A stretch of 50,233 bases of DNA from a virus. A model generated the notes under the pieces. It had not been told where the DNA came from, ran no database searches, and was given only the letters and a program-made list of their open reading frames with translations. The DNA is taken from IMG/VR virus record IMGVR_UViG_3300044720_000027, positions 1-50,233 of that record; one strand, 5' to 3'. This document shows positions 1-50,233 of the stretch, piece by piece. How positions within the stretch are numbered: position 1 is the first letter of the stretch; each line of letters begins with the position of its first letter. Made by a program: the position numbers and the translations under genes.

Positions 1-1
1 A

Positions 2-220
2 CTCGGCATCATCGCCCTCCTCGGCAATCACTCCGGTTGCGAGGTACCACTGGGTCAGCGCCTCGCGTGCTCGCCCGCCGTGGTCACATTCGGCGTAGAA
101 CTCCAGCGCCGCGATGAGCTTCTCGTGCGCTGCCACCATCCAGATAGCGTTGAGCGCCGTCTTGCGGTGCCTATCCGACAGTGGGGCGAACGGATCTCGA
201 CTAGGGGCTTCCGCCCTCAT
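2..220 (-). CDS. Hypothetical early protein (partial, 3' end outside window)
   Basis: The first 73 codons of a gene that runs off the left edge. The start is the ATG at 220, which overlaps the upstream stop as ATGA, the standard junction in this operon. The product begins MRAEAPSRDPFAPLSDRHRK and continues as a mostly helical stretch containing ECDHGGRAREAL. No family is recognised. It appears to be a further member of the early small-gene string, which must therefore continue beyond the window. Confidence 0.6.
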   Translation of the reverse strand, partial: MRAEAPSRDPFAPLSDRHRKTALNAIWMVAAHEKLIAALEFYAECDHGGRAREALTQWYLATGVIAEEGDDAE

Positions 221-495
221 GCTTCGAGCCTCTTGACGATCCGATCCTGCATCTCTCGTCCTTCTTCCAGCGTCATATCCATCGTGCAGGCGAGCACCTG
301 GCCGAAGTCACGGTCGACGTGCCGGTGACCGCATCGCTCGCACACCTGCAAGGCGCTGTTCTGCGAGCACGATCCGTTGTGGTTCAGGTAGAAGTGACCG
401 GGCGCTAGGCGGGCTTCCACCGCACCACGGTGGCACTCGTCGCAACGGTCGTCGGGGCCGCACTCGCCTTCGACATATCCCGCCCGGTCAGCCAT
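217..495 (-). CDS. Small zinc-binding early protein
   Basis: A 92-residue product starting at the ATG overlapping the upstream stop (MADRAGYVEGEC). It has Cys/His clusters CDECH, an NHNGSC segment and CERCGHRH, spaced as expected for one or two zinc-binding knuckles, then an acidic helical tail. No named family is recognised. A longer frame exists upstream to 531, but it runs over the previous gene and has Arg-rich non-coding composition. The start ATG is followed by CTGACCGGGCGGGA, a variant of the G-rich module seen at many junctions here. Confidence 0.6.
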   Translation of the reverse strand: MADRAGYVEGECGPDDRCDECHRGAVEARLAPGHFYLNHNGSCSQNSALQVCERCGHRHVDRDFGQVLACTMDMTLEEGREMQDRIVKRLEA

Positions 496-787
496 AACGA
501 CACCCACTCCACGGGCCGCACGTCGGTTCACACGGGTCGCCGTCTTGCCAGCAGATGCCCTTCGGCGCGTTGTGAGTGTGTCGCGGGTGTTCGGGATGCA
601 ACACGGCGAAGACGCACCCCTCGTCCGCGCACCACTCGATCACGGTCAATCCCGCCCGGGTGGAGGGGGTGACGGTGGGCGCGTCGGAGCCAATAGCTCG
701 TCTCTGCCTGTTCCCAGTCTCGCGTCCGTCCTGGGTGGGCCGTCCCACTGGCGCCGCCCCCTCCGCTCCGGCCTTGCCCGCCCTCAT
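488..787 (-). CDS. Cys/His-rich small early protein
   Basis: A frame of up to 99 residues. The C-terminal half is clearly protein-like, with CADEGC, several His residues, and CWQDGDPCEPTCGPWSGC at the end, suggesting metal binding. The ATG at 787 overlaps the upstream stop (ATGA), but the first 46 residues are low in hydrophobics. A start at TTG 649 or GTG 643, directly after a GGGCGGGA ribosome-binding sequence, is a good alternative and would give about 52 residues. Function unknown. Confidence 0.5.
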   Translation of the reverse strand: MRAGKAGAEGAAPVGRPTQDGRETGNRQRRAIGSDAPTVTPSTRAGLTVIEWCADEGCVFAVLHPEHPRHTHNAPKGICWQDGDPCEPTCGPWSGCRYG

Positions 788-1068
788 CGGTTCGCCTGAC
801 CACGCGGCGGCGGATCGGGCTGGAACCCACCCGTGCGCGGCGATGTGATCTCCTTCTTCGTCTCGACGTGGACGAGCCGTGGCGCGTCGAAGGACAGTTC
901 CTTCAACTCGGCGTTGGCCGAGTTCCACTGTTCGAGCAGCACCCGCTCGCAGGCGTGCAGGAAGAAGTAGACGGCGGTCGCCGTGCCCTCGTAGCCCGAG
1001 ACGGTGTCGCGGTACTTCTCGCCGAGCACGATCTGGCTGCTGAACGTCGACCCTGTCTTGCGTCCCAC
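784..1068 (-). CDS. Conserved small phage protein
   Basis: A 94-residue product starting at GTG 1068, preceded by AAGGAG at good spacing. The core IVLGEKYRDTVSGYEG followed by ATAVYFFLHACERVLLEQW resembles a small protein recurrent in phages and mobile elements that looks like a compact beta domain followed by a helix. Its role is not known. The tail is Pro/Arg-rich. It lies just below the Cys-rich 41-residue gene. Confidence 0.7.
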   Translation of the reverse strand: MGRKTGSTFSSQIVLGEKYRDTVSGYEGTATAVYFFLHACERVLLEQWNSANAELKELSFDAPRLVHVETKKEITSPRTGGFQPDPPPRGQANR

Positions 1069-1102
1069 TAGCTCACTCTCCTTGTTCTGAATCCCGCCCG
1101 AT

Positions 1103-1228
1103 TCACTCGCTCGGCTCCACGAACGACACGCAGCAGCAATCGAACCGGGCGTTGGTCTGCCAGTCGGGATGCGTGCAGAACTGGTGCTTGCCTTCCAGGC
1201 ACTTCTCGCAGCGGTGTGTTGACCTCAT
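1103..1228 (-). CDS. Tiny Cys/His-rich zinc-finger-like protein
   Basis: A 41-residue gene. The ATG at 1228 follows AAGGGGACGAGG, a strong ribosome-binding sequence. The product has CEKCLEGKHQFCTHPDW near the start and three consecutive cysteines later (DCCCVSF), so seven cysteines/histidines in about 30 residues. This density is not expected by chance and points to a small metal-binding fold. The family is not recognised. An upstream ATG at 1260 opens only a ten-codon frame that carries the ribosome-binding sequence. Confidence 0.55.
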   Translation of the reverse strand: MRSTHRCEKCLEGKHQFCTHPDWQTNARFDCCCVSFVEPSE

Positions 1229-1256
1229 CAGCCTCGTCCCCTTCCCGCCCGGGTCG

Positions 1257-1436
1257 TCATCGCTTGCACTCCAACGCCTCGTGAAGCTGCACCATCGCTC
1301 TCATGGACTGCATCACTCCCTTGTCGGTGAACTGCGTGTCGCAGCGTGGGCAGATGCCGCGGTCACGTAGCCGATCGTCCGTCGCTCGCGCTCTGTCGAG
1401 GGCCTTCGCCCAACGATCACCGCCGTTGCTGCTCAC
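1257..1436 (-). CDS. Small zinc-finger-like early protein
   Basis: A 59-residue product from GTG 1436, five bases after GGGGCGGGA. A basic helical N-terminus leads to a CPRCD knuckle, and a later cysteine (ALECKR) lies at the end of a helix, giving a partial zinc site. Longer upstream starts would overlap the previous gene and lack a ribosome-binding sequence. Function unknown. Confidence 0.55.
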   Translation of the reverse strand: MSSNGGDRWAKALDRARATDDRLRDRGICPRCDTQFTDKGVMQSMRAMVQLHEALECKR

Positions 1437-1455
1437 GACAGTCCCGCCCCAGGAG

Positions 1456-1776
1456 TCACTGGACCCCCATCTCGTCGAGCTTCTTTGCAACGTCGCTCTC
1501 GCGCTTGCGGACCAGGCGGTCGATCTCGGCAGCGATGAGTGCGCCCGCCTTCTCCAGGTTGCGGATCTGGCCCGCTGGCTTCCACCACGAGAGATCCCAA
1601 GGCCAGAACGACGGGCTTTCCTCTGGTCGGCGGTTATAGACGGCCTGCATGATGTAGGAGGCGGCTGCTAGCCCCATCTCGCCCTTGTCGTGTTCATCGT
1701 CGTGCTCGTCGCTCCAGTCCTCAAGTTCGATTTGGCGACGGCGCTCCGTCAGGATTCGATCTGCACCACTCGGCAT
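1456..1776 (-). CDS. Conserved phage protein of the ERxRQIexEdW type
   Basis: A 106-residue product. RILTERRRQIELEDWSDEHD followed by KGEMGLAAASYI matches a family found in many unrelated phages and prophages, whose members begin with an ERQRQ..EGWTxEHDDxH pattern and a helical body. Its biochemical role is undetermined. The second half has a Trp/Pro-rich turn (FWPWDLSWW) and a long helix. The ATG at 1776 follows GGGGCGGGAGATAGCTG. Confidence 0.75.
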   Translation of the reverse strand: MPSGADRILTERRRQIELEDWSDEHDDEHDKGEMGLAAASYIMQAVYNRRPEESPSFWPWDLSWWKPAGQIRNLEKAGALIAAEIDRLVRKRESDVAKKLDEMGVQ

Positions 1777-1795
1777 CAGCTATCTCCCGCCCCTG

Positions 1796-1963
1796 TCATC
1801 GAAGCTCCTCCCACATCCGGCGAACACCTTCCGCCACGATGGCGAGCGGCCACACAAGGGCACCCACCACGACGACCCACACCGGCTTGAAGCTCAACGC
1901 CACCGCTCTCGTCGCCAACAACGTGGCGATGCCGAGATACGCGAGCACGACAGTCAGCCTCAT
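1796..1963 (-). CDS. Small two-helix membrane protein
   Basis: A 55-residue gene. ATG 1963 follows GGGCGGGATTCTG. The product has two hydrophobic segments, about residues 4-22 (TVVLAYLGIATLLATRAVAL) and 27-45 (VWVVVVGALVWPLAIVA), and ends in a charged amphipathic helix (EGVRRMWEELR). It is probably an inner-membrane protein expressed early. Function is unknown; interference with the host membrane or superinfection exclusion are possibilities only. Confidence 0.6.
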   Translation of the reverse strand: MRLTVVLAYLGIATLLATRAVALSFKPVWVVVVGALVWPLAIVAEGVRRMWEELR

Positions 1964-1975
1964 CAGAATCCCGCC

Positions 1976-2173
1976 CTATCGCTCATCGAGCATCGCCCGA
2001 AGCGGGCCGTCGACGTACTTGGCGCTCTGGATGACGGCGCTAGCAAGGATCTCGCTGTTGCCGCCCAGGTGGGCGTGTGCCTCCATGTACTGCTCCTTGA
2101 TGTCCAAGATCCTCCAGCCCAATCCCCGACACTCGGCCTTCCAATCCGGCTCAGTCACTTCCGCCCCTGTCAT
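1976..2173 (-). CDS. Hypothetical early protein
   Basis: A 65-residue product starting at the ATG overlapping the upstream stop (ATGA). It is acidic and helical, containing WKAECRGLGWRILDIKEQY and ending AMLDER. A longer reading frame upstream overlaps the 37-residue Cys-rich gene in another frame and is rejected. No family is recognised. Confidence 0.55.
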   Translation of the reverse strand: MTGAEVTEPDWKAECRGLGWRILDIKEQYMEAHAHLGGNSEILASAVIQSAKYVDGPLRAMLDER

Positions 2174-2283
2174 CGGACTCCTTTGCATCGGAAGCACACA
2201 AGCGGTCCCCCCATCTGGAGTCGCTGCCACTGATGACCGAGCACCCGACACACACGGCGACGTAGCCATCCCGCCCCTGTCAT
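2170..2283 (-). CDS. Tiny CxxC protein with CRVLGHxW motif
   Basis: A 37-residue gene read in a frame different from the longest frame here. It overlaps its neighbours at both ends by ATGA junctions. The product runs RRRVCRVLGHQWQRL then VCFRCKGVR. This Cys...GHxW...CxxC pattern is common among very small phage proteins and suggests one zinc site. The start codon is directly followed by ACAGGGGCGGGA. Confidence 0.6.
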   Translation of the reverse strand: MTGAGWLRRRVCRVLGHQWQRLQMGGPLVCFRCKGVR

Positions 2284-2426
2284 GCGGCCTCCCTCGCCAA
2301 CCTGCCGATGATGATCAGGAGTACGCGCACGTCGCGAGCTGGCGTCTGCTTCCCGCTGTCGAGGCGCTGTAGCAACCCAGCGATGAAGGTCTCATCCGCT
2401 TCGGTCAAAGCCGCCCGGTCAGGCAT
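2280..2426 (-). CDS. Hypothetical 48-residue helical protein
   Basis: ATG 2426 lies inside the last codons of the upstream gene (overlap of 8 bases), and the stop overlaps the next start. The product (MPDRAALTEADETFIAGLLQ and onward) looks like two amphipathic helices. The start is followed by CTGACCGGGCGG, a variant of the G-rich junction module. No family recognised. Confidence 0.5.
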   Translation of the reverse strand: MPDRAALTEADETFIAGLLQRLDSGKQTPARDVRVLLIIIGRLAREAA

Positions 2427-2772
2427 TCGCCATCTCCTCCTCGGTCTTGAACCACGACCGTGGGCGCTTGCGGCCAGTCAGGTCGTGGCACGCCTTGCAC
2501 CGCTCGAAGCCCTGGGCAGCCAGCCCCTTGACCCGCACCGGCCACTCCACGACGAGCGTCCTGGTTGACATCGGTCGGAGGCGCTTGGCCCCGCAGACGG
2601 CGGTACAGGTCAGCCTCTTGCCCCAGGTGGCGCAGATCTCGTCTACGTCGATGGCGTGGATAACCTTCGGCCACCGGACGTTCGCCCCGGCGATGGGGGC
2701 GTAGATCATCGCTTGGAACAGAGGGATGCCGGTCTTTTCGACCGGCCGCAGGGCCGGTCGGTGGTCAGTCAT
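2419..2772 (-). CDS. Hypothetical early protein with C-terminal CxxC
   Basis: A 117-residue product from ATG 2772, overlapping the upstream stop. It shows an alpha/beta pattern in the first 70 residues and a CKACHDLTGRKRP motif near the C-terminus that resembles half of a zinc knuckle. Cysteines at TCTAVCGAK may supply the other half. No family is recognised. Confidence 0.55.
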   Translation of the reverse strand: MTDHRPALRPVEKTGIPLFQAMIYAPIAGANVRWPKVIHAIDVDEICATWGKRLTCTAVCGAKRLRPMSTRTLVVEWPVRVKGLAAQGFERCKACHDLTGRKRPRSWFKTEEEMANA

Positions 2773-2947
2773 CGGCCACCCACTCGCTGATCGTCATGCC
2801 CGTGACGTTCGGGCCGTTGACCTCGCTAGTGACCTCAACGTCCTCGATGGAGCGCAGCCCCTCCACAAAGTCGAGAGCGCGCAGCGCGACCTGGGCTCGC
2901 GGCTGATCGAATCTGATGGTGATCGTGATGGTTGTGTCGCGGCTCAC
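2765..2947 (-). CDS. Small beta-rich early protein
   Basis: A 60-residue product from GTG 2947 (GTGA overlap with the upstream stop). It starts with an alternating hydrophobic strand (TTITITIRFD), followed by a helix (AQVALRALDFVEGL) and another strand. It is acidic at the end (SEWVADD). A single small alpha/beta fold is likely; no family recognised. Confidence 0.5.
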   Translation of the reverse strand: MSRDTTITITIRFDQPRAQVALRALDFVEGLRSIEDVEVTSEVNGPNVTGMTISEWVADD

Positions 2948-3141
2948 AGCACACCCCCGTTCACGCGCACGTTCTCCGGCGCCTTCACCGTCGCCTCAGT
3001 GTCGAGCAACGCGCCCTGCTTCCAGCGGTCGGCCTCGAGCCGCGCGTGGTACGTGCACAGCGAGGACTCGGGCGTGCCGTTCTTCGCGCCGTCGAGCATG
3101 TGCACCGTCGCGGGATCATCACAGCGGTCGCACTTGCTCAC
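2944..3141 (-). CDS. Small zinc-finger-like protein
   Basis: A 65-residue product from GTG 3141 overlapping the methyltransferase stop (GTGA). CDRC at residues 4-7 and CTYH at about 29-32 form a plausible four-ligand zinc site; the rest is helical. The long Arg/Pro-rich frame that contains it (to 3618) is a shadow of the methyltransferase gene. It may be co-translated with the methyltransferase. Confidence 0.6.
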   Translation of the reverse strand: MSKCDRCDDPATVHMLDGAKNGTPESSLCTYHARLEADRWKQGALLDTEATVKAPENVRVNGGVL

Positions 3142-3749
3142 GTCGAGCTCCAACCGCGCTTGAACACGAGCAGCGTCGAGGAGTTGCGGCGCGCGTGCAC
3201 CTGGCGCCGGCCCGCGGGCTGGGGGCGGTAGCTCAAGAAATCGAGGCGGTCGACCAGGCCGAGCCCACACATCTCGGCGTGCTTGGTGAATTCGAGGGTC
3301 TGCCAACGCACTTTGCCCGAACAGACCTGGTCCTGGCACTTCAACAGCAGGTAGCCGTCGCCCAGCACGCGGGCACATTCGGTGATCCCGATGCGGATGA
3401 GCCCCATGCGAGCGCGCCAGTCGGTGTAGACGTCGACGCCGTAGCGGGCGTCCATGCCGTCGGTGTTGCTCGGGTTGCCGTTGAGCTTGTACGGCGGGTC
3501 GAACACGACGCTGTAGAAGCTGCGGTCGCTCCACGGCAGCCGTGTGAAGTCCACCGAGACTCCGAGCGGGCTCTTGGCCGCGTCGAGGTCGCAGGCCGTG
3601 AGGTAGGCCGGGCGCCACTTCTTCCAGAACGTGCCCTCGCCATACGTCGGGTCGAGCGTCATCGCCTCGTAGTCGAGATACCCGAGCGTCACGCAGTCGA
3701 CGATGAGCTCGGCGTTGGTCGCCCGCTTGTCGGTGGCGAGCACGGTCAT
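3138..3749 (-). CDS. DNA methyltransferase (solitary phage enzyme)
   Basis: A 203-residue SAM-dependent DNA methyltransferase. DPTYGEG at residues 33-39 fits motif I (cofactor binding) and DPPY at 84-87 fits motif IV, the signature of N6-adenine or N4-cytosine methylation of DNA. The C-terminal third continues the Rossmann-like core (GDGYLLLKCQDQV). No restriction partner lies beside it, so self-protection of phage DNA is the likely role. Start: ATG 3749, which overlaps the stop of a 24-codon gene; the longer frame to 3917 has non-coding composition. Target sequence cannot be read from the sequence. Confidence 0.8.
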   Translation of the reverse strand: MTVLATDKRATNAELIVDCVTLGYLDYEAMTLDPTYGEGTFWKKWRPAYLTACDLDAAKSPLGVSVDFTRLPWSDRSFYSVVFDPPYKLNGNPSNTDGMDARYGVDVYTDWRARMGLIRIGITECARVLGDGYLLLKCQDQVCSGKVRWQTLEFTKHAEMCGLGLVDRLDFLSYRPQPAGRRQVHARRNSSTLLVFKRGWSST

Positions 3750-3820
3750 GACGCCCGCCTGCAAGCCCACGGCGACCAACCCTGCTCGTTGAAGATCGAC
3801 AGCGCGACGGCGATGTTCAT
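3746..3820 (-). CDS. Candidate 24-residue micro-gene
   Basis: A 24-codon frame fills exactly the gap between the HNH gene and the methyltransferase, overlapping both by ATGA. The product begins MNIAVALSIFNEQGW and ends CRRAS. The exact fit with the operon's overlap rule is the only evidence. It may encode a peptide or serve as a translational coupling leader for the methyltransferase. Confidence 0.4.
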   Translation of the reverse strand: MNIAVALSIFNEQGWSPWACRRAS

Positions 3821-4203
3821 GACCGTTCTCGCAACGGGAACGTGCCGAACTGGTTTGTGACGACACCAGATTCGCGGACATGACGACGGTGGTGTTCGGA
3901 GCCGTCGACGACCTCAAGGTTCTCTAGGCGGTTGTCAGTTTTGACGCCGTTCTTGTGGTGAACATGCGCGCCACGGGGGATGCTGACGCCCGCGTCGAAG
4001 ACGATCTTGCGATGTTCGAGCAGGTAGCCGTCTCTGCCCGCGAGTGGGTGGTCAGGCTCGAACACGCGGATGTAGCCGGTGCTCATGACATTACGACGCT
4101 CCCGCCGTCGCGCCTTCTGTCCGCATGACCGACTGCAATAGATCTGTGAGGTGCTCTTGCTGTGGAAGGGAGAGCCACAGCGTGCACACTGGCCCGTCCT
4201 CAC
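3817..4203 (-). CDS. HNH endonuclease with N-terminal zinc finger
   Basis: A 128-residue product from GTG 4203 (GTGA overlap). The N-terminus has a CARCGSPF...YCSRSCGQ four-cysteine zinc finger. The C-terminal half has HVHHKNGVKTDNRLENLEVV, the HNH-family signature (HH..N...DNR..NL). Such proteins are often free-standing phage homing nucleases or nicking enzymes. It sits in the early operon beside the methyltransferase, but no restriction-modification pairing can be claimed. Confidence 0.8.
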   Translation of the reverse strand: MRTGQCARCGSPFHSKSTSQIYCSRSCGQKARRRERRNVMSTGYIRVFEPDHPLAGRDGYLLEHRKIVFDAGVSIPRGAHVHHKNGVKTDNRLENLEVVDGSEHHRRHVRESGVVTNQFGTFPLRERS

Positions 4204-4685
4204 GCCAGCCCCGCCGCACGCCCGCAGATCGGCCACTGGCCGCGGCCACTGCGGGCGTAGAGCCGCCGTGCGGCATCGTCCTGCACTTCGGATGGCGCGT
4301 CGGCAGCGCTGAGGTATCCGGTGCCCATCGAGCGCCAGGTGCCCGCCGTGAACTGGTAGGCCCCGCTGTAGGGCGGGTTGCGGATGCCGTAGCGCCCACC
4401 GCTTTCGCAGTTGCGCAGTCGCCGAAGCTGCTCGTCGGTGATGGTCGCCGGTGCCCCGCCCGTCAGCCTGAGGGGACGGGGCACCGGCTGCCGCGCTGCC
4501 GGCGACACGGGGGGGTGAGTAACCGGCAGCGAGGTCGTTGTCGTCACGGGCGCGATGGCGAGGTCACGCGCGATCTGGACGCTGTCGGGGGCGCCGCGTG
4601 CGGGCAGCGTCGTCTCCGCGACGGTCGGCACACGGTCACCGCACGAGGCGGCCAGGATGGATGCGCAAACGAGCGCCGCGGCCAA
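4200..4685 (-). CDS. Rpf-like transglycosylase lipoprotein
   Basis: About 161 residues. A short hydrophobic N-terminus ends ILAASCGD, a lipobox-like site with Cys15. A Thr/Pro-rich linker follows, then at residues 90-155 NCESGGRYG, GAYQFTAGTW and WPICG. These match the transglycosylase-like fold of actinobacterial resuscitation-promoting factors, with catalytic Glu94. It would act on peptidoglycan outside the membrane. The start is TTG 4685; CTG 4691 would add Leu-Lys and a more typical signal peptide. A peptidoglycan enzyme in an early operon, far from the lysis genes, is unusual. Confidence 0.75.
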   Translation of the reverse strand: MAAALVCASILAASCGDRVPTVAETTLPARGAPDSVQIARDLAIAPVTTTTSLPVTHPPVSPAARQPVPRPLRLTGGAPATITDEQLRRLRNCESGGRYGIRNPPYSGAYQFTAGTWRSMGTGYLSAADAPSEVQDDAARRLYARSGRGQWPICGRAAGLA

Positions 4686-4687
4686 CT

Positions 4688-4909
4688 TCAGGAACTCGCT
4701 TCGCCTTGTGCGTCCAGTAGGTCAACCCGATACAGATGGCAATCGGGCTTGTCACAGTGCTTCGCGCCTAACCGGACGAGGCTTAGCCCAGCGGCGTTTA
4801 ACGCTGCGACCGTGTACTTCGCGACAGTCGGCCAGGACGGGTCCAGCTCGGCTGGGTGAGTCGCCTCCCAATGGTCGACGATGACCCGGACCGGATCGGG
4901 AAGATTCAC
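4688..4909 (-). CDS. Hypothetical early protein with CDKPDC motif
   Basis: A 73-residue product from GTG 4909, overlapping the upstream stop and preceded by a G-rich GGGGAGGGGGAGGG run that is also a ribosome-binding sequence. It has an amphipathic first half and a CDKPDCHLYRVDLL segment near the end. No family recognised. Confidence 0.55.
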   Translation of the reverse strand: MNLPDPVRVIVDHWEATHPAELDPSWPTVAKYTVAALNAAGLSLVRLGAKHCDKPDCHLYRVDLLDAQGEASS

Positions 4910-5061
4910 CCCTCCCCCTCTACCATCCGGGCGATTCGGTCGAGCGCCTCGCCGAGCGTGTCGCGGCGACGGGCGTGCACGATCCACGCCGTGGGCGCGC
5001 CGAGCACGACGACGAGCGAGACGAGCTCGGGCCAGCCGCTGAACCACAGCAGGGTGGTCAC
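4906..5061 (-). CDS. Single-pass small membrane protein
   Basis: A 51-residue product from GTG 5061 (GTGA). One transmembrane segment, about residues 8-27 (SGWPELVSLVVVLGAPTAWI), is followed by Arg-rich residues (HARRRD) that would stay in the cytoplasm and an amphipathic helix. It is one of several tiny membrane proteins in the early operon. Function unknown. Confidence 0.55.
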   Translation of the reverse strand: MTTLLWFSGWPELVSLVVVLGAPTAWIVHARRRDTLGEALDRIARMVEGEG

Positions 5062-5570
5062 GACGGACCCCGCACGAACACCTTGCACTCGGCCGCCGTC
5101 CATTCGAGCTTCATGCGCTTGGTGAGCTCGTGCTTGGTCATCTTCGTACTGAGCGCCTTCGCCGATCGGTCCGACGGCAACAGCGCTACCCGGTACCACG
5201 TAGCGGGCTGGAGGTGGCCGTCCTGGACCACGCCGACCACCTGGTCGATGAGCGTGCCCTTCTTCTCGACCACCGGGGGTGTCTCGGGCACCAGCTCGAC
5301 GATCGTGGTGGTGACCTTGCTGTGACCGTTGCCGTTCGAGTTCACATTCCCTCGCTTCTCGGGGACGGCGAGCCCGTCCCACTCAGGCCATAGCTCCGAG
5401 GGGTGCGCCCCGAGCTTGATGGCAAAGTCGTCGGCGGCCCCCGGCGTCAAACCGTCGTTGGCGTAGCGCCGCACGCCCGCCTGGTCACGGCCGAGACGCC
5501 GCGCTATCTCCGAGACGTTGCGCGTGCCGGCCAGAGCGAAGATCGGCTCGAACGACAGCCTTGTTTCCAT
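5058..5570 (-). CDS. HTH DNA-binding protein, actinophage early type
   Basis: A 170-residue product. The N-terminus (METRLSFEPIFALAG, then NVSEIARRLGRDQAGVRRY, then HPSELWPEW) matches a conserved HTH module of actinophage early regions, with a helix-turn-helix at about residues 18-40 and a HPxELWPEW end. The remaining 100 residues include a Val/Thr-rich strand region and a C-terminal helical part. It probably binds phage DNA in replication or early control. ATG 5570 follows AAGGGG; a GTG at 5585 with GTGA overlap is the alternative start. Confidence 0.65.
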   Translation of the reverse strand: METRLSFEPIFALAGTRNVSEIARRLGRDQAGVRRYANDGLTPGAADDFAIKLGAHPSELWPEWDGLAVPEKRGNVNSNGNGHSKVTTTIVELVPETPPVVEKKGTLIDQVVGVVQDGHLQPATWYRVALLPSDRSAKALSTKMTKHELTKRMKLEWTAAECKVFVRGPS

Positions 5571-5581
5571 CGCGCGCCCCT

Positions 5582-5707
5582 TCACTCACGCCCCCGCGCC
5601 AGCTCGCACGCCATGACGACGCCGAGCGATACGAGCAGCCCGGCCACCGCGCCGACCTCCAGCAGCAGGACCGCGCCGATGTCGTTGAACAGGCAGGAGA
5701 TGCTCAC
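5582..5707 (-). CDS. 41-residue membrane protein
   Basis: GTG 5707 overlaps the upstream stop (GTGA). The product is almost wholly a long hydrophobic stretch (residues 9-33, including IGAVLLLEVGAVAGLLVSLG) with a short charged tail (CELARGRE). It follows another tiny membrane gene, so the two may work together, but nothing identifies a function. Confidence 0.5.
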   Translation of the reverse strand: MSISCLFNDIGAVLLLEVGAVAGLLVSLGVVMACELARGRE

Positions 5708-5814
5708 CGCTTCGTCCACCGTTTGATGGCCTGGGTGTTGAGGAGGCAGGCGATCGCAATGGCGATAATGCCGACGCTTTGCAAGATGTCGATGAGTGCC
5801 TGGCTGGAGTTCAC
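5704..5814 (-). CDS. 36-residue membrane protein
   Basis: GTG 5814 overlaps the lipoprotein stop (GTGA), and its own stop overlaps the next start. One hydrophobic helix (LQSVGIIAIAIACLLNTQAI) is followed by a strongly basic end (KRWTKR), the normal topology signal for a single-pass protein with cytoplasmic C-terminus. Confidence 0.5.
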   Translation of the reverse strand: MNSSQALIDILQSVGIIAIAIACLLNTQAIKRWTKR

Positions 5815-5975
5815 GGCTTCGTCGCCTTCGCCACGTCGACGATGCAGACCTCACGGAGCGACTGGTTGTCGAGTCGCTCGCACGCCTTGATGAACTGCGC
5901 CGTGCGGACGTGCGCAGGGGCGGGCGGGTTGCCACACCCGGCGAGGACGGCCAGGGCGAAGAGCGCGGGCTTCAT
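5811..5975 (-). CDS. Small lipoprotein
   Basis: A 54-residue product from ATG 5975 (ATGA overlap). MKPALFALAVLAGCG is a complete lipoprotein signal peptide with lipobox LAGC (Cys14). The mature part is about 40 residues, polar, with two further cysteines (ACERLDNQ, EVCIVDV) that could form a disulfide. A tiny lipoprotein made early is typical of superinfection-exclusion or receptor-masking proteins in other phages; that role is inference here. Confidence 0.65.
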   Translation of the reverse strand: MKPALFALAVLAGCGNPPAPAHVRTAQFIKACERLDNQSLREVCIVDVAKATKP

Positions 5976-6196
5976 GCGTCCGACCTCGTGGCCTCGTACT
6001 CAAAGACGGCGTCTTGGCACGACGCGTGCACCCCGTTGAACAGGCGAGGGACGACGAGGCCGTCGGGGCCATGTGGCTCCATCTCGTCGATGTTGAGCAT
6101 GTCGGCGGCGTCGCCGTCTGGATGCACCCACGAGACGCAAAGGGCGCACGGGTCGGCAGCGTCGTTCGTGCTGAGGTACGGGGCGTTAATGCTCAC
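5972..6196 (-). CDS. Small CxxC early protein
   Basis: A 74-residue acidic product from GTG 6196 (GTGA overlap with the RuvC-like gene). CALCVSWVHPDGD and a later cysteine (HASCQDAVFEYE) could form a metal site. Function unknown. Upstream extension of the frame is Arg-rich and overlaps the nuclease gene. Confidence 0.55.
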   Translation of the reverse strand: MSINAPYLSTNDAADPCALCVSWVHPDGDAADMLNIDEMEPHGPDGLVVPRLFNGVHASCQDAVFEYEATRSDA

Positions 6197-6699
6197 GACA
6201 CACCGACCAGCGCCGGCCAGGTGACGTCGTCGAGCGCTGCAAGGTGCGTCAGCGGCAGTTCGACCGGAGCGAACCCGAGGCCGATGAGACCGGCGACGCG
6301 CAACCACATCGCGTCACTCTCGTTATCGTTCGCGCCGGGATAGTCGAGTCGCCGGATGGCGGCGGCGAGCACTTCGGACTTGTTGGCGTTGCCCTTACCG
6401 GTGGCGAGCTTCTTGAGTTTGGCCGGGGACAACTCGACATAGGGATGCTCGGTCTCGTGCAGCATGAGGCGCACGACGCCGCCGAGCTCGCCGAGGTGCT
6501 CTCCGCCCTGGCGAGAGTTGAAGCTGTAGTTCTCGATCACGACGAGGTCCGCACCGATGCAGATTTGGCGCACCCTCTCGCGCAGGTCGGCGAGCCGCTC
6601 CATGCCGCGCAACTTCGTGGTGAGCACGCCCGAGGCGTTCTCGTGCGCGAAGCCGGTTGCCGTGAGACTGAGATCTAGGCCGACGACGGAGGGGGTCAA
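6193..6699 (-). CDS. RuvC-like Holliday junction nuclease
   Basis: A 168-residue RNase H-fold nuclease. VVGLDLSLTATG places the first acidic residue at Asp9, VVIENYSF the second at Glu56, and the end motif has Asp125/Glu127/Asp129 (GANDNESDAMWL), the RuvC arrangement. LSPAKLKKLATGKGNANK before the last motif is typical of phage RuvC-like resolvases. It likely cuts branched recombination or replication intermediates before packaging. The start is TTG 6699, overlapping the stop of the annealing-protein gene. Confidence 0.8.
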   Translation of the reverse strand: MTPSVVGLDLSLTATGFAHENASGVLTTKLRGMERLADLRERVRQICIGADLVVIENYSFNSRQGGEHLGELGGVVRLMLHETEHPYVELSPAKLKKLATGKGNANKSEVLAAAIRRLDYPGANDNESDAMWLRVAGLIGLGFAPVELPLTHLAALDDVTWPALVGVS

Positions 6700-7601
6700 A
6701 ACGGCTCCGGGCTCAACGAGATCGTCCCGTCCTCGCCGACCTCGACGTGCAGGCCGTCGCTCAGGAACTTCTTGAAGGCCGCGCCGACCGCTGCCGACTC
6801 GAGGGCGGTGACAGCGAGCGGGTCACGCGTGCGTTCCTTGCCCTCGGCGTCGCGGGTGGCATACCCGACGATGGCGGCGGCGAGGTCGGGCTCGACCTCC
6901 TTGGCCTGGCAGTGCTTGGCGAACCCCTCGGCGAACTTCGCCGCGTCGAAGGGCGGGGCCTCGGCGGGGGGCTCCTCGACCGCCGAGTTGCGGTTCGGCG
7001 GTGGGCGACGCGTGCTCTGGGGCTTCTCGCCGGTCGTGGGGTCCATGCCGGCGGGGGGCTTCGGGGCATCGAGAGCCTTCGGGGCTGAACGCTTCGCGCT
7101 CTGGCCCTGCGCAATCTCTTGCTCGCGCTCCCAGTCCCGCTCCTCCTGAACCGGCAGGCTCACGTCGAACATGCGGCGCAGCACAAGGCACTCAGCGCGG
7201 GTGACTGCCATCTCCGGGCCGTAGAGCTTGTTTGTGCCGCTCTTGGCGTAACGCCCCGTCATGGTGATGGGGTTCGTCCAGTCCTTGCGGTAGATGGCGA
7301 CAGTGGCCCACCACTCGGTGCTCGTCTCACCTTGGGCGACGATGTCCTCGCCGTTGAGCAACTCGGAACGGTGGGCGATGTGCCACAACCCCTTGTGCGT
7401 GACGTACGGCGACCCCTGGATCAGGATCATGTGCTTGAGCACGGGGTCGAGCTCGTACTGCTGACAGACGAGGACGAGCGCCTGAACGGCGGGCTCGCGC
7501 GGGTCGAGCTTCAACGTCTTGAGCACCGCGGCGTAGTCGATGTCGACACCCGCCACCGCGCTGTTGCCGTTGGCGACTTTCTCTAGCGTCTTCGTGGTCA
7601 T
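6696..7601 (-). CDS. Single-strand DNA annealing protein (Red-beta/RecT-like)
   Basis: A 301-residue product. The first 190 residues carry the phage recombinase pattern: YELDPVLKHMILIQGSPYVT, KGLWHIAHRS, and a later AECLVLRRMFDV. A Pro-rich linker (about residues 190-225) and an acidic helical C-terminal domain follow. It would anneal complementary strands produced by the exonuclease encoded just upstream. ATG 7601 overlaps the exonuclease stop (ATGA), supporting coupled synthesis; the longer frame to 7676 lies over the exonuclease. Confidence 0.8.
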   Translation of the reverse strand: MTTKTLEKVANGNSAVAGVDIDYAAVLKTLKLDPREPAVQALVLVCQQYELDPVLKHMILIQGSPYVTHKGLWHIAHRSELLNGEDIVAQGETSTEWWATVAIYRKDWTNPITMTGRYAKSGTNKLYGPEMAVTRAECLVLRRMFDVSLPVQEERDWEREQEIAQGQSAKRSAPKALDAPKPPAGMDPTTGEKPQSTRRPPPNRNSAVEEPPAEAPPFDAAKFAEGFAKHCQAKEVEPDLAAAIVGYATRDAEGKERTRDPLAVTALESAAVGAAFKKFLSDGLHVEVGEDGTISLSPEPF

Positions 7602-8425
7602 GCCGCGTTTTCTTCCTCTTGTGCCGGGGCCGGGTTCCGCTTGAGCCAACGCTCCATTTCTTTGAGCCAGCCCCACACGGCGCGCAGGTGCAGGAAGTTC
7701 GCTACGGCCTGTTCGTCGGCGGGAACCTCAAGCAATTCGTAGGTTCCGTCGTCGTGGAGGTACAGCACGCCACACGCGTCGATCGGCGGAAACTCCGACC
7801 ACGGAATGATCTGTTCGACACCACCGAGCGGCGAGCGCACGGCGATGCCGTCGGAGCCTCGGAAATACGCGGCCAGCTGGAGGGTCGTCTCGACGGGGTA
7901 CCGCTGACCCGTCTTGATGTCGAGCCCGTACACGCGACCATCGCCGAGGCGGCCGAGCTTGTCGAAGCTGCCGCCGTAGCCGAGCGTCTCGTGGTTGTAG
8001 GCGATCCATTGCTCGCACGCGAGGCCCGTGGGGTTCTCGTCGGAGCAGAGGCGCTCATCGGTGAGCCACTGCGGGTCGTGCTCGACGTAGAAGCGCTCTA
8101 AGGCGTCCATGTAAGGGCCGCACTCGGGCGGGCAGTCGACGTCTTGACCCTTGGCCCACGTCAGCGCCAGGTCATGAACGAGCGTGCCCCTGTTGGCCTT
8201 GTCGTTCCAGACGCCGGCGTGGTGCTTGCGCAGCCGGTGGTACGCCTCGGTCTCGTCGAGGTGCTCCCACTGGTCACGGTGATGAATGGCGAACAACGCC
8301 GTCTCTTTCGCCGCGCCCCAGCTGAGGCCAGGCTTGTTCAACACGTTGAGGACCGTCGTCACCGACGGTGCCCACGCCTTCCCCTCGGCGGTGGTGACGT
8401 AGCGGCCCGACCGCGGGCGGCTCAT
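7598..8425 (-). CDS. PD-(D/E)XK exonuclease, RecB/Cas4-like
   Basis: A 275-residue nuclease. RGTLVHD at residues 79-85, GSFDKLG with Asp155, GLDIKTG with Asp169 and Lys171, and QLAAY at 183-187 are the ordered motifs of the RecB/Cas4-like family. It is expected to resect double-strand ends for the annealing protein next door. It lacks the four-cysteine cluster of true Cas4 in what I can see, although CSDENPTGLACEQW and CPPEC supply some cysteines. ATG 8425 overlaps the upstream stop (ATGA). Confidence 0.8.
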   Translation of the reverse strand: MSRPRSGRYVTTAEGKAWAPSVTTVLNVLNKPGLSWGAAKETALFAIHHRDQWEHLDETEAYHRLRKHHAGVWNDKANRGTLVHDLALTWAKGQDVDCPPECGPYMDALERFYVEHDPQWLTDERLCSDENPTGLACEQWIAYNHETLGYGGSFDKLGRLGDGRVYGLDIKTGQRYPVETTLQLAAYFRGSDGIAVRSPLGGVEQIIPWSEFPPIDACGVLYLHDDGTYELLEVPADEQAVANFLHLRAVWGWLKEMERWLKRNPAPAQEEENAA

Positions 8426-8610
8426 CGCGCCGTCGACATCTGACGCGCCGCTTTGCGGCTGCCGACCCCGATCCGGCGCAACCTGCCGGTGCAGCGCGTG
8501 CCGTGCACGTACACGGGGCACTGCGGCTCATGCAGGACGTTGCCGACGAGGTCGTGCGTGCTGGTGACCTCGTGGTGCTGGTTCCACTCGCAGCGGTAGG
8601 CGTAGGTCAT
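8422..8610 (-). CDS. Small Cys/His protein
   Basis: A 62-residue basic product from ATG 8610 overlapping the upstream stop. YRCEWNQHHEV and later CPVYVHGTRCTGRLRR give four potential zinc ligands, a zinc-ribbon-like layout. The Arg/Lys-rich tail suggests nucleic acid binding. Position immediately ahead of the exonuclease suggests a link with recombination, by context only. Confidence 0.55.
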   Translation of the reverse strand: MTYAYRCEWNQHHEVTSTHDLVGNVLHEPQCPVYVHGTRCTGRLRRIGVGSRKAARQMSTAR

Positions 8611-8936
8611 GACGCACCCAGCGCGAAGTCAGCGTCGCGGACCTCGGCCATGCACGCGCCGCACAGATCGCCGCTCGCACGGACGTACCCGCGGGAGTCG
8701 GTGTAGTCCAGGCGGTCCCCGCCGCAGTCACGGCACGGCTCGGCGAAGTGGGGGTCGACCGCGTGGGTGTGCGGCTCGGCGCCGCCGATGTGCCAGTGCA
8801 TCCGCTGTGCGGGGTCGCTGGCGTGGGTGTGGAACATCGGGTCGCCCGAGGCGAACCCGTAGATCTCGCTGTCGGGCTCGCTGCCGCCGTTGATGACGTC
8901 CTCGGCGCAATCTACGAGGAACTGATCGAAGCTCAT
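8607..8936 (-). CDS. His-rich protein with C-terminal zinc finger
   Basis: A 109-residue product from ATG 8936 (ATGA). A helical start (MSFDQFLVDCAEDVI) is followed by a His-dense middle (FHTHAS, MHWHIG, PHTHAVDPHF) and CRDCGG...CGAC, a four-cysteine zinc finger. The His-rich middle resembles segments of the two following genes. Function unknown. Confidence 0.6.
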   Translation of the reverse strand: MSFDQFLVDCAEDVINGGSEPDSEIYGFASGDPMFHTHASDPAQRMHWHIGGAEPHTHAVDPHFAEPCRDCGGDRLDYTDSRGYVRASGDLCGACMAEVRDADFALGAS

Positions 8937-9133
8937 CGGACGCCGGCTCCCCATTGCGAGAAGTCGTGGGCGTGGGGCGGGGTGCCCTCTTCGTGGTGCC
9001 GGAAGTGGTCCCACCACAACTCGTCCAGCGACATCGGACCGCCATAGATGCGGATGACGCCGTGGTCATTCTCGACATGGGCCTTGATGTCGGCCTTCTT
9101 CTTCGGCAGCGGGGTGATCGTCGGAGTCGTCAC
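8933..9133 (-). CDS. His-rich small protein (paralogue A)
   Basis: A 66-residue product from GTG 9133 (GTGA). It carries HVENDHGV and WWDHFRHHEEG then HAHDFSQWG. These align with HLHDDHGM and HVEAHAS...HRHEW of the neighbouring gene, so the two are diverged tandem copies. The H..DHG...H...H...HxHxW pattern occurs in small actinophage proteins, possibly metal binding. Confidence 0.6.
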   Translation of the reverse strand: MTTPTITPLPKKKADIKAHVENDHGVIRIYGGPMSLDELWWDHFRHHEEGTPPHAHDFSQWGAGVR

Positions 9134-9324
9134 GCCGGCCGCACCCCCTCCGAGCCCCACTCGTGGCGGTGGTCAGGACGGTTGCTGGCGTGCGCCTCGA
9201 CGTGGTCCATCTGCAGGTCGAACGGGCTGGGCATCGAGGTCCAGCGCATCCCGTGGTCGTCGTGCAGGTGCTCGTAGAGCTTGATGCGCCCACGCGGCAT
9301 GGCCTTGAGGGTTTGGATTGCCAC
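9130..9324 (-). CDS. His-rich small protein (paralogue B)
   Basis: A 64-residue product from GTG 9324. It is the tandem paralogue of the next gene downstream, sharing H..DHG and a C-terminal HxHxW pattern. The basic N-terminus (LKAMPRGRIKLYE) differs. It is the first confidently coding small gene after the HTH protein at the head of the early operon. Confidence 0.6.
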   Translation of the reverse strand: MAIQTLKAMPRGRIKLYEHLHDDHGMRWTSMPSPFDLQMDHVEAHASNRPDHRHEWGSEGVRPA

Positions 9325-9591
9325 CTACGATGCCTCTCGATGGTCGGATACGCCCCGACCGTCGCGGGGCCGTCCGGTGTTCAGAGCACCGGTGCGGCCC
9401 TTTTTCTTCGAAGGGGTGGGCCGGGGGGCGACAGAGGCGGGGCGGATCACCTGAGCCGCTCGTGCCGACGATGCGGGTTGTTCACGCGTTGCGCGGGGTC
9501 CCCCGGCACCACCATCGAGCCCGTCAGCAGCGTCTGGGGGGGGAAGCGCTGACGAACTCGATGCTGAGGCCAGAGCAAGGAACGTGTTCAC
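9325..9591 (-). CDS. Doubtful Ala/Pro/Ser-rich frame
   Basis: An 88-codon frame from GTG 9591 that overlaps the upstream stop as GTGA and ends one base before the next start, so its placement obeys the operon rule. The translation is low-complexity (Ser/Ala/Pro-rich, with SKKKGR), without a recognisable domain, and its last third lies across the plus-strand hairpins at 9342-9405. It could be a disordered protein or simply a leader region. Confidence 0.35.
   Translation of the reverse strand: MNTFLALASASSSSALPPPDAADGLDGGAGGPRATREQPASSARAAQVIRPASVAPRPTPSKKKGRTGALNTGRPRDGRGVSDHREAS
9338..9405 (+). ncRNA. Candidate antisense RNA with intrinsic terminator
   Basis: On the plus strand a perfect 6-bp stem (GGTCGG 9342-9347 with CCGACC 9355-9360, 7-base loop) is followed by a GC-rich hairpin. 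In that hairpin GGGCCG and CCGGTG (9367-9379) pair with CACCGG and CGGCCC (9387-9400), and TTTTT follows at 9401-9405. No plus-strand gene leads into this terminator. A weak promoter-like TTGAGG (9305) / TACGAT (9326) lies upstream with a short 15-base spacer. The RNA would be antisense to the early transcript. The 5' end is a guess. Confidence 0.4.
9367..9405 (+). terminator. Rho-independent terminator (plus direction)
   Basis: A 12-bp GC-rich stem with one small bulge and a 7-base loop, followed by five T residues. The opposite strand has no T run after the stem, so it terminates only plus-strand RNA. Confidence 0.6.
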
Positions 9592-9794
9592 TGCGCGACA
9601 ACCTCGGCCGCGGGTTCGCTCGGTTCGCCGCTGGCTTCCACGATCGCTGCGCGAACGTCCTCAGCCCGGTAGCGGTACTGCCCGCCGGGGGTCCGAACGG
9701 CCCGGAGCTTGCGCTTCCGGACCCATTCCTTGACGGTCTCGGGGTGAACGTTGAAGTGATCGGCCACCTGTTGTGTCGTCAGGAGTGCGTCCAT
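9588..9794 (-). CDS. Excisionase/Cro-like HTH protein
   Basis: A 68-residue product. LLTTQQVADHFNVHPETVKE followed by WVRKRKLRAVRTPGGQYRYR is the MerR/excisionase-type winged helix found in phage Xis and many small regulators. It is the first gene of the early leftward operon and diverges from the repressor, the position of Cro/Xis genes. It may bind the operators at 9795-9899, the attachment site, or both. ATG 9794 lies 8 bases after a -10 element, so the mRNA is probably leaderless. Confidence 0.75.
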   Translation of the reverse strand: MDALLTTQQVADHFNVHPETVKEWVRKRKLRAVRTPGGQYRYRAEDVRAAIVEASGEPSEPAAEVVAQ

Positions 9795-9802
9795 TCGTCA
9801 GC

Positions 9803-9831
9803 ACCCTAGAGTCTTGCTAGGTCTCCGTCAA
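9803..9831 (-). promoter_or_regulatory. Early leftward promoter
   Basis: On the minus strand TTGACG (9831-9826) and TAGGGT (9808-9803) are 17 bases apart, a good sigma-70-type match. Transcription should begin at or within a base or two of ATG 9794, giving a leaderless mRNA. It drives the HTH gene and probably the whole early operon. Confidence 0.65.
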
Positions 9832-9838
9832 GGACCTA
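9818..9838. promoter_or_regulatory. Candidate repressor/Cro operator
   Basis: Inverted repeat TAGGTC-N9-GACCTA covering the -35 element of the early promoter. Another AGGTC half-site lies at 9859-9863, just before the -35 of the repressor promoter. Its position makes it a natural operator for the divergent HTH proteins; binding is inferred. Confidence 0.5.
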
Positions 9839-9863
9839 TAACCCTGTCACTTACCCACAGGTC

Positions 9864-9892
9864 TTGTCGAAACTGTGGATTACCCCTACTAT
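9864..9892 (+). promoter_or_regulatory. Repressor promoter
   Basis: TTGTCG (9864-9869) and TACTAT (9887-9892) separated by 17 bases, seven bases before the repressor ATG at 9900. The repressor message is therefore probably leaderless. It is divergent from the early promoter, with 32 bases between the two -35 hexamers. Confidence 0.6.
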
Positions 9893-9899
9893 CTGGGGC

Positions 9900-10256
9900 A
9901 TGTCCCTTGCCGAGAGCGTTTACTGGACGCCACCTGACACCCTGGCGGCTCGCTTGTACCAGCTGCGTAAGGGCCTCAAGCTGACACAGGCGGAAGCAGC
10001 CGACCGATGCCAGATCGCACGAGCCACCTGGTCCACTTGGGAGAACGGGGCGCTGCCCGCCAACATGGCGAAAGCCGTCGAGGCCATCTGTCGAGGTCTT
10101 TCAACGCCTCAAGCGAAGATCGACCCGAACTGGCTCATGTGGGGTACAGCGGTAAACGTCCCGAAGACGCGGACTCGTCGCAGTGGCGGGCGCACCAAGC
10201 CCCGCCAGCGCGTGATGAACACCGCTGGCCTCACGGCCCTCCCGACCCCCGGATAA
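9900..10256 (+). CDS. Immunity repressor, XRE-type HTH
   Basis: A 118-residue product. AARLYQLRKGLKLTQAEAAD then CQIARATWSTWENG is a lambda-repressor-like helix-turn-helix (about residues 15-60), followed by a conserved DPNWLMWGT motif seen in small actinophage immunity repressors, and a basic tail. Divergent position from the Cro/Xis-like gene and next to the integrase supports the role. ATG 9900 was chosen over 9864 because the promoter elements lie between them. It should maintain lysogeny by binding the operators at 9818-9863. Confidence 0.75.
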   Translation: MSLAESVYWTPPDTLAARLYQLRKGLKLTQAEAADRCQIARATWSTWENGALPANMAKAVEAICRGLSTPQAKIDPNWLMWGTAVNVPKTRTRRSGGRTKPRQRVMNTAGLTALPTPG

Positions 10257-10258
10257 CC

Positions 10259-10288
10259 GTAAGCACCGCTTACTGGCACGCGTTGCCA
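10259..10288. repeat. Two adjacent perfect hairpins after the repressor
   Basis: GTAAGC-ACC-GCTTAC (10259-10273) is followed immediately by TGGCA-CGCGT-TGCCA (10274-10288). They begin three bases after the repressor stop. No T run follows, so they are not a classic terminator. They could be integrase or Xis arm sites, or mRNA-stabilising structures. Confidence 0.5.
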
Positions 10289-10312
10289 GCTTGGTCGCTA
10301 TGTACCTAGTGT
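10283..10312 (+). promoter_or_regulatory. Possible integrase promoter
   Basis: TTGCCA (10283-10288) and TAGTGT (10307-10312) with an 18-base spacer. The -35 overlaps the second hairpin, so a protein bound there would block it. It leaves a leader of about 27 bases before ATG 10346. Moderate match only. Confidence 0.35.
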
Positions 10313-10345
10313 CCGCTCATCGCGGGTTCACGGGTCCCTCCTGAA

Positions 10346-11281
10346 ATGCCCACACAGCCGGCCCTGATCGCTCTGTACCGGCGAGACTGTTTACGTAGGA
10401 ACCACGTTCAGACCAGCGTGAAGAAGCGCGAGATCACTCTGACGGTGTTCGGCCGGTGGCTGGCTCCCAAGCTCATCCTCGACGCCGAGGTGAACGAGAT
10501 CGAGGACTGGCTCGACACCCGCCGGCTCATCCCCGCGTCACGGGCCTGGCACGTTGCGAACCTGGCCTCGTTCTTCGGCTGGGCGGTACGCAACGACTAC
10601 GTGGTCAGCGACCCCACGGTGAAGGTGATCCGACCGCGTTTACCTAGCGACCTTCCTCGCCCCATCGGCACGAGGGATCTGAAACTGGCTCTTGATCTAG
10701 CCCAGCCAAGGATGCGGGTGTGGCTGTCGTTCGCCTGCTACGCGGGCTTTCGTTGCCAGGAGATCGCTGGACAGAAGAGGGAGGACGTGTGGGAGTCGGA
10801 GGGGCTGATACACGTCTCGGCACCCAAGGGTGGCCGCAAGCGCCGAGTACCGCTGCACGCCGATCTACACGAGGCGTTAGTGCGTTGGGGCTGGCCTCGC
10901 AAGGGGCCGCTGTTCCCCGGTCGTGCTGGGCCGACGATCAACCAGGACTACGTCTCCCACATGATCTCGGCCTACCTGGCCGATCTCGGGATCAACGCGA
11001 CCGCGCACATGCTGCGCCACTGGTTCGGCACTCGGGTGTACGAGGCATCCCATGATCTGCTGATGGTGCAGGAGCTTTTGGGCCATTCGTCCGTCACGAC
11101 CACGAAGAAGTACGTAGAGTTCTCCTCCGACGAAACCGTCCCTGTCGTCCGGGGGTTGCATGTCGGAAGCCTGCGAGGAAGTCACCAAGAGGCTGGACCT
11201 GATGATCGACGAGCAGAGGGAGACCAACTCGCTCTTGGCGGACGTGGTTGGGGCTCTCCTGCTGTTTACGGAGCCCGGTGA
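10346..11281 (+). CDS. int: Tyrosine integrase
   Basis: A 311-residue site-specific recombinase. The N-terminal SAM-like domain covers about residues 5-95. The catalytic residues are visible: Arg136 (YAGFRCQEI), Lys161 (APKGGRKRR), His221/Arg224 (HMLRHWF), His247 (LLGHSS) and nucleophile Tyr256 (KKYVEF). About 55 residues follow the nucleophile and become Gly/Arg-rich; from 11160 this tail overlaps another gene in a different frame. The attachment site is expected nearby but I could not identify it. Confidence 0.85.
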   Translation: MPTQPALIALYRRDCLRRNHVQTSVKKREITLTVFGRWLAPKLILDAEVNEIEDWLDTRRLIPASRAWHVANLASFFGWAVRNDYVVSDPTVKVIRPRLPSDLPRPIGTRDLKLALDLAQPRMRVWLSFACYAGFRCQEIAGQKREDVWESEGLIHVSAPKGGRKRRVPLHADLHEALVRWGWPRKGPLFPGRAGPTINQDYVSHMISAYLADLGINATAHMLRHWFGTRVYEASHDLLMVQELLGHSSVTTTKKYVEFSSDETVPVVRGLHVGSLRGSHQEAGPDDRRAEGDQLALGGRGWGSPAVYGAR

Positions 11282-11303
11282 CCTCGGCGACGATGACGAC
11301 TGA
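11160..11303 (+). CDS. 47-residue acidic protein overlapping int 3' end
   Basis: ATG 11160 opens a 47-codon frame overlapping the last 122 bases of the integrase frame. It begins MSEACEEVTKRLDLMIDEQR and ends in an acidic GDDDD run. The amphipathic helical pattern looks far more protein-like than the overlapping integrase tail. Its stop overlaps the start of the next gene. Function unknown; it would be expressed with the integrase or in the lysogen. Confidence 0.55.
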   Translation: MSEACEEVTKRLDLMIDEQRETNSLLADVVGALLLFTEPGDLGDDDD

Positions 11304-11565
11304 GCGGGCGCTCTGCCCGCACTGTCATGGCGACCTTCCCGATCCTCCGGGGCGCCTGTGTCCTCACTGTCGCAAGCTCATTGACCCAGAGGCGATCGAA
11401 TCGCGCCATCAGACAAGCCGCGTGCTCATCGGTCTGGCGGTGCTGCTCGTCTGCGTAGCTGTCGTGGTCATCATCGTCATCAAAGGCAACGCCGACCAGC
11501 ACCGCGAGGAGGACCGGTTCCAACGGAGGCTGTGCCCCGATTCGATCGAGGGCACCTACTGCTGA
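11293..11565 (+). CDS. Zinc-ribbon single-pass membrane protein
   Basis: A 90-residue product from ATG 11293, inside the end of the previous gene. CPHCHGDLP...LCPHCRK forms a four-cysteine zinc ribbon at about residues 8-25. A strong transmembrane helix follows (VLIGLAVLLVCVAVVVIIVI) and then a polar tail with two cysteines. It lies in the lysogeny cluster and may be expressed in lysogens; a superinfection-exclusion role is possible but not shown. Confidence 0.65.
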   Translation: MTTERALCPHCHGDLPDPPGRLCPHCRKLIDPEAIESRHQTSRVLIGLAVLLVCVAVVVIIVIKGNADQHREEDRFQRRLCPDSIEGTYC

Positions 11566-11569
11566 CGCC

Positions 11570-11752
11570 CTACTCCTCCGGTCGCCGCAGCACGACCTCA
11601 AGGCCGGGGAAGTCTCGCTTCGCCGCCTCAACGGCCAGTTCGTAGGTGTCGAGGTCGGTGTGCGGCCCGCGGTCGCCGTTGGCGTAGACGAGGCAGAAAT
11701 AGCCCCGCCCGTTGTCCCCGGTCCAGACCTGCACATGCTTGCGATTGGGCAT
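11570..11752 (-). CDS. Small conserved-looking protein
   Basis: A 60-residue product from ATG 11752 (TGATG junction). HVQVWTGDNGRGYFCLVYAN followed by an amphipathic helix (ELAVEAAKRDFPG) and a final strand resembles a small DUF1508-like alpha/beta domain, though that match is from memory of pattern. It ends four bases from the convergent plus-strand gene. Confidence 0.5.
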   Translation of the reverse strand: MPNRKHVQVWTGDNGRGYFCLVYANGDRGPHTDLDTYELAVEAAKRDFPGLEVVLRRPEE

Positions 11753-11919
11753 CAGTTGATCTCCTCGAAGCTGGCGAGTGCCTTGTCGATGGCGCGCGTG
11801 ACGGTGGTACCTGGGAAGTGGAGCGCCTGGTTGAGCCCGTTGACCCACCAGCGATGCACGGCCACGACGGCGATGTAGCCCAGCGCCGCCGCGATCGCGA
11901 GACGCCGGGCGTAGGTCAT
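11752..11919 (-). CDS. Small membrane protein
   Basis: A 55-residue product from ATG 11919 (ATGA). One transmembrane helix near the N-terminus (RLAIAAALGYIAVVAVHRWW) and an amphipathic C-terminal helix. It lies downstream of the metalloprotease gene. Function unknown. Confidence 0.55.
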   Translation of the reverse strand: MTYARRLAIAAALGYIAVVAVHRWWVNGLNQALHFPGTTVTRAIDKALASFEEIN

Positions 11920-12236
11920 ACCTGCCGCCAGACGTGACCTTCGTCGAGGTAGCCATGCCAATACTCGCCCTCGGCTTCGCCCCGTCCGCAGGCAATCGAC
12001 GCTCTGATCTCCAGCGAGCCGTCATCGCATTCTCGGAACGTCCACGGTGGCTCGGCGACGCGGTGCAGTCCGCTACCACGCGTCGCGCGGTCGAACTTGT
12101 CGCCCTCATGGATCGGGAGCAAGAACCACACGCCGCGGCCGATGACGTTTCCGTCCTTGTCGATCTCGTCAGTCGGCCCGAAGTAGTCGCCGGCCTTCTC
12201 GATCTCGTCGATCGAGGCGACCCGTCGGCCGATCAC
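11916..12236 (-). CDS. Conserved small protein, DUF6527-like
   Basis: A 106-residue product from GTG 12236 (GTGA with the metalloprotease stop). The core GVWFLLPIHEG ... PPWTFRECDDGSLEIRASIAC ... YWHGYLDEGHVW resembles a family of short phage and mobile-element proteins with a P-W-T...DG...PSI...WHG.L..G.W pattern. No enzymatic role is established. It could be translationally coupled to the secreted protease. Confidence 0.6.
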   Translation of the reverse strand: MIGRRVASIDEIEKAGDYFGPTDEIDKDGNVIGRGVWFLLPIHEGDKFDRATRGSGLHRVAEPPWTFRECDDGSLEIRASIACGRGEAEGEYWHGYLDEGHVWRQV

Positions 12237-13630
12237 GCAGCGACCCAGCCGACCACGTCGATGACGACGTCGACGGGCGCGGCCGAGCCGTTGTAGATCC
12301 CGAGCACGCCGTTGCCACCAACCGGGAAGATCCCGGCGTTCCCGATGGTCTGCCCCGCGGCCCAGTTGACCGACGACGCCAGCGGCATCGCATCCTGCGC
12401 CGGCCACAGGGTCAGGTGGCCGGGCTGCCCGCCGTTGGTCACCGTGACGTTCGCGACCCAGGCGAAGGCGCCGGTGCCGTCGTCGAGAGTCGTGGACCAG
12501 TGCAGCGGGGACAGCCCGGCGATCGCCCCGCTGTTGCGGGTGTCAAGGATGCGTACCGGCTGGATCATCGTGACCCGCCCATTGCCGACTACTTGTGGTC
12601 CGACCGGGGGCGGCAGGGGACACGGGGGTGGCGTACCCCCTTCGCACAGAGGCGGAGGGGGCGGCGGAGGAGGGGCAGAACCACCTCCGTTGATCAGGAA
12701 CGCGTTGTTCGCTGTGTTCCAGTGGGTCGCGAGGTACGAGCCCGGCGCGGGGTTGGTGTTCAGGTAGTCGTCGTGGTTGCAGTCGCTCAACTGCTCGTGC
12801 GAGGTCGGGCAGATCTGCTGCATCCCCGGACCCTGCGAATCCTCGTAGCACTCGACGTCGGACTCGTCCCAGCAGTGGCCGGTGCGGGTGACGTGGGGGG
12901 CGCTCTGCTGGACGGCCCCGAGCGAGTGGTTCAGTTCGTGCACCGTCGTCTCGGGTGTCCACACGTCGATGCGGGCATAGCCCTGCGCGTTGTTGGCGTT
13001 GGCCTGGCCGAACTGGTCATCGCCCCACAGCGCAGCGATGCCGCCCCACGACGCGCCCTGGCCCTCCTCGACGAAGACGAGGTACTTGCGATCTGCTCGG
13101 GGCGGATACGCCTTGTCGATGTCCTCGATGGTGTTGGAGAAGTCCCTGCGGCTCGCGTCGCTGAGCTTGATCGGCAGCACCTTGAGGTTGCAGCTGGTGT
13201 CGGTGACGAAACGGAAGTGGCGCTCGCCCCCAGTCTCGGCCGCCGAGGCGTTGAGCAGGTCGTCGGCGCCCGACGTCGCCGACAGGATGCGGCCGAACGG
13301 CATCGTCGCGCTGTTCCAGTACCCGTAGAGCACCTGCACGCGAGAGCCCGTCTTGCCGTTGCCGTCACAGGTCACCGACTTCGGCGTGCTACTCGAGCGG
13401 GGGAAGGATGGCCCGGTTATCGCGGGGTCGGCGCCGTGGGTGCAGATGCCGGTGCGGCGGTCGTGAATCACGATCTCGTACTGCCCCTCGGGGCATTTGG
13501 CGCCGGGTACTTCGACCTTGTCGAGCTTCGTGCTGGCGTGGTCACTGGTGAGCTGCGTCGCAGCCACTCCCCCACCCGTCGTGACCGCGATGGCCGTGGC
13601 GATCGCAGCGGCGCGCTTGCGCGGGTTCAT
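12233..13630 (-). CDS. Secreted putative zinc metalloprotease
   Basis: A 465-residue exported protein. Residues 1-25 form a Sec signal (MNPRKRAAAIATAIAVTTGG). The catalytic domain contains HELNHSLGAV at 231-240, with His246 (QQSAPH) as possible third ligand, then CYEDSQGP and CNHDDYLNTNP, a pattern found in actinobacterial secreted zincin-like proteins. A Pro-rich linker (about 318-345) precedes a C-terminal beta domain (VRILDTRNSG ... VDVVIDVVGWVAA) widespread in actinobacterial exoproteins. Cysteines suggest disulfides outside the cell. It lies between the lysis and lysogeny modules, where cargo genes are common. Confidence 0.75.
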   Translation of the reverse strand: MNPRKRAAAIATAIAVTTGGGVAATQLTSDHASTKLDKVEVPGAKCPEGQYEIVIHDRRTGICTHGADPAITGPSFPRSSSTPKSVTCDGNGKTGSRVQVLYGYWNSATMPFGRILSATSGADDLLNASAAETGGERHFRFVTDTSCNLKVLPIKLSDASRRDFSNTIEDIDKAYPPRADRKYLVFVEEGQGASWGGIAALWGDDQFGQANANNAQGYARIDVWTPETTVHELNHSLGAVQQSAPHVTRTGHCWDESDVECYEDSQGPGMQQICPTSHEQLSDCNHDDYLNTNPAPGSYLATHWNTANNAFLINGGGSAPPPPPPPPLCEGGTPPPCPLPPPVGPQVVGNGRVTMIQPVRILDTRNSGAIAGLSPLHWSTTLDDGTGAFAWVANVTVTNGGQPGHLTLWPAQDAMPLASSVNWAAGQTIGNAGIFPVGGNGVLGIYNGSAAPVDVVIDVVGWVAA

Positions 13631-13921
13631 CTAACCCACGCCAAGGTCAGCGGTCTTCTCCTGCACGACGCCTGCGGCACCCACGGGGCGCCAGAACCCG
13701 TAATACGTGGTGATCGAGACGACCCAGGTGAAGAAGATGTCGGCAGTGATGTCGCCGTGATGCTCGATCGCCATCGCGACCGCGCCGGCGGCGATCGACA
13801 GCGCGACGTTGGCGATCGACTTCACCTTTGAGCTCGCACGCGCCTTGGTGACGATCCCGACCACGATCGGGATGAAGACCCCGCTTATGACCGCCAGCAA
13901 GTGCACGTCGAGATGAACCAT
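13631..13921 (-). CDS. Holin-like membrane protein
   Basis: A 96-residue product with three hydrophobic segments: about residues 8-25 (LLAVISGVFIPIVVGIVT), 38-53 (NVALSIAAGAVAMAIE) and 60-78 (DIFFTWVVSITTYYGFW). Size, three-span topology and position three small genes after the endolysins fit a holin. The start is ATG 13921 after GGAG. Assignment is by topology and context; sequence alone does not name the family. Confidence 0.65.
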   Translation of the reverse strand: MVHLDVHLLAVISGVFIPIVVGIVTKARASSKVKSIANVALSIAAGAVAMAIEHHGDITADIFFTWVVSITTYYGFWRPVGAAGVVQEKTADLGVG

Positions 13922-13933
13922 TCGGGGCTCCGT

Positions 13934-14095
13934 TCAGTCGTCTTCTTCGGAGAAGGTGAGACCCCACGGCTCTGCGTGCGGTGGATACGACGACAGTGAA
14001 AGCAGCGGGTCGTCATGCGGGAAGTGGTCGCCCCGGAATCCGTGGTCGGGCAACTGCAGGAAGAAGTGACGTAGCGCTCGCCAGATGCGGCTCAT
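13934..14095 (-). CDS. Small His/Phe-rich protein of lysis region
   Basis: A 53-residue product from ATG 14095 (ATGA). The basic aromatic N-terminus (MSRIWRALRHFFLQLPDHGF) and acidic C-terminus (FSEEDD) give it a polar, amphipathic character. No family recognised. Confidence 0.5.
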   Translation of the reverse strand: MSRIWRALRHFFLQLPDHGFRGDHFPHDDPLLSLSSYPPHAEPWGLTFSEEDD

Positions 14096-14607
14096 TTGGG
14101 GAGGTTGGGGAGGAAGGAGAGGTAGAGGGGTCTGCACTCGGGGACGAGCAGGCCCTCCGGTGGGGTCGGACGCGGGGGGTAGCGGGGGTCTGTCGGCGGA
14201 ATCCTGGCGATGACGAACAGGGACCGTTTGATGTCCCAGGTGCGCAGGTCAGAGGAGTGGCGACTGAGCAGGCCATAACAGGTGTCGGGCGCAAGCACGC
14301 TGCGGAGTTGTGCGGCGGCGTCACTGGCGGCTCCGGCCCCGGTGGCGGCGTCCGTGGCGATTCGTTCAGTCGTCCTGCCCTGGTGAAGGATCAGGGAGCC
14401 AAGCACGATGACACCCACCAGAGCCGCGGCAATGGCGCCAAGAACCCTGCGCCGGGAACGTTGCTCGTCCCTGTTCGCTTCTACGAACTCCTGAAACGTG
14501 ACGAGCAGCCGTTCCTCGATGCCCGACACGTCGCCCGGCGCGCCGGGTGCGCCGGGCGCTCCGGTTGCTCCTGTCTTTCCCGTTCGCCCCACCCGTCCGG
14601 TTGTCAC
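14092..14607 (-). CDS. Membrane protein with short collagen-like N-terminus
   Basis: A 171-residue product from GTG 14607. Residues 4-25 are Gly-X-Y triplets (GRVGRTGKTGATGAPGAPGA and on), a coil-like segment follows (IEERLLVTFQEFVEANRDEQ), then a transmembrane helix at about 58-75 (AIAAALVGVIVLGSLIL) and a C-terminal region with two cysteines and a Pro-rich stretch. It sits between a coiled-coil gene and the holin-like gene, so a role in lysis or envelope interaction is plausible only by context. Confidence 0.6.
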   Translation of the reverse strand: MTTGRVGRTGKTGATGAPGAPGAPGDVSGIEERLLVTFQEFVEANRDEQRSRRRVLGAIAAALVGVIVLGSLILHQGRTTERIATDAATGAGAASDAAAQLRSVLAPDTCYGLLSRHSSDLRTWDIKRSLFVIARIPPTDPRYPPRPTPPEGLLVPECRPLYLSFLPNLPK

Positions 14608-14795
14608 TTGTCAGCCTCCCGCTCTCTGGCCTCGGCAGCTTCGGCCTTGGCCTCGGCTTCCTCTTTCCAGACCTCTGCCTGTCGCAGCTTCTGCAGCAGT
14701 TCCTCGGCGCTGGTCCGTCGCTTGGCGACTTCCTCCTCCAGTTCCTTGAGGAGGGCGTCCATCTCGTCGATCAGTTCTTCGGCTTTGCGGGGCAT
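14604..14795 (-). CDS. Coiled-coil protein
   Basis: A 63-residue product from ATG 14795 (TGATG junction). Almost every residue fits a charged coiled coil (EELIDEMDALLKELEEEVAK and the Ala/Glu/Lys-rich second half). It may pair with the coil of the neighbouring membrane proteins. Longer frames to 15170 are Arg/Gly-rich shadows. Confidence 0.6.
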   Translation of the reverse strand: MPRKAEELIDEMDALLKELEEEVAKRRTSAEELLQKLRQAEVWKEEAEAKAEAAEAREREADK

Positions 14796-15142
14796 CACTG
14801 AGGAGTCCTCTGCACCAGCGAGAGCACGTCGCCCAGGACCCGCACGGACTGTTCGGTCTTCTCGATCATCACCCGCTCCCTCTGCTCGGCTTCGCCCCGT
14901 TGCCCCCGTTCGTTGTCGAGCTGTGCCTTCAGGTCGGTGATGTGAGCGTCCTTGTCGCCGAGGCGCTCGCGCATCTCCTGCACTGTCGTGAAGCGACGGG
15001 AGATGATTGCGATGACGACCAGGCCGAGGACGCCGTAGTTGAGGAGCTTGTCGACGGACCAGTCGGCGGCGGGCGCGCCCTCTGCGGCGTAGACCGTCAT
15101 GGTCGCCACAGCAGTGCCGATTCCCAGCAGAGCGGGCCACAT
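14795..15142 (-). CDS. Membrane protein with C-terminal coiled coil
   Basis: A 115-residue product. Hydrophobic segments at about residues 1-20 (MWPALLGIGTAVATMTVYAA) and 34-48 (LNYGVLGLVVIAIIS) are followed by a long coil (QEMRERLGDKDAHITDLKAQ and on). Similar small proteins with one or two spans and a charged coil lie next to endolysins in other phages and may be second holins or spanin-like partners. ATG 15142 follows AAGGA. Confidence 0.6.
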   Translation of the reverse strand: MWPALLGIGTAVATMTVYAAEGAPAADWSVDKLLNYGVLGLVVIAIISRRFTTVQEMRERLGDKDAHITDLKAQLDNERGQRGEAEQRERVMIEKTEQSVRVLGDVLSLVQRTPQ

Positions 15143-15151
15143 GGGGTGGCA

Positions 15152-15898
15152 TCAGTCCTTGTAGGCCCACTCGGAGGTGATGGTGACCGAGACGCCCGGC
15201 TCGTAGACCTCGAGCACAGCGAACTCGGCCTCGCCGTGGGTGCTCTCGAACTTCTCGCCGGGGAACGTCCCACCGTGGCGACCGGGACCCTGCTTGTACT
15301 TGCCGTCGCGCCCGAAGGTGCCGACGTAGCAGTCCACGACGAGGTCAGGGTTGTCGGTGCCACCGGTGATGCCGACGACGACGGTCACCTTGTCGTAGAC
15401 GCGGTCACCGCCCGGGCTCGCACCCTTCTGCGGGATGGGCACGGTCACCGGATTGTCGAGCGTCGCTGTTCCCAGCGGGCCAAATCCCACGTCATCGTCC
15501 TTTCGTCGCGCGGCCACAGCGAACACGGGCATGGCGTCGTACCAGCCCTCCCACTGCTCCCACGGTTGGGCGTGCCACTTCTCCGATGCGATTGGGAAGT
15601 GCATGAAGTGCTTCTCGAAGACGGTCTTCATCGGGCCGTAGTTGCCGTCGTTCGGATGCACGTCCGCGGCCAGCGACATCGCCTCGCCGTATGGGACCGC
15701 CTCGTGATTCGACGTGCCGGGCCTGTTCGCCGGGTTGTAACCGGGTAGTCGTCGCTGCCACCCGTCGTACAACTCCTGCTGCCGCTGGCTCGAACGCCAA
15801 CCCGACTCGACGTAGGCATCGGCCTCGACCAGCGCAGCAAGCAGCCGTTCCCGCCACGCCGGGTGAATGTGTGCGAGGACGTCGGGGAGCGGCAGCAC
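15152..15898 (-). CDS. Endolysin: M15 (VanY-like) peptidase
   Basis: A 248-residue peptidoglycan peptidase. SGWRSSQRQQELYDGW, GTSNHEA with His65, AADVHP with Asp79 and EKWHAQP with Glu106/His109 give the zinc ligands and catalytic Glu of the M15 D-Ala-D-Ala/L-Ala-D-Glu family. Residues after about 130 form a separate beta-rich domain with repeated Thr/Val strands and GGTDNPDLVVD, possibly for wall binding; I do not recognise it. GTG 15898 overlaps the stop of the lysozyme gene, so two lysins with different bond specificity are co-made. Confidence 0.8.
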   Translation of the reverse strand: MLPLPDVLAHIHPAWRERLLAALVEADAYVESGWRSSQRQQELYDGWQRRLPGYNPANRPGTSNHEAVPYGEAMSLAADVHPNDGNYGPMKTVFEKHFMHFPIASEKWHAQPWEQWEGWYDAMPVFAVAARRKDDDVGFGPLGTATLDNPVTVPIPQKGASPGGDRVYDKVTVVVGITGGTDNPDLVVDCYVGTFGRDGKYKQGPGRHGGTFPGEKFESTHGEAEFAVLEVYEPGVSVTITSEWAYKD

Positions 15899-16521
15899 TA
15901 CTCATCGTCTTCTCGTCTGCGCGCACCAACCGGCACAGGAGGCCCGCCGACCTCGGCGAACAGCGCGCCCTCCGCGCGACGCCGACGCACGAGGCCGGCG
16001 AGTTCTTTGCCACTCGCCTTCGTCCACTTCATCAACTCGACCGGCACGCCCGCGTAGTCGCCAGCATTGAGGCGACGCAGCAGCGTGGACGACCCCAGCG
16101 CGCCTTCGCCGACGTTCATCGTGAAGCTGCCGAGCGCATCGGCCTGGTTCTGCGTCAGCTCGACGCGCACGAGGCTCGATACCGCCTTCATGTAGCGGCC
16201 CATATCGGTGCGCAGCAGGTCGTACGCCTGGTCGAGCGTCAGCCCCCGCTTGAACTCCTCGGGCTCCGAACCGTTGATCGGCCCGTAGTGCACGAGGTGC
16301 CCGATGCCGATCGTGGCGTGACCAACCGGGTCGTTGTACAGGTTCAGGTAGACGCCCTCAAACGACGCGATGAACGCCGCGCCGCTGGCGCTCAGGGCGT
16401 AGAGGCCGGGGGCGAAGGTGAAGATGCGCCGAGCGGTGACGCTGACATAGTTGAGGGCGCGGACGTGCGCGGCGTCGGGGTGGTCGATCGGACGCGGGGC
16501 AAGCCCTGCGAGCGCAGGCAC
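15898..16521 (-). CDS. Endolysin: GH24 lysozyme
   Basis: A 207-residue T4-type muramidase. SFEGVYLNLYNDPVGHATIG contains the catalytic triad Glu55, Asp64 and Thr70 with exactly the T4 spacing (E-x8-D-x5-T). GIGHLVHYGP and LGSFTMNVGEGALGSSTLLR are further family motifs. I place the start at GTG 16521, not the longest frame (16569), because a GTCCACC box lies 31 bases upstream on this strand and the divergent gene needs the space. The N-terminal 30 residues are not obviously a signal peptide. Confidence 0.8.
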   Translation of the reverse strand: MPALAGLAPRPIDHPDAAHVRALNYVSVTARRIFTFAPGLYALSASGAAFIASFEGVYLNLYNDPVGHATIGIGHLVHYGPINGSEPEEFKRGLTLDQAYDLLRTDMGRYMKAVSSLVRVELTQNQADALGSFTMNVGEGALGSSTLLRRLNAGDYAGVPVELMKWTKASGKELAGLVRRRRAEGALFAEVGGPPVPVGARRREDDE

Positions 16522-16539
16522 GGGGTCCACCGTGCGGCT

Positions 16540-16548
16540 ATCCACCGG
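16540..16548 (+). promoter_or_regulatory. RTCCACC box, plus direction
   Basis: ATCCACCGG with 30 bases to the start codon at 16579. A further GTCCACCGT lies at 16525-16533. Same spacing as the -35 hexamers of the immunity promoters and as the other RTCCACC boxes in the window. Probable promoter element; this is inference. Confidence 0.45.
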
Positions 16549-16552
16549 CGAA

Positions 16553-16561
16553 CGGGTGGAC
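16553..16561 (-). promoter_or_regulatory. RTCCACC box, minus direction
   Basis: GTCCACCCG on the minus strand with 31 bases to GTG 16521 of the lysozyme gene. Together with the plus-strand box it makes a compact divergent arrangement in a 57-base gap. Confidence 0.45.
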
Positions 16562-16578
16562 ACACCCACGGTGGGAGG

Positions 16579-16971
16579 ATGCCTACAGGCGATCAGGTAC
16601 TCCAGCAGTCCTTCGACGACGCCAACGACCGCATCAATGTGGCGATCGCGAACGTTGGGTCAGCAGGCACGGCCGGCGCAGGCGCGGTGCGCGCGTCGGT
16701 GGCCGCAGGGACCGGGGACTCGGCGGTGCTCGTCGCAGCGGGGCGGCTCTACGGCTACAGCTTCCGTGAGACCACGGGGGCGGCCGAGGCGCTGATCTAC
16801 ATCCGCGACGGCGACGACGCGACGGACCCCATCGTGGCGGTGATCAGCCTCGGCCCGAACGAGTCCGACGCCAAGTGGTACGGCGACAAGGGCATCGCCC
16901 TGACGACCGGCCTCTTCTTCGACCGCGCAGGGGGCAACACCGAGGGCGCGCTCTACACCGGGGCGGCGTAG
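16579..16971 (+). CDS. Appendage/minor structural protein
   Basis: A 130-residue product from ATG 16579 after GGTGGGAGG. A helical start (DQVLQQSFDDANDRINVAIA) and a Gly/Ala-rich linker precede a beta domain (GRLYGYSFRETTGAAEALIY ... DPIVAVISLGPNES ... YTGAA) of a type frequent in actinophage structural proteins near tail fibres. It is encoded on the opposite strand to all other virion genes, with the next gene starting directly after its stop. Role in the virion is inferred. Confidence 0.65.
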   Translation: MPTGDQVLQQSFDDANDRINVAIANVGSAGTAGAGAVRASVAAGTGDSAVLVAAGRLYGYSFRETTGAAEALIYIRDGDDATDPIVAVISLGPNESDAKWYGDKGIALTTGLFFDRAGGNTEGALYTGAA

Positions 16972-17517
16972 ATGTCCGGCAAGCGCTCGCCCGTCTACCA
17001 CGAGGAGCCGTCGCAATATGGATTGCTCGCGTGGACTGGCTCGCCGAAGCGTCAGTGGAATGACCAGGTCGCGGCAAAGGGCTACCGGGTCGTGCACAAG
17101 ATCCGGGTACCCGTGAGTATCACGGCAACGAACCTGCTGTGCGAGGTGCGAGTAGCGGGCGACACGTTGACCTCGGGCGAATGCTGGGCCGGGCTCTATG
17201 GCTCAGACGGTGTGTTGTTGCGCAAGACCGCCAGCCAGCACACGGCATGGCAGTCGACCGGCAACAAGTCGATGGCGCTGTCAACCCCCGTCGCCATCGT
17301 CGGCGGCCCGAACGTGTTCGTGTGGGCGGCATTCGTCATCAACGGCACCACGGCCCCTGCCTTCGCCACTCAGATCGGCATCGCCAACAATCCGAACCTC
17401 AGCGCTGCGAACTCCGACTGCGCCTACATCGGCGCCGGCGCGGACACCGATCTGACGAACTTCACGCCGTCGGGGCTGAGCGCCTACACGCTGCTGGCCT
17501 GGTTCGGGATCAGCTAG
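16972..17517 (+). CDS. Fibre-type structural protein
   Basis: A 181-residue beta-rich product. Sequences such as VRVAGDTLTSGECWAGLY, AWQSTGNKSMAL, GGPNVFVWAAFVINGTTAP and the end LSAYTLLAWFGIS match a jelly-roll-like domain recurring at the C-termini of actinophage fibre and tail proteins. It follows the previous gene without a gap and ends three bases from the convergent tail fibre stop. It may form part of the adsorption apparatus. Confidence 0.65.
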   Translation: MSGKRSPVYHEEPSQYGLLAWTGSPKRQWNDQVAAKGYRVVHKIRVPVSITATNLLCEVRVAGDTLTSGECWAGLYGSDGVLLRKTASQHTAWQSTGNKSMALSTPVAIVGGPNVFVWAAFVINGTTAPAFATQIGIANNPNLSAANSDCAYIGAGADTDLTNFTPSGLSAYTLLAWFGIS

Positions 17518-17520
17518 CAG

Positions 17521-19461
17521 CTACGCCGGCGCGATCGTCGTGACCGTGCCACCCGAGCCCCGCCACTTCAACGCGCCACCCTGGCTGTAAAGCACTCCGC
17601 CGCCGGGCGGGTTACCGGTCGGGGCCGTGGTGATGTCCTTCAGGGCGATCATCGCTCCCAGCCCGCCGCCGTAGTCGCCGGCGTTGGGCCGATCGAGGCC
17701 GAGTGTGCCGAGGGTGGATATGCGGCAATACTCGACGCCCTCGTTGAGGTCGTCACCGTTGGCGACGTGGGTCAACAGCAACCCGCCCGGCCCGTTGTAG
17801 GTCGTGATGACCGCGCACTGGATGCCCGAGCCGAAGGCGAAACCGAACGTCGAGAACGGGTCTTCCTTGTTGTCGAACAGCACGGGGTTCAGCGTCACCG
17901 TCGCACCGGTGCCCATGAAGTTCGCGATCGTGCCGGCGTCGGCGTTGAAGTTGCCCGAGGTCTTGGCGCTACCGCTCGTGATGCGCAGACGCCCCGCAGG
18001 AGCGTTGTGGGGCAGGTGGTCGAAGCGTGCGATGCCGTGGCCCGTGAACGACGCGGTAGCCGCCACCTTGATCCCCGTCGACGAGGGGTAGACGCCGGGC
18101 GACGTCGCCGCGAGCTCGGCGCGCAGCCCGAGGACAGCGTCGGCGACGTTCGAGGTGTCCTGCACGTCAATGACGATGGCGCCGGCGCCGGTCACGTTGG
18201 CGATGGCGAACAGCACCGCCGAGTAGAGGAACGAATTGCCGCGCACCCGAATGCCGGTCTGGCCGGCGTTCACGTTCATCATCAGGCCGAGCAGGCTGTT
18301 GTAGCCGAAGCTGATCTGCCCGACGCTGGAGTTGACGATGTCGAACAACACCTTGCCGTTGTTCAGCCAAACGTGGCCGACGTTGTTGCGCTCGGTCCAG
18401 CCGACGGTGTCACCGCCGACGGTCTCGGCGATGTTCTCGGCCTTCCAGCACGTCCCGTTGACGAAGTTCTCGACCACGATGTCGTCGAAGGAACTCGACG
18501 AGCAGTTGACGGTGTGCAGCCCGACTGCGCTGGCGCCGAGGTTGCCCGCCCCGTTGATGCGGAACCCCTTGAACGATCCCCGCTGGTTGACGTTGAACGT
18601 CGCCAGCTTGATCTTCATGCACACGCCGTTGTGCGAGGGGGTAAGCGAGCACGCCCACGCTCCCGGCCCGGCCACTGATATCTCGTTCAGGTCGATCGTC
18701 GGCAGTGTGGCGTTGATCGCGTATGCACCGGACTGCGGCACGATCACCGCACCGTGCGCCCGCGCCTTGGCGATGTTGATGGCAACGGTCCACGCGGCGG
18801 TGTCCGTTGTGGCGTTGCCGGTGGGCGCGGAGATGACGATCTCGTCGGGGCCGGCGTTGGGCACGACGGTAGGAGCAGCCCATTTGACTCCGAGCGTCTG
18901 CGCGGAGTCGGCGGTAAGAATCTGCCCGTTGGTGCCGATCGGGAGCCGCGACGCCAGGTCGTTAGCGCTGGCGACGGCCAGGTCGCCCTTGGCGCCCCAG
19001 AACGGGTCGGTTCCGACCGTGCTGCCGCCCCCACCTCCGTGCGCCGTGGCGATGTGGTCGTTGAGCGCGGTTTGCAGGGCGTAGGTGTAGACGAGCGGGC
19101 CCGGTACAGCAGGGGCGACGTCGGAGAGGTAGAGGATGCCGTCGGGGCTGTCGTAGTCGACCTCGATGTCGAACTCTCGCCTGTCCGGTGCCCCGTCGAC
19201 ATCTTCGACGACGTGGTAGGTCGTTGACGCAGGTGAGGCGCCTGGGATGTTGGTAGCGAGCAGCAGGACTTCTGTGTTGCCGTACGGGCCGATCACGACG
19301 GGGACGGGCTCCCGGCTGAAGTGCAAGTTCGTGTCGCTGAATGTGATCGGCGTGTTGAGCGTGAAGGTGACGGTTCCGGTAACGCCCTTCCAGGTACCTT
19401 CAGGTGTCGCGCCGTCGGGACGGATGTAGCTCTGACGCACGGTAATGAAGTTCTGTCCCAT
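17521..19461 (-). CDS. Tail fibre/spike with beta-helix (paralogue 1)
   Basis: A 646-residue product. The N-terminal part (about 1-140) is a beta domain ending in a Gly run. Next is WGAKGDLAVASANDLASRLP then QILTADSAQTLGVKWA, a module typical of phage fibres. Residues from about 200 to 560 have the short alternating strands and Asn/Gly turns of a right-handed beta-helix (for example FKGFRINGAGNLG). The C-terminus (GGVLYSQGGALKWRGSGGTV) is a fibre-tip motif. It shares domain order with the next gene, so one arose by duplication. Likely binds or degrades a host surface polysaccharide. Confidence 0.75.
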   Translation of the reverse strand: MGQNFITVRQSYIRPDGATPEGTWKGVTGTVTFTLNTPITFSDTNLHFSREPVPVVIGPYGNTEVLLLATNIPGASPASTTYHVVEDVDGAPDRREFDIEVDYDSPDGILYLSDVAPAVPGPLVYTYALQTALNDHIATAHGGGGGSTVGTDPFWGAKGDLAVASANDLASRLPIGTNGQILTADSAQTLGVKWAAPTVVPNAGPDEIVISAPTGNATTDTAAWTVAINIAKARAHGAVIVPQSGAYAINATLPTIDLNEISVAGPGAWACSLTPSHNGVCMKIKLATFNVNQRGSFKGFRINGAGNLGASAVGLHTVNCSSSSFDDIVVENFVNGTCWKAENIAETVGGDTVGWTERNNVGHVWLNNGKVLFDIVNSSVGQISFGYNSLLGLMMNVNAGQTGIRVRGNSFLYSAVLFAIANVTGAGAIVIDVQDTSNVADAVLGLRAELAATSPGVYPSSTGIKVAATASFTGHGIARFDHLPHNAPAGRLRITSGSAKTSGNFNADAGTIANFMGTGATVTLNPVLFDNKEDPFSTFGFAFGSGIQCAVITTYNGPGGLLLTHVANGDDLNEGVEYCRISTLGTLGLDRPNAGDYGGGLGAMIALKDITTAPTGNPPGGGVLYSQGGALKWRGSGGTVTTIAPA

Positions 19462-19464
19462 TCT

Positions 19465-21474
19465 TTAGGCGTCCGTCCTGAACGACAGCTCGAATGCCAC
19501 TAGGGCGTTGCTGGATCCGTACACGGCCACCGACCCATCCGGTGCAACAGAACAGGATGCGAAGGTGGCGCCAGACGCACCTGAAGCAGCGGGGCGGAAC
19601 AACGCCGTGACTGGGCGGTAGCCCAACGGCAGGGTGAACACCGTGGTCCCCAACGTCCCATCCTTGATCGAGCCATAGACGTGAACCACACCTGAGTAGT
19701 CCCTGTAGTAACTCAGGACTTGATTGGCACCGCCAAAGTTGACCCACGAGTTTGCAAACGCAGGCTGACCTACAGCTCCAACGAGCAAGGGCGTCGGAGC
19801 AGTCGTGCCCACCTTCCAGCGCGACAGCAGCCCACCTGCGCCGGTATTGAAGCCAACCAGACTGACCTCGATATTCAGGTCGCTGGAAGGCTCGTTGTAG
19901 AACCCAGTCTGTGCGGCGTAACCGCCGAGGAAGATGACCTTGGTGTAGTTGTCGATACCGTCAAAGTTCGTACCGAACATCCGACCGATGCCCGACGCCG
20001 CGGTATGACCCCCGCCCTCCTCCACGCTGATGTTCTCTACCAACACCACACCGGAGTAGTCCCCGTCGAAAATGCATTGGCCTGCACCCAGCGTCGCTTC
20101 GCAGGACCGCAACGCCACACTCAAAACCGGAGCGTCGGTGGCGTCGACAACACGACCGGTTACGCCGTCCGGGTAGAGGTAACTTCCGTCGATGGCGAGG
20201 GTGAGGTTGGCTCCGCTTGGGAGCGACTTGAAACCGCTGAGGAACCCCGCCCCGCCCGTAACGTGACATTGCTGGTAGGAGGCTTCCGTACGCCCAGCGA
20301 TGGCGGTGTTGTGGATGCCAATGTTGCCGCCGGGGTCTTCCCACCGCAACGAGATCCCACTTGCCGGGGCGTCGAGAATGCACTGGTCGAGGACTGAATC
20401 GCCGTTGTTCCCCATCGTCACCGATACGGCAGTGGAATCCCCACAACGAACTCGCTCAAGGCGGTTCTGCGTCGACGTGCCGATCGTCGCATGGTCGAAG
20501 TCAATACAGATAGCGGCAGTGTTCGACCCCCGCACGCCCAAGTCGCGCAGCGTGCGTCCGATCCGTCCGCGCATGTCCAGCACACGCGCAAGACCTGAAC
20601 CGGGCTTAGCCAAGAGACGTGACGCGTCCTGAGCATCGCCACTGATCGTGTAAAGGTCGCCGCTTGGTACCACGGGCTTGTTTGTGACGTAGTCGCCCTC
20701 GGGGACGTACATGCGCGCGTGTCCCGACGTCGCTGCCCCCTGCCAGGCAGCCCAGTCGATCTCGTCACTCAACCCGGTTGCATGGGGGAAAACAGCCTGC
20801 GCTGCACCCAAGGTGGCGAAGCGTTGGGACAGCGGATGCGACTGCCCATCACCGATGGCGCTGTAAGGCGCGTCCTTGATGTTGACGGCTCCAGGGGAAG
20901 GTGATGCTGGCGTCGGGGGAATCGGACCCCAGCGGACCCGGAGCGACTGTGCATGATCCGCGAGCAACACCTGACCGGTGGAGCCAACAGGGAGACGCCC
21001 GGCCGTGTTGGCACCAGTGCCCACGGCGAGATCGCCTTCGGCGTCCCAGAGAGAGTCAATGCCAACGGCGCCCCCTACCCCGCCGCCTCCACCGCCGCCT
21101 TCGCCAAGTTCAGTAGGCGGGCCGACATTCGGAGCGTCGGCCAGATCAAGGGTGTCACCCGCACTCGACGACGGCACCTCGATGTAGGAGATGACCCGCC
21201 CGCCGCGGTCAGGTGAGATCCCGTCGATGCGCTTGATGACCTTGTAGCGGGCGGTCGAAGGGACGAAGCCGGCGATGTCAGTCGCGAACAGTTTGACCGG
21301 CGTCATTACACCATTGATGATCGGCGCCTGGACGACGACGGGCTCGATCACGGTGTTGCCCACGGTGTCGCGCACAGCCGAGGTCAGCTCGAACTCGATG
21401 ACGCCCGTTGCCGCCGTATTTACGCTCGGTCCGGGAGCACGCTCGGTCGAGGTGATCGTGATGATGTTGCCCAT
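19465..21474 (-). CDS. Tail fibre/spike with beta-helix (paralogue 2)
   Basis: A 669-residue product with the same order as the previous gene: N-terminal beta domain, a Gly-rich stretch of about ten residues, WDAEGDLAVGTGANTAGRLP and QVLLADHAQSLRVRW. A pectate-lyase-like helix then starts with DEIDWAAWQGAATSG and YVPEGDYVTN. The C-terminus differs (VTALFRPAASG ... YGSSNALVAFELSFRTDA), a small beta domain. Start ATG 21474 follows a 45-base gap with a GTCCACC box and no Shine-Dalgarno. Confidence 0.75.
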   Translation of the reverse strand: MGNIITITSTERAPGPSVNTAATGVIEFELTSAVRDTVGNTVIEPVVVQAPIINGVMTPVKLFATDIAGFVPSTARYKVIKRIDGISPDRGGRVISYIEVPSSSAGDTLDLADAPNVGPPTELGEGGGGGGGVGGAVGIDSLWDAEGDLAVGTGANTAGRLPVGSTGQVLLADHAQSLRVRWGPIPPTPASPSPGAVNIKDAPYSAIGDGQSHPLSQRFATLGAAQAVFPHATGLSDEIDWAAWQGAATSGHARMYVPEGDYVTNKPVVPSGDLYTISGDAQDASRLLAKPGSGLARVLDMRGRIGRTLRDLGVRGSNTAAICIDFDHATIGTSTQNRLERVRCGDSTAVSVTMGNNGDSVLDQCILDAPASGISLRWEDPGGNIGIHNTAIAGRTEASYQQCHVTGGAGFLSGFKSLPSGANLTLAIDGSYLYPDGVTGRVVDATDAPVLSVALRSCEATLGAGQCIFDGDYSGVVLVENISVEEGGGHTAASGIGRMFGTNFDGIDNYTKVIFLGGYAAQTGFYNEPSSDLNIEVSLVGFNTGAGGLLSRWKVGTTAPTPLLVGAVGQPAFANSWVNFGGANQVLSYYRDYSGVVHVYGSIKDGTLGTTVFTLPLGYRPVTALFRPAASGASGATFASCSVAPDGSVAVYGSSNALVAFELSFRTDA

Positions 21475-21507
21475 CAGCGGTACCGCTTACGCGCCGTGTG
21501 GCTACGC

Positions 21508-21516
21508 GGGGTGGAC
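21508..21516 (-). promoter_or_regulatory. RTCCACC box upstream of fibre gene
   Basis: GTCCACCCC with 33 bases to ATG 21474, starting three bases after the stop codon of the previous gene. No Shine-Dalgarno sequence is seen before the start. Probable -35-like element of a leaderless promoter (inference). Confidence 0.45.
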
Positions 21517-21519
21517 CGG

Positions 21520-21801
21520 CTACTCATGACGGATGCCGATCACGAGGGGGTCGACGCCGTTGAGCATCAGGACGAAGACCTGATCGCCGAACGTCGGGGC
21601 GTAGCTGTGGATCGGGACGCAGTTGGGGATCGGCGTCGAGGGATCACTGGCAAGCGTGATCGTCACGCGCAGCGGTGGCCCCGACTGCAGCGCCGTGATG
21701 GAACCGAGTCGCAGGTTCATGTTCGAGCTGGGCTCGGCCAGGCGCGCCAAGCGACGGGCGGCGCGGGTGAAGGCGCTGGCGGTCTCCGGTGCCACCGCCA
21801 T
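21520..21801 (-). CDS. Small tail/baseplate-associated protein
   Basis: A 93-residue product from ATG 21801 (TGATG). A basic helical N-terminus is followed by beta strands (LRVTITLASDPSTPIPNCVP ... GDQVFVLMLNGVDPLVIGIR). The pattern resembles small OB-fold-like proteins found after baseplate hub genes in actinophages. Position between hub and fibres supports a tail-tip role. Confidence 0.55.
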   Translation of the reverse strand: MAVAPETASAFTRAARRLARLAEPSSNMNLRLGSITALQSGPPLRVTITLASDPSTPIPNCVPIHSYAPTFGDQVFVLMLNGVDPLVIGIRHE

Positions 21802-22973
21802 CAGCGGATTCTCCGCTCGCGCGCCGTGAGCACCATCTCGGGCGATCCCTCAGGGCGTAGGGGCAGCGTGTAGCGGTCGAGGAATACAGAGGTGTCGAGC
21901 CCGGAGCGCCCGCGATAGACCCGCAACACGTCACTCGGCTCATGCACGGGATTGGGCATGACCGCGAACTCGACGGTCTCAGCGACGCCGAGCTTGCGGT
22001 AGAGACGCCCGCGCGCGCTGGCTTCGGCATCGGCCTGAAGACGCGCCCTGGGATCGGTGACGAACTCCGGCACTTCCTTGTAGGGGCCGAACCGGTAGGT
22101 GGGCGAGGTGGGGTCGTCGTCCCATGCCTCGCCCCTGGGCGGACTCACGTTGGACGTGTGCTCGCCGGTGACGATGATCCCGTTCGGGCTGCTATCGCTC
22201 TCCTGTGCCCTCGTGTAGTGCATGACCGTGGCGTCGGTGCCCTCGTCGTAGGACCAGGTGATCGGGACATTGGGGTCGCGAGGATTCGGGATCGGCCTGA
22301 CCGTGAAGATCCCCAGCGCGTCGAAGTACGCCTCGAGCCCGGCAGACTCGGCGATGGCCTGGATGACCCCCCACGGGTCTGTGCCGGGCTCGAGAACCTG
22401 ACGGTCGGTGGTGCCACCCTCCGATGTCGAGATGTTCATCAGCCAGTTGGGGTTGCTTCCGCTCGCCGCCTCCGGCACGCGGTTGACGTAGAGGGCGACG
22501 ATGGCGGCCCACGCCGGCCCCTTGTCCACCACGTATGTCTTTGTCGACTTCGCACGGGCCACGCGACGGGACCGATCAGTGCCATTGACGGTGAGGGTCG
22601 CACCCTGAGGCCCGTCGCTGAAGGCTGCGCGAGAGATGCCGTAGGTTCCCTGCGGAAACATGTCCGCGATGCCGTGATGCGCCAGTCCACACCAGACGCG
22701 CAGCTCGTTGCCCGACAGTGGGGACAGCAGTGACCGGCCACTCGCCGGCAACAGCGTCCCGATTGGGTCGAGGAGCACAAGGTTCGACAGCGTCCAACGC
22801 GCCGAGCCCGAAGCGTCCGCTGTGATCGAGCCCCCGTCGACGAGCAGGAAGGTGTCCTCCTGCTGGGAGTCGGCGATCTTGATGCCGTCAGCGTTGAGCA
22901 ACTCGACGAAGCTCACGAGCTCCGCACCGTCGGAGAAGGCCCGCTCGTAGGAGTCGCTGCGCGGGTAGGCCAT
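21801..22973 (-). CDS. Minor tail protein, DUF5047-like hub
   Basis: A 390-residue product from ATG 22973. MAYPRSDSYERAFSDGAELV followed by strand-rich VDGGSITADASGSARWTLSN and a long central region with GTDPWGVIQAIAES and VRPIPNPRDP matches the DUF5047 type of minor tail protein in actinophages. It is thought to be a baseplate hub component. Order after the tape measure and distal tail genes is the usual one. The longer frame to 23183 is a shadow. Confidence 0.75.
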   Translation of the reverse strand: MAYPRSDSYERAFSDGAELVSFVELLNADGIKIADSQQEDTFLLVDGGSITADASGSARWTLSNLVLLDPIGTLLPASGRSLLSPLSGNELRVWCGLAHHGIADMFPQGTYGISRAAFSDGPQGATLTVNGTDRSRRVARAKSTKTYVVDKGPAWAAIVALYVNRVPEAASGSNPNWLMNISTSEGGTTDRQVLEPGTDPWGVIQAIAESAGLEAYFDALGIFTVRPIPNPRDPNVPITWSYDEGTDATVMHYTRAQESDSSPNGIIVTGEHTSNVSPPRGEAWDDDPTSPTYRFGPYKEVPEFVTDPRARLQADAEASARGRLYRKLGVAETVEFAVMPNPVHEPSDVLRVYRGRSGLDTSVFLDRYTLPLRPEGSPEMVLTARERRIR

Positions 22974-23665
22974 CAGACCGGCTCGGCGATCATGTGGAAT
23001 CGCGGAAGTTCGTCGGGAACCGCCACATCGCGGAGCAGGGCGACGGTTTCCTCGGGCGCCTCGATCCCGAGGTCGGTGAAGGCGGCAAGGAACGCCGCCG
23101 ACAAGGTCGGGGCGCAGCGCTGCCAATAGGTCGGGTGGCCCGCCTTCTCGTACGCCGTCTTCGACAGCGCCTTCTTGTCCCAACTGAGATGCACGGCTCG
23201 CCGCTGCTCGGGAGACAGCACCAGCAGATCGACGAGGTACGCGCCAGCGGTGAAGAGTGCAACGGGCAGGTCGTCACCGCGTGCGAGCGACTGATCGAGT
23301 TGGATGCGGCCCTCGTCCCATGCCACTGCCGCCACCACCCGGTCGTCATCGGCGACCGGGTACCCGCGCGCGTGGTGAGCGCGACGACGCGACGACGGCT
23401 CGACCTGCTCACCGATCGGCTGCATAAGCCAGTCGGTGACGACGTCCTTCGGCACGCCTTGGTAGCCCTGTCGGAGGTAGCACTCCGCTTCCAGGCGCTC
23501 CGCCCCGGCGAACGACGACAGGTCGGCCCACGACAGCGGCACCTCACCGTTGGGACGTACGAGCCAGGCGACGCCCCACTCCAGGGATTCCCACGGATAG
23601 GTGCAGCGCGGCCAGGTGCGGGCGAGGGCGATGCTCTGCGCTTCGCTGTTGAAGGCGTGGATCAT
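22973..23665 (-). CDS. Minor tail protein
   Basis: A 230-residue product from ATG 23665 after GGGAGCG. It begins MIHAFNSEAQSIALARTWPR, has an acidic, mostly helical body, and its C-terminal half ends FHMIAEPV. Its location between a long tail-tip protein and the hub makes it a minor tail component. No specific family recognised. Confidence 0.55.
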   Translation of the reverse strand: MIHAFNSEAQSIALARTWPRCTYPWESLEWGVAWLVRPNGEVPLSWADLSSFAGAERLEAECYLRQGYQGVPKDVVTDWLMQPIGEQVEPSSRRRAHHARGYPVADDDRVVAAVAWDEGRIQLDQSLARGDDLPVALFTAGAYLVDLLVLSPEQRRAVHLSWDKKALSKTAYEKAGHPTYWQRCAPTLSAAFLAAFTDLGIEAPEETVALLRDVAVPDELPRFHMIAEPV

Positions 23666-23675
23666 GGCGCTCCCA

Positions 23676-26612
23676 TCAACAAGTCCGCGATTCGGCAGTG
23701 CTGAAGTGCAGCGAACCCGGAGTGTCCTCGGGGTACCAAAAGCCGAAACAGTCGGGCTGGAACGCCTGGAGGATGTTGGTGGCGAGGACGGGGGCACCGG
23801 GATACTCCTGGTGCCAATTGCTGAAGCTGAACGGGGGGCCGGCGGCAAGCCCGAACCACGAAGGCAGGATGAAGTCGGCCAACCAGCTCTGCCCGTACGC
23901 AACACCGACAGAGTTCACAGGGTCACACGCCTCCATGAACGCGCGCCGCCCCGTCCCGTCGGTGTGCACTGACCAGTTCCCGATCTGGGGGTCGGTCCGC
24001 CAGCCGTCCGGGTCGTCACCGGGTATGCCGGGATTGACGAGCATCTCGATGACCTCGTGCGCAAAAATCGTAGAGTCCTCGTAGTACACGTTGTTCGCAT
24101 CGCGGGGCTGACTCTCATTGGCAAGTCCCCACACGCTCAGCCGTGCCCGCGGTACGGCGTTGCCAGTGGTGTGGTAGCCACCGCCGCCACCGTCGACAAT
24201 TTCGTACCACCAGCCATCAGCCGGTGGGGTGCCGAAGACGAGCTCGATCGGGATGACCGAACGGCGATACGCACCCCAACGCGGGACGACGATGCTGTTG
24301 ACGTACTCCTGGGTGTCGGCCGCGAGCTGGTTGTACTGGGCCTGCGAATAGCGAGTGGAGTGGTTGACGATGTAGATCCGCTGCGTCGACGGTGGCGTGC
24401 CTCCCCCACCGCCGGGCGCGGGGTCGACATAGAACGTTGCCTGCGCCGTTCGCCCCGAGGTCACGCCGGTCGCGGTAATGACGCGACCCCCGAGGCTGCC
24501 TCCCTCGAGGTGGACCGTCGCCGACGCCGAGCCGCCTGACGCTGTCGTGCTGTTCGGGACGACGTTGCCCCCGTTCGTGCAGGTGAAGACGATCTGCTCG
24601 TTCCCCTGGAAGTTGTAGGCGTAAAGCTGAAAGCTCTGCCCCAACGGGGCGCGGGGAGTACTCGCCTGCAAAGTGGCCGCAGCCGGCGGCGCAGCGGCGA
24701 CGACGTTGATCGCAGCTTGACCGAACAGCCCGCTTGCGTCACCGATGGCGGTGATCTCCGCCGCGCCGGCGGAGGTGGACGCAGACACCGTGACCGAGAC
24801 GGAGAACTCGCCCGCCGAGTTCGCGTTGACGCCGGAGGGGCTCAGTGCGGGACCGCGGTTGATGACGAGAGTCACATGCTCATACGGCGCGAAGCCAACG
24901 CCGTGCAGCGTGGTTGCCGACCCGGGGTTCATCGACGACGGGTTCGCCGTCAGTGAAGTCTGCGGTGCCGTCGTGACGTCCGGGGCAATGTCGCCATAGT
25001 CGAACCGGTTCAGGTTCTCAGTGGGCCGAACGACTTCGACCCAGTCAACGGTGATGGAATAGGCCGAGCGCACGGGACGCTGGGAGTGCAGTTCCTTCTG
25101 GGCGAGCACCTGCTCCCAGTTCCGTTCTTCACCGACGCGCAGGTAGAAGTGGTCGCTGAGCGGCGAGTCCACGCGCAAAGTGCGTTTGCGAGTGAGCAAC
25201 GAATCGACCGCCGCCTTCTCCGTCTCGTTCAACACCATGATCTCGAGTCGGCCCTGCGCACCTCGATTCCCACCCGACAGCACGAGGAACACGCCGTTGT
25301 CGAGCGGCTCGTAGCGACCTTGGGCTTCGCGGCGCGTGAACGGCGCTTTGGTCACCCGAACGGCGAGGTTGCCGTTCTCCGACGACGGGAAGCTGGCGTC
25401 ACGCAGGAAGTACGACTGCAGGAAGCAATCACCGAACGCGGCACTCGAAGGCGCGCCGTCGACCCAGTGCCCGCCGGACGCGGCGATCGCGATCGCGCGG
25501 TAATGGTTCCGTCCTGCCACTACGTCGTAGTCCCACGCGGTGATCCGGCCACTGTCGTCGGGGAACTGCAACGAGCCTGCTGCCTGCACGACCTCCCACG
25601 CCAAGCCCTCATCGGAGCGCTCGAGGCGCACGTAGGAGGCGACAGGCGTGCCCGCCCCTCGCGTTATCTCGATCTTCATGCGCCCATGACGCACGTCGGG
25701 CGTCAGCATCAGCGAGGGTGCCGCGGGACGGGGCAACTGGATCATGAAGTCGGTCCGCGACCAGTCCGACCAGTACGGGTCTTCACCCGCGATCGGCTGT
25801 GTCGCCCGCACCCGCGCGGTATAGGGAACATCGTTGTCGAGCGGGGCCGTCACCTGCGCGACACGGGCAAGCGAGTTGAAGACCTCACCGGTATCGAACA
25901 CCGGCACCGCGCCGTCGAAACCCAGCCCTCCGAACTGGTCGGCGGACCTGAACACCTGTATCTGGTAGCTCTGCTGAGGATCGTCGTCGACGTCGGCATA
26001 CGCCCACGACACCCACGGCCGGGTCGTCGAGATGGTCCCGCTGGGGCTGAGCGCACTCACCGTCGGGCGCAGGTCCACCGCGACCTCGAGCCACAACTCG
26101 CGCACAAAGACACCGGCGGTCTCCTGGGCCGCCTGCCACGAGGAGTTGTAGAGGATGAGCTGCAGCGACATGGCGTTGATCGTCTCGGCGTCCCAGGGAA
26201 CGAAGCTGCCGTCGCTGTCAGCTCGCCCTGGATGCGCGTTCCCGGCAGAAACCGCGCCGCCTACGAACTCGTCGTGGTAGTTCCAGACATTGCCGCCGTA
26301 GTTGGGGTTCAGCTCGGAGATGCCATCGAACGCTCCCATCAGCACAGCGACGTTTTGCTGACGGTGAGCCGAGACCTCGAACTCGACCTCGATCACCGGG
26401 CGAACCCACAGAATGCGCGTGTTCGGCGGGAGCACCAGCCCGGCAAGCTGAAAGAACGCCATCATGTCGGGGCCGTCTGTCCCTGCCCGCCATGCGTAGG
26501 TCGTCGTAACGTCGTCGTTGAGATCTGCCAGCACGTTTCCGCTGGTCGAGCGCGGAGGGACCGGTCCCAGCTCCACGTTGGCGAGACCAAGCTTGTAGAC
26601 GGTGACGCCCAC
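23676..26612 (-). CDS. Tail-tip protein with putative zincin-like C-terminal domain
   Basis: A 978-residue multidomain protein. The N-terminal half has beta-sandwich domains of fibronectin type (for example RPWVSWAYADVDDDPQQSYQ) around a distal-tail-like region. Residues about 560-730 hold two Ig-like repeats (SMNPGSATTLHGVGF). After a Gly linker, residues about 735-978 match a widespread uncharacterised family: a VVPRWGAYRR segment, GGGYH, FAHEVIEMLVNPG with HEVIE at about 851-855, and MEACDPVNS ... ADFILPSWFG. HExxE is a zinc-site pattern. Such a domain at the tail tip could cut or bind surface proteins. GTG 26612 overlaps the previous stop. Confidence 0.7.
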   Translation of the reverse strand: MGVTVYKLGLANVELGPVPPRSTSGNVLADLNDDVTTTYAWRAGTDGPDMMAFFQLAGLVLPPNTRILWVRPVIEVEFEVSAHRQQNVAVLMGAFDGISELNPNYGGNVWNYHDEFVGGAVSAGNAHPGRADSDGSFVPWDAETINAMSLQLILYNSSWQAAQETAGVFVRELWLEVAVDLRPTVSALSPSGTISTTRPWVSWAYADVDDDPQQSYQIQVFRSADQFGGLGFDGAVPVFDTGEVFNSLARVAQVTAPLDNDVPYTARVRATQPIAGEDPYWSDWSRTDFMIQLPRPAAPSLMLTPDVRHGRMKIEITRGAGTPVASYVRLERSDEGLAWEVVQAAGSLQFPDDSGRITAWDYDVVAGRNHYRAIAIAASGGHWVDGAPSSAAFGDCFLQSYFLRDASFPSSENGNLAVRVTKAPFTRREAQGRYEPLDNGVFLVLSGGNRGAQGRLEIMVLNETEKAAVDSLLTRKRTLRVDSPLSDHFYLRVGEERNWEQVLAQKELHSQRPVRSAYSITVDWVEVVRPTENLNRFDYGDIAPDVTTAPQTSLTANPSSMNPGSATTLHGVGFAPYEHVTLVINRGPALSPSGVNANSAGEFSVSVTVSASTSAGAAEITAIGDASGLFGQAAINVVAAAPPAAATLQASTPRAPLGQSFQLYAYNFQGNEQIVFTCTNGGNVVPNSTTASGGSASATVHLEGGSLGGRVITATGVTSGRTAQATFYVDPAPGGGGGTPPSTQRIYIVNHSTRYSQAQYNQLAADTQEYVNSIVVPRWGAYRRSVIPIELVFGTPPADGWWYEIVDGGGGGYHTTGNAVPRARLSVWGLANESQPRDANNVYYEDSTIFAHEVIEMLVNPGIPGDDPDGWRTDPQIGNWSVHTDGTGRRAFMEACDPVNSVGVAYGQSWLADFILPSWFGLAAGPPFSFSNWHQEYPGAPVLATNILQAFQPDCFGFWYPEDTPGSLHFSTAESRTC

Positions 26613-26836
26613 TAGCCGCTCGAGCCCTGCGGGGTGGAAGGCTCGACGACGGTGACCGTCGTGCCCTCTGTGAGTACCTGAGTCGCGCCGTCGTCGTAGA
26701 TCACCGACACGCCGTCACTCGACCAGGTAACCGATCGCACGAGGCGGGGCGCATACACCTGCATCCCCGGGCGCAGCCTGGCAACGGTGATCTCGCGCTC
26801 GTGACGGACGGGCTTGTCGGGCGGGCGGGCGGGCAT
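26612..26836 (-). CDS. Small protein between tape measure and tail-tip genes
   Basis: A 74-residue product from ATG 26836 (TGATG). Beta-rich: RLRPGMQVYAPRLVRSVTWS then VSVIYDDGATQVLTEGTTVT. The fold looks like a small barrel. By position it may be a tail accessory factor; no family recognised. Confidence 0.5.
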   Translation of the reverse strand: MPARPPDKPVRHEREITVARLRPGMQVYAPRLVRSVTWSSDGVSVIYDDGATQVLTEGTTVTVVEPSTPQGSSG

Positions 26837-29800
26837 CACGAACCTCCCAATGCCTGGTCGATTTGATCGACGAGCGTGTCGGCAAGAACGACGGACACGT
26901 TCTCGGCGATCGACTGCATCCGGTTCTCGAACTGGTCGAGGTCACCGACGGTGCCGACCTCGGAGGAGAACTGCACCGCGCCGGGCGAGACCGTCACGCT
27001 GATGGTGCGCGCGCCCCCGCCTACCGGCTCGGGTCGACCGGTGCCGTTGTGGGCGAGGCTGTACCCCGTCGGCAGATACCCGCCGTTGTCGTAGCTATGG
27101 GCGGGCAGGGCGTGGAAGCCACCCGCGCCGTACCAGTGGTTTTTGCGCCAGAAGCTCTCTGCGCCGAGCGGGTCGGTGTAGCGGTTCTTGATGTAGCGCG
27201 CCCCGGCCTCGGCCTGCTGAGCAGCGTCGTGGCTTCGGGCGATGCCGGTGCCCGCCCACGTCGAGTCGAGGAACTGGAACAAGCCGAACGCGCCCGATGA
27301 CGAGTTGAGGCTCTCGGGGTCCCAGGAGCTTTCGTGGTACACGATGTAGCGGGTCGCTCCCCACTGGTCGCCGTCGCCCCAGCCGCGCTGACGGAACGCC
27401 GGGTTGACCTTGGCCTCCATCGCAGCGGGGCCGGCGAACTCGCCCTGTGTGCCGCGTCCACCGCTCGACGCCAGCGGCGCGTTGCGAGAGACATCCTCGG
27501 GAACGTCGCTGGACCCGCCACCGGTGACAGCGGACGGAACCGCCGCCGCGGCGCGCGTGGACTCCTGCGCCGCCAGGAACGCCGCGCTCATCTCCGCGAT
27601 GCTGGCCTTGGTCTTCCCGACCGACTGGTTACCGGTCTGCTGAAGCCACCAGTAGTAGTTGCTGAAATCGGGGTCGTTCGGGAGGTTCATTCCACCGCCC
27701 GCGAACATGCCGATGCGCTTGCCGGTTTCGGTCCAGATCGCCTGGGCGCGTGGGCGGCGCCAGTCATTCGCGAACGGGATGTACGCCTCACCTTGAGTCT
27801 CGGGTTCGTTCCAGACCCGGATGACATCGCCCGCGCCCATCTGTGCGACGTGGCTCTCGTAGAGGTTGCCGGCGGCGTTGCCGATCTTGCCGCCTCCGAC
27901 CGTCGGCGTGCCCTGCCCGCCGGCCGTCGCGATGTCGACTCCGGGCTTGTAGACGTTCTTGGAGATGAAGTCGTCGACCGCGCCCTGCACGCCCTTGAGC
28001 CAATCCGCGAGCAACGTCTTGGCCTGCTCGACGGTGATCCCGAGCGTCTGCGCGAGGTTCCTCGACATCTCGTCCATGTGCGTGGCGACGTAACTGGCCG
28101 ACTCACCGAACTTGGCGTCCATCACCCTGGCGAACTCGGCCGTGCTGAAACTCTCGTCCTGCAACATCAGCTCGAACATGGTGCGGATGTCCGCTGAACC
28201 CTTGTCCTTGAGCGACGCCGCGATGGCTTCTCCCTTTTCGCCCATCGCGCCGAGCTTCTGTGCAAACTCGGGGAACTGTTCGTCCGCTATGTGTTGGAGG
28301 TTGGACGCGAACTCCTGGTGGTGGGCGATGTTCTCCCGCAGCTTGGCGACGATCTCGTCGTAGCTGATCCCAAGTTCAGCCAGGCTGGTACTCGTCTTGG
28401 AGTGCCCGCCCTGCTCCTCGGTCTCGGCGTTGGTCAGGTCGTTGGACGCCTGCTTCACCGAGAGCTTCGCCGTTTCGAGCGCGCGCTCTGCGTCTTCGAC
28501 GGCGCGGATCGCTTCGCTCTGCGGTGACCGGGCGCGGGTCAGTTCGTCCTCGGCCGTGGTCAGCGAGTTCGTCGCATCCTTCTGGGCGGCGCGGGCGTCG
28601 CGCACGTCGAGCTCGGCGGCGGCGATGTCCTCGGGCTTCGCCCCGGCGCGCAGTTCGTTCAGCCGCTCCTGGGAGGTGATCAGTTCGTTCTGGGCCGAGA
28701 CTTGGCCGAGCAGCGCCTCGCGCAGCGCGAACTCCGCCTCTTGGATTCCCGCCGCGCTGTCGACTTGGCGGGCGGTGTTCAGCCCCGCCTGCGCGTCGGT
28801 CAACCCGAAGGCGGCGCTCTGCTGGCCCAGCATCGCCTCCTGAAGCGCCAGTTCGGCCTCTTGGAGATCCAGCGCCGTGTTGGCCGTGCGGGCGCTGTTG
28901 AGCCCGTTCTGTGCGTCTGTGAGGCCCAGGGCGGCCTGCTGCTGTGCGAGGAGGGCCTCGTTCAGCGACAGCTCGGCCTCGGCGATGTCGAGCGCGTGGT
29001 TGTTATTGCGGGCGTCGTTGAGTCCGTTCTGCGCGTCCTCGGCCGAGAAGGCTGCCTGCTGCTGGGAGTTGAGGGCCTCGCGCAAGTTCAGGTTCGCCTC
29101 GGTCAGGTCGCGTGGCGTGCCGTGGTCCTGGGCGAGGAACAACTGCTCCTGCGCGTCGGCCACGCGCAGCGCCGCACGCTCGGTGCCGATCATGGCGTCG
29201 GAGAGCTTCAGTTCCGCTTCAGCGAGCACGCGGGTAACCGACACCCGCCGCAGGTCTTCGAGGCGCTGCTGTGCCCGGTACACGGAGATCGCTGCGCGCT
29301 CGGTGCCGAACATCGCCTGTGACAACTTGATCTCGGCGTCGACAACTGGTCGGGTCGGGTCGGCGTTGCGGAGCTGGTTCAGGTGCTCCTGCGCGCGGGC
29401 CACGGAGATGGCGGCGCGCTGGGTGCCGAGTTGGGCCTGCGCCAGTGACATCTCCGCGTCGGCGACGGCGCGCGACGGGTCCTTCGCACGTTCCTCGTTC
29501 AGCTTCTTCTGCGCATCGGCGACAGACTTCGCGGCGCGCTCGGAGCCGAGCTGCGCCTGTGTCACGGAGATCTCGCCCGAGGTGAGTTCGGTCGCCTTCG
29601 GGCCGGCGCGCAGGTCGGCGAGCTTCTTCTCGGCCGAGGCAAGGTTCAGGGCCGAGCGCTCAGAGCCGATGCGGGCGTGCTCGAGCTTCAGTTCCTTCTC
29701 GGAGATATCCGCACCGGACGCCAAGGCGGCGCGGGCGTCGGAGAGCTTCTCCTCGGCGTCGGCAAGGCTGTGTGTCGCGTCCTTGACGCCGAGGCGGGCC

Positions 29801-31944
29801 TGTTCGAGTTGAATCTCGCGGTCGGCCGCGGTCTTGCCCTTGGCGCCACCGGTCTCGCGCTTGCTGGCGACGAGTTCATCGAAACCACGGCTGGAGATGC
29901 CCTGGAACGTGCTCGCCGTGGCATTGCTGAGCGCGTCCTGTGCGTCCTTCTCGGCCTTGAGTTGCGCCGCGGTCGCCTCACTTGCCGCCGCCTTCTCGTG
30001 CTCGGCTTTGATGAACGCGATGGTCTGGGTGACGCTGTCGGCGGTGGCCTTCGTGAAGTCGATGCCAAGGACCGACGCAGCTTTGAGAACCTCGTCGGAT
30101 GATGCCCCGGTGGCACGCTCCACAAGAGCGACCTGCGAGATGAAGCTGCGGTACTTGCCGCCGGTGTTGTCGAGCTCCTTCTGGAGCGTCTTGAGGCGAT
30201 CCGCCTCGGTCGTGCGCGACCCGCTCTCGAAGATACGGGAGGGGTCAGCGATTCGGTTGCGGACGCCCGCCTCGATGCGATTCAGCAGCCCACCGCCACC
30301 ACGCTCGTGCTTGTTCTCCTCCTCGACGCGTTGGCGCTGTAGAGCAATGGCTTCGTTGAGGTCGCGGATGTAGTGCGACAACCCGGTGTCGCTCGACAGG
30401 TCCTTATTCGCTCGGGCCTGGGCGATGATGCTCTGCGTCAGTTCGTCGTTCTTGCGCTTGGCGGCAGCGGCGTGCTGCTGAAGCTGGATGAACCCGAACA
30501 CGGCGGCAGGGATCGCCAGACCCGACAGCGCGCCGCCGAGAGCGGACAAACCAGCACCGAATCGGCTGGTCGAGGTGACCGCACCGGCGCTCTCCGCCTC
30601 GAACAGGGCGAGCTGCGTGGCGGTCCCCGCTGCCTCCGCTCCGAACAAGGTCAGTTGTTCGCCCGCGGCGGCCACGGTCGGGCCAACAGTGGAGAAGGCA
30701 GCCGCCACCGTCGACACCCGAGTAGCTACCGCCTCGAAGCCAAGGGCACCGAGCGAAAGAGCCATGTTCCCCAGACCTGCGACGGTCTGAGCGAGCGCCG
30801 GCAGCAGCGACGCGATGTACACCGCCGCCAGGGCCTTGACAATCACCGCGTTCTCCGCCAAGAACCCCGAGATCCCGCCGAGCGCCTGGGCGAGAACATT
30901 GAGCGCCCCGATGATCGGACCACCCGCCAGCTGAGCGAACGCCGACGCCACCGGACCGACCGCCTGGCCGATCGAGGAGATGATCGGTCCGAGGTTCTGG
31001 AACGTCTCCGCAAGTCCTTGGCCGAATGGGGTCAGCGCGACCTGCAGCTGCTGAAAGGCGTCGATGCCTTCACTCCCGAGGCGCCCGAGGAAGTCGAGCA
31101 GGTCAAGAATCGCGGGCTGCGCCTTCAAGCCCACGTCGGCCGCGAAATTCGACAACCCGCCCTGGATGGCGCGCAGCCGGTTCGCCAAACCGCCGCTCGT
31201 GCGTTCGAGGTCGCCGTGCGCGTCGGACAGCTGCTTGGTGATGAGCGACGCCCGCGCCATCACCTTTTGCTGCTCGTTCAGTTGCCCGGTGCCGTTCGAC
31301 AGCCCGAGAGAGAGCGCCTCCTGCTTGACCGCGTCCTCGGACAACAGCACGCCGAAGCGGCGCAGCGGCTCGGCCTCGCCGACCAGGCCCGAGCGGATCG
31401 ACTGCAGCGCCTCGTCGAAGCTGACGTTCTTGAACGAGGACAGGTCGGCGGCGAGCTTGACGAACTGCGTGCTCATCTGCGCCGCCGCCGGCGCGGTCAG
31501 CCCCGCCGCTTTGGTGATGCCGCCGAGCCCGTTCGCCGCTTCGAGGAACGTCACCTTGTTGGTGCCGAACGTCTTGCCCATCTGGTTCGCGGAGTTGACG
31601 ACGGCGGCAGCGGCCGGGCCGAACGTCGCCCCGGTGGCGGACAACTGCTCGTTGAGGTCGGAGCCGGCGATGGCGATGGAGCCGAGGCCGCGGGCGATCT
31701 TCTGCGCGCCCTGGATGAAGACCTGGCCGGCGAAGAACCCCGTCGCCGTCTCCGCCACGCGCTGCAGCGAGCCCGACATCAGCGCAGCGGACACCGACGA
31801 GCGCGAGAACCCGTGCGACGCCTGGTCGCCTGCGCGCTCGACGGTGCGGCCGAACTGGATCGTCTTGGCCGCGGACTGGTCGAGCGCCGCGTTGTAGCCG
31901 CGGTTGTTCGCGGTCAGCGAAACCGAATAGACCCTTTCAGGCAA
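26836..31944 (-). CDS. Tape measure protein with repeats and transglycosylase domain
   Basis: A 1702-residue protein, the longest in the window, that sets tail length. The N-terminus (residues 1-250) has phage-tail-length motifs (GSDLNEQLSATGATFGPAAA, RRFGVLLSEDAV). Hydrophobic helices lie at about 330-500. Residues about 707-1140 are tandem coiled-coil repeats of roughly 33-36 residues. Residues about 1535-1608 form a soluble lytic transglycosylase-like domain (YHESSWDPESLNSSSGAFGL) that would open peptidoglycan during DNA entry. The start is TTG 31944, behind GGAGG. Confidence 0.85.
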   Translation of the reverse strand: MPERVYSVSLTANNRGYNAALDQSAAKTIQFGRTVERAGDQASHGFSRSSVSAALMSGSLQRVAETATGFFAGQVFIQGAQKIARGLGSIAIAGSDLNEQLSATGATFGPAAAAVVNSANQMGKTFGTNKVTFLEAANGLGGITKAAGLTAPAAAQMSTQFVKLAADLSSFKNVSFDEALQSIRSGLVGEAEPLRRFGVLLSEDAVKQEALSLGLSNGTGQLNEQQKVMARASLITKQLSDAHGDLERTSGGLANRLRAIQGGLSNFAADVGLKAQPAILDLLDFLGRLGSEGIDAFQQLQVALTPFGQGLAETFQNLGPIISSIGQAVGPVASAFAQLAGGPIIGALNVLAQALGGISGFLAENAVIVKALAAVYIASLLPALAQTVAGLGNMALSLGALGFEAVATRVSTVAAAFSTVGPTVAAAGEQLTLFGAEAAGTATQLALFEAESAGAVTSTSRFGAGLSALGGALSGLAIPAAVFGFIQLQQHAAAAKRKNDELTQSIIAQARANKDLSSDTGLSHYIRDLNEAIALQRQRVEEENKHERGGGGLLNRIEAGVRNRIADPSRIFESGSRTTEADRLKTLQKELDNTGGKYRSFISQVALVERATGASSDEVLKAASVLGIDFTKATADSVTQTIAFIKAEHEKAAASEATAAQLKAEKDAQDALSNATASTFQGISSRGFDELVASKRETGGAKGKTAADREIQLEQARLGVKDATHSLADAEEKLSDARAALASGADISEKELKLEHARIGSERSALNLASAEKKLADLRAGPKATELTSGEISVTQAQLGSERAAKSVADAQKKLNEERAKDPSRAVADAEMSLAQAQLGTQRAAISVARAQEHLNQLRNADPTRPVVDAEIKLSQAMFGTERAAISVYRAQQRLEDLRRVSVTRVLAEAELKLSDAMIGTERAALRVADAQEQLFLAQDHGTPRDLTEANLNLREALNSQQQAAFSAEDAQNGLNDARNNNHALDIAEAELSLNEALLAQQQAALGLTDAQNGLNSARTANTALDLQEAELALQEAMLGQQSAAFGLTDAQAGLNTARQVDSAAGIQEAEFALREALLGQVSAQNELITSQERLNELRAGAKPEDIAAAELDVRDARAAQKDATNSLTTAEDELTRARSPQSEAIRAVEDAERALETAKLSVKQASNDLTNAETEEQGGHSKTSTSLAELGISYDEIVAKLRENIAHHQEFASNLQHIADEQFPEFAQKLGAMGEKGEAIAASLKDKGSADIRTMFELMLQDESFSTAEFARVMDAKFGESASYVATHMDEMSRNLAQTLGITVEQAKTLLADWLKGVQGAVDDFISKNVYKPGVDIATAGGQGTPTVGGGKIGNAAGNLYESHVAQMGAGDVIRVWNEPETQGEAYIPFANDWRRPRAQAIWTETGKRIGMFAGGGMNLPNDPDFSNYYWWLQQTGNQSVGKTKASIAEMSAAFLAAQESTRAAAAVPSAVTGGGSSDVPEDVSRNAPLASSGGRGTQGEFAGPAAMEAKVNPAFRQRGWGDGDQWGATRYIVYHESSWDPESLNSSSGAFGLFQFLDSTWAGTGIARSHDAAQQAEAGARYIKNRYTDPLGAESFWRKNHWYGAGGFHALPAHSYDNGGYLPTGYSLAHNGTGRPEPVGGGARTISVTVSPGAVQFSSEVGTVGDLDQFENRMQSIAENVSVVLADTLVDQIDQALGGS
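28520..29823 (-). repeat. Tandem coiled-coil repeats inside the tape measure gene
   Basis: About 11-12 degenerate repeats of roughly 33-36 codons. The unit has the form AEL.L.EA..G.Q.AA..V.DAQ..L...R, each probably one helix of a hairpin or coil. The DNA copies are diverged but clearly related. Number of repeats would change tail length. Confidence 0.7.
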
Positions 31945-31950
31945 CGGAGG

Positions 31951-32924
31951 TCACCCCTCCTCCTCCGCCTCGTCGTCCTCGGCCTGGCCCTCGAAGTCCG
32001 GCACGGGACGATCGACGAGCGGCGGGCCCTCGGAGTCGAAGAACCGCACGCCCGGATTCATCCCTGGTGTCTTCGATGCGGGGTCTTGGTTGACGCGGTG
32101 CATCTCCTCGCAGCCCGGACACCAGCGCAGGAACACCTCGACCACAGGAGGGTCGAGCGGGATGTTGCGCTCGTTGATCCAGTCCGACATGCGCGTGCCG
32201 CAGCGACCGCACGCCTCGGACTCCCAGCGCTTGTACGCCAGGGCCTTGGCCGTGTCGCTCGGTAGCCATTGCGGATGCCCCGGCTCGACAACGCGCCCGC
32301 GGAAGACGCTGTACGGGACGCCCAGCGGGACGCAGTAGGCGAGCTCTTCCCTTAGCTCCCGGTCCCACTCGAGCCGCGCCCGGCTTTTCCCAGGTCGACG
32401 ATCCGCGCCGTCTGGTTGACCTGCAGGGCAGTGAAGTACATCGAGTCGCGCTCGGCCATCGAGAACCGGTCACCGTGCCAGACCTCCTTCACGTCCTCCT
32501 CGGACAGGTCCGAGCACGCCGCGACCAGTGCCGGCGGGAAGGTGTCCGAGTTGTGGCGGGGCGGAGACGCCAGCGGGTTGCCGGCGTTGTCCTTGCGCCA
32601 CTTCGTGCGCTGCTCCTTCGTCGGCGGATGTTCCTCGATCAGCGCGTCGAGCTCGTCGCCCGGGAGCGCCCTGAAGGTGATGTCGAAGGTGTGGCCTTCA
32701 AGCTCGTCGCGGATCGCGTCGAGCTCGTCCTCGCACTCCCTCTCCTTCTCACGCAGCGTCGTGTCGGAGGGCCAGCGCTCGAGTTGCCGGCGTACCTCCA
32801 TCAACTTCGCTTCGCAGGCGGCGTACTGCTCGCCCGCCTCCTCGCCCTCCTCGTCGAGCGGAATCGACAAGATCTTGACGAGGGGGCGCTTGCGCTCCAG
32901 GGCGTCCCTGAACGACAGAGCCAT
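31951..32924 (-). CDS. Tail assembly chaperone, frameshifted long form (gpGT-like)
   Basis: Joined product of about 324 residues made by a -1 shift at 32385-32391. The first 180 codons are shared with the short form; reading then moves to the frame ending at 31951. The T-like part starts SRARLEWDRELREELAYCVP and has two zinc-like motifs, CGRCGTRM and CPGCEEMH. In phages of this type the long form binds the tape measure protein and recruits tail tube subunits. The position between the tail tube and tape measure genes is the classic one. There is no good independent start for the second frame. Confidence 0.75.
32352..32924 (-). CDS. Tail assembly chaperone, short form (gpG-like)
   Basis: A 190-residue product from ATG 32924 (TGATG with the tail tube stop). 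Acidic and helical (CEAKLMEVRRQLERWP, ECEDELDAIRDELEGH) with a DITFRALPGDELDALIEEHP segment, followed by the DSMYFTALQVNQTARIVDLG end. It stops 31 bases after the slippery site, as in G/GT systems. It would be made in excess over the long form. Confidence 0.75.
   Translation of the reverse strand: MALSFRDALERKRPLVKILSIPLDEEGEEAGEQYAACEAKLMEVRRQLERWPSDTTLREKERECEDELDAIRDELEGHTFDITFRALPGDELDALIEEHPPTKEQRTKWRKDNAGNPLASPPRHNSDTFPPALVAACSDLSEEDVKEVWHGDRFSMAERDSMYFTALQVNQTARIVDLGKAGRGSSGTGS
32385..32391 (-). promoter_or_regulatory. Programmed -1 frameshift site
   Basis: The heptamer GGGAAAA is in phase as G_GGA_AAA relative to the G-like gene, a canonical X_XXY_YYZ slippery sequence. After a -1 slip the frame is open for 144 more codons through coding-like sequence. 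This is a recoding site, not a promoter. Confidence 0.8.
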
Positions 32925-33400
32925 CAGGCGATGACTGCGCCGTCTTCAACCGGCGTGGCCGTCGGCGTGAACCCGACCCGGTAGGTCGCCGGGTTGGCGT
33001 CGAGGGTGATGTCGCGGGGCTTGCCGGTCGTGATGATCGGCCACACGTCGCACTTGTCGGCCGCGGCTGGGGCCGAGCCGGCGATGCCGCCCGGGAAGAT
33101 CACGATGTAGCCCGTGGTCCCCTTGGTGAGCGTGGTGCGCAGCGCGTTGGTGGTCTTGTCCTCGTTGAAGGTCAACACCGACGCGGCCGAGGTGTCAGGC
33201 CCGGGAATGGTGGTCGTGAACGACTCGGCCATGTTCGGCGTGTCGATCGGCTGGTTCTCGTACGTGAACCCCTGCACGGCGGCGACCTTGGGGGTCAGGT
33301 CCGTGCCGGCGGCCATCTCCGCGACGGTCGGCGTCGCCTTGATGGCGATGGTCGGCGCGTAATAGATCTTGGTAATCCCACGGCGGAAGAAAAGGCTCAT
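32924..33400 (-). CDS. Major tail (tube) protein
   Basis: A 158-residue beta-rich protein: IYYAPTIAIKATPTVAEMAA, FTYENQPIDTPNMAESFTTT, RDITLDANPATYRVGFTPTA. Size, composition and position immediately before the chaperone pair identify the tube subunit. It polymerises around the tape measure protein. The stop overlaps the chaperone start. Confidence 0.75.
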   Translation of the reverse strand: MSLFFRRGITKIYYAPTIAIKATPTVAEMAAGTDLTPKVAAVQGFTYENQPIDTPNMAESFTTTIPGPDTSAASVLTFNEDKTTNALRTTLTKGTTGYIVIFPGGIAGSAPAAADKCDVWPIITTGKPRDITLDANPATYRVGFTPTATPVEDGAVIA

Positions 33401-33403
33401 GAC

Positions 33404-33646
33404 TCAGGCCCCCTCTCCGCTCGATGCGGCCGCACTCGCAGTCCGCCTGCTGCCGCCTTCGCTGGGGGCGCCCTTGCGCCAGCCCTTTTCCTTCCACGTC
33501 TGGCCGTCGCCGGTGTCCTCGTCGAGAACGCCCTTGGGAATGACGTGCACCGCATCGTCGAGGCCCGGGTGGTGGATCAGTTCCCACTCGACATCTGCGT
33601 TGCGACCACGCGCAGCGTCAAGCAGTGCTTCGAATTTGTCGGCCAC
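33404..33646 (-). CDS. Small acidic protein before the tail tube gene
   Basis: An 80-residue product from GTG 33646 after GAGGAGG. MADKFEALLDAARGRNADVE with a Trp-containing middle and a Ser/Ala-rich end. Small proteins of this sort lie beside tail tube genes in several actinophages; function unknown. A 75-base gap upstream holds an ATCCACCCA box at 33709-33717, but at 62 bases from the start, unlike the others. Confidence 0.55.
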   Translation of the reverse strand: MADKFEALLDAARGRNADVEWELIHHPGLDDAVHVIPKGVLDEDTGDGQTWKEKGWRKGAPSEGGSRRTASAAASSGEGA

Positions 33647-33721
33647 GGGGCCTCCTCAGACTCTCGCTCTTTGGGGAAAGCCGGAGCGTGGAGGCGAAAC
33701 GAAAAGTGTGGGTGGATGGAT

Positions 33722-34171
33722 TTACGCGGGAGACACGGCAATGACGAACCGCTCGGGCACCGACACGACCGGATTGCCGTCGGTACCGCCGGTTTCGCGG
33801 TCCATGCCACCGTCGCCGCCGTACGCCTCGCGGTCGAAGATCACCACGCCTGTCGGGTTCGAGATGTTGTACGCGTAGGCGCCCGCGGCGGTACGTCCGA
33901 GCATCACGTTGCGCACACGGTCGGCCATCTGCTGCGCCTGGTCCTCGCGCATCCCGACGCTGGTCACCTGATACACGAGTCCGATCAACTGGTCCGGGTA
34001 GGCCATCGAGCCACGGCGCCACGCGATGTGGAGCGGGTACAGGACGGCATAGGGCAACAGTGGGGCGTCTGGGGCGCGCATGAGTTCGACCTGTCGCGAC
34101 GTTCCTGCGGCGAGCGCAGCTTTGACCACCACGTCGACCGGGGCGCGATCGAGGACCTGGTAGACGGTCAT
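33722..34171 (-). CDS. Tail terminator-like protein
   Basis: A 149-residue product from ATG 34171 (ATGA). The start MTVYQVLDRAPVDVVVKAAL, the central YPDQLIGLVYQVTSVG and REDQAQQMADRVRNVMLG fit the small alpha/beta fold of tail terminator proteins. It is encoded between the gp10-like protein and the tail tube, the usual place for the protein that caps the tube and joins it to the head. Confidence 0.65.
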   Translation of the reverse strand: MTVYQVLDRAPVDVVVKAALAAGTSRQVELMRAPDAPLLPYAVLYPLHIAWRRGSMAYPDQLIGLVYQVTSVGMREDQAQQMADRVRNVMLGRTAAGAYAYNISNPTGVVIFDREAYGGDGGMDRETGGTDGNPVVSVPERFVIAVSPA

Positions 34172-34554
34172 TCGCTCAGCGCCGCCACGAGCGCCTCGGC
34201 GTAGAGCGGGCCGACCTCGTCGAGCGCCGGGCCGTAGTGAGGTCTTGGAGGGTCCGCGTAGTGCCTTCCGAGGCTGTCCTGTCCGGCGAACCCGAGCTCG
34301 AGCCTGCGAGCCTGAGGGGCGTTCGAGAACACCGTCGCCATGCTGGGGCCGATGTCGAGCCCGATCGAGCGCCGGTAGTTGCCAGTAACCGCGCGCGGTC
34401 CGGGGCGACCGGACGCGTTCGCCATCACCCGCGTTTGCAAGATCTGGCCGTAGTGGCGAGTCACGGCGTTGATCCGCTCGGTCGCGTGCGCCTTGCGCAG
34501 CAGTTGCGACACGGCCAGCACCTTGATCTCCGACGCGTCGATCGACAGGTTCAC
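34168..34554 (-). CDS. Neck protein, HK97 gp10-like
   Basis: A 128-residue product from GTG 34554 (GTGA). RINAVTRHYGQILQTRVMAN and VTGNYRRSIGLDIGP with FSNAPQARRLELGF are typical of HK97 gp10-like minor head-tail joining proteins. Followed by the tail terminator gene as expected. Confidence 0.7.
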   Translation of the reverse strand: MNLSIDASEIKVLAVSQLLRKAHATERINAVTRHYGQILQTRVMANASGRPGPRAVTGNYRRSIGLDIGPSMATVFSNAPQARRLELGFAGQDSLGRHYADPPRPHYGPALDEVGPLYAEALVAALSE

Positions 34555-34979
34555 AGCGGCACGACCGTGATGTCCTCGCAGATGAACTTGCGCCACACCA
34601 ACAGGCTCGTCTTGACGATCTCACGCACGACGAACACCGCCCCCACGAGTTGCGGGTCGAACACACTGCTAGTGATCTCGATGAGGTCGCCCACGACGAC
34701 CACGGGCGCTGAGTACGGCACCTTCACGCTGTATCGGTTGGCTTGGAGGTACTGCCCGCCGCGCTCGGCCTCGCTGCGCTGGACAGCCCCGACAAGGCAG
34801 GGGCCGGCATAGACCGGAGCTTCGTCGCTCGCGGGCGGGGACAACTGCAGGGTGACTGGGTCCAGCACGTCGTCATAGACGTTCTCGGAGTCGCGGCTGA
34901 TCGTGCACTGGTCCGACTTGCCCGGCTGGAAGAACTGCTTGTCGACGGCCCGGCGCGCGGGGCGGAGGTCAATCGCCAC
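34551..34979 (-). CDS. Head-tail adaptor/stopper, DUF6093-like
   Basis: A 142-residue product from GTG 34979. The sequence SDQCTISRDSENVYDDVLDP, VYAGPCLVGAV, YSVKVPYSAPVVVVGDLIEI and a final barrel-like stretch match the head closure type annotated DUF6093 in actinophages. It overlaps the upstream gene by 11 bases. Confidence 0.7.
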   Translation of the reverse strand: MAIDLRPARRAVDKQFFQPGKSDQCTISRDSENVYDDVLDPVTLQLSPPASDEAPVYAGPCLVGAVQRSEAERGGQYLQANRYSVKVPYSAPVVVVGDLIEITSSVFDPQLVGAVFVVREIVKTSLLVWRKFICEDITVVPL

Positions 34980-35322
34980 CGACCATCTCCTTGAGCGCGG
35001 AGATGAAGCCCTGGCCCGGCGACGCTGCCGGGTCCCACGACATCTTCTCCATGGCGACGCGGTTGAGTTCCTCGGGGTCGAGGTTCGACAGGAACTCCAC
35101 GACCGCCTGACGTTGGTCGAGCCCGTCCTCGACGACGCGCACGATGCCCTCGGCCTCGATGCCGCCCTCGGCCATCTCGTACAGGGTCAGCATCGGTGGC
35201 TCACCGACCTGAGCGTTGAACGTGAACCCGCGGACCTGCTGGGAGACGTCCTGGCCGGCGACGACGATGCGGCCGGTGCCGTTGGCTGCAACGTCCATCT
35301 GAATGCGCACTAGTCCGGCCAT
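34969..35322 (-). CDS. Conserved neck-region protein
   Basis: A 117-residue product from ATG 35322. A beta half (GLVRIQMDVAANGTGRIVVA, VRGFTFNAQVGEPPMLTLYE) is followed by helices (RQAVVEFLSNLDPEELNRVA). It occurs between MuF-like and adaptor genes; exact role unknown. A 38-base gap upstream has two ATCCACCGC boxes. Confidence 0.55.
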   Translation of the reverse strand: MAGLVRIQMDVAANGTGRIVVAGQDVSQQVRGFTFNAQVGEPPMLTLYEMAEGGIEAEGIVRVVEDGLDQRQAVVEFLSNLDPEELNRVAMEKMSWDPAASPGQGFISALKEMVGGD

Positions 35323-35352
35323 GCGGCGATCCTTTGCGGTGGATGTGGGGCG

Positions 35353-35361
35353 GCGGTGGAT
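35353..35361 (-). promoter_or_regulatory. RTCCACC box (first of two)
   Basis: ATCCACCGC with 30 bases to ATG 35322. A second identical copy lies at 35336-35344. The first copy begins within the stop codon of the previous gene. Spacing equals that of the other boxes. Confidence 0.45.
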
Positions 35362-36242
35362 TACCGCGCAGCAGCCCTACGGCGGATTGTGGCCGCTCTG
35401 CGCCGCTCGAACTCGCCCTGGTCGGCACGCTGAGATTCGGTCGTCGACGGCGACGCCTCGCCCGCCTGGTCCTCGGATGTGATGTCGGGGCGAGGCCCCC
35501 AACTGCGGCGACAGCGAGGGTGGCTCACGGGGAACTCGGCGGCACGCTGCACGGACACGATGAGGCCGTTCGCCTTCGGGCTGCCTTCGTGGGAACGGAG
35601 CCCGCAGCCAGTGCCGTCAAAACACTCCATGAACTCCACGCCGTTGGTAGCGGAATGGTTGATTGTCCCCGCCGAGAAGACAATCGCCGAACGCGTGCGG
35701 ATGACAACATCGGCGTACTCCCCGAGCCCGTGCCGCGAGCCGTCCTTGTAGGTGACCGCCCACACACCCTTCGACTCCAACGTATTCTTCAGCGCGGCGG
35801 TGGCCTCCTTTGCCGAGCGCCCACCGACCACCTGCGAGATGACCTTCGTGCGGGACAGCTCGCGCACCAGTTGCTTCGTGCGGATGTTGACGTGTGAGGT
35901 CGCGGCGAGCAGGTCGTCGAAGGTTTCCTGTGCCAGTTGGCTCACGGCGTCACGGTGCGGCGTCGTCCACGCGAACGTCGCCCCGAGTGCGTCGGCGGCC
36001 TGGCCGGCACCGAGGCTGTACACCTGCGGGAACGTGCGCTCCAGCCAGTCGCGGGCCTGCGCGTCGACCGCGCCCATGAGTTCAGCGATGCTCGCCTCAA
36101 GCTCGCGAAGCCGCGCTGCCCGACGCCACTTCGCCGGGTCGCTTGCGATGGTGGCGAGTTCAGCCTCGATCTGGTCCCAAGCGACGCGGTATGTGTCGGC
36201 CAGTTGCGCCGCCAGTGCCTCGATCTCAGGAGGCTGTGCCAC
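35361..36242 (-). CDS. Head morphogenesis protein (MuF/minor capsid type)
   Basis: A 293-residue product from GTG 36242. Long N-terminal helices (to about residue 150), then SRTKVISQVVGGRSAKEATA, VWAVTYKDGSRHGLGEYADV, VEFMECFDGTGCG and PVSHPRCRRSWGPRPD. The last motif is the Cys/His end common to MuF-like proteins and phage minor capsid proteins, which enter the head with DNA or bind the portal. It lies after the connector gene instead of next to the portal. Confidence 0.75.
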   Translation of the reverse strand: MAQPPEIEALAAQLADTYRVAWDQIEAELATIASDPAKWRRAARLRELEASIAELMGAVDAQARDWLERTFPQVYSLGAGQAADALGATFAWTTPHRDAVSQLAQETFDDLLAATSHVNIRTKQLVRELSRTKVISQVVGGRSAKEATAALKNTLESKGVWAVTYKDGSRHGLGEYADVVIRTRSAIVFSAGTINHSATNGVEFMECFDGTGCGLRSHEGSPKANGLIVSVQRAAEFPVSHPRCRRSWGPRPDITSEDQAGEASPSTTESQRADQGEFERRRAATIRRRAAAR

Positions 36243-36898
36243 TACCGCGCCGGGTCGCTGCGAACGAGATCGACGACGCCGACGGTGAACCCGGTCTCCA
36301 CGCCGTCAGACGCGGCGAGGGCCTCGACCTGCGCGATCAGCTTCTCCATCGAGCGGATGTTCTCGCCCGTCGACTGGCTGTACTCGCCCGCGATCGAGAA
36401 CGAGGCGGGTTGGCTGAGCAGGTCGGCATAGCGGGTGCGCAGGACTTCGAGCGCGACGCCCGCGGCCGAACCGATGCGTTCGAGCATGACGGCGAGCTGT
36501 GAATCCGAGGGCGGCGTATCGGTGCCGACGTAGCCACGGATGAGGCGCTGGTCCGCCGTCGACAGCACGCCCATCCCCGCCACGTCGGGGACGATCTCGA
36601 TGGTGATGACGCCGTCGTTGGGAACCGTCAGCTTGCGGCCGTCGGCGAAGGTGATGACCCACGCGGCGAAGAAGTCGCCGGGTTCGTCGGTTTGGCCGGC
36701 TGCCCACGCGTACTTCACCGTGCCCGCCGCGGCGCTGACGATCGCCGCGGCTACGTCGAGGGTCACGTCGGTGTCGCCGTAGGCGCGGGTGACCAGGCGC
36801 ACGGTGGCGCCGCTCAGGTTGATCGCTCCGTTCGCATCGGCGAGCGTCGCGGTGAGCTCGGGGAGCCGGTTGCCCTTGGTGATCGTGAAGTCGCTCAT
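36242..36898 (-). CDS. Connector fused to a BppU-like beta domain
   Basis: A 218-residue product from ATG 36898 (ATGA). Residues 1-105 (TITKGNRLPELTATLADANG ... KYAWAAGQTDEPGDFFAAWV) resemble the N-terminal beta domain of baseplate upper proteins. Residues from about 120 (LSTADQRLIRGYVGTDTPPS and LAVMLERIGSAAGVALEVLR) resemble the helical gp6-like head-tail connector. If correct, the connector ring carries an outward beta domain. Position right before neck genes agrees. Confidence 0.6.
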   Translation of the reverse strand: MSDFTITKGNRLPELTATLADANGAINLSGATVRLVTRAYGDTDVTLDVAAAIVSAAAGTVKYAWAAGQTDEPGDFFAAWVITFADGRKLTVPNDGVITIEIVPDVAGMGVLSTADQRLIRGYVGTDTPPSDSQLAVMLERIGSAAGVALEVLRTRYADLLSQPASFSIAGEYSQSTGENIRSMEKLIAQVEALAASDGVETGFTVGVVDLVRSDPAR

Positions 36899-38274
36899 GG
36901 TGTGGTCTGGCTCGCTCCCACTAGTGCCCGGGTGACGGACGGGCCGATCGTTGCCCCGGTGGATGAGCGCCCGGTGGACGACACGGTCACGGATGAGCCC
37001 ATAGTCGAGGTCATCGGCCCTCGCAGGACCCGAACCGCTTCGACGATCACGGCGCCGATGAGCGCCACCGCTGCCACGGTGGCCGGCGACACGGTGGCTG
37101 ACGCCGTGATAGCGGGGACCCCGATCGACGCAGATGCGACGACGGTGACCGGCGTGGCCTCTGTGGCTGCCCCGACAGTTGGCGCTCCGATGACTGCGAC
37201 AGCGATGACCGTCGCGGGGGTGACCGTGGCGTCTGCGCTCTGAGAGGGCACGCCGATGACGGCGACAGCTACGACGGTGCCAGGAGCCACTTGGGCGGAC
37301 GCTGAGACGCCCGGGCTGTCGATGGTGGCAGAGGCGACGACAGTGGCCGGAACGACCGTCCCTGTGGCGCTGAGCCCCGGTACGCCGATGCTGGCGACGG
37401 CGCCCACGGTGACCGGGCTGACGTCGGCGGACGCTGACACCGATGGCGTGCCGATCGAAGAGACGGCGAGCACCGTTGCGGGCGCCACCGACGTGCTCGC
37501 CACCAGGGCGGGATTCCCGATCGAAGCGACCGCGAGAACTGTCGCCGGCGTGACCGTGGCCGACGCTGTCGCCCCGACAGCAGGCGTGCCGATGGACGAG
37601 GTTGCTTGCACCGTGTCGGGTGCCACTGACGCCGAGGCGGTGATCGTCGGGGCACCGACTGAGGCGACAGCGCTGACGGTTGTCGGGGCAACGCTCGCTG
37701 AGCCGGTGACCGCGGGAGTCCCGATGGTCGCCATTGCGGCGACGGTCGCTGGCACCACGCCCCCCGATGCGGTGACCGCTGGGACGCCGACGGACGCCAA
37801 AGCGTCGACCGTTGCCGGCATCACGCTGGCAGTGGTGACAACGGCCGGGGTGCCCACGGACGCGACACCGGCCACGGTCGCGGGCGTCACTGAGCCGCTG
37901 GCGGTCACCGCTGGGGTCCCGACCGTCGCCATCGCTTCGACGGTTGCGGGAACCGCGGCCGTGCTCACCGAGACGGTGGGGCTCCCGATCGACGCGGTCG
38001 CATTGACCGTGGCGGGAGTGACTGAACCCGAGGCCGTGATGGCGGGGGTCGCTATACCCGCAGTGGCGACAACGGTTGTAGTGGACAGCCCGCCCGTCGC
38101 GCTGACAGCCGACGCCCCGATCGTGGCGACGGCGGCCACGGTGGCGGGGGCGACGGTCGCTGATGTTGTGACGGCGGGTACACCTACAGACGCCGTCGCG
38201 ACGACCGTGTCGGGGGTGACCGTCGTATCGACGTTTCCCCAACCCGCGAGGAACCAGTGTTTCCAGATCGGCAT
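36895..38274 (-). CDS. Protein of eighteen 22-residue repeats
   Basis: A 459-residue product. After a short Trp-rich head (MPIWKHWFLAGWGN) it has about 18 tandem repeats of 22 residues (about residues 16-411) of the form SVTPATVAAVASIGTPAVTA, then a Ser/Thr/Gly-rich tail. Alternating small and hydrophobic residues suggest a regular beta-solenoid or stacked strands. It overlaps the connector start by ATGA and follows a fibre gene. A surface fibre on the head or neck is possible. No family name can be given with confidence. Confidence 0.65.
   Translation of the reverse strand: MPIWKHWFLAGWGNVDTTVTPDTVVATASVGVPAVTTSATVAPATVAAVATIGASAVSATGGLSTTTVVATAGIATPAITASGSVTPATVNATASIGSPTVSVSTAAVPATVEAMATVGTPAVTASGSVTPATVAGVASVGTPAVVTTASVMPATVDALASVGVPAVTASGGVVPATVAAMATIGTPAVTGSASVAPTTVSAVASVGAPTITASASVAPDTVQATSSIGTPAVGATASATVTPATVLAVASIGNPALVASTSVAPATVLAVSSIGTPSVSASADVSPVTVGAVASIGVPGLSATGTVVPATVVASATIDSPGVSASAQVAPGTVVAVAVIGVPSQSADATVTPATVIAVAVIGAPTVGAATEATPVTVVASASIGVPAITASATVSPATVAAVALIGAVIVEAVRVLRGPMTSTMGSSVTVSSTGRSSTGATIGPSVTRALVGASQTTP
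36985..38230 (-). repeat. 66-base tandem coding repeats
   Basis: The DNA encodes the 22-residue repeats in direct tandem. Copies differ at many third positions, so they are old and under protein-level selection. The opposite strand also stays open through much of the array, which explains long plus-strand frames there. Boundaries are approximate. Confidence 0.7.
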
Positions 38275-39312
38275 CTACGCCACCATGGCGACAGTGCGGC
38301 TGGCCTCGTAGAGGTTGGTGCCATCGCTGATGAATGACAGCACGAACACTCGAGCCGCGGTCGCGCCGGTAGCCAGCGTGGCGGTGGGTTTGAAGCCGGT
38401 ACCGAACGTGATCGTGAAGCTCACGACGCCAGCCGTGAGGATGATGAGGTGACGGACCTGACCCGCGGGCGGCACGCTCGTCGTGAACGTCGCGGTCGCG
38501 GTCGGCGTGACCGTGACCGCGGTGTTGGTCCCGAACGCCATCGCCAGCGTGCCGTTCGGCAGCGCTGTGAACGTCGGGCCGGCGGCCTTCGCGTTGAGTG
38601 CCGACTGCGTTGCGGTGGAGACGGGCTTGTTCGCGTCGCTCGTGTTGTCAACCGAACCGAGGCCCACGGCGGTCTTATCCAACGTGGCGAGCGCCTTGTC
38701 ACCGCGCAGGTACTGCGCGGCAGTGCCCGTCGGGATCGTCGGCTCTTTGGTCGCCAGTCCGTTCGTGAGCGCCGTCGTTGTGGCGTACGCGCTCAGGGCG
38801 GTGGTATCGGCCTTTGCGTTCAGTGCTGTCTGTGTCGCCGTGGAGACGGGCTTCGCGCTATCCGCCGTGTTGTCGACCGATCCGAGCCCGACGTCGGCCC
38901 TGGTGACCACATGGGCGTGGACGGTGTTTGCCTTACCGCTCAGATCCTGGTCCCCGGTGTTCACCCCGGAGGTCTTCGAGATGGCTGTCTTGTCGGTGGC
39001 GGTGACGAACTTCTTGGCGGTGGACGTGTCGTCCAGATCGTCGGGGGTGAGGGTGACTGTCCCTGTCCTGCCGTTGACCGTCTGCACAATGGTCGACGGC
39101 TGCACCTGGCCGGGACCGACATAGGTGTAGTTGTTGATCGAGTTTTGAATCGCCGTGCGGTCGGCTTCGGAGATGGACTGACCGCCGGCGTAGGCCTGGT
39201 CCTTCTCGACCCACACCTTGGTGGGCTTACCGATATCCGCTGTGACCTTATCGGAGAGCCTGTCTGTGTCGATGGGGTCGCCGGGGCGGGCGAGGCCCGA
39301 CAGGATCGACAT
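38275..39312 (-). CDS. Fibre protein encoded within the head module
   Basis: A 345-residue product. GPGQVQPSTIVQTVNGRTGT, SGVNTGDQDLSGKANTVHAH and two copies of a VGLGSVDNTxDxxKPVSTAT unit are standard tail fibre shaft motifs. The C-terminal 110 residues form a beta domain (VPPAGQVRHLIILTAG ... DGTNLYEASRTVAMVA). Tail fibre genes normally follow the hub genes; here it lies between capsid and connector genes, so it may decorate the head or neck. Confidence 0.75.
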   Translation of the reverse strand: MSILSGLARPGDPIDTDRLSDKVTADIGKPTKVWVEKDQAYAGGQSISEADRTAIQNSINNYTYVGPGQVQPSTIVQTVNGRTGTVTLTPDDLDDTSTAKKFVTATDKTAISKTSGVNTGDQDLSGKANTVHAHVVTRADVGLGSVDNTADSAKPVSTATQTALNAKADTTALSAYATTTALTNGLATKEPTIPTGTAAQYLRGDKALATLDKTAVGLGSVDNTSDANKPVSTATQSALNAKAAGPTFTALPNGTLAMAFGTNTAVTVTPTATATFTTSVPPAGQVRHLIILTAGVVSFTITFGTGFKPTATLATGATAARVFVLSFISDGTNLYEASRTVAMVA

Positions 39313-40010
39313 CAGCCGACCCCCACCAGCGGCAGCTGCGAGTTGCGTGGGTCAGCCACCAGCGCGGCTGTGCCGTTGATAGTGACGAGGTTGCCCTGCG
39401 CGTCGGTGAACGAGCGGGTTCCGGGCGGGAGATAGCGGAAGTCAGGCGAGGCGACGATGGTGCCATTGATCCCGTTGCGGATCTCGCCGTAATAGAACTT
39501 GCCCGCCCAGCCGTTCGCCGTACCGGTGGTCGTGGTGCCGAGCTCGACGATGGCATTGCCGGCGAAGATCGATGTCGTTGTGATGCTCGAGTTTGACGAA
39601 AGCAACGTCCACGACACGCTCGCGGGGTCGGTGGTGATCGGGTCGTTGGAGTAGTAGAAGGCGGCCGTCTTGCTTGTGGCGTCGACCACGTCGAGGGTGC
39701 CCCGTATCCACAGGGGATTTCCGTCGCTGACGGTCGGGGCAACGGTGCCGGCGAGGGACGAGTTCGACCCGCCGCCGACGCTCCAGAAGAACACCGGGCG
39801 GCCCGTTGACCCCGAGTTGATGTCCAGGCCGTAAGAGCGGTTCGATACGCCGTCCCACTTGCCGATGATCGCGATGACCCCCGCGGGGGTCCAGTCGTTC
39901 ATGGCGATACAGGCTCGAATGTCGATGTCGCCGGTGATGTCGAGCGCTGCGGCGTCGGGGAAGCTGGCGTAGTTGCCACTGGTGCCCGGCAACGAGAGGT
40001 AGCCCGCCAC
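39312..40010 (-). CDS. LamG/concanavalin A-like lectin domain protein
   Basis: A 232-residue product. LPGTSGNYASFPDAAALDIT, DIDIRACIAMNDWTP, WDGVSNRSYGLDINSGSTGR, WIRGTLDVVDATSKTAAFYY and IVELGTTTTGTANGWAGKFY are the strand order of a LamG (concanavalin A-like) jelly roll. It probably binds glycans. Encoded with the fibre protein, so likely displayed on the head or neck. GTG 40010 end junctions are overlapping. Confidence 0.75.
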   Translation of the reverse strand: MAGYLSLPGTSGNYASFPDAAALDITGDIDIRACIAMNDWTPAGVIAIIGKWDGVSNRSYGLDINSGSTGRPVFFWSVGGGSNSSLAGTVAPTVSDGNPLWIRGTLDVVDATSKTAAFYYSNDPITTDPASVSWTLLSSNSSITTTSIFAGNAIVELGTTTTGTANGWAGKFYYGEIRNGINGTIVASPDFRYLPPGTRSFTDAQGNLVTINGTAALVADPRNSQLPLVGVG

Positions 40011-40363
40011 TACGTGCCTTCGCTGTCGTCCGCCCGTTGTTCAGCAAGCATCGCTGCGTGGGCGTCGGCTTTCGTCAGCGCCTTGCGCTCTGCGCTGATG
40101 GCGGGCGCCGCTACAGAGAACGACATGCCCTCAAGAGCGATCGCGAACTCGTCGAGCGCTGCGTCGCGTTGCGCGGCGACGTCCAGGTCAGCGGCGAACT
40201 TCGCGAGCGGCGCTACGGCGGCCGCCTTGACCGCGTCCTCGGTGAACTCGGGCACTTCGACGTCTTGTTGCAGACGAACACCGCCGACGTCGAGCATCAG
40301 TGTGACGGTGCCGATCTCCGGGTTGACCCGAACTACATCGAAGGCGTGCTTCGCCCGTCCCAT
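40010..40363 (-). CDS. Small structural-region protein
   Basis: A 117-residue product from ATG 40363 (TGATG). The first part is beta (FDVVRVNPEIGTVTLMLDVG), the second an Ala-rich helical region (AALDEFAIALEGMSF ... AHAAMLAEQRADDSEGT). No recognised family. Possibly an assembly factor for the fibre/lectin pair. Confidence 0.5.
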   Translation of the reverse strand: MGRAKHAFDVVRVNPEIGTVTLMLDVGGVRLQQDVEVPEFTEDAVKAAAVAPLAKFAADLDVAAQRDAALDEFAIALEGMSFSVAAPAISAERKALTKADAHAAMLAEQRADDSEGT

Positions 40364-41001
40364 CAGACCCTCTTCTCGAACAGCGCCGTGAACTCGACGT
40401 CGGCTACGGAGGTCGTGCACGTCGCGGTCCAGTTGTTGTTCGCCGTGGCCTGCTTGTGACTCGCCGACTCGATCAGGGCGAACCCCGTAGTTGCTGTGGG
40501 CGGCGCGTAGAGCACAAACCGTGTCGTGCCGGCGGTGGCGTCCTTGATCGTGATCTTGGAACCGGTCGTCGAAGTGTTGGTGACGAGCAGGAAGTACAGG
40601 TCGGCGAAGACGCCGGAGCCCGCGGCTGTGACGATGGTCGTCTCTGTCGTCGAGCTGGTGATCTTGGTCTGCTGGTTGCCCTTGAGCTCGCGGATCGAGC
40701 CGCGGACGATGAGCGCACCGAGAAGGTCGAACAGGGCGTTGACGCGGTCGGCGTCGGCGACCGCCGTCGGATTTGTCGAGCGGGCCTGGCCGCCGATTTT
40801 GACGGGGTTGCCCGAGTCGGCGGCGTCGTTTGCCAGGTCACCGACCGCTTTGGAAAGGTCGGTCAGCGCGATGAGCGTCCCATCCGAGAGCGCGAGCGTG
40901 ACGACCTCTTGATGAACGGTGTCCGCACCCTCGGTATGGGTCTCGGTGCGAATCCGCGAGCCGGTTGAATCCGGCGGGACTCGGATCTGGCCCTCAGCCA
41001 T
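40363..41001 (-). CDS. Structural protein with beta-sandwich C-terminus
   Basis: A 212-residue product. HQEVVTLALSDGTLIALTD and GGQARSTNPTAVADADRVNA are patterns found in phage virion proteins. The second half (TTIVTAAGSGVFADLYFLLV ... TTGFALIESASHKQATANNN) resembles a beta sandwich present in several phage head or fibre proteins. A head-associated role is likely from its place. Confidence 0.6.
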   Translation of the reverse strand: MAEGQIRVPPDSTGSRIRTETHTEGADTVHQEVVTLALSDGTLIALTDLSKAVGDLANDAADSGNPVKIGGQARSTNPTAVADADRVNALFDLLGALIVRGSIRELKGNQQTKITSSTTETTIVTAAGSGVFADLYFLLVTNTSTTGSKITIKDATAGTTRFVLYAPPTATTGFALIESASHKQATANNNWTATCTTSVADVEFTALFEKRV

Positions 41002-41004
41002 GGC

Positions 41005-41466
41005 CTACGGCGTGAGGTCTAGGGCGAAATGTCCCGTGCTTGGCACTGTGACCGTGAACGTCCCCGACGTCACTGCGTAGTCGGCTCCGAAGTTCACGAG
41101 GCAGATCGCGGGGTCGGCAACCGGCGTCGTGGGAGTGTCGTCCCAGATCAGGCCAGCCCGTGCACCCGAGAACGTCGACGACGTCCAGGCGGGATCTGCG
41201 GAGTCGAACATCAGCGAGCCGGTTGGAGACTCTGAGCAGGTCTTCGACCCGAGAGTCACGCCACCAGCGGTGTAACCCGTGCCGGTGACCTCGTTGGCGT
41301 TGTAGGGCGCCACGGCGTATGCCGTGTCCGTTGAGAAGTTCGGCGTGATCGAGTTGGTGAACAGCGCGAACTTGATCGTGTCGCCAACGAGGTTGACCGG
41401 CTCCTGGGACGCGTCGAAGACGTCGAGGAAGTTGGCGACATACAAGCCGCTGACGGTTACGGCCAC
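41005..41466 (-). CDS. Conserved phage structural protein
   Basis: A 153-residue product. GDTIKFALFTNSITPNFSTD, TGTGYTAGGVTLGSKTCSES, ARAGLIWDDTPTTPVADPAI and TVPSTGHFALDLTP follow a pattern common to virion proteins in many siphophages (a beta-sandwich with a YTAGG turn). Exact place in the particle not known. Confidence 0.65.
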   Translation of the reverse strand: MAVTVSGLYVANFLDVFDASQEPVNLVGDTIKFALFTNSITPNFSTDTAYAVAPYNANEVTGTGYTAGGVTLGSKTCSESPTGSLMFDSADPAWTSSTFSGARAGLIWDDTPTTPVADPAICLVNFGADYAVTSGTFTVTVPSTGHFALDLTP

Positions 41467-41469
41467 CGG

Positions 41470-41673
41470 TCAGTCCTCCTCGACCGCTGGTACGCCGGGG
41501 ACACGACGTCCTGCGGCCTCCTCGGCGAGTCGAAATGCCTGGCGAGCAGGAACCAGCTTGTCGCGCGCGGCTTCGTACGCCTCTCGGCCCTTGGGTGTGC
41601 CGCGCTTGTCGATGGTCGCCTCGTAGGCGGCCTCGAGCTCGGCGATGTCGTCAGCGGTGTAGCCCTCAGCCAT
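41470..41673 (-). CDS. Small helical protein of the head region
   Basis: A 67-residue acidic helical product (MAEGYTADDIAELEAAYEAT and on). gpW-like small connector proteins show similar TxxDIxxLExAYxS patterns, so a joining role is conceivable. It overlaps the previous gene by 8 bases. Confidence 0.5.
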   Translation of the reverse strand: MAEGYTADDIAELEAAYEATIDKRGTPKGREAYEAARDKLVPARQAFRLAEEAAGRRVPGVPAVEED

Positions 41674-41854
41674 CGGCCCTCAGCTTTCGCAGCAGCGCAA
41701 CCTCGGACGCCGGGATCGCCATGCGGACCGTGCGGGGCCGCAGGACGTGCGCGTCGAGGCGTCCGTCCCAGTGCTCGACCTGGAGCCCCGAGAACGTGCC
41801 GTCGTCGTCGCGATAGACCTTCGTGGACTGCTCACGAGGGCGGATCAGGTGCAC
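41666..41854 (-). CDS. Small protein downstream of the capsid genes
   Basis: A 62-residue product from GTG 41854. VHLIRPREQSTKVYRDDDGT and ASEVALLRKLRADG. Beta-rich then helical. No ribosome-binding sequence is obvious, and TTG 41857 is an alternative start. Long frames to 42130 are shadows. Confidence 0.45.
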   Translation of the reverse strand: MHLIRPREQSTKVYRDDDGTFSGLQVEHWDGRLDAHVLRPRTVRMAIPASEVALLRKLRADG

Positions 41855-41870
41855 CAAGGCGTCGGCCCGG

Positions 41871-42164
41871 CTACTTCGATGCGGACGAGCGGCGGGCGGG
41901 CTTGTCTTCGGGCTCGACCTGCTCGTCTTCGGCGGCCGCGACGGACGCTTCGGCCTGAGCGCGCAGGGGCGGGGCCTCGTCGCCGAAGTCGTCATTGCGG
42001 AAGCGCAGGTCAGGTCCCTCGTCCACCGCTTCCTCGTACGCGGCCGGGTTGGTGATCTGGGCGAGCACGTCGGCTGTCGCCTCGTTCTCGGGGTAGTCCG
42101 GGCCGTACCAGGTGCCGCCGGCGAGGTCACCGACGTACACGTTGCTGGTGAGCTTCTTTGCCAT
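41871..42164 (-). CDS. Small acidic protein after the capsid gene
   Basis: A 97-residue product. It starts MAKKLTSNVYVGDLAGGTWY, then becomes acidic and Ala/Pro-rich with a basic end (ARRSSASK). Similar short proteins with a disordered tail follow actinophage capsid genes. Function unknown. Confidence 0.6.
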   Translation of the reverse strand: MAKKLTSNVYVGDLAGGTWYGPDYPENEATADVLAQITNPAAYEEAVDEGPDLRFRNDDFGDEAPPLRAQAEASVAAAEDEQVEPEDKPARRSSASK

Positions 42165-42175
42165 CTTGAGCCTCC

Positions 42176-43204
42176 CTAGACCGTGGCGATGAACAGCGCC
42201 TTGGGATCACGCAGGACCGGCAGGCCAACGGCCTCGGCAGTCGTGGTGACCGCGACGGGTCGGACCTGCTCCTCGACGTAGGCGACGATGCCCGCGGCAT
42301 CGGTGCGCTCGAGGCGGGCGCCGGCTCGGTTGAGCTGGCCGACGACCGGGTGTACGCCGTAGAGCAGCTGAGCGACGCCGCGACGCAGGCCGATGAGCTT
42401 GCGAGCGTTGATCGTGCGGGTCTCGGCGAACGTGGTCGGGTCCGGCACCATGCCGTCGAAGGCGACGATCGGTGCGACCCCCGCAGCGAGGAGAACCTGG
42501 CCCATCGTGCCGGGGGTGATGATGCCGGGCACGACACCGGTCACCGGCGTCAGGGTGCGGACCTCGGAGTTCAGCGTCAGGTCCGCGATGACGTCGCTGG
42601 ATGCGAGCCAGAAGTCGGGGTTACGCCCGCCGTTGGCGGCGCGGTAGGTCGACTGCCATGCCCGAAGGTTCGTGATCGGCGTGGAGTTGGCGTGGTCGGT
42701 CCACGCCGTGCCTGCGGAGACGATGTGGCCGCCGGGAATCCCGAAGTTGGCCTCGACGGCGTTGACGCCGTTCTCGTTGATCGTCACCTTCCCGTCGAGC
42801 AGCAGGTCGGCACGGGCGATCTCGAAGCGGACCGCACACGCCTCCGCGCACTGGCGGGCGTCGTCGTAGATGTCGTCGAGAGCGGTGGACGCCAAGCCCT
42901 GACGCAGCGCGTCGAGGCGGGCGACCTCCTTCTCGTTGAGGTGCAGCGACAGGCCGAGCGGCAGGATCTCGCCCTTGATGGTCGAGAACCCGGCGCGCTT
43001 GCCGAGCGGGGGCGGCGTGTCCCATGCCCGGTACTTGGCAACCTGCACCAAGGGGATGTCGAGGTTGCGCAGCTCGAACTCGAGGTCATCGACCAGAACC
43101 GGCGGGATGATCCCTGCCAGGTTGGGGCCGTTGATAACGGCGCTCTCCCTGACGTACCCGATGAGCTCCGGGATGTTGATGACATCGGTGATGAGTTGTC
43201 CCAT
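42176..43204 (-). CDS. Major capsid protein, lambda gpE type
   Basis: A 342-residue product. INIPELIGYVRESAVINGPN, LVQVAKYRAWDTPPPLGKRA, RFEIARADLLLDGKVTINEN and WQSTYRAANGGRNPDFWLAS fit the GpE-type major capsid family (HK97-fold shell protein). The neighbours are a gpD-like decoration protein and a scaffold, the matching partners. Start ATG 43204 follows GGGAGG. Confidence 0.85.
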   Translation of the reverse strand: MGQLITDVINIPELIGYVRESAVINGPNLAGIIPPVLVDDLEFELRNLDIPLVQVAKYRAWDTPPPLGKRAGFSTIKGEILPLGLSLHLNEKEVARLDALRQGLASTALDDIYDDARQCAEACAVRFEIARADLLLDGKVTINENGVNAVEANFGIPGGHIVSAGTAWTDHANSTPITNLRAWQSTYRAANGGRNPDFWLASSDVIADLTLNSEVRTLTPVTGVVPGIITPGTMGQVLLAAGVAPIVAFDGMVPDPTTFAETRTINARKLIGLRRGVAQLLYGVHPVVGQLNRAGARLERTDAAGIVAYVEEQVRPVAVTTTAEAVGLPVLRDPKALFIATV

Positions 43205-43221
43205 CGGTCAGCCCTGCCTCC

Positions 43222-43632
43222 CTAGACGAATGCGATGAACTTGAGGTCGACCTTGCCGGCGGCATCGAGACCGTGGCCGGTGGGCAACATCGACTCGACG
43301 ACTTCGCCCTTCCAGTACAAGGCGGCGGGAACGTCGGCGGTGGCGGCGGACAACGGGTCCATCTTCACCGTCACCATGAGCAGCCCGACGGCCGTCTGGA
43401 GCCCCGTGCCGACGCCATCCACATAGGGGGCATACAGGCCGGTGGCGGTGAGCTTGCCCAGCACGACGCCCGAGGGGATGAACCCGTTCGGGAACGCCGT
43501 GACGAGGTCGAAGCCGGAGCGGTCGAGAGTGATCGAGCGCGCGTCCTTCATGGACGAGATGCCGCCCGGACCGATCCAGCGCTGGTCCTCGTTCAGGTAT
43601 GTGGCGGCGGTGCGAATGCTGATGTCGCTCAT
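43222..43632 (-). CDS. Head decoration protein, gpD-like
   Basis: A 136-residue product. ITLDRSGFDLVTAFPNGFIP, GKLTATGLYAPY, TAVGLLMVTVKMDP and AALYWKGEVVESMLP match the lambda gpD beta fold that trimerises on the capsid surface. Placed directly before the capsid gene in transcription order. Start ATG 43632 with a GAGGAGG-rich upstream. Confidence 0.8.
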   Translation of the reverse strand: MSDISIRTAATYLNEDQRWIGPGGISSMKDARSITLDRSGFDLVTAFPNGFIPSGVVLGKLTATGLYAPYVDGVGTGLQTAVGLLMVTVKMDPLSAATADVPAALYWKGEVVESMLPTGHGLDAAGKVDLKFIAFV

Positions 43633-43650
43633 TGGCGGACTCGTCCTCCT

Positions 43651-44454
43651 CTAGTTGCCGTTCGAAGTTCCGGGTGCAGCGGCGAGCGGCTGCAGACCAC
43701 CGAAGGGGTCACCGCCGAGCCGCTTCTCTCGTTCTGCCTTGGCGCGTGCCGCTCCGGTGTCGATCCCGTTGACGCCGGGCTGGTTGGCGGGCGGCTGTTG
43801 ACCGGGGACACCGGAGGGCGCGGGCGCAGCGGCGCCAGCACCGAACCACTCGGGTGTGTCGGTCTTGAACGTCTCGATGGCGGCCTTGACCGCTTCCTCG
43901 TCGGCGTCGGTGGCGATCACCGTCGCGACGAGCAGGCCGGACTTCTCCAGGCGCTCGGGCTTGACGCCGGCGCGCACGAGGCCGAGTTCGACGCGTGCGG
44001 TACGCAGCGTGTTCGCGGCCTCGGCTTCTTTCGCCTTGGCGGCGGCGGCGTCGCGCTGCGCGGCCTCGATGGCCTTGGTGGCCTCGTCCTTGGCGGCTTC
44101 CTCCGCGTCCTTCGCGGACTTCACGACGGTCTTGAGCTCGTCCTCGGACTCGACGCCCAGGTCGGCGAGCAACTTGGCGCGAGCTTCCTTGGCGGCGTCG
44201 GATGCGATCTTCTTCGTGTCCGCGGCGGTGGGCGGCGGCGGGTCAGCGGGAGGCGCGGGTGACGGTGGGACGGGCGGCGTCGCCGGGGGCGCGGGCGGAG
44301 TGGGCGGTGTCGCGGGCGGAGTCGCTTCGCCGTCAGCGCCGCTGACGAAAGGAAGCTGCTTGCCGCTGTGAGGGAACAGCCAGACCTTGCGACCCGCGTA
44401 CCGACCGGAGTCGGCAGTGATCAAACGAGGTGAGGCTCCCTGAACGTCTCGCAC
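43651..44454 (-). CDS. Scaffolding protein
   Basis: About 267 residues. A Pro-rich segment (about residues 45-80) is followed by a long charged coil (KKIASDAAKEARAKLLADLG ... EEAAKDEATKAIEAAQRDAA) and a disordered Pro/Gly-rich tail, the standard layout of capsid scaffold proteins. The usual longest frame starts at GTG 44499; I prefer GTG 44454 because an ATCCACC box lies 32 bases upstream and the sequence between resembles a gap, not a gene. Neither start has a good Shine-Dalgarno. Confidence 0.75.
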   Translation of the reverse strand: MRDVQGASPRLITADSGRYAGRKVWLFPHSGKQLPFVSGADGEATPPATPPTPPAPPATPPVPPSPAPPADPPPPTAADTKKIASDAAKEARAKLLADLGVESEDELKTVVKSAKDAEEAAKDEATKAIEAAQRDAAAAKAKEAEAANTLRTARVELGLVRAGVKPERLEKSGLLVATVIATDADEEAVKAAIETFKTDTPEWFGAGAAAPAPSGVPGQQPPANQPGVNGIDTGAARAKAEREKRLGGDPFGGLQPLAAAPGTSNGN

Positions 44455-44486
44455 GGGGAGTGATTGAGCGACAGAATTTTTAGGGG

Positions 44487-44495
44487 CGGGTGGAT
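44487..44495 (-). promoter_or_regulatory. RTCCACC box upstream of scaffold gene
   Basis: ATCCACCCG with 32 bases to GTG 44454. It follows the stop codon of the previous gene by four bases. The downstream stretch includes an A/T-rich CTAAAAATTCTG, unusual in this GC-rich genome. Confidence 0.45.
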
Positions 44496-44499
44496 GCAC

Positions 44500-44691
44500 T
44501 CAGTCGCCGTCGAGCAGCCAACCGTCCCGGGGGCGGTCGATTTCACGTCCATCAAGGCCGTGATGTACGACGAGCCACGCCATCGAACCGTCGTCGCGTT
44601 CAACGGGCTCAGCCCGCGGTCCGCACACGCATTCGTCGCTGTCGGTGTCGTGTTCGATGAGGTCGTTCAGCGGATAGACGTGCTGGGTCAC
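44500..44691 (-). CDS. Conserved small actinophage protein (HVYPLNDLxEH type)
   Basis: A 63-residue product from GTG 44691 (GTGA with the portal stop). HVYPLNDLIEHDTDSDECVC then AEPVERDDGSMAWLVVHHGL matches a very conserved small protein found near capsid or portal genes of many phages. It has CxC and His residues that may bind metal. Role unknown. Confidence 0.8.
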   Translation of the reverse strand: MTQHVYPLNDLIEHDTDSDECVCGPRAEPVERDDGSMAWLVVHHGLDGREIDRPRDGWLLDGD

Positions 44692-46625
44692 GCGGGCGGC
44701 GGCGGCGGCGCGTTGGGAGCAGCAGGACCGCCGAGCGTCGGCACGCGCAGGTTGAGCGCGGGCTGGGCGGCATCGGGCGGCGGGGCTTCGCGGCCCAGGT
44801 ACTCCGCGGCCTGTTCCTTGCCGACCACGTCGGACAGCGTCGAGGCGTGGTCGAAGTCCTCGGCGGCGATGGCGTCGAGTTCCTGTGCGATGTCGCCGAT
44901 GTCGAACCCGGCGTCGACGAGCCACTGAAGGGCGGTGCGCCGGCTGATGCCGTGGGTGGTCATCAACTGCACCACGCACTCAAGGACGTGCTTCTGGTCC
45001 GAGGGCAGGAACGACCCGAAGGCCACTTCGGCGCGCGGGTTGGCGCCGGCTTCGAGCACGCCGCCGGCCTGGGCGAGACGCTGCGCGAACTTCAACAGCA
45101 GCGGGTACTTCTCGTTGCGCACCAGGCGCATCTTTCGGATGAGTCCGCGCATGGGACCGAACGCCAGCAGCAGCGCGATGCCCGACGGCACGTCGGAGGC
45201 CCGCACGCGCCCGAGCACTTCCTCGTTGACCTGGGAGTTCACCGACAGCCGGTGCAGCAACTTGTCGATGTAGTCCATCAACACGACGAGCCCGCGCGAC
45301 GCGTCGAGCACGTCCATGCGCCCGTTCGGGCCGACGGTGAAGACCTTGCCGGGGCCGACAGACAGCGTCTTGGTGTGGTCGACCTGGCCGCCGGCGAGGG
45401 TGATCAGCGGTGTGCCGGCGATGCGCGATGCGGCGGCGGCGTCGGTGTCGGCGGCCTGGATGTCGTCGACGATCTGGGTGACCGAGTCAAGAATCGACGG
45501 GCCGTAGTGCTCCTTGCGGCTCGGCGTGTTGGGGACGTGGAGCACCGGCACGAAGTCGATGCCGAGGTTGAGGTCTTGGATGGGGCGGCCGTCCTCACCG
45601 AGAGTCCACGTCGCCCGCGAGTCGGCGAAGTCGTCGACCGTGCGCCCGGCATCGTTGAGTGGCCAGGTGCCCTCCGACATGAAGCACGCGACGGTTGACG
45701 GCTGGTCCTCTTCGGCGGCCCACGGTGGGCGCCACTCGGCCACGGGCTTGAGTTCGTAAGTGATGCGGTGCACGAACTGCTTCTTGGTCCCGGCGCGGTC
45801 CATCTCTTCGAACTGCCAGGCGATGTGCACCTTGTCCGGGTACGACTCACGGCTGTTGGGGTCGAGCACCGGGAAGTAGAACCCGGGGTCGAACACGTCG
45901 AGCACGGGGCGGCGCTTCTTGGCTGACCAGCTGATGACGTAGACGGCGTCGCCGAGCCCGACCGCATCGCCCTCTGCTTCGTACATTTTGGCGATGACCT
46001 GCTCGTCCTCGGCCCACTTACGCAGCCAGCGCTGGCGCTCCGACGCCTTGTGGTGCGCGTCGAACGACGCTTCCCACTCGGCCACCTTGCGCTCTGCCTC
46101 GTCCACCCAGCGCGCCGTGCGGATCGTGTCGATGCGCCGTTGCATGGCGGTGATGGCAGCGTCGGGCGCGGGCGGAGCGTTGCCCGCGATGGGCAGCGGG
46201 TCGGCGGGCTGCGGGGCGAGGGGTTGGGGCTCGGGCGGAAGCTCGGGCGTGACGGCGGGGGGGACGGCGGCACCGTCGACGACGATCTGCACGTCCTCGC
46301 CGAGCACGGCGTCGACGACGCGCGAGCTGAGCAGCGCCGCGTCCCCGTACTCGCGGCGGTCCTTGCTTGTCGGCGCGACGGCGAACTGGCCCGACATCCG
46401 CGCCCGTTCGTCGGTGACGGCGGCGTCTACGGAGCCCTGCGGCAGAGCGAGGCGACTGACGTTGAGGAGGTAGGCCAGGCGGGTCTTGTACGCGGCCAGG
46501 CGACGGACGTGGATATCTCCGACCCACGTCGGTGCCATGTGGGGGTTCGACGCTGTCTCCCCGATGGTCGCCTTGTACGAGATCGGAGAAAAACGATCAA
46601 AAACGAACGTGCTCAGGTTCGCCAC
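44688..46625 (-). CDS. Portal protein
   Basis: A 645-residue product that forms the ring through which DNA enters. Recognisable portal features are the mid-protein strand region (DAVYVISWSAKKRRPVLDVF, DPGFYFPVLDPNSRES), the helical QIVDDIQAADTDAAAASRIA, and VNSQVNEEVLGRVRASDVPS. Residues about 115-145 are a Pro-rich insertion, and the C-terminus is also Pro-rich, making it longer than the usual 450-550. It lies 43 bases after the terminase stop. Start GTG 46625, without Shine-Dalgarno. Confidence 0.8.
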   Translation of the reverse strand: MANLSTFVFDRFSPISYKATIGETASNPHMAPTWVGDIHVRRLAAYKTRLAYLLNVSRLALPQGSVDAAVTDERARMSGQFAVAPTSKDRREYGDAALLSSRVVDAVLGEDVQIVVDGAAVPPAVTPELPPEPQPLAPQPADPLPIAGNAPPAPDAAITAMQRRIDTIRTARWVDEAERKVAEWEASFDAHHKASERQRWLRKWAEDEQVIAKMYEAEGDAVGLGDAVYVISWSAKKRRPVLDVFDPGFYFPVLDPNSRESYPDKVHIAWQFEEMDRAGTKKQFVHRITYELKPVAEWRPPWAAEEDQPSTVACFMSEGTWPLNDAGRTVDDFADSRATWTLGEDGRPIQDLNLGIDFVPVLHVPNTPSRKEHYGPSILDSVTQIVDDIQAADTDAAAASRIAGTPLITLAGGQVDHTKTLSVGPGKVFTVGPNGRMDVLDASRGLVVLMDYIDKLLHRLSVNSQVNEEVLGRVRASDVPSGIALLLAFGPMRGLIRKMRLVRNEKYPLLLKFAQRLAQAGGVLEAGANPRAEVAFGSFLPSDQKHVLECVVQLMTTHGISRRTALQWLVDAGFDIGDIAQELDAIAAEDFDHASTLSDVVGKEQAAEYLGREAPPPDAAQPALNLRVPTLGGPAAPNAPPPPPA

Positions 46626-46656
46626 AGCGCGGATGGTGGGGGCGAGTGGGCGTTAC

Positions 46657-46665
46657 GCGGTGGAC
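46657..46665 (-). promoter_or_regulatory. RTCCACC box upstream of portal gene
   Basis: GTCCACCGC with 31 bases to GTG 46625, three bases after the terminase stop codon. No Shine-Dalgarno before the portal start. Probable -35-like element (inference). Confidence 0.5.
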
Positions 46666-46668
46666 GCT

Positions 46669-48126
46669 CTAGCGATCACCGACCAGGCGCGTGTCCTGCC
46701 AGTGAGCGTCGTTGATCATCGGGGGTCGGCCGGAAAAATATGCGAGCAGGAGGGCGTCCGCGGAGTCCGGGCTGCTGCCGGTACGCCGGCGGATCTCATC
46801 CTTGCTCTCGATCTGGATCTTGCCGTTGGTGGTCTCCCACCAGCGCGGCTGGCACAACTCGTCCGCGGTCTGTGCGTCGAGTTCGGTGAGGTCCCAGCGC
46901 TGCTGCGTGGAGTACAGGCGCCCGATCTCCCACCAGATCTCGGCCCTGAGATTCAAAAACCGCGGCTTGCCCTCGCTGTTGAGGGCGTAGGACTGCTCCG
47001 AGACGATGACCGGGATGAACTCGATGTCGGTGCCCGAGAACCGGTTCTGCAGGTCGCCGACGAGCCCGTGGCCGATGCCGATCGCGTCGATCTTCACCGC
47101 TTGGGGACGTGTCTCTCGGATCACCGCGGAGGCGAGGTCGGCAATCTCGAGCGCGTCGCCCGACTTGGACCGCCACACCCGCCCGGGCCGCATCCCGCAG
47201 CGTTCGTAGATGACAGTCGCATCGACACCGCCGCCGACATCGATGCCGAGCTCGACCGGCACGCGCAGTGGGCCGACGCGCGTCGCCGCCTCTTCGCCCT
47301 GGCATCCCTTGACCGCCGACCACGGCACGACGCCGTCCATGCGGTCGGGCGGGAAGACGCCGCGGATCTGGCTGAGGTACTGCGGCGAGTCCAGCCCGTA
47401 GTCGGCGATGAGCTCGTCGACGCGCAATCGGGACAACAGCGGCGCCTTCGCCATGCGATGACCGAGGGGCTCGCCGGTGAAGTGCGGCGTCGCCAGCCCG
47501 TCGATGTGGATGACGTTCCAACCCGTCGTGTCCTGGCAGACCTTGAACCAGCGCGAGCCCTCGAAGTCGGGGTTGCCGATGGCGAGCACGCGGTCGTCGG
47601 TGCCGGTCGTGATCTTGCCGACCGCCTCCCAGAGCTTCTCTGGGATTCCGCCGGCCTCGTCGAGGATGACCAGCACGTAGGCATCATGGATGCCCTGGAA
47701 GCTGTACTCGTCGATGTCGGGGGGCTTGCGGCCGAATCCCTGGATGCGGTCGTTGATCAGCCACTCGGTCTGGTTCATGCGACCGACGAGCCCGCCCTTG
47801 CGGTGCGCCTTGGCGATCTCCTTCCAGAGGATCAGCCGGACCTGGTCCCACGAGGGCGCCGTCGAGACGACCGTCGCCGTGCCGGGCGGGTGACACTCCA
47901 GCCACCACGCGGCGGCGCGCGCGGCAATGAAGCTCTTGCCGGCGGAGTGGCACGAGTGCACGGCTGTGCGCCGGTTGTCGCGCACCGACTGCAGCACCTC
48001 GCGCTGTTTGGACCACAGGTCTTCGTCGAGGCGGTCGCTCACCCAGCCTGTCGGGTCGTCGAGGTACGGGTTGGGCCGCGGGGCGATGAGGTCGGCAAGG
48101 ACCGATGACGCGTCGGTAGCGCTCAC
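46669..48126 (-). CDS. terL: Terminase large subunit
   Basis: A 485-residue packaging motor. Walker A HSCHSAGKS at 57-65, Walker B VLVILDEA at 151-158, and the RNase H-like nuclease domain with GIDVGGG (Asp296), KIDAIGIGHGLVGDL and SPDSADALLLA (C-terminal acidic site). It cuts concatemers and pumps DNA into the portal. No small subunit is recognised in the window; the 81-residue gene just upstream does not look like one. GTG 48126 overlaps the previous stop (GTGA). Confidence 0.9.
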   Translation of the reverse strand: MSATDASSVLADLIAPRPNPYLDDPTGWVSDRLDEDLWSKQREVLQSVRDNRRTAVHSCHSAGKSFIAARAAAWWLECHPPGTATVVSTAPSWDQVRLILWKEIAKAHRKGGLVGRMNQTEWLINDRIQGFGRKPPDIDEYSFQGIHDAYVLVILDEAGGIPEKLWEAVGKITTGTDDRVLAIGNPDFEGSRWFKVCQDTTGWNVIHIDGLATPHFTGEPLGHRMAKAPLLSRLRVDELIADYGLDSPQYLSQIRGVFPPDRMDGVVPWSAVKGCQGEEAATRVGPLRVPVELGIDVGGGVDATVIYERCGMRPGRVWRSKSGDALEIADLASAVIRETRPQAVKIDAIGIGHGLVGDLQNRFSGTDIEFIPVIVSEQSYALNSEGKPRFLNLRAEIWWEIGRLYSTQQRWDLTELDAQTADELCQPRWWETTNGKIQIESKDEIRRRTGSSPDSADALLLAYFSGRPPMINDAHWQDTRLVGDR

Positions 48127-48368
48127 CCGCGCCCCGCGAGCACGAGGCCGATCTCGGCGTAGATCTCCTCAACAGGCTTGCCGAGCGCGAGCGCCAGCTG
48201 ACTGGCGAAGTGCCCGGCGACGCTCGCCAACTCGACCAGCGCGCCGCTGACGCCGTCGGCGGTGACCATCTCCGCCATGAACTCGCACGCCGCGTGCCAC
48301 TCCTCGTTGTCGAGGGCGATGACCAGCCCGAGCGCCCGGCGCGTGCGTTCGATGTCGTGTGCGGCCAT
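48123..48368 (-). CDS. Small helical protein upstream of terminase
   Basis: An 81-residue product from ATG 48368. Fully helical (ERTRRALGLVIALDNEEWHA, GALVELASVAGHFASQLALA) with acidic character. It overlaps terL by GTGA, so it is co-translated. It lacks a visible HTH, so a small terminase role is not supported. A 54-base gap upstream has a GTCCACC box. Confidence 0.55.
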   Translation of the reverse strand: MAAHDIERTRRALGLVIALDNEEWHAACEFMAEMVTADGVSGALVELASVAGHFASQLALALGKPVEEIYAEIGLVLAGRG

Positions 48369-48401
48369 TGCCGGCGGATGTTGGCGTGGACGGGCTAAGT
48401 G

Positions 48402-48410
48402 GCGGTGGAC
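48402..48410 (-). promoter_or_regulatory. RTCCACC box upstream of the terminase pair
   Basis: GTCCACCGC with 33 bases to ATG 48368. A related GTCCACGC lies at 48384-48391. The gap downstream shares AACATCCGCC with the portal gap (CACCATCCGC), close to the start codons of both. Confidence 0.5.
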
Positions 48411-48422
48411 ATCACGGCGCGG

Positions 48423-48812
48423 TCAAACCGCGGTGTCGCCATTAAGAACCCACTCGTCGCTCGCACGCTTGCGCAGGAACCCGGTGGAATACTGCTGTGC
48501 GAGCTTGGCGCCGTTCGGAGCACGCAGCGTGACGCCACCCGCGGCGGCAATGGTGACCTGCCCGGCGCCGACGGCGTAGACCTCGATGATCGTCCCGACC
48601 GGGAACGCAACGGACGCGTTCGTGGGCACGGTGAGCGTGATGGCGGTCGCCTTGTTCAGCTCGACGACGGTGCCGCGGTCTGCGAGGACGAGCGTGTAAT
48701 CCGCGGTGTGGGACCCAGATGGGACGTTGTCCATGCCCCGCTGTGTCTGGTACCGGTAGACGCCGCTCGCGGCGTCGTAGCTGAGTTCGAGGGCGTCACC
48801 GTCGGAAGGCAT
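48423..48812 (-). CDS. Orphan fibre-tip-like beta protein
   Basis: A 129-residue product. After a short helical start, YTLVLADRGTVVELNKATAI, TLTVPTNASVAFPVGTIIEV, YAVGAGQVTIAAAGGVTLRA and LRKRASDEWVLNGD are the repeats of a C-terminal fibre domain common at the ends of phage tail proteins. Here it stands alone, two genes ahead of terminase. It might be a head fibre or a detached receptor-binding module. Confidence 0.6.
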   Translation of the reverse strand: MPSDGDALELSYDAASGVYRYQTQRGMDNVPSGSHTADYTLVLADRGTVVELNKATAITLTVPTNASVAFPVGTIIEVYAVGAGQVTIAAAGGVTLRAPNGAKLAQQYSTGFLRKRASDEWVLNGDTAV

Positions 48813-48843
48813 GGCGTTGAGGATCTGGTATTTGAATCTTCAG

Positions 48844-48852
48844 GCGGTGGAC
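48844..48852 (-). promoter_or_regulatory. RTCCACC box upstream of orphan fibre gene
   Basis: GTCCACCGC with 31 bases to ATG 48812, sixteen bases after the stop of the HNH gene. The following bases include AAGATTCAAATACCAG, the most A/T-rich stretch in the gap; no Shine-Dalgarno. Confidence 0.5.
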
Positions 48853-48868
48853 GGTGCGGGTGGCTCAC

Positions 48869-49711
48869 CTACGGGGCGGGGGTGGAGGTCTTTCCGGGGA
48901 ACTTTTGGGCGGCTTCCACGAGTAGAGCTTCGTACTCCTCGCGGTGGCGTTCAATCAGGCGACGATTGACCCAGCGCTTGCGTTCCCATGTGAGGCTGAT
49001 CTTGTCCGCGACAGATTCCCTTGTCAGCGGTCGACCACGACCCTTCGCGACCATATCGTTCGCGTTGTCAGCAAGAGTGCCGAGGAACAAATGGTCGCCA
49101 CGAACACAAGGCGGGTTGTCGCAGTGATGGCACACGCACATGCCTTCTGGGATCGGCCCAACCTGCAGCATGTACCCCACGCGGTGAGCGAACTCACGCT
49201 TTCCGTTGAATCCGATGTGCCCGTACGACAGGGGATGATGAGCTTCGGTCGACCGCTGTAATGACCCCGTCCACGTCCAACATCCGTCCGACTTGTCGAC
49301 CCGTGCCCAGAACCGATCTTCTACGGAGGCCAACCGGGGGTGTGTTGAGGCTTCGAGCACCGCGTGCTCGGGGTTGACGCATAGGGGCTCACCGCACGAG
49401 CGAGCGATGGTCATGCCCGCTGGCGGTAGTCCGTACTGCACTTGGTAGAGCAGGAAGTCAACCCTGACGTTTTCGTAATAGATCGTGGCCTTAGGTCTCC
49501 CCGCTCGGGACGTGCCGCCGTCCCAGAGCCAGCAGCCGCTAGGTGCGCGATGAACGTGAGCATCGAGCTTGCGGCGACGTTCGGGAGATGACTTTTCCAG
49601 CAGTGGGCGTAGGTCGCGTATGCCTCGCCAGATGGGTTCTTCGTGCGACAGAGCCCTAGCGACCGGCTTCCGAGGACTCCTTCTGCGCTGGGTAGCCGTG
49701 CGACCCGACAC
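48869..49711 (-). CDS. HNH endonuclease with two HNH-like halves
   Basis: A 280-residue product. The C-terminal half (about 135-215) is a full HNH/ICEA-type nuclease: SDGCWTWTGS, FAHRVGYMLQVGPIPEGMCV, CHHCDNPPCVRGDHLFLGTL, NANDMVAKGR. The N-terminal half (about 55-125) repeats the plan in degenerate form: SGCWLWDGG, GLPPAGMTIARSCGEPLCVN, PEHAVLEAST, lacking the paired histidines. So it looks like an internal duplication with one active copy. Near terminase, HNH proteins can assist DNA packaging in some phages. GTG 49711 overlaps the WhiB stop. Confidence 0.8.
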   Translation of the reverse strand: MSGRTATQRRRSPRKPVARALSHEEPIWRGIRDLRPLLEKSSPERRRKLDAHVHRAPSGCWLWDGGTSRAGRPKATIYYENVRVDFLLYQVQYGLPPAGMTIARSCGEPLCVNPEHAVLEASTHPRLASVEDRFWARVDKSDGCWTWTGSLQRSTEAHHPLSYGHIGFNGKREFAHRVGYMLQVGPIPEGMCVCHHCDNPPCVRGDHLFLGTLADNANDMVAKGRGRPLTRESVADKISLTWERKRWVNRRLIERHREEYEALLVEAAQKFPGKTSTPAP

Positions 49712-50100
49712 TACGCGGCGACGAGACCTTGAGACCGCAGACTTTCGAGTCTCAAAAGCTTGATGCGCTCTTTGAGCGCCTTGGGGGTGTGGGGGTTCCG
49801 ACGCTCAACGCCACCAGTCTCCAAGTAGCGGTTTTGGCGAAGCCCCCGACGCTCGCGCTCGCTCATCCCGCCGAAGATTCCTTCCTTGATGAAGTTCGAG
49901 AGCGCGTATTCAAGACACTGAGCCCTCACCGGACACGCCGGCATTCGCGCGCGCGGGTCACCTAGCCCGTTGCAAACACGCTTCCCGGGTTCCTCGTCGT
50001 CGCCGCGGAGCGGAAAGAACTTCCGCACGTCCTGGCCAAGGCACTTCGCCCGATCGCGCCACTCGTCGGCAAACTCGGTGATGGCGATCGTGGCGGGCAT
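49711..50100 (-). CDS. WhiB-family iron-sulfur regulator with cysteine-spacing insertion
   Basis: A 129-residue product. Cys20 (RAKCLG), Cys43 (RVCNG), Cys56 and Cys62 (ACPVRAQC) are the four cluster ligands, and GIFGGMSERERRGL at 74-87 is the WhiB turn and helix. In typical WhiB proteins the second and third cysteines form CxxC; here they are separated by twelve residues (NGLGDPRARMPA). The basic C-terminus (ALKERIKLLRLESLR) may bind DNA. WhiB proteins act with the primary sigma factor, so it may control phage or host promoters. ATG 50100 overlaps the upstream stop. Confidence 0.8.
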   Translation of the reverse strand: MPATIAITEFADEWRDRAKCLGQDVRKFFPLRGDDEEPGKRVCNGLGDPRARMPACPVRAQCLEYALSNFIKEGIFGGMSERERRGLRQNRYLETGGVERRNPHTPKALKERIKLLRLESLRSQGLVAA

Positions 50101-50232
50101 CAGTTCGTCACCGCTGCGAACACCGGGTGCGGCCAGACGTGGTCGCCGCGGTGGCCGTGGAACATCATGCAGCGCCCGAATCCGTTCTCGCCGCCACAGC
50201 GGGGGCGGTTCTCGGAGATGATGCCGGGGTCG
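50100..50232 (-). CDS. Cys/His small protein (partial, 5' end outside window)
   Basis: The last 43 codons of a gene that enters from the right edge. RPRCGGENGFGRCMMFHGHR followed by GDHVWPHP contains CxG...C...HxGxHxW, a pattern of small actinophage zinc-binding proteins. The stop overlaps the WhiB start (TGATG). Confidence 0.55.
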   Translation of the reverse strand, partial: DPGIISENRPRCGGENGFGRCMMFHGHRGDHVWPHPVFAAVTN

Positions 50233-50233
50233 A

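Follow-up and report, generated by a model that had tools for sequence, protein, structure and literature searches.

A soil-type phage with a probable metal-dependent protein-cutting domain joined to its tail-tip protein

Background

That tail-tip proteins can carry accessory domains is well established, an example being the evolved Dit (distal tail) proteins (PMC10688798, PMC7291167, PMC9128512), in which the accessory domain sits on the tail-tip ring protein beside the tape measure. The extra modules of evolved Dit are carbohydrate-binding modules (CBM).

A second group relevant to this study is the zincins, defined by an HExxH motif in the active-site helix, which follows a mixed sheet in the upper subdomain, and by clustered ligands that bind zinc. 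Metzincins, among them the matrixins, are defined by HExxHxxGxxH/D and a Met-turn beneath the metal, and gluzincins by HExxH and a downstream Glu. Zincins with altered HExxH motifs are known and their roles are unknown (PMC3650047).

Here we describe a 978-aa phage protein encoded in a 50-kb viral record (50,233 nucleotides, the whole of which was analysed and is called the window). Like evolved Dit it lies beside the tape measure and bears an accessory domain, a likeness of position and of having such a domain only; whereas the extra modules of evolved Dit are CBM, the domain found here is predicted to be zincin-like.

Genomic context of the tail-tip protein

The late module in the window is of siphovirus type and lies on the minus strand, in the order terminase, major head protein, major tail protein, tape measure, the 978-aa gene, a 230-aa gene and a hub-like minor tail protein. 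The 978-aa gene (23676..26612, minus strand) directly follows the tape measure gene (26836..31944, minus strand), whose product has a transglycosylase-like segment near residues 1516-1608. The minor tail or baseplate hub protein (21801..22973, minus strand) is about 30 % identical to the corresponding minor tail proteins of the Rhodococcus phages discussed below.

Between the tail-tip and hub genes, positions 22973-23665 (minus strand) encode the 230-aa protein, which has no match in Pfam, PHROGs or phages and no counterpart at the same position in the Rhodococcus phages. Elsewhere in the window, 15152-15898 (minus strand) gives a weak match to VanY-type D-Ala-D-Ala carboxypeptidases (E = 0.054) and is possibly an endolysin, and ARAGORN calls a tRNA-Ala (AGC) at 37333-37426 (minus strand) within a same-strand reading frame of 666 aa; the call is possibly a false positive.

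For the body of the tail-tip protein (residues 1-527; 25032..26612, minus strand, by homology and synteny), similarity to the tape-adjacent minor tail protein of Rhodococcus phages REQ1, Jflix2, Madraxi and Shagrat is weak but significant. Residues 138-527 are homologous to REQ1 Orf79, Jflix2 gp21 and Madraxi gp26, and the order tape measure, 978-aa-type protein, hub is common to the window, Jflix2, REQ1 and Madraxi. The homologous body and the same gene order place the protein among the tape-measure-adjacent minor tail proteins of the REQ1/Jflix2 type and bear out the tail-tip location given in a preliminary description of this DNA.

The Rhodococcus phage proteins differ in having a large internal insertion and in ending where the added segment of the window protein starts. 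REQ1 Orf79 is matched by residues 138-367 and 399-527 of the window protein, and the match runs to residue 1322 of 1326, four before the stop. From this end point we conclude that the last ~450 residues, which run from a weakly Ig-like stretch through a Gly/Pro linker to a 240-aa domain, are, as judged from the alignment, a C-terminal addition relative to these relatives. GC3 is even along the gene (0.83/0.83/0.80), and because of this uniformity we see no sign of a chimeric assembly.

The preliminary description also placed fibronectin and Ig-like modules in this protein. Profile support for them is weak, the best match being to a Rha78A-type Ig domain at residues 193-286 (E = 6e-5), which falls short of Pfam's cut-off. 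Residues 552-735 (24408..24959, minus strand) are a probable Ig-like spacer followed by the Gly/Pro linker, assigned from the sequence and from sub-threshold profile matches: an Ig-like match at residues 554-613 (E = 0.014) and a Big_1 match at residues 671-727 (E = 0.94).

An unnamed HExxE family in viruses and bacteria

Residues 743-978 (23679..24386, minus strand) form the C-terminal domain, which a profile match assigns to an HExxE family and which AlphaFold and Foldseek suggest to be zincin-like. With its sequence alone as query, phages, plasmids, viral contigs, PDB, Pfam, PHROGs and NCBIfam yielded no relative. Only a DNA scan with a degenerate pattern encoding HE[hydrophobic]2EMx[AV][DN]P brought the family up; it returned 89 viral stretches, and nearly all of these encode proteins of 220-300 aa that can be aligned along the full length of the domain.

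The preliminary description was right that the domain matches a widespread uncharacterised family: a profile made from 76 relatives, with the window protein left out, recovers that protein with E = 2.2e-23. The same profile finds the window domain with E = 1.6e-16 when HExxE is masked and with E = 6e-8 when all three main motifs are masked, while the best of 50 shuffled controls reaches 1.0 bit. Membership is indicated by this motif-masked match and by the presence of all three of GxH, HExxE and ExxD. The whole domain can be aligned between the family and the window copy at 20-30 % identity, and both have GxH, HExxE, ExCD and DFxxPxWF. The window copy differs in having N in place of the family's D before the conserved P and in a longer loop after HExxE; it is fused to a tail protein, whereas the other viral members are free-standing proteins of 220-300 aa.

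The family is present in more than 100 viral contigs. From genome contigs we kept 80 loci from Acidobacteria, Burkholderiales, Nitrospira, Gemmatimonadetes, Actinomadura, Chitinophaga and others, and the family is also found in Proteobacteria. It is sparse in genome samples, occurring (with the seed included in each count) in 9 of 199 genomes of the phylum of the Acidobacteria seed, 2 of 296 of that of the Actinomadura seed, 4 of 299 of that of the Caballeronia seed and 1 of 148 of that of the Spirosoma seed. For the members tested, no Pfam, PHROGs or NCBIfam model scored above chance and no PDB chain matched by sequence.

No other tail-protein fusion was seen among all viral loci fetched; the scans for relatives used motif patterns, and fused copies without those motifs may exist. 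The only other long viral frame among the fetched loci is one that bears an intein. The apparent 682-aa fusion in locus L015 (1-2049) was rejected, as it owes its length to an intein directly before the GYH motif (PDB intein matches, E to 3e-8). The relative interrupted at this place by an intein, which has an HNH-like segment, was noted at L015 and L124. Inteins typically occupy functional sites, and the position before GYH counts in favour of the hydrolase reading set out below. By eye, from their composition, the long frames at L181, L200, L205 and L244 were put down to read-through from upstream and were not taken as real fusions. At L210 (about 7404-8720), on a gammaproteobacterial contig, the frame opens with a separate domain-like stretch (MELKLIRKEFTDQGAIGELYVNGEYECLTFEK...) and is possibly a genuine fusion.

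Most phage relatives are free-standing, begin at the first strand of the domain and have no evident signal peptide, which would suit a domain that acts inside the infected cell or in assembly, for example in tail-protein processing, and merely rides on the tail gene. We consider this very improbable for the window protein, in which the domain is a C-terminal addition to a structural tail protein and the related tail proteins without it are apparently complete.

Conserved residues of the putative metal site

The preliminary description quoted the C-terminal sequence correctly and numbered its residues one too low: AHEVIEML begins at residue 851, which gives H852, E853 and E856 for the HExxE motif (24045..24059, minus strand), located in a predicted helix. 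Just before this helix, a predicted strand carries the GYH motif (24171..24179, minus strand), whose H814 is invariant in the family. MEACDP begins at residue 893 and contains the E-x-C-D motif (E894, D897; 23922..23933, minus strand), a candidate third ligand. FILPSWF begins at residue 914 (23853..23873, minus strand) and serves as an independent probe for the family.

Across 77 diverse members seven columns are invariant; among them are GxH and the E of ExCD, neither of which belonged to any search pattern. For HExxE, conservation in the first set is circular because the first pattern demands HExxEM. This circularity was removed by a scan of viral contigs with a different motif, SDFVLPxWF, which returned 19 viral stretches; 18 were read and all 18 are family members. 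HExxE is found in every stretch in which the region is present, and the M that follows it varies. In a profile alignment of the new distinct sequences, the H, E and second E of HExxE were each conserved in 13/13, and so were the H of GxH (13/13), the E/D of ExCD (13/13) and the D (13/13). No family member with HExxH was found.

These patterns lend moderate support to a putative metal site at HExxE/GxH/ExCD, with H814 and E894 (plus D897) as further conserved candidate ligands beyond the HExxE of the preliminary description.

Distant Acidobacteria relatives found by profile search keep GYH, HExxE as SHEIGEW and ExGD as LEVGDP; some are apparently secreted, with signal peptides judged by eye. 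At locus L240 (772-3393; Acidobacteria genome G001), GGYHSA, SHE(I/L)GEW and LEVGDP occur in two distant relatives that stand in tandem and are apparently secreted, accompanied by a partial third; they represent a separate secreted branch without a Pfam peptidase match.

Conservation at this site bears on the alternative that a zincin-like fold binds without cutting and gives an 'evolved' tail-tip protein a module for receptor or glycan binding, much as CBMs do on evolved Dit. The fusion lies at the position where other siphophages bear binding modules (PMC10688798, PMC7291167, PMC9128512), and the second His of HExxH is replaced. Set against this, the E853 position and all putative ligands are invariant across the family, free-standing proteins included, and are kept in the fused copy. 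If the module were used for binding alone, their loss would be expected, and we thus hold a binding-only role to be rather unlikely.

Predicted fold

AlphaFold models were obtained for the window domain (55 sequences; pLDDT 73.7, pTM 0.76) and for a central family member (77 sequences; pLDDT 88.5, pTM 0.80, core 92-99). Both begin with a strand and a long helix, continue with further strands, the GYH strand and one more strand, and then reach the HExxE helix, an order which in these models fits the order of strands and helices in the upper part of zincins.

Foldseek searches of the PDB with both models returned mostly matrixin, astacin or adamalysin-type proteases among the top 50, with E between 0.025 and 0.3. 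No match reached E < 1e-3, the best metalloprotease having E of about 0.03 and a target-normalised TM of at most 0.45. When predicted structures of viral proteins were searched, metalloproteases made up most of the top 15, and phage proteins with the annotations Peptidase M10 and Zn-dependent protease were among them. Of the Foldseek matches, a SAM hydrolase at rank 1 (rmsd 16) was judged a chance or partial match, and beta-hexosaminidase matches were judged likewise. The zincin domain suggested in the preliminary description thus finds moderate agreement in structure prediction, with a zincin-like fold and HExxE in the active-site helix (best E about 0.03).

In its predicted structure the domain resembles the matrixins and other metzincins (MMP, karilysin, astacin, fragilysin) in the upper-subdomain strand and helix order and in the active-site helix. 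It differs from them in its C-terminal part, in having HExxE where they have HExxHxxGxxH/D and in showing no profile-level sequence similarity; a profile-profile comparison with Acidobacteria M10 metzincins gave no significant alignment and nothing beyond the helix motif. HExxE takes the place of the zincin HExxH in the predicted helix; the metzincin motif is replaced by HEVIEMLVNP in the window domain and by xDP in the family; and of the gluzincin features the downstream invariant Glu (E894) is present and HExxH is absent. Taken together, the models moderately support a zincin-like fold that is by definition not a metzincin.

Proposed function

We hypothesize, with slightly more confidence than doubt, that the last 240 residues form a metal-dependent hydrolase of zincin-like fold, most likely a peptidase, displayed at the tail tip to cut a host-surface protein or peptide. 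Upon a fold that is supported by prediction, we infer the metal, the catalysis, the substrate and the infection step as follows. The metal would be held by H852 and E856 of HExxE, aided by E894 of ExCD and perhaps by H814 of GYH, and E853 would act as the general base. The conserved tape-adjacent tail protein may have gained the domain at its end, joined through a flexible arm that is weakly Ig-like and contains the Gly/Pro linker, a placement from which several copies would hang outward from the tail tip. There it would cut a host-surface protein or peptide during adsorption or wall penetration.

It is conceivable that a metal-dependent hydrolase at this place would instead act on peptidoglycan stem peptides or another non-protein polymer and so ease passage of the tail across the wall. 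Small peptides can be substrates of zincin-like folds, the tail-tip location would suit such a role, and a few endolysin-like genes lie near standalone viral relatives. Yet the tape measure of the same phage already has the transglycosylase-like segment, another of its genes resembles a VanY-type peptidase (with a marginal E-value) and the family has no consistent link with lysis genes; a neighbourhood scan of the standalone viral relatives gave no consistent functional partner of any kind. On this balance we find a cell-wall substrate distinctly unlikely.

Beyond the window protein, we tentatively propose that its relatives may constitute a new metallopeptidase family with a metal site of HExxE, GxH and ExCD. 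The family would be spread widely among soil viruses and bacteria, and at least one siphophage would bear it on the tail tip as a virion-borne surface protease. If true, this would define a hydrolase family that is large, uncharacterised and unusual in its metal site, and would give the HExxE family its first physical context, the virion tip. An enzymatic type of module would then join the accessory domains known on tail-tip proteins, and the phage described here would offer a directly testable case of a surface protein being cut on entry.
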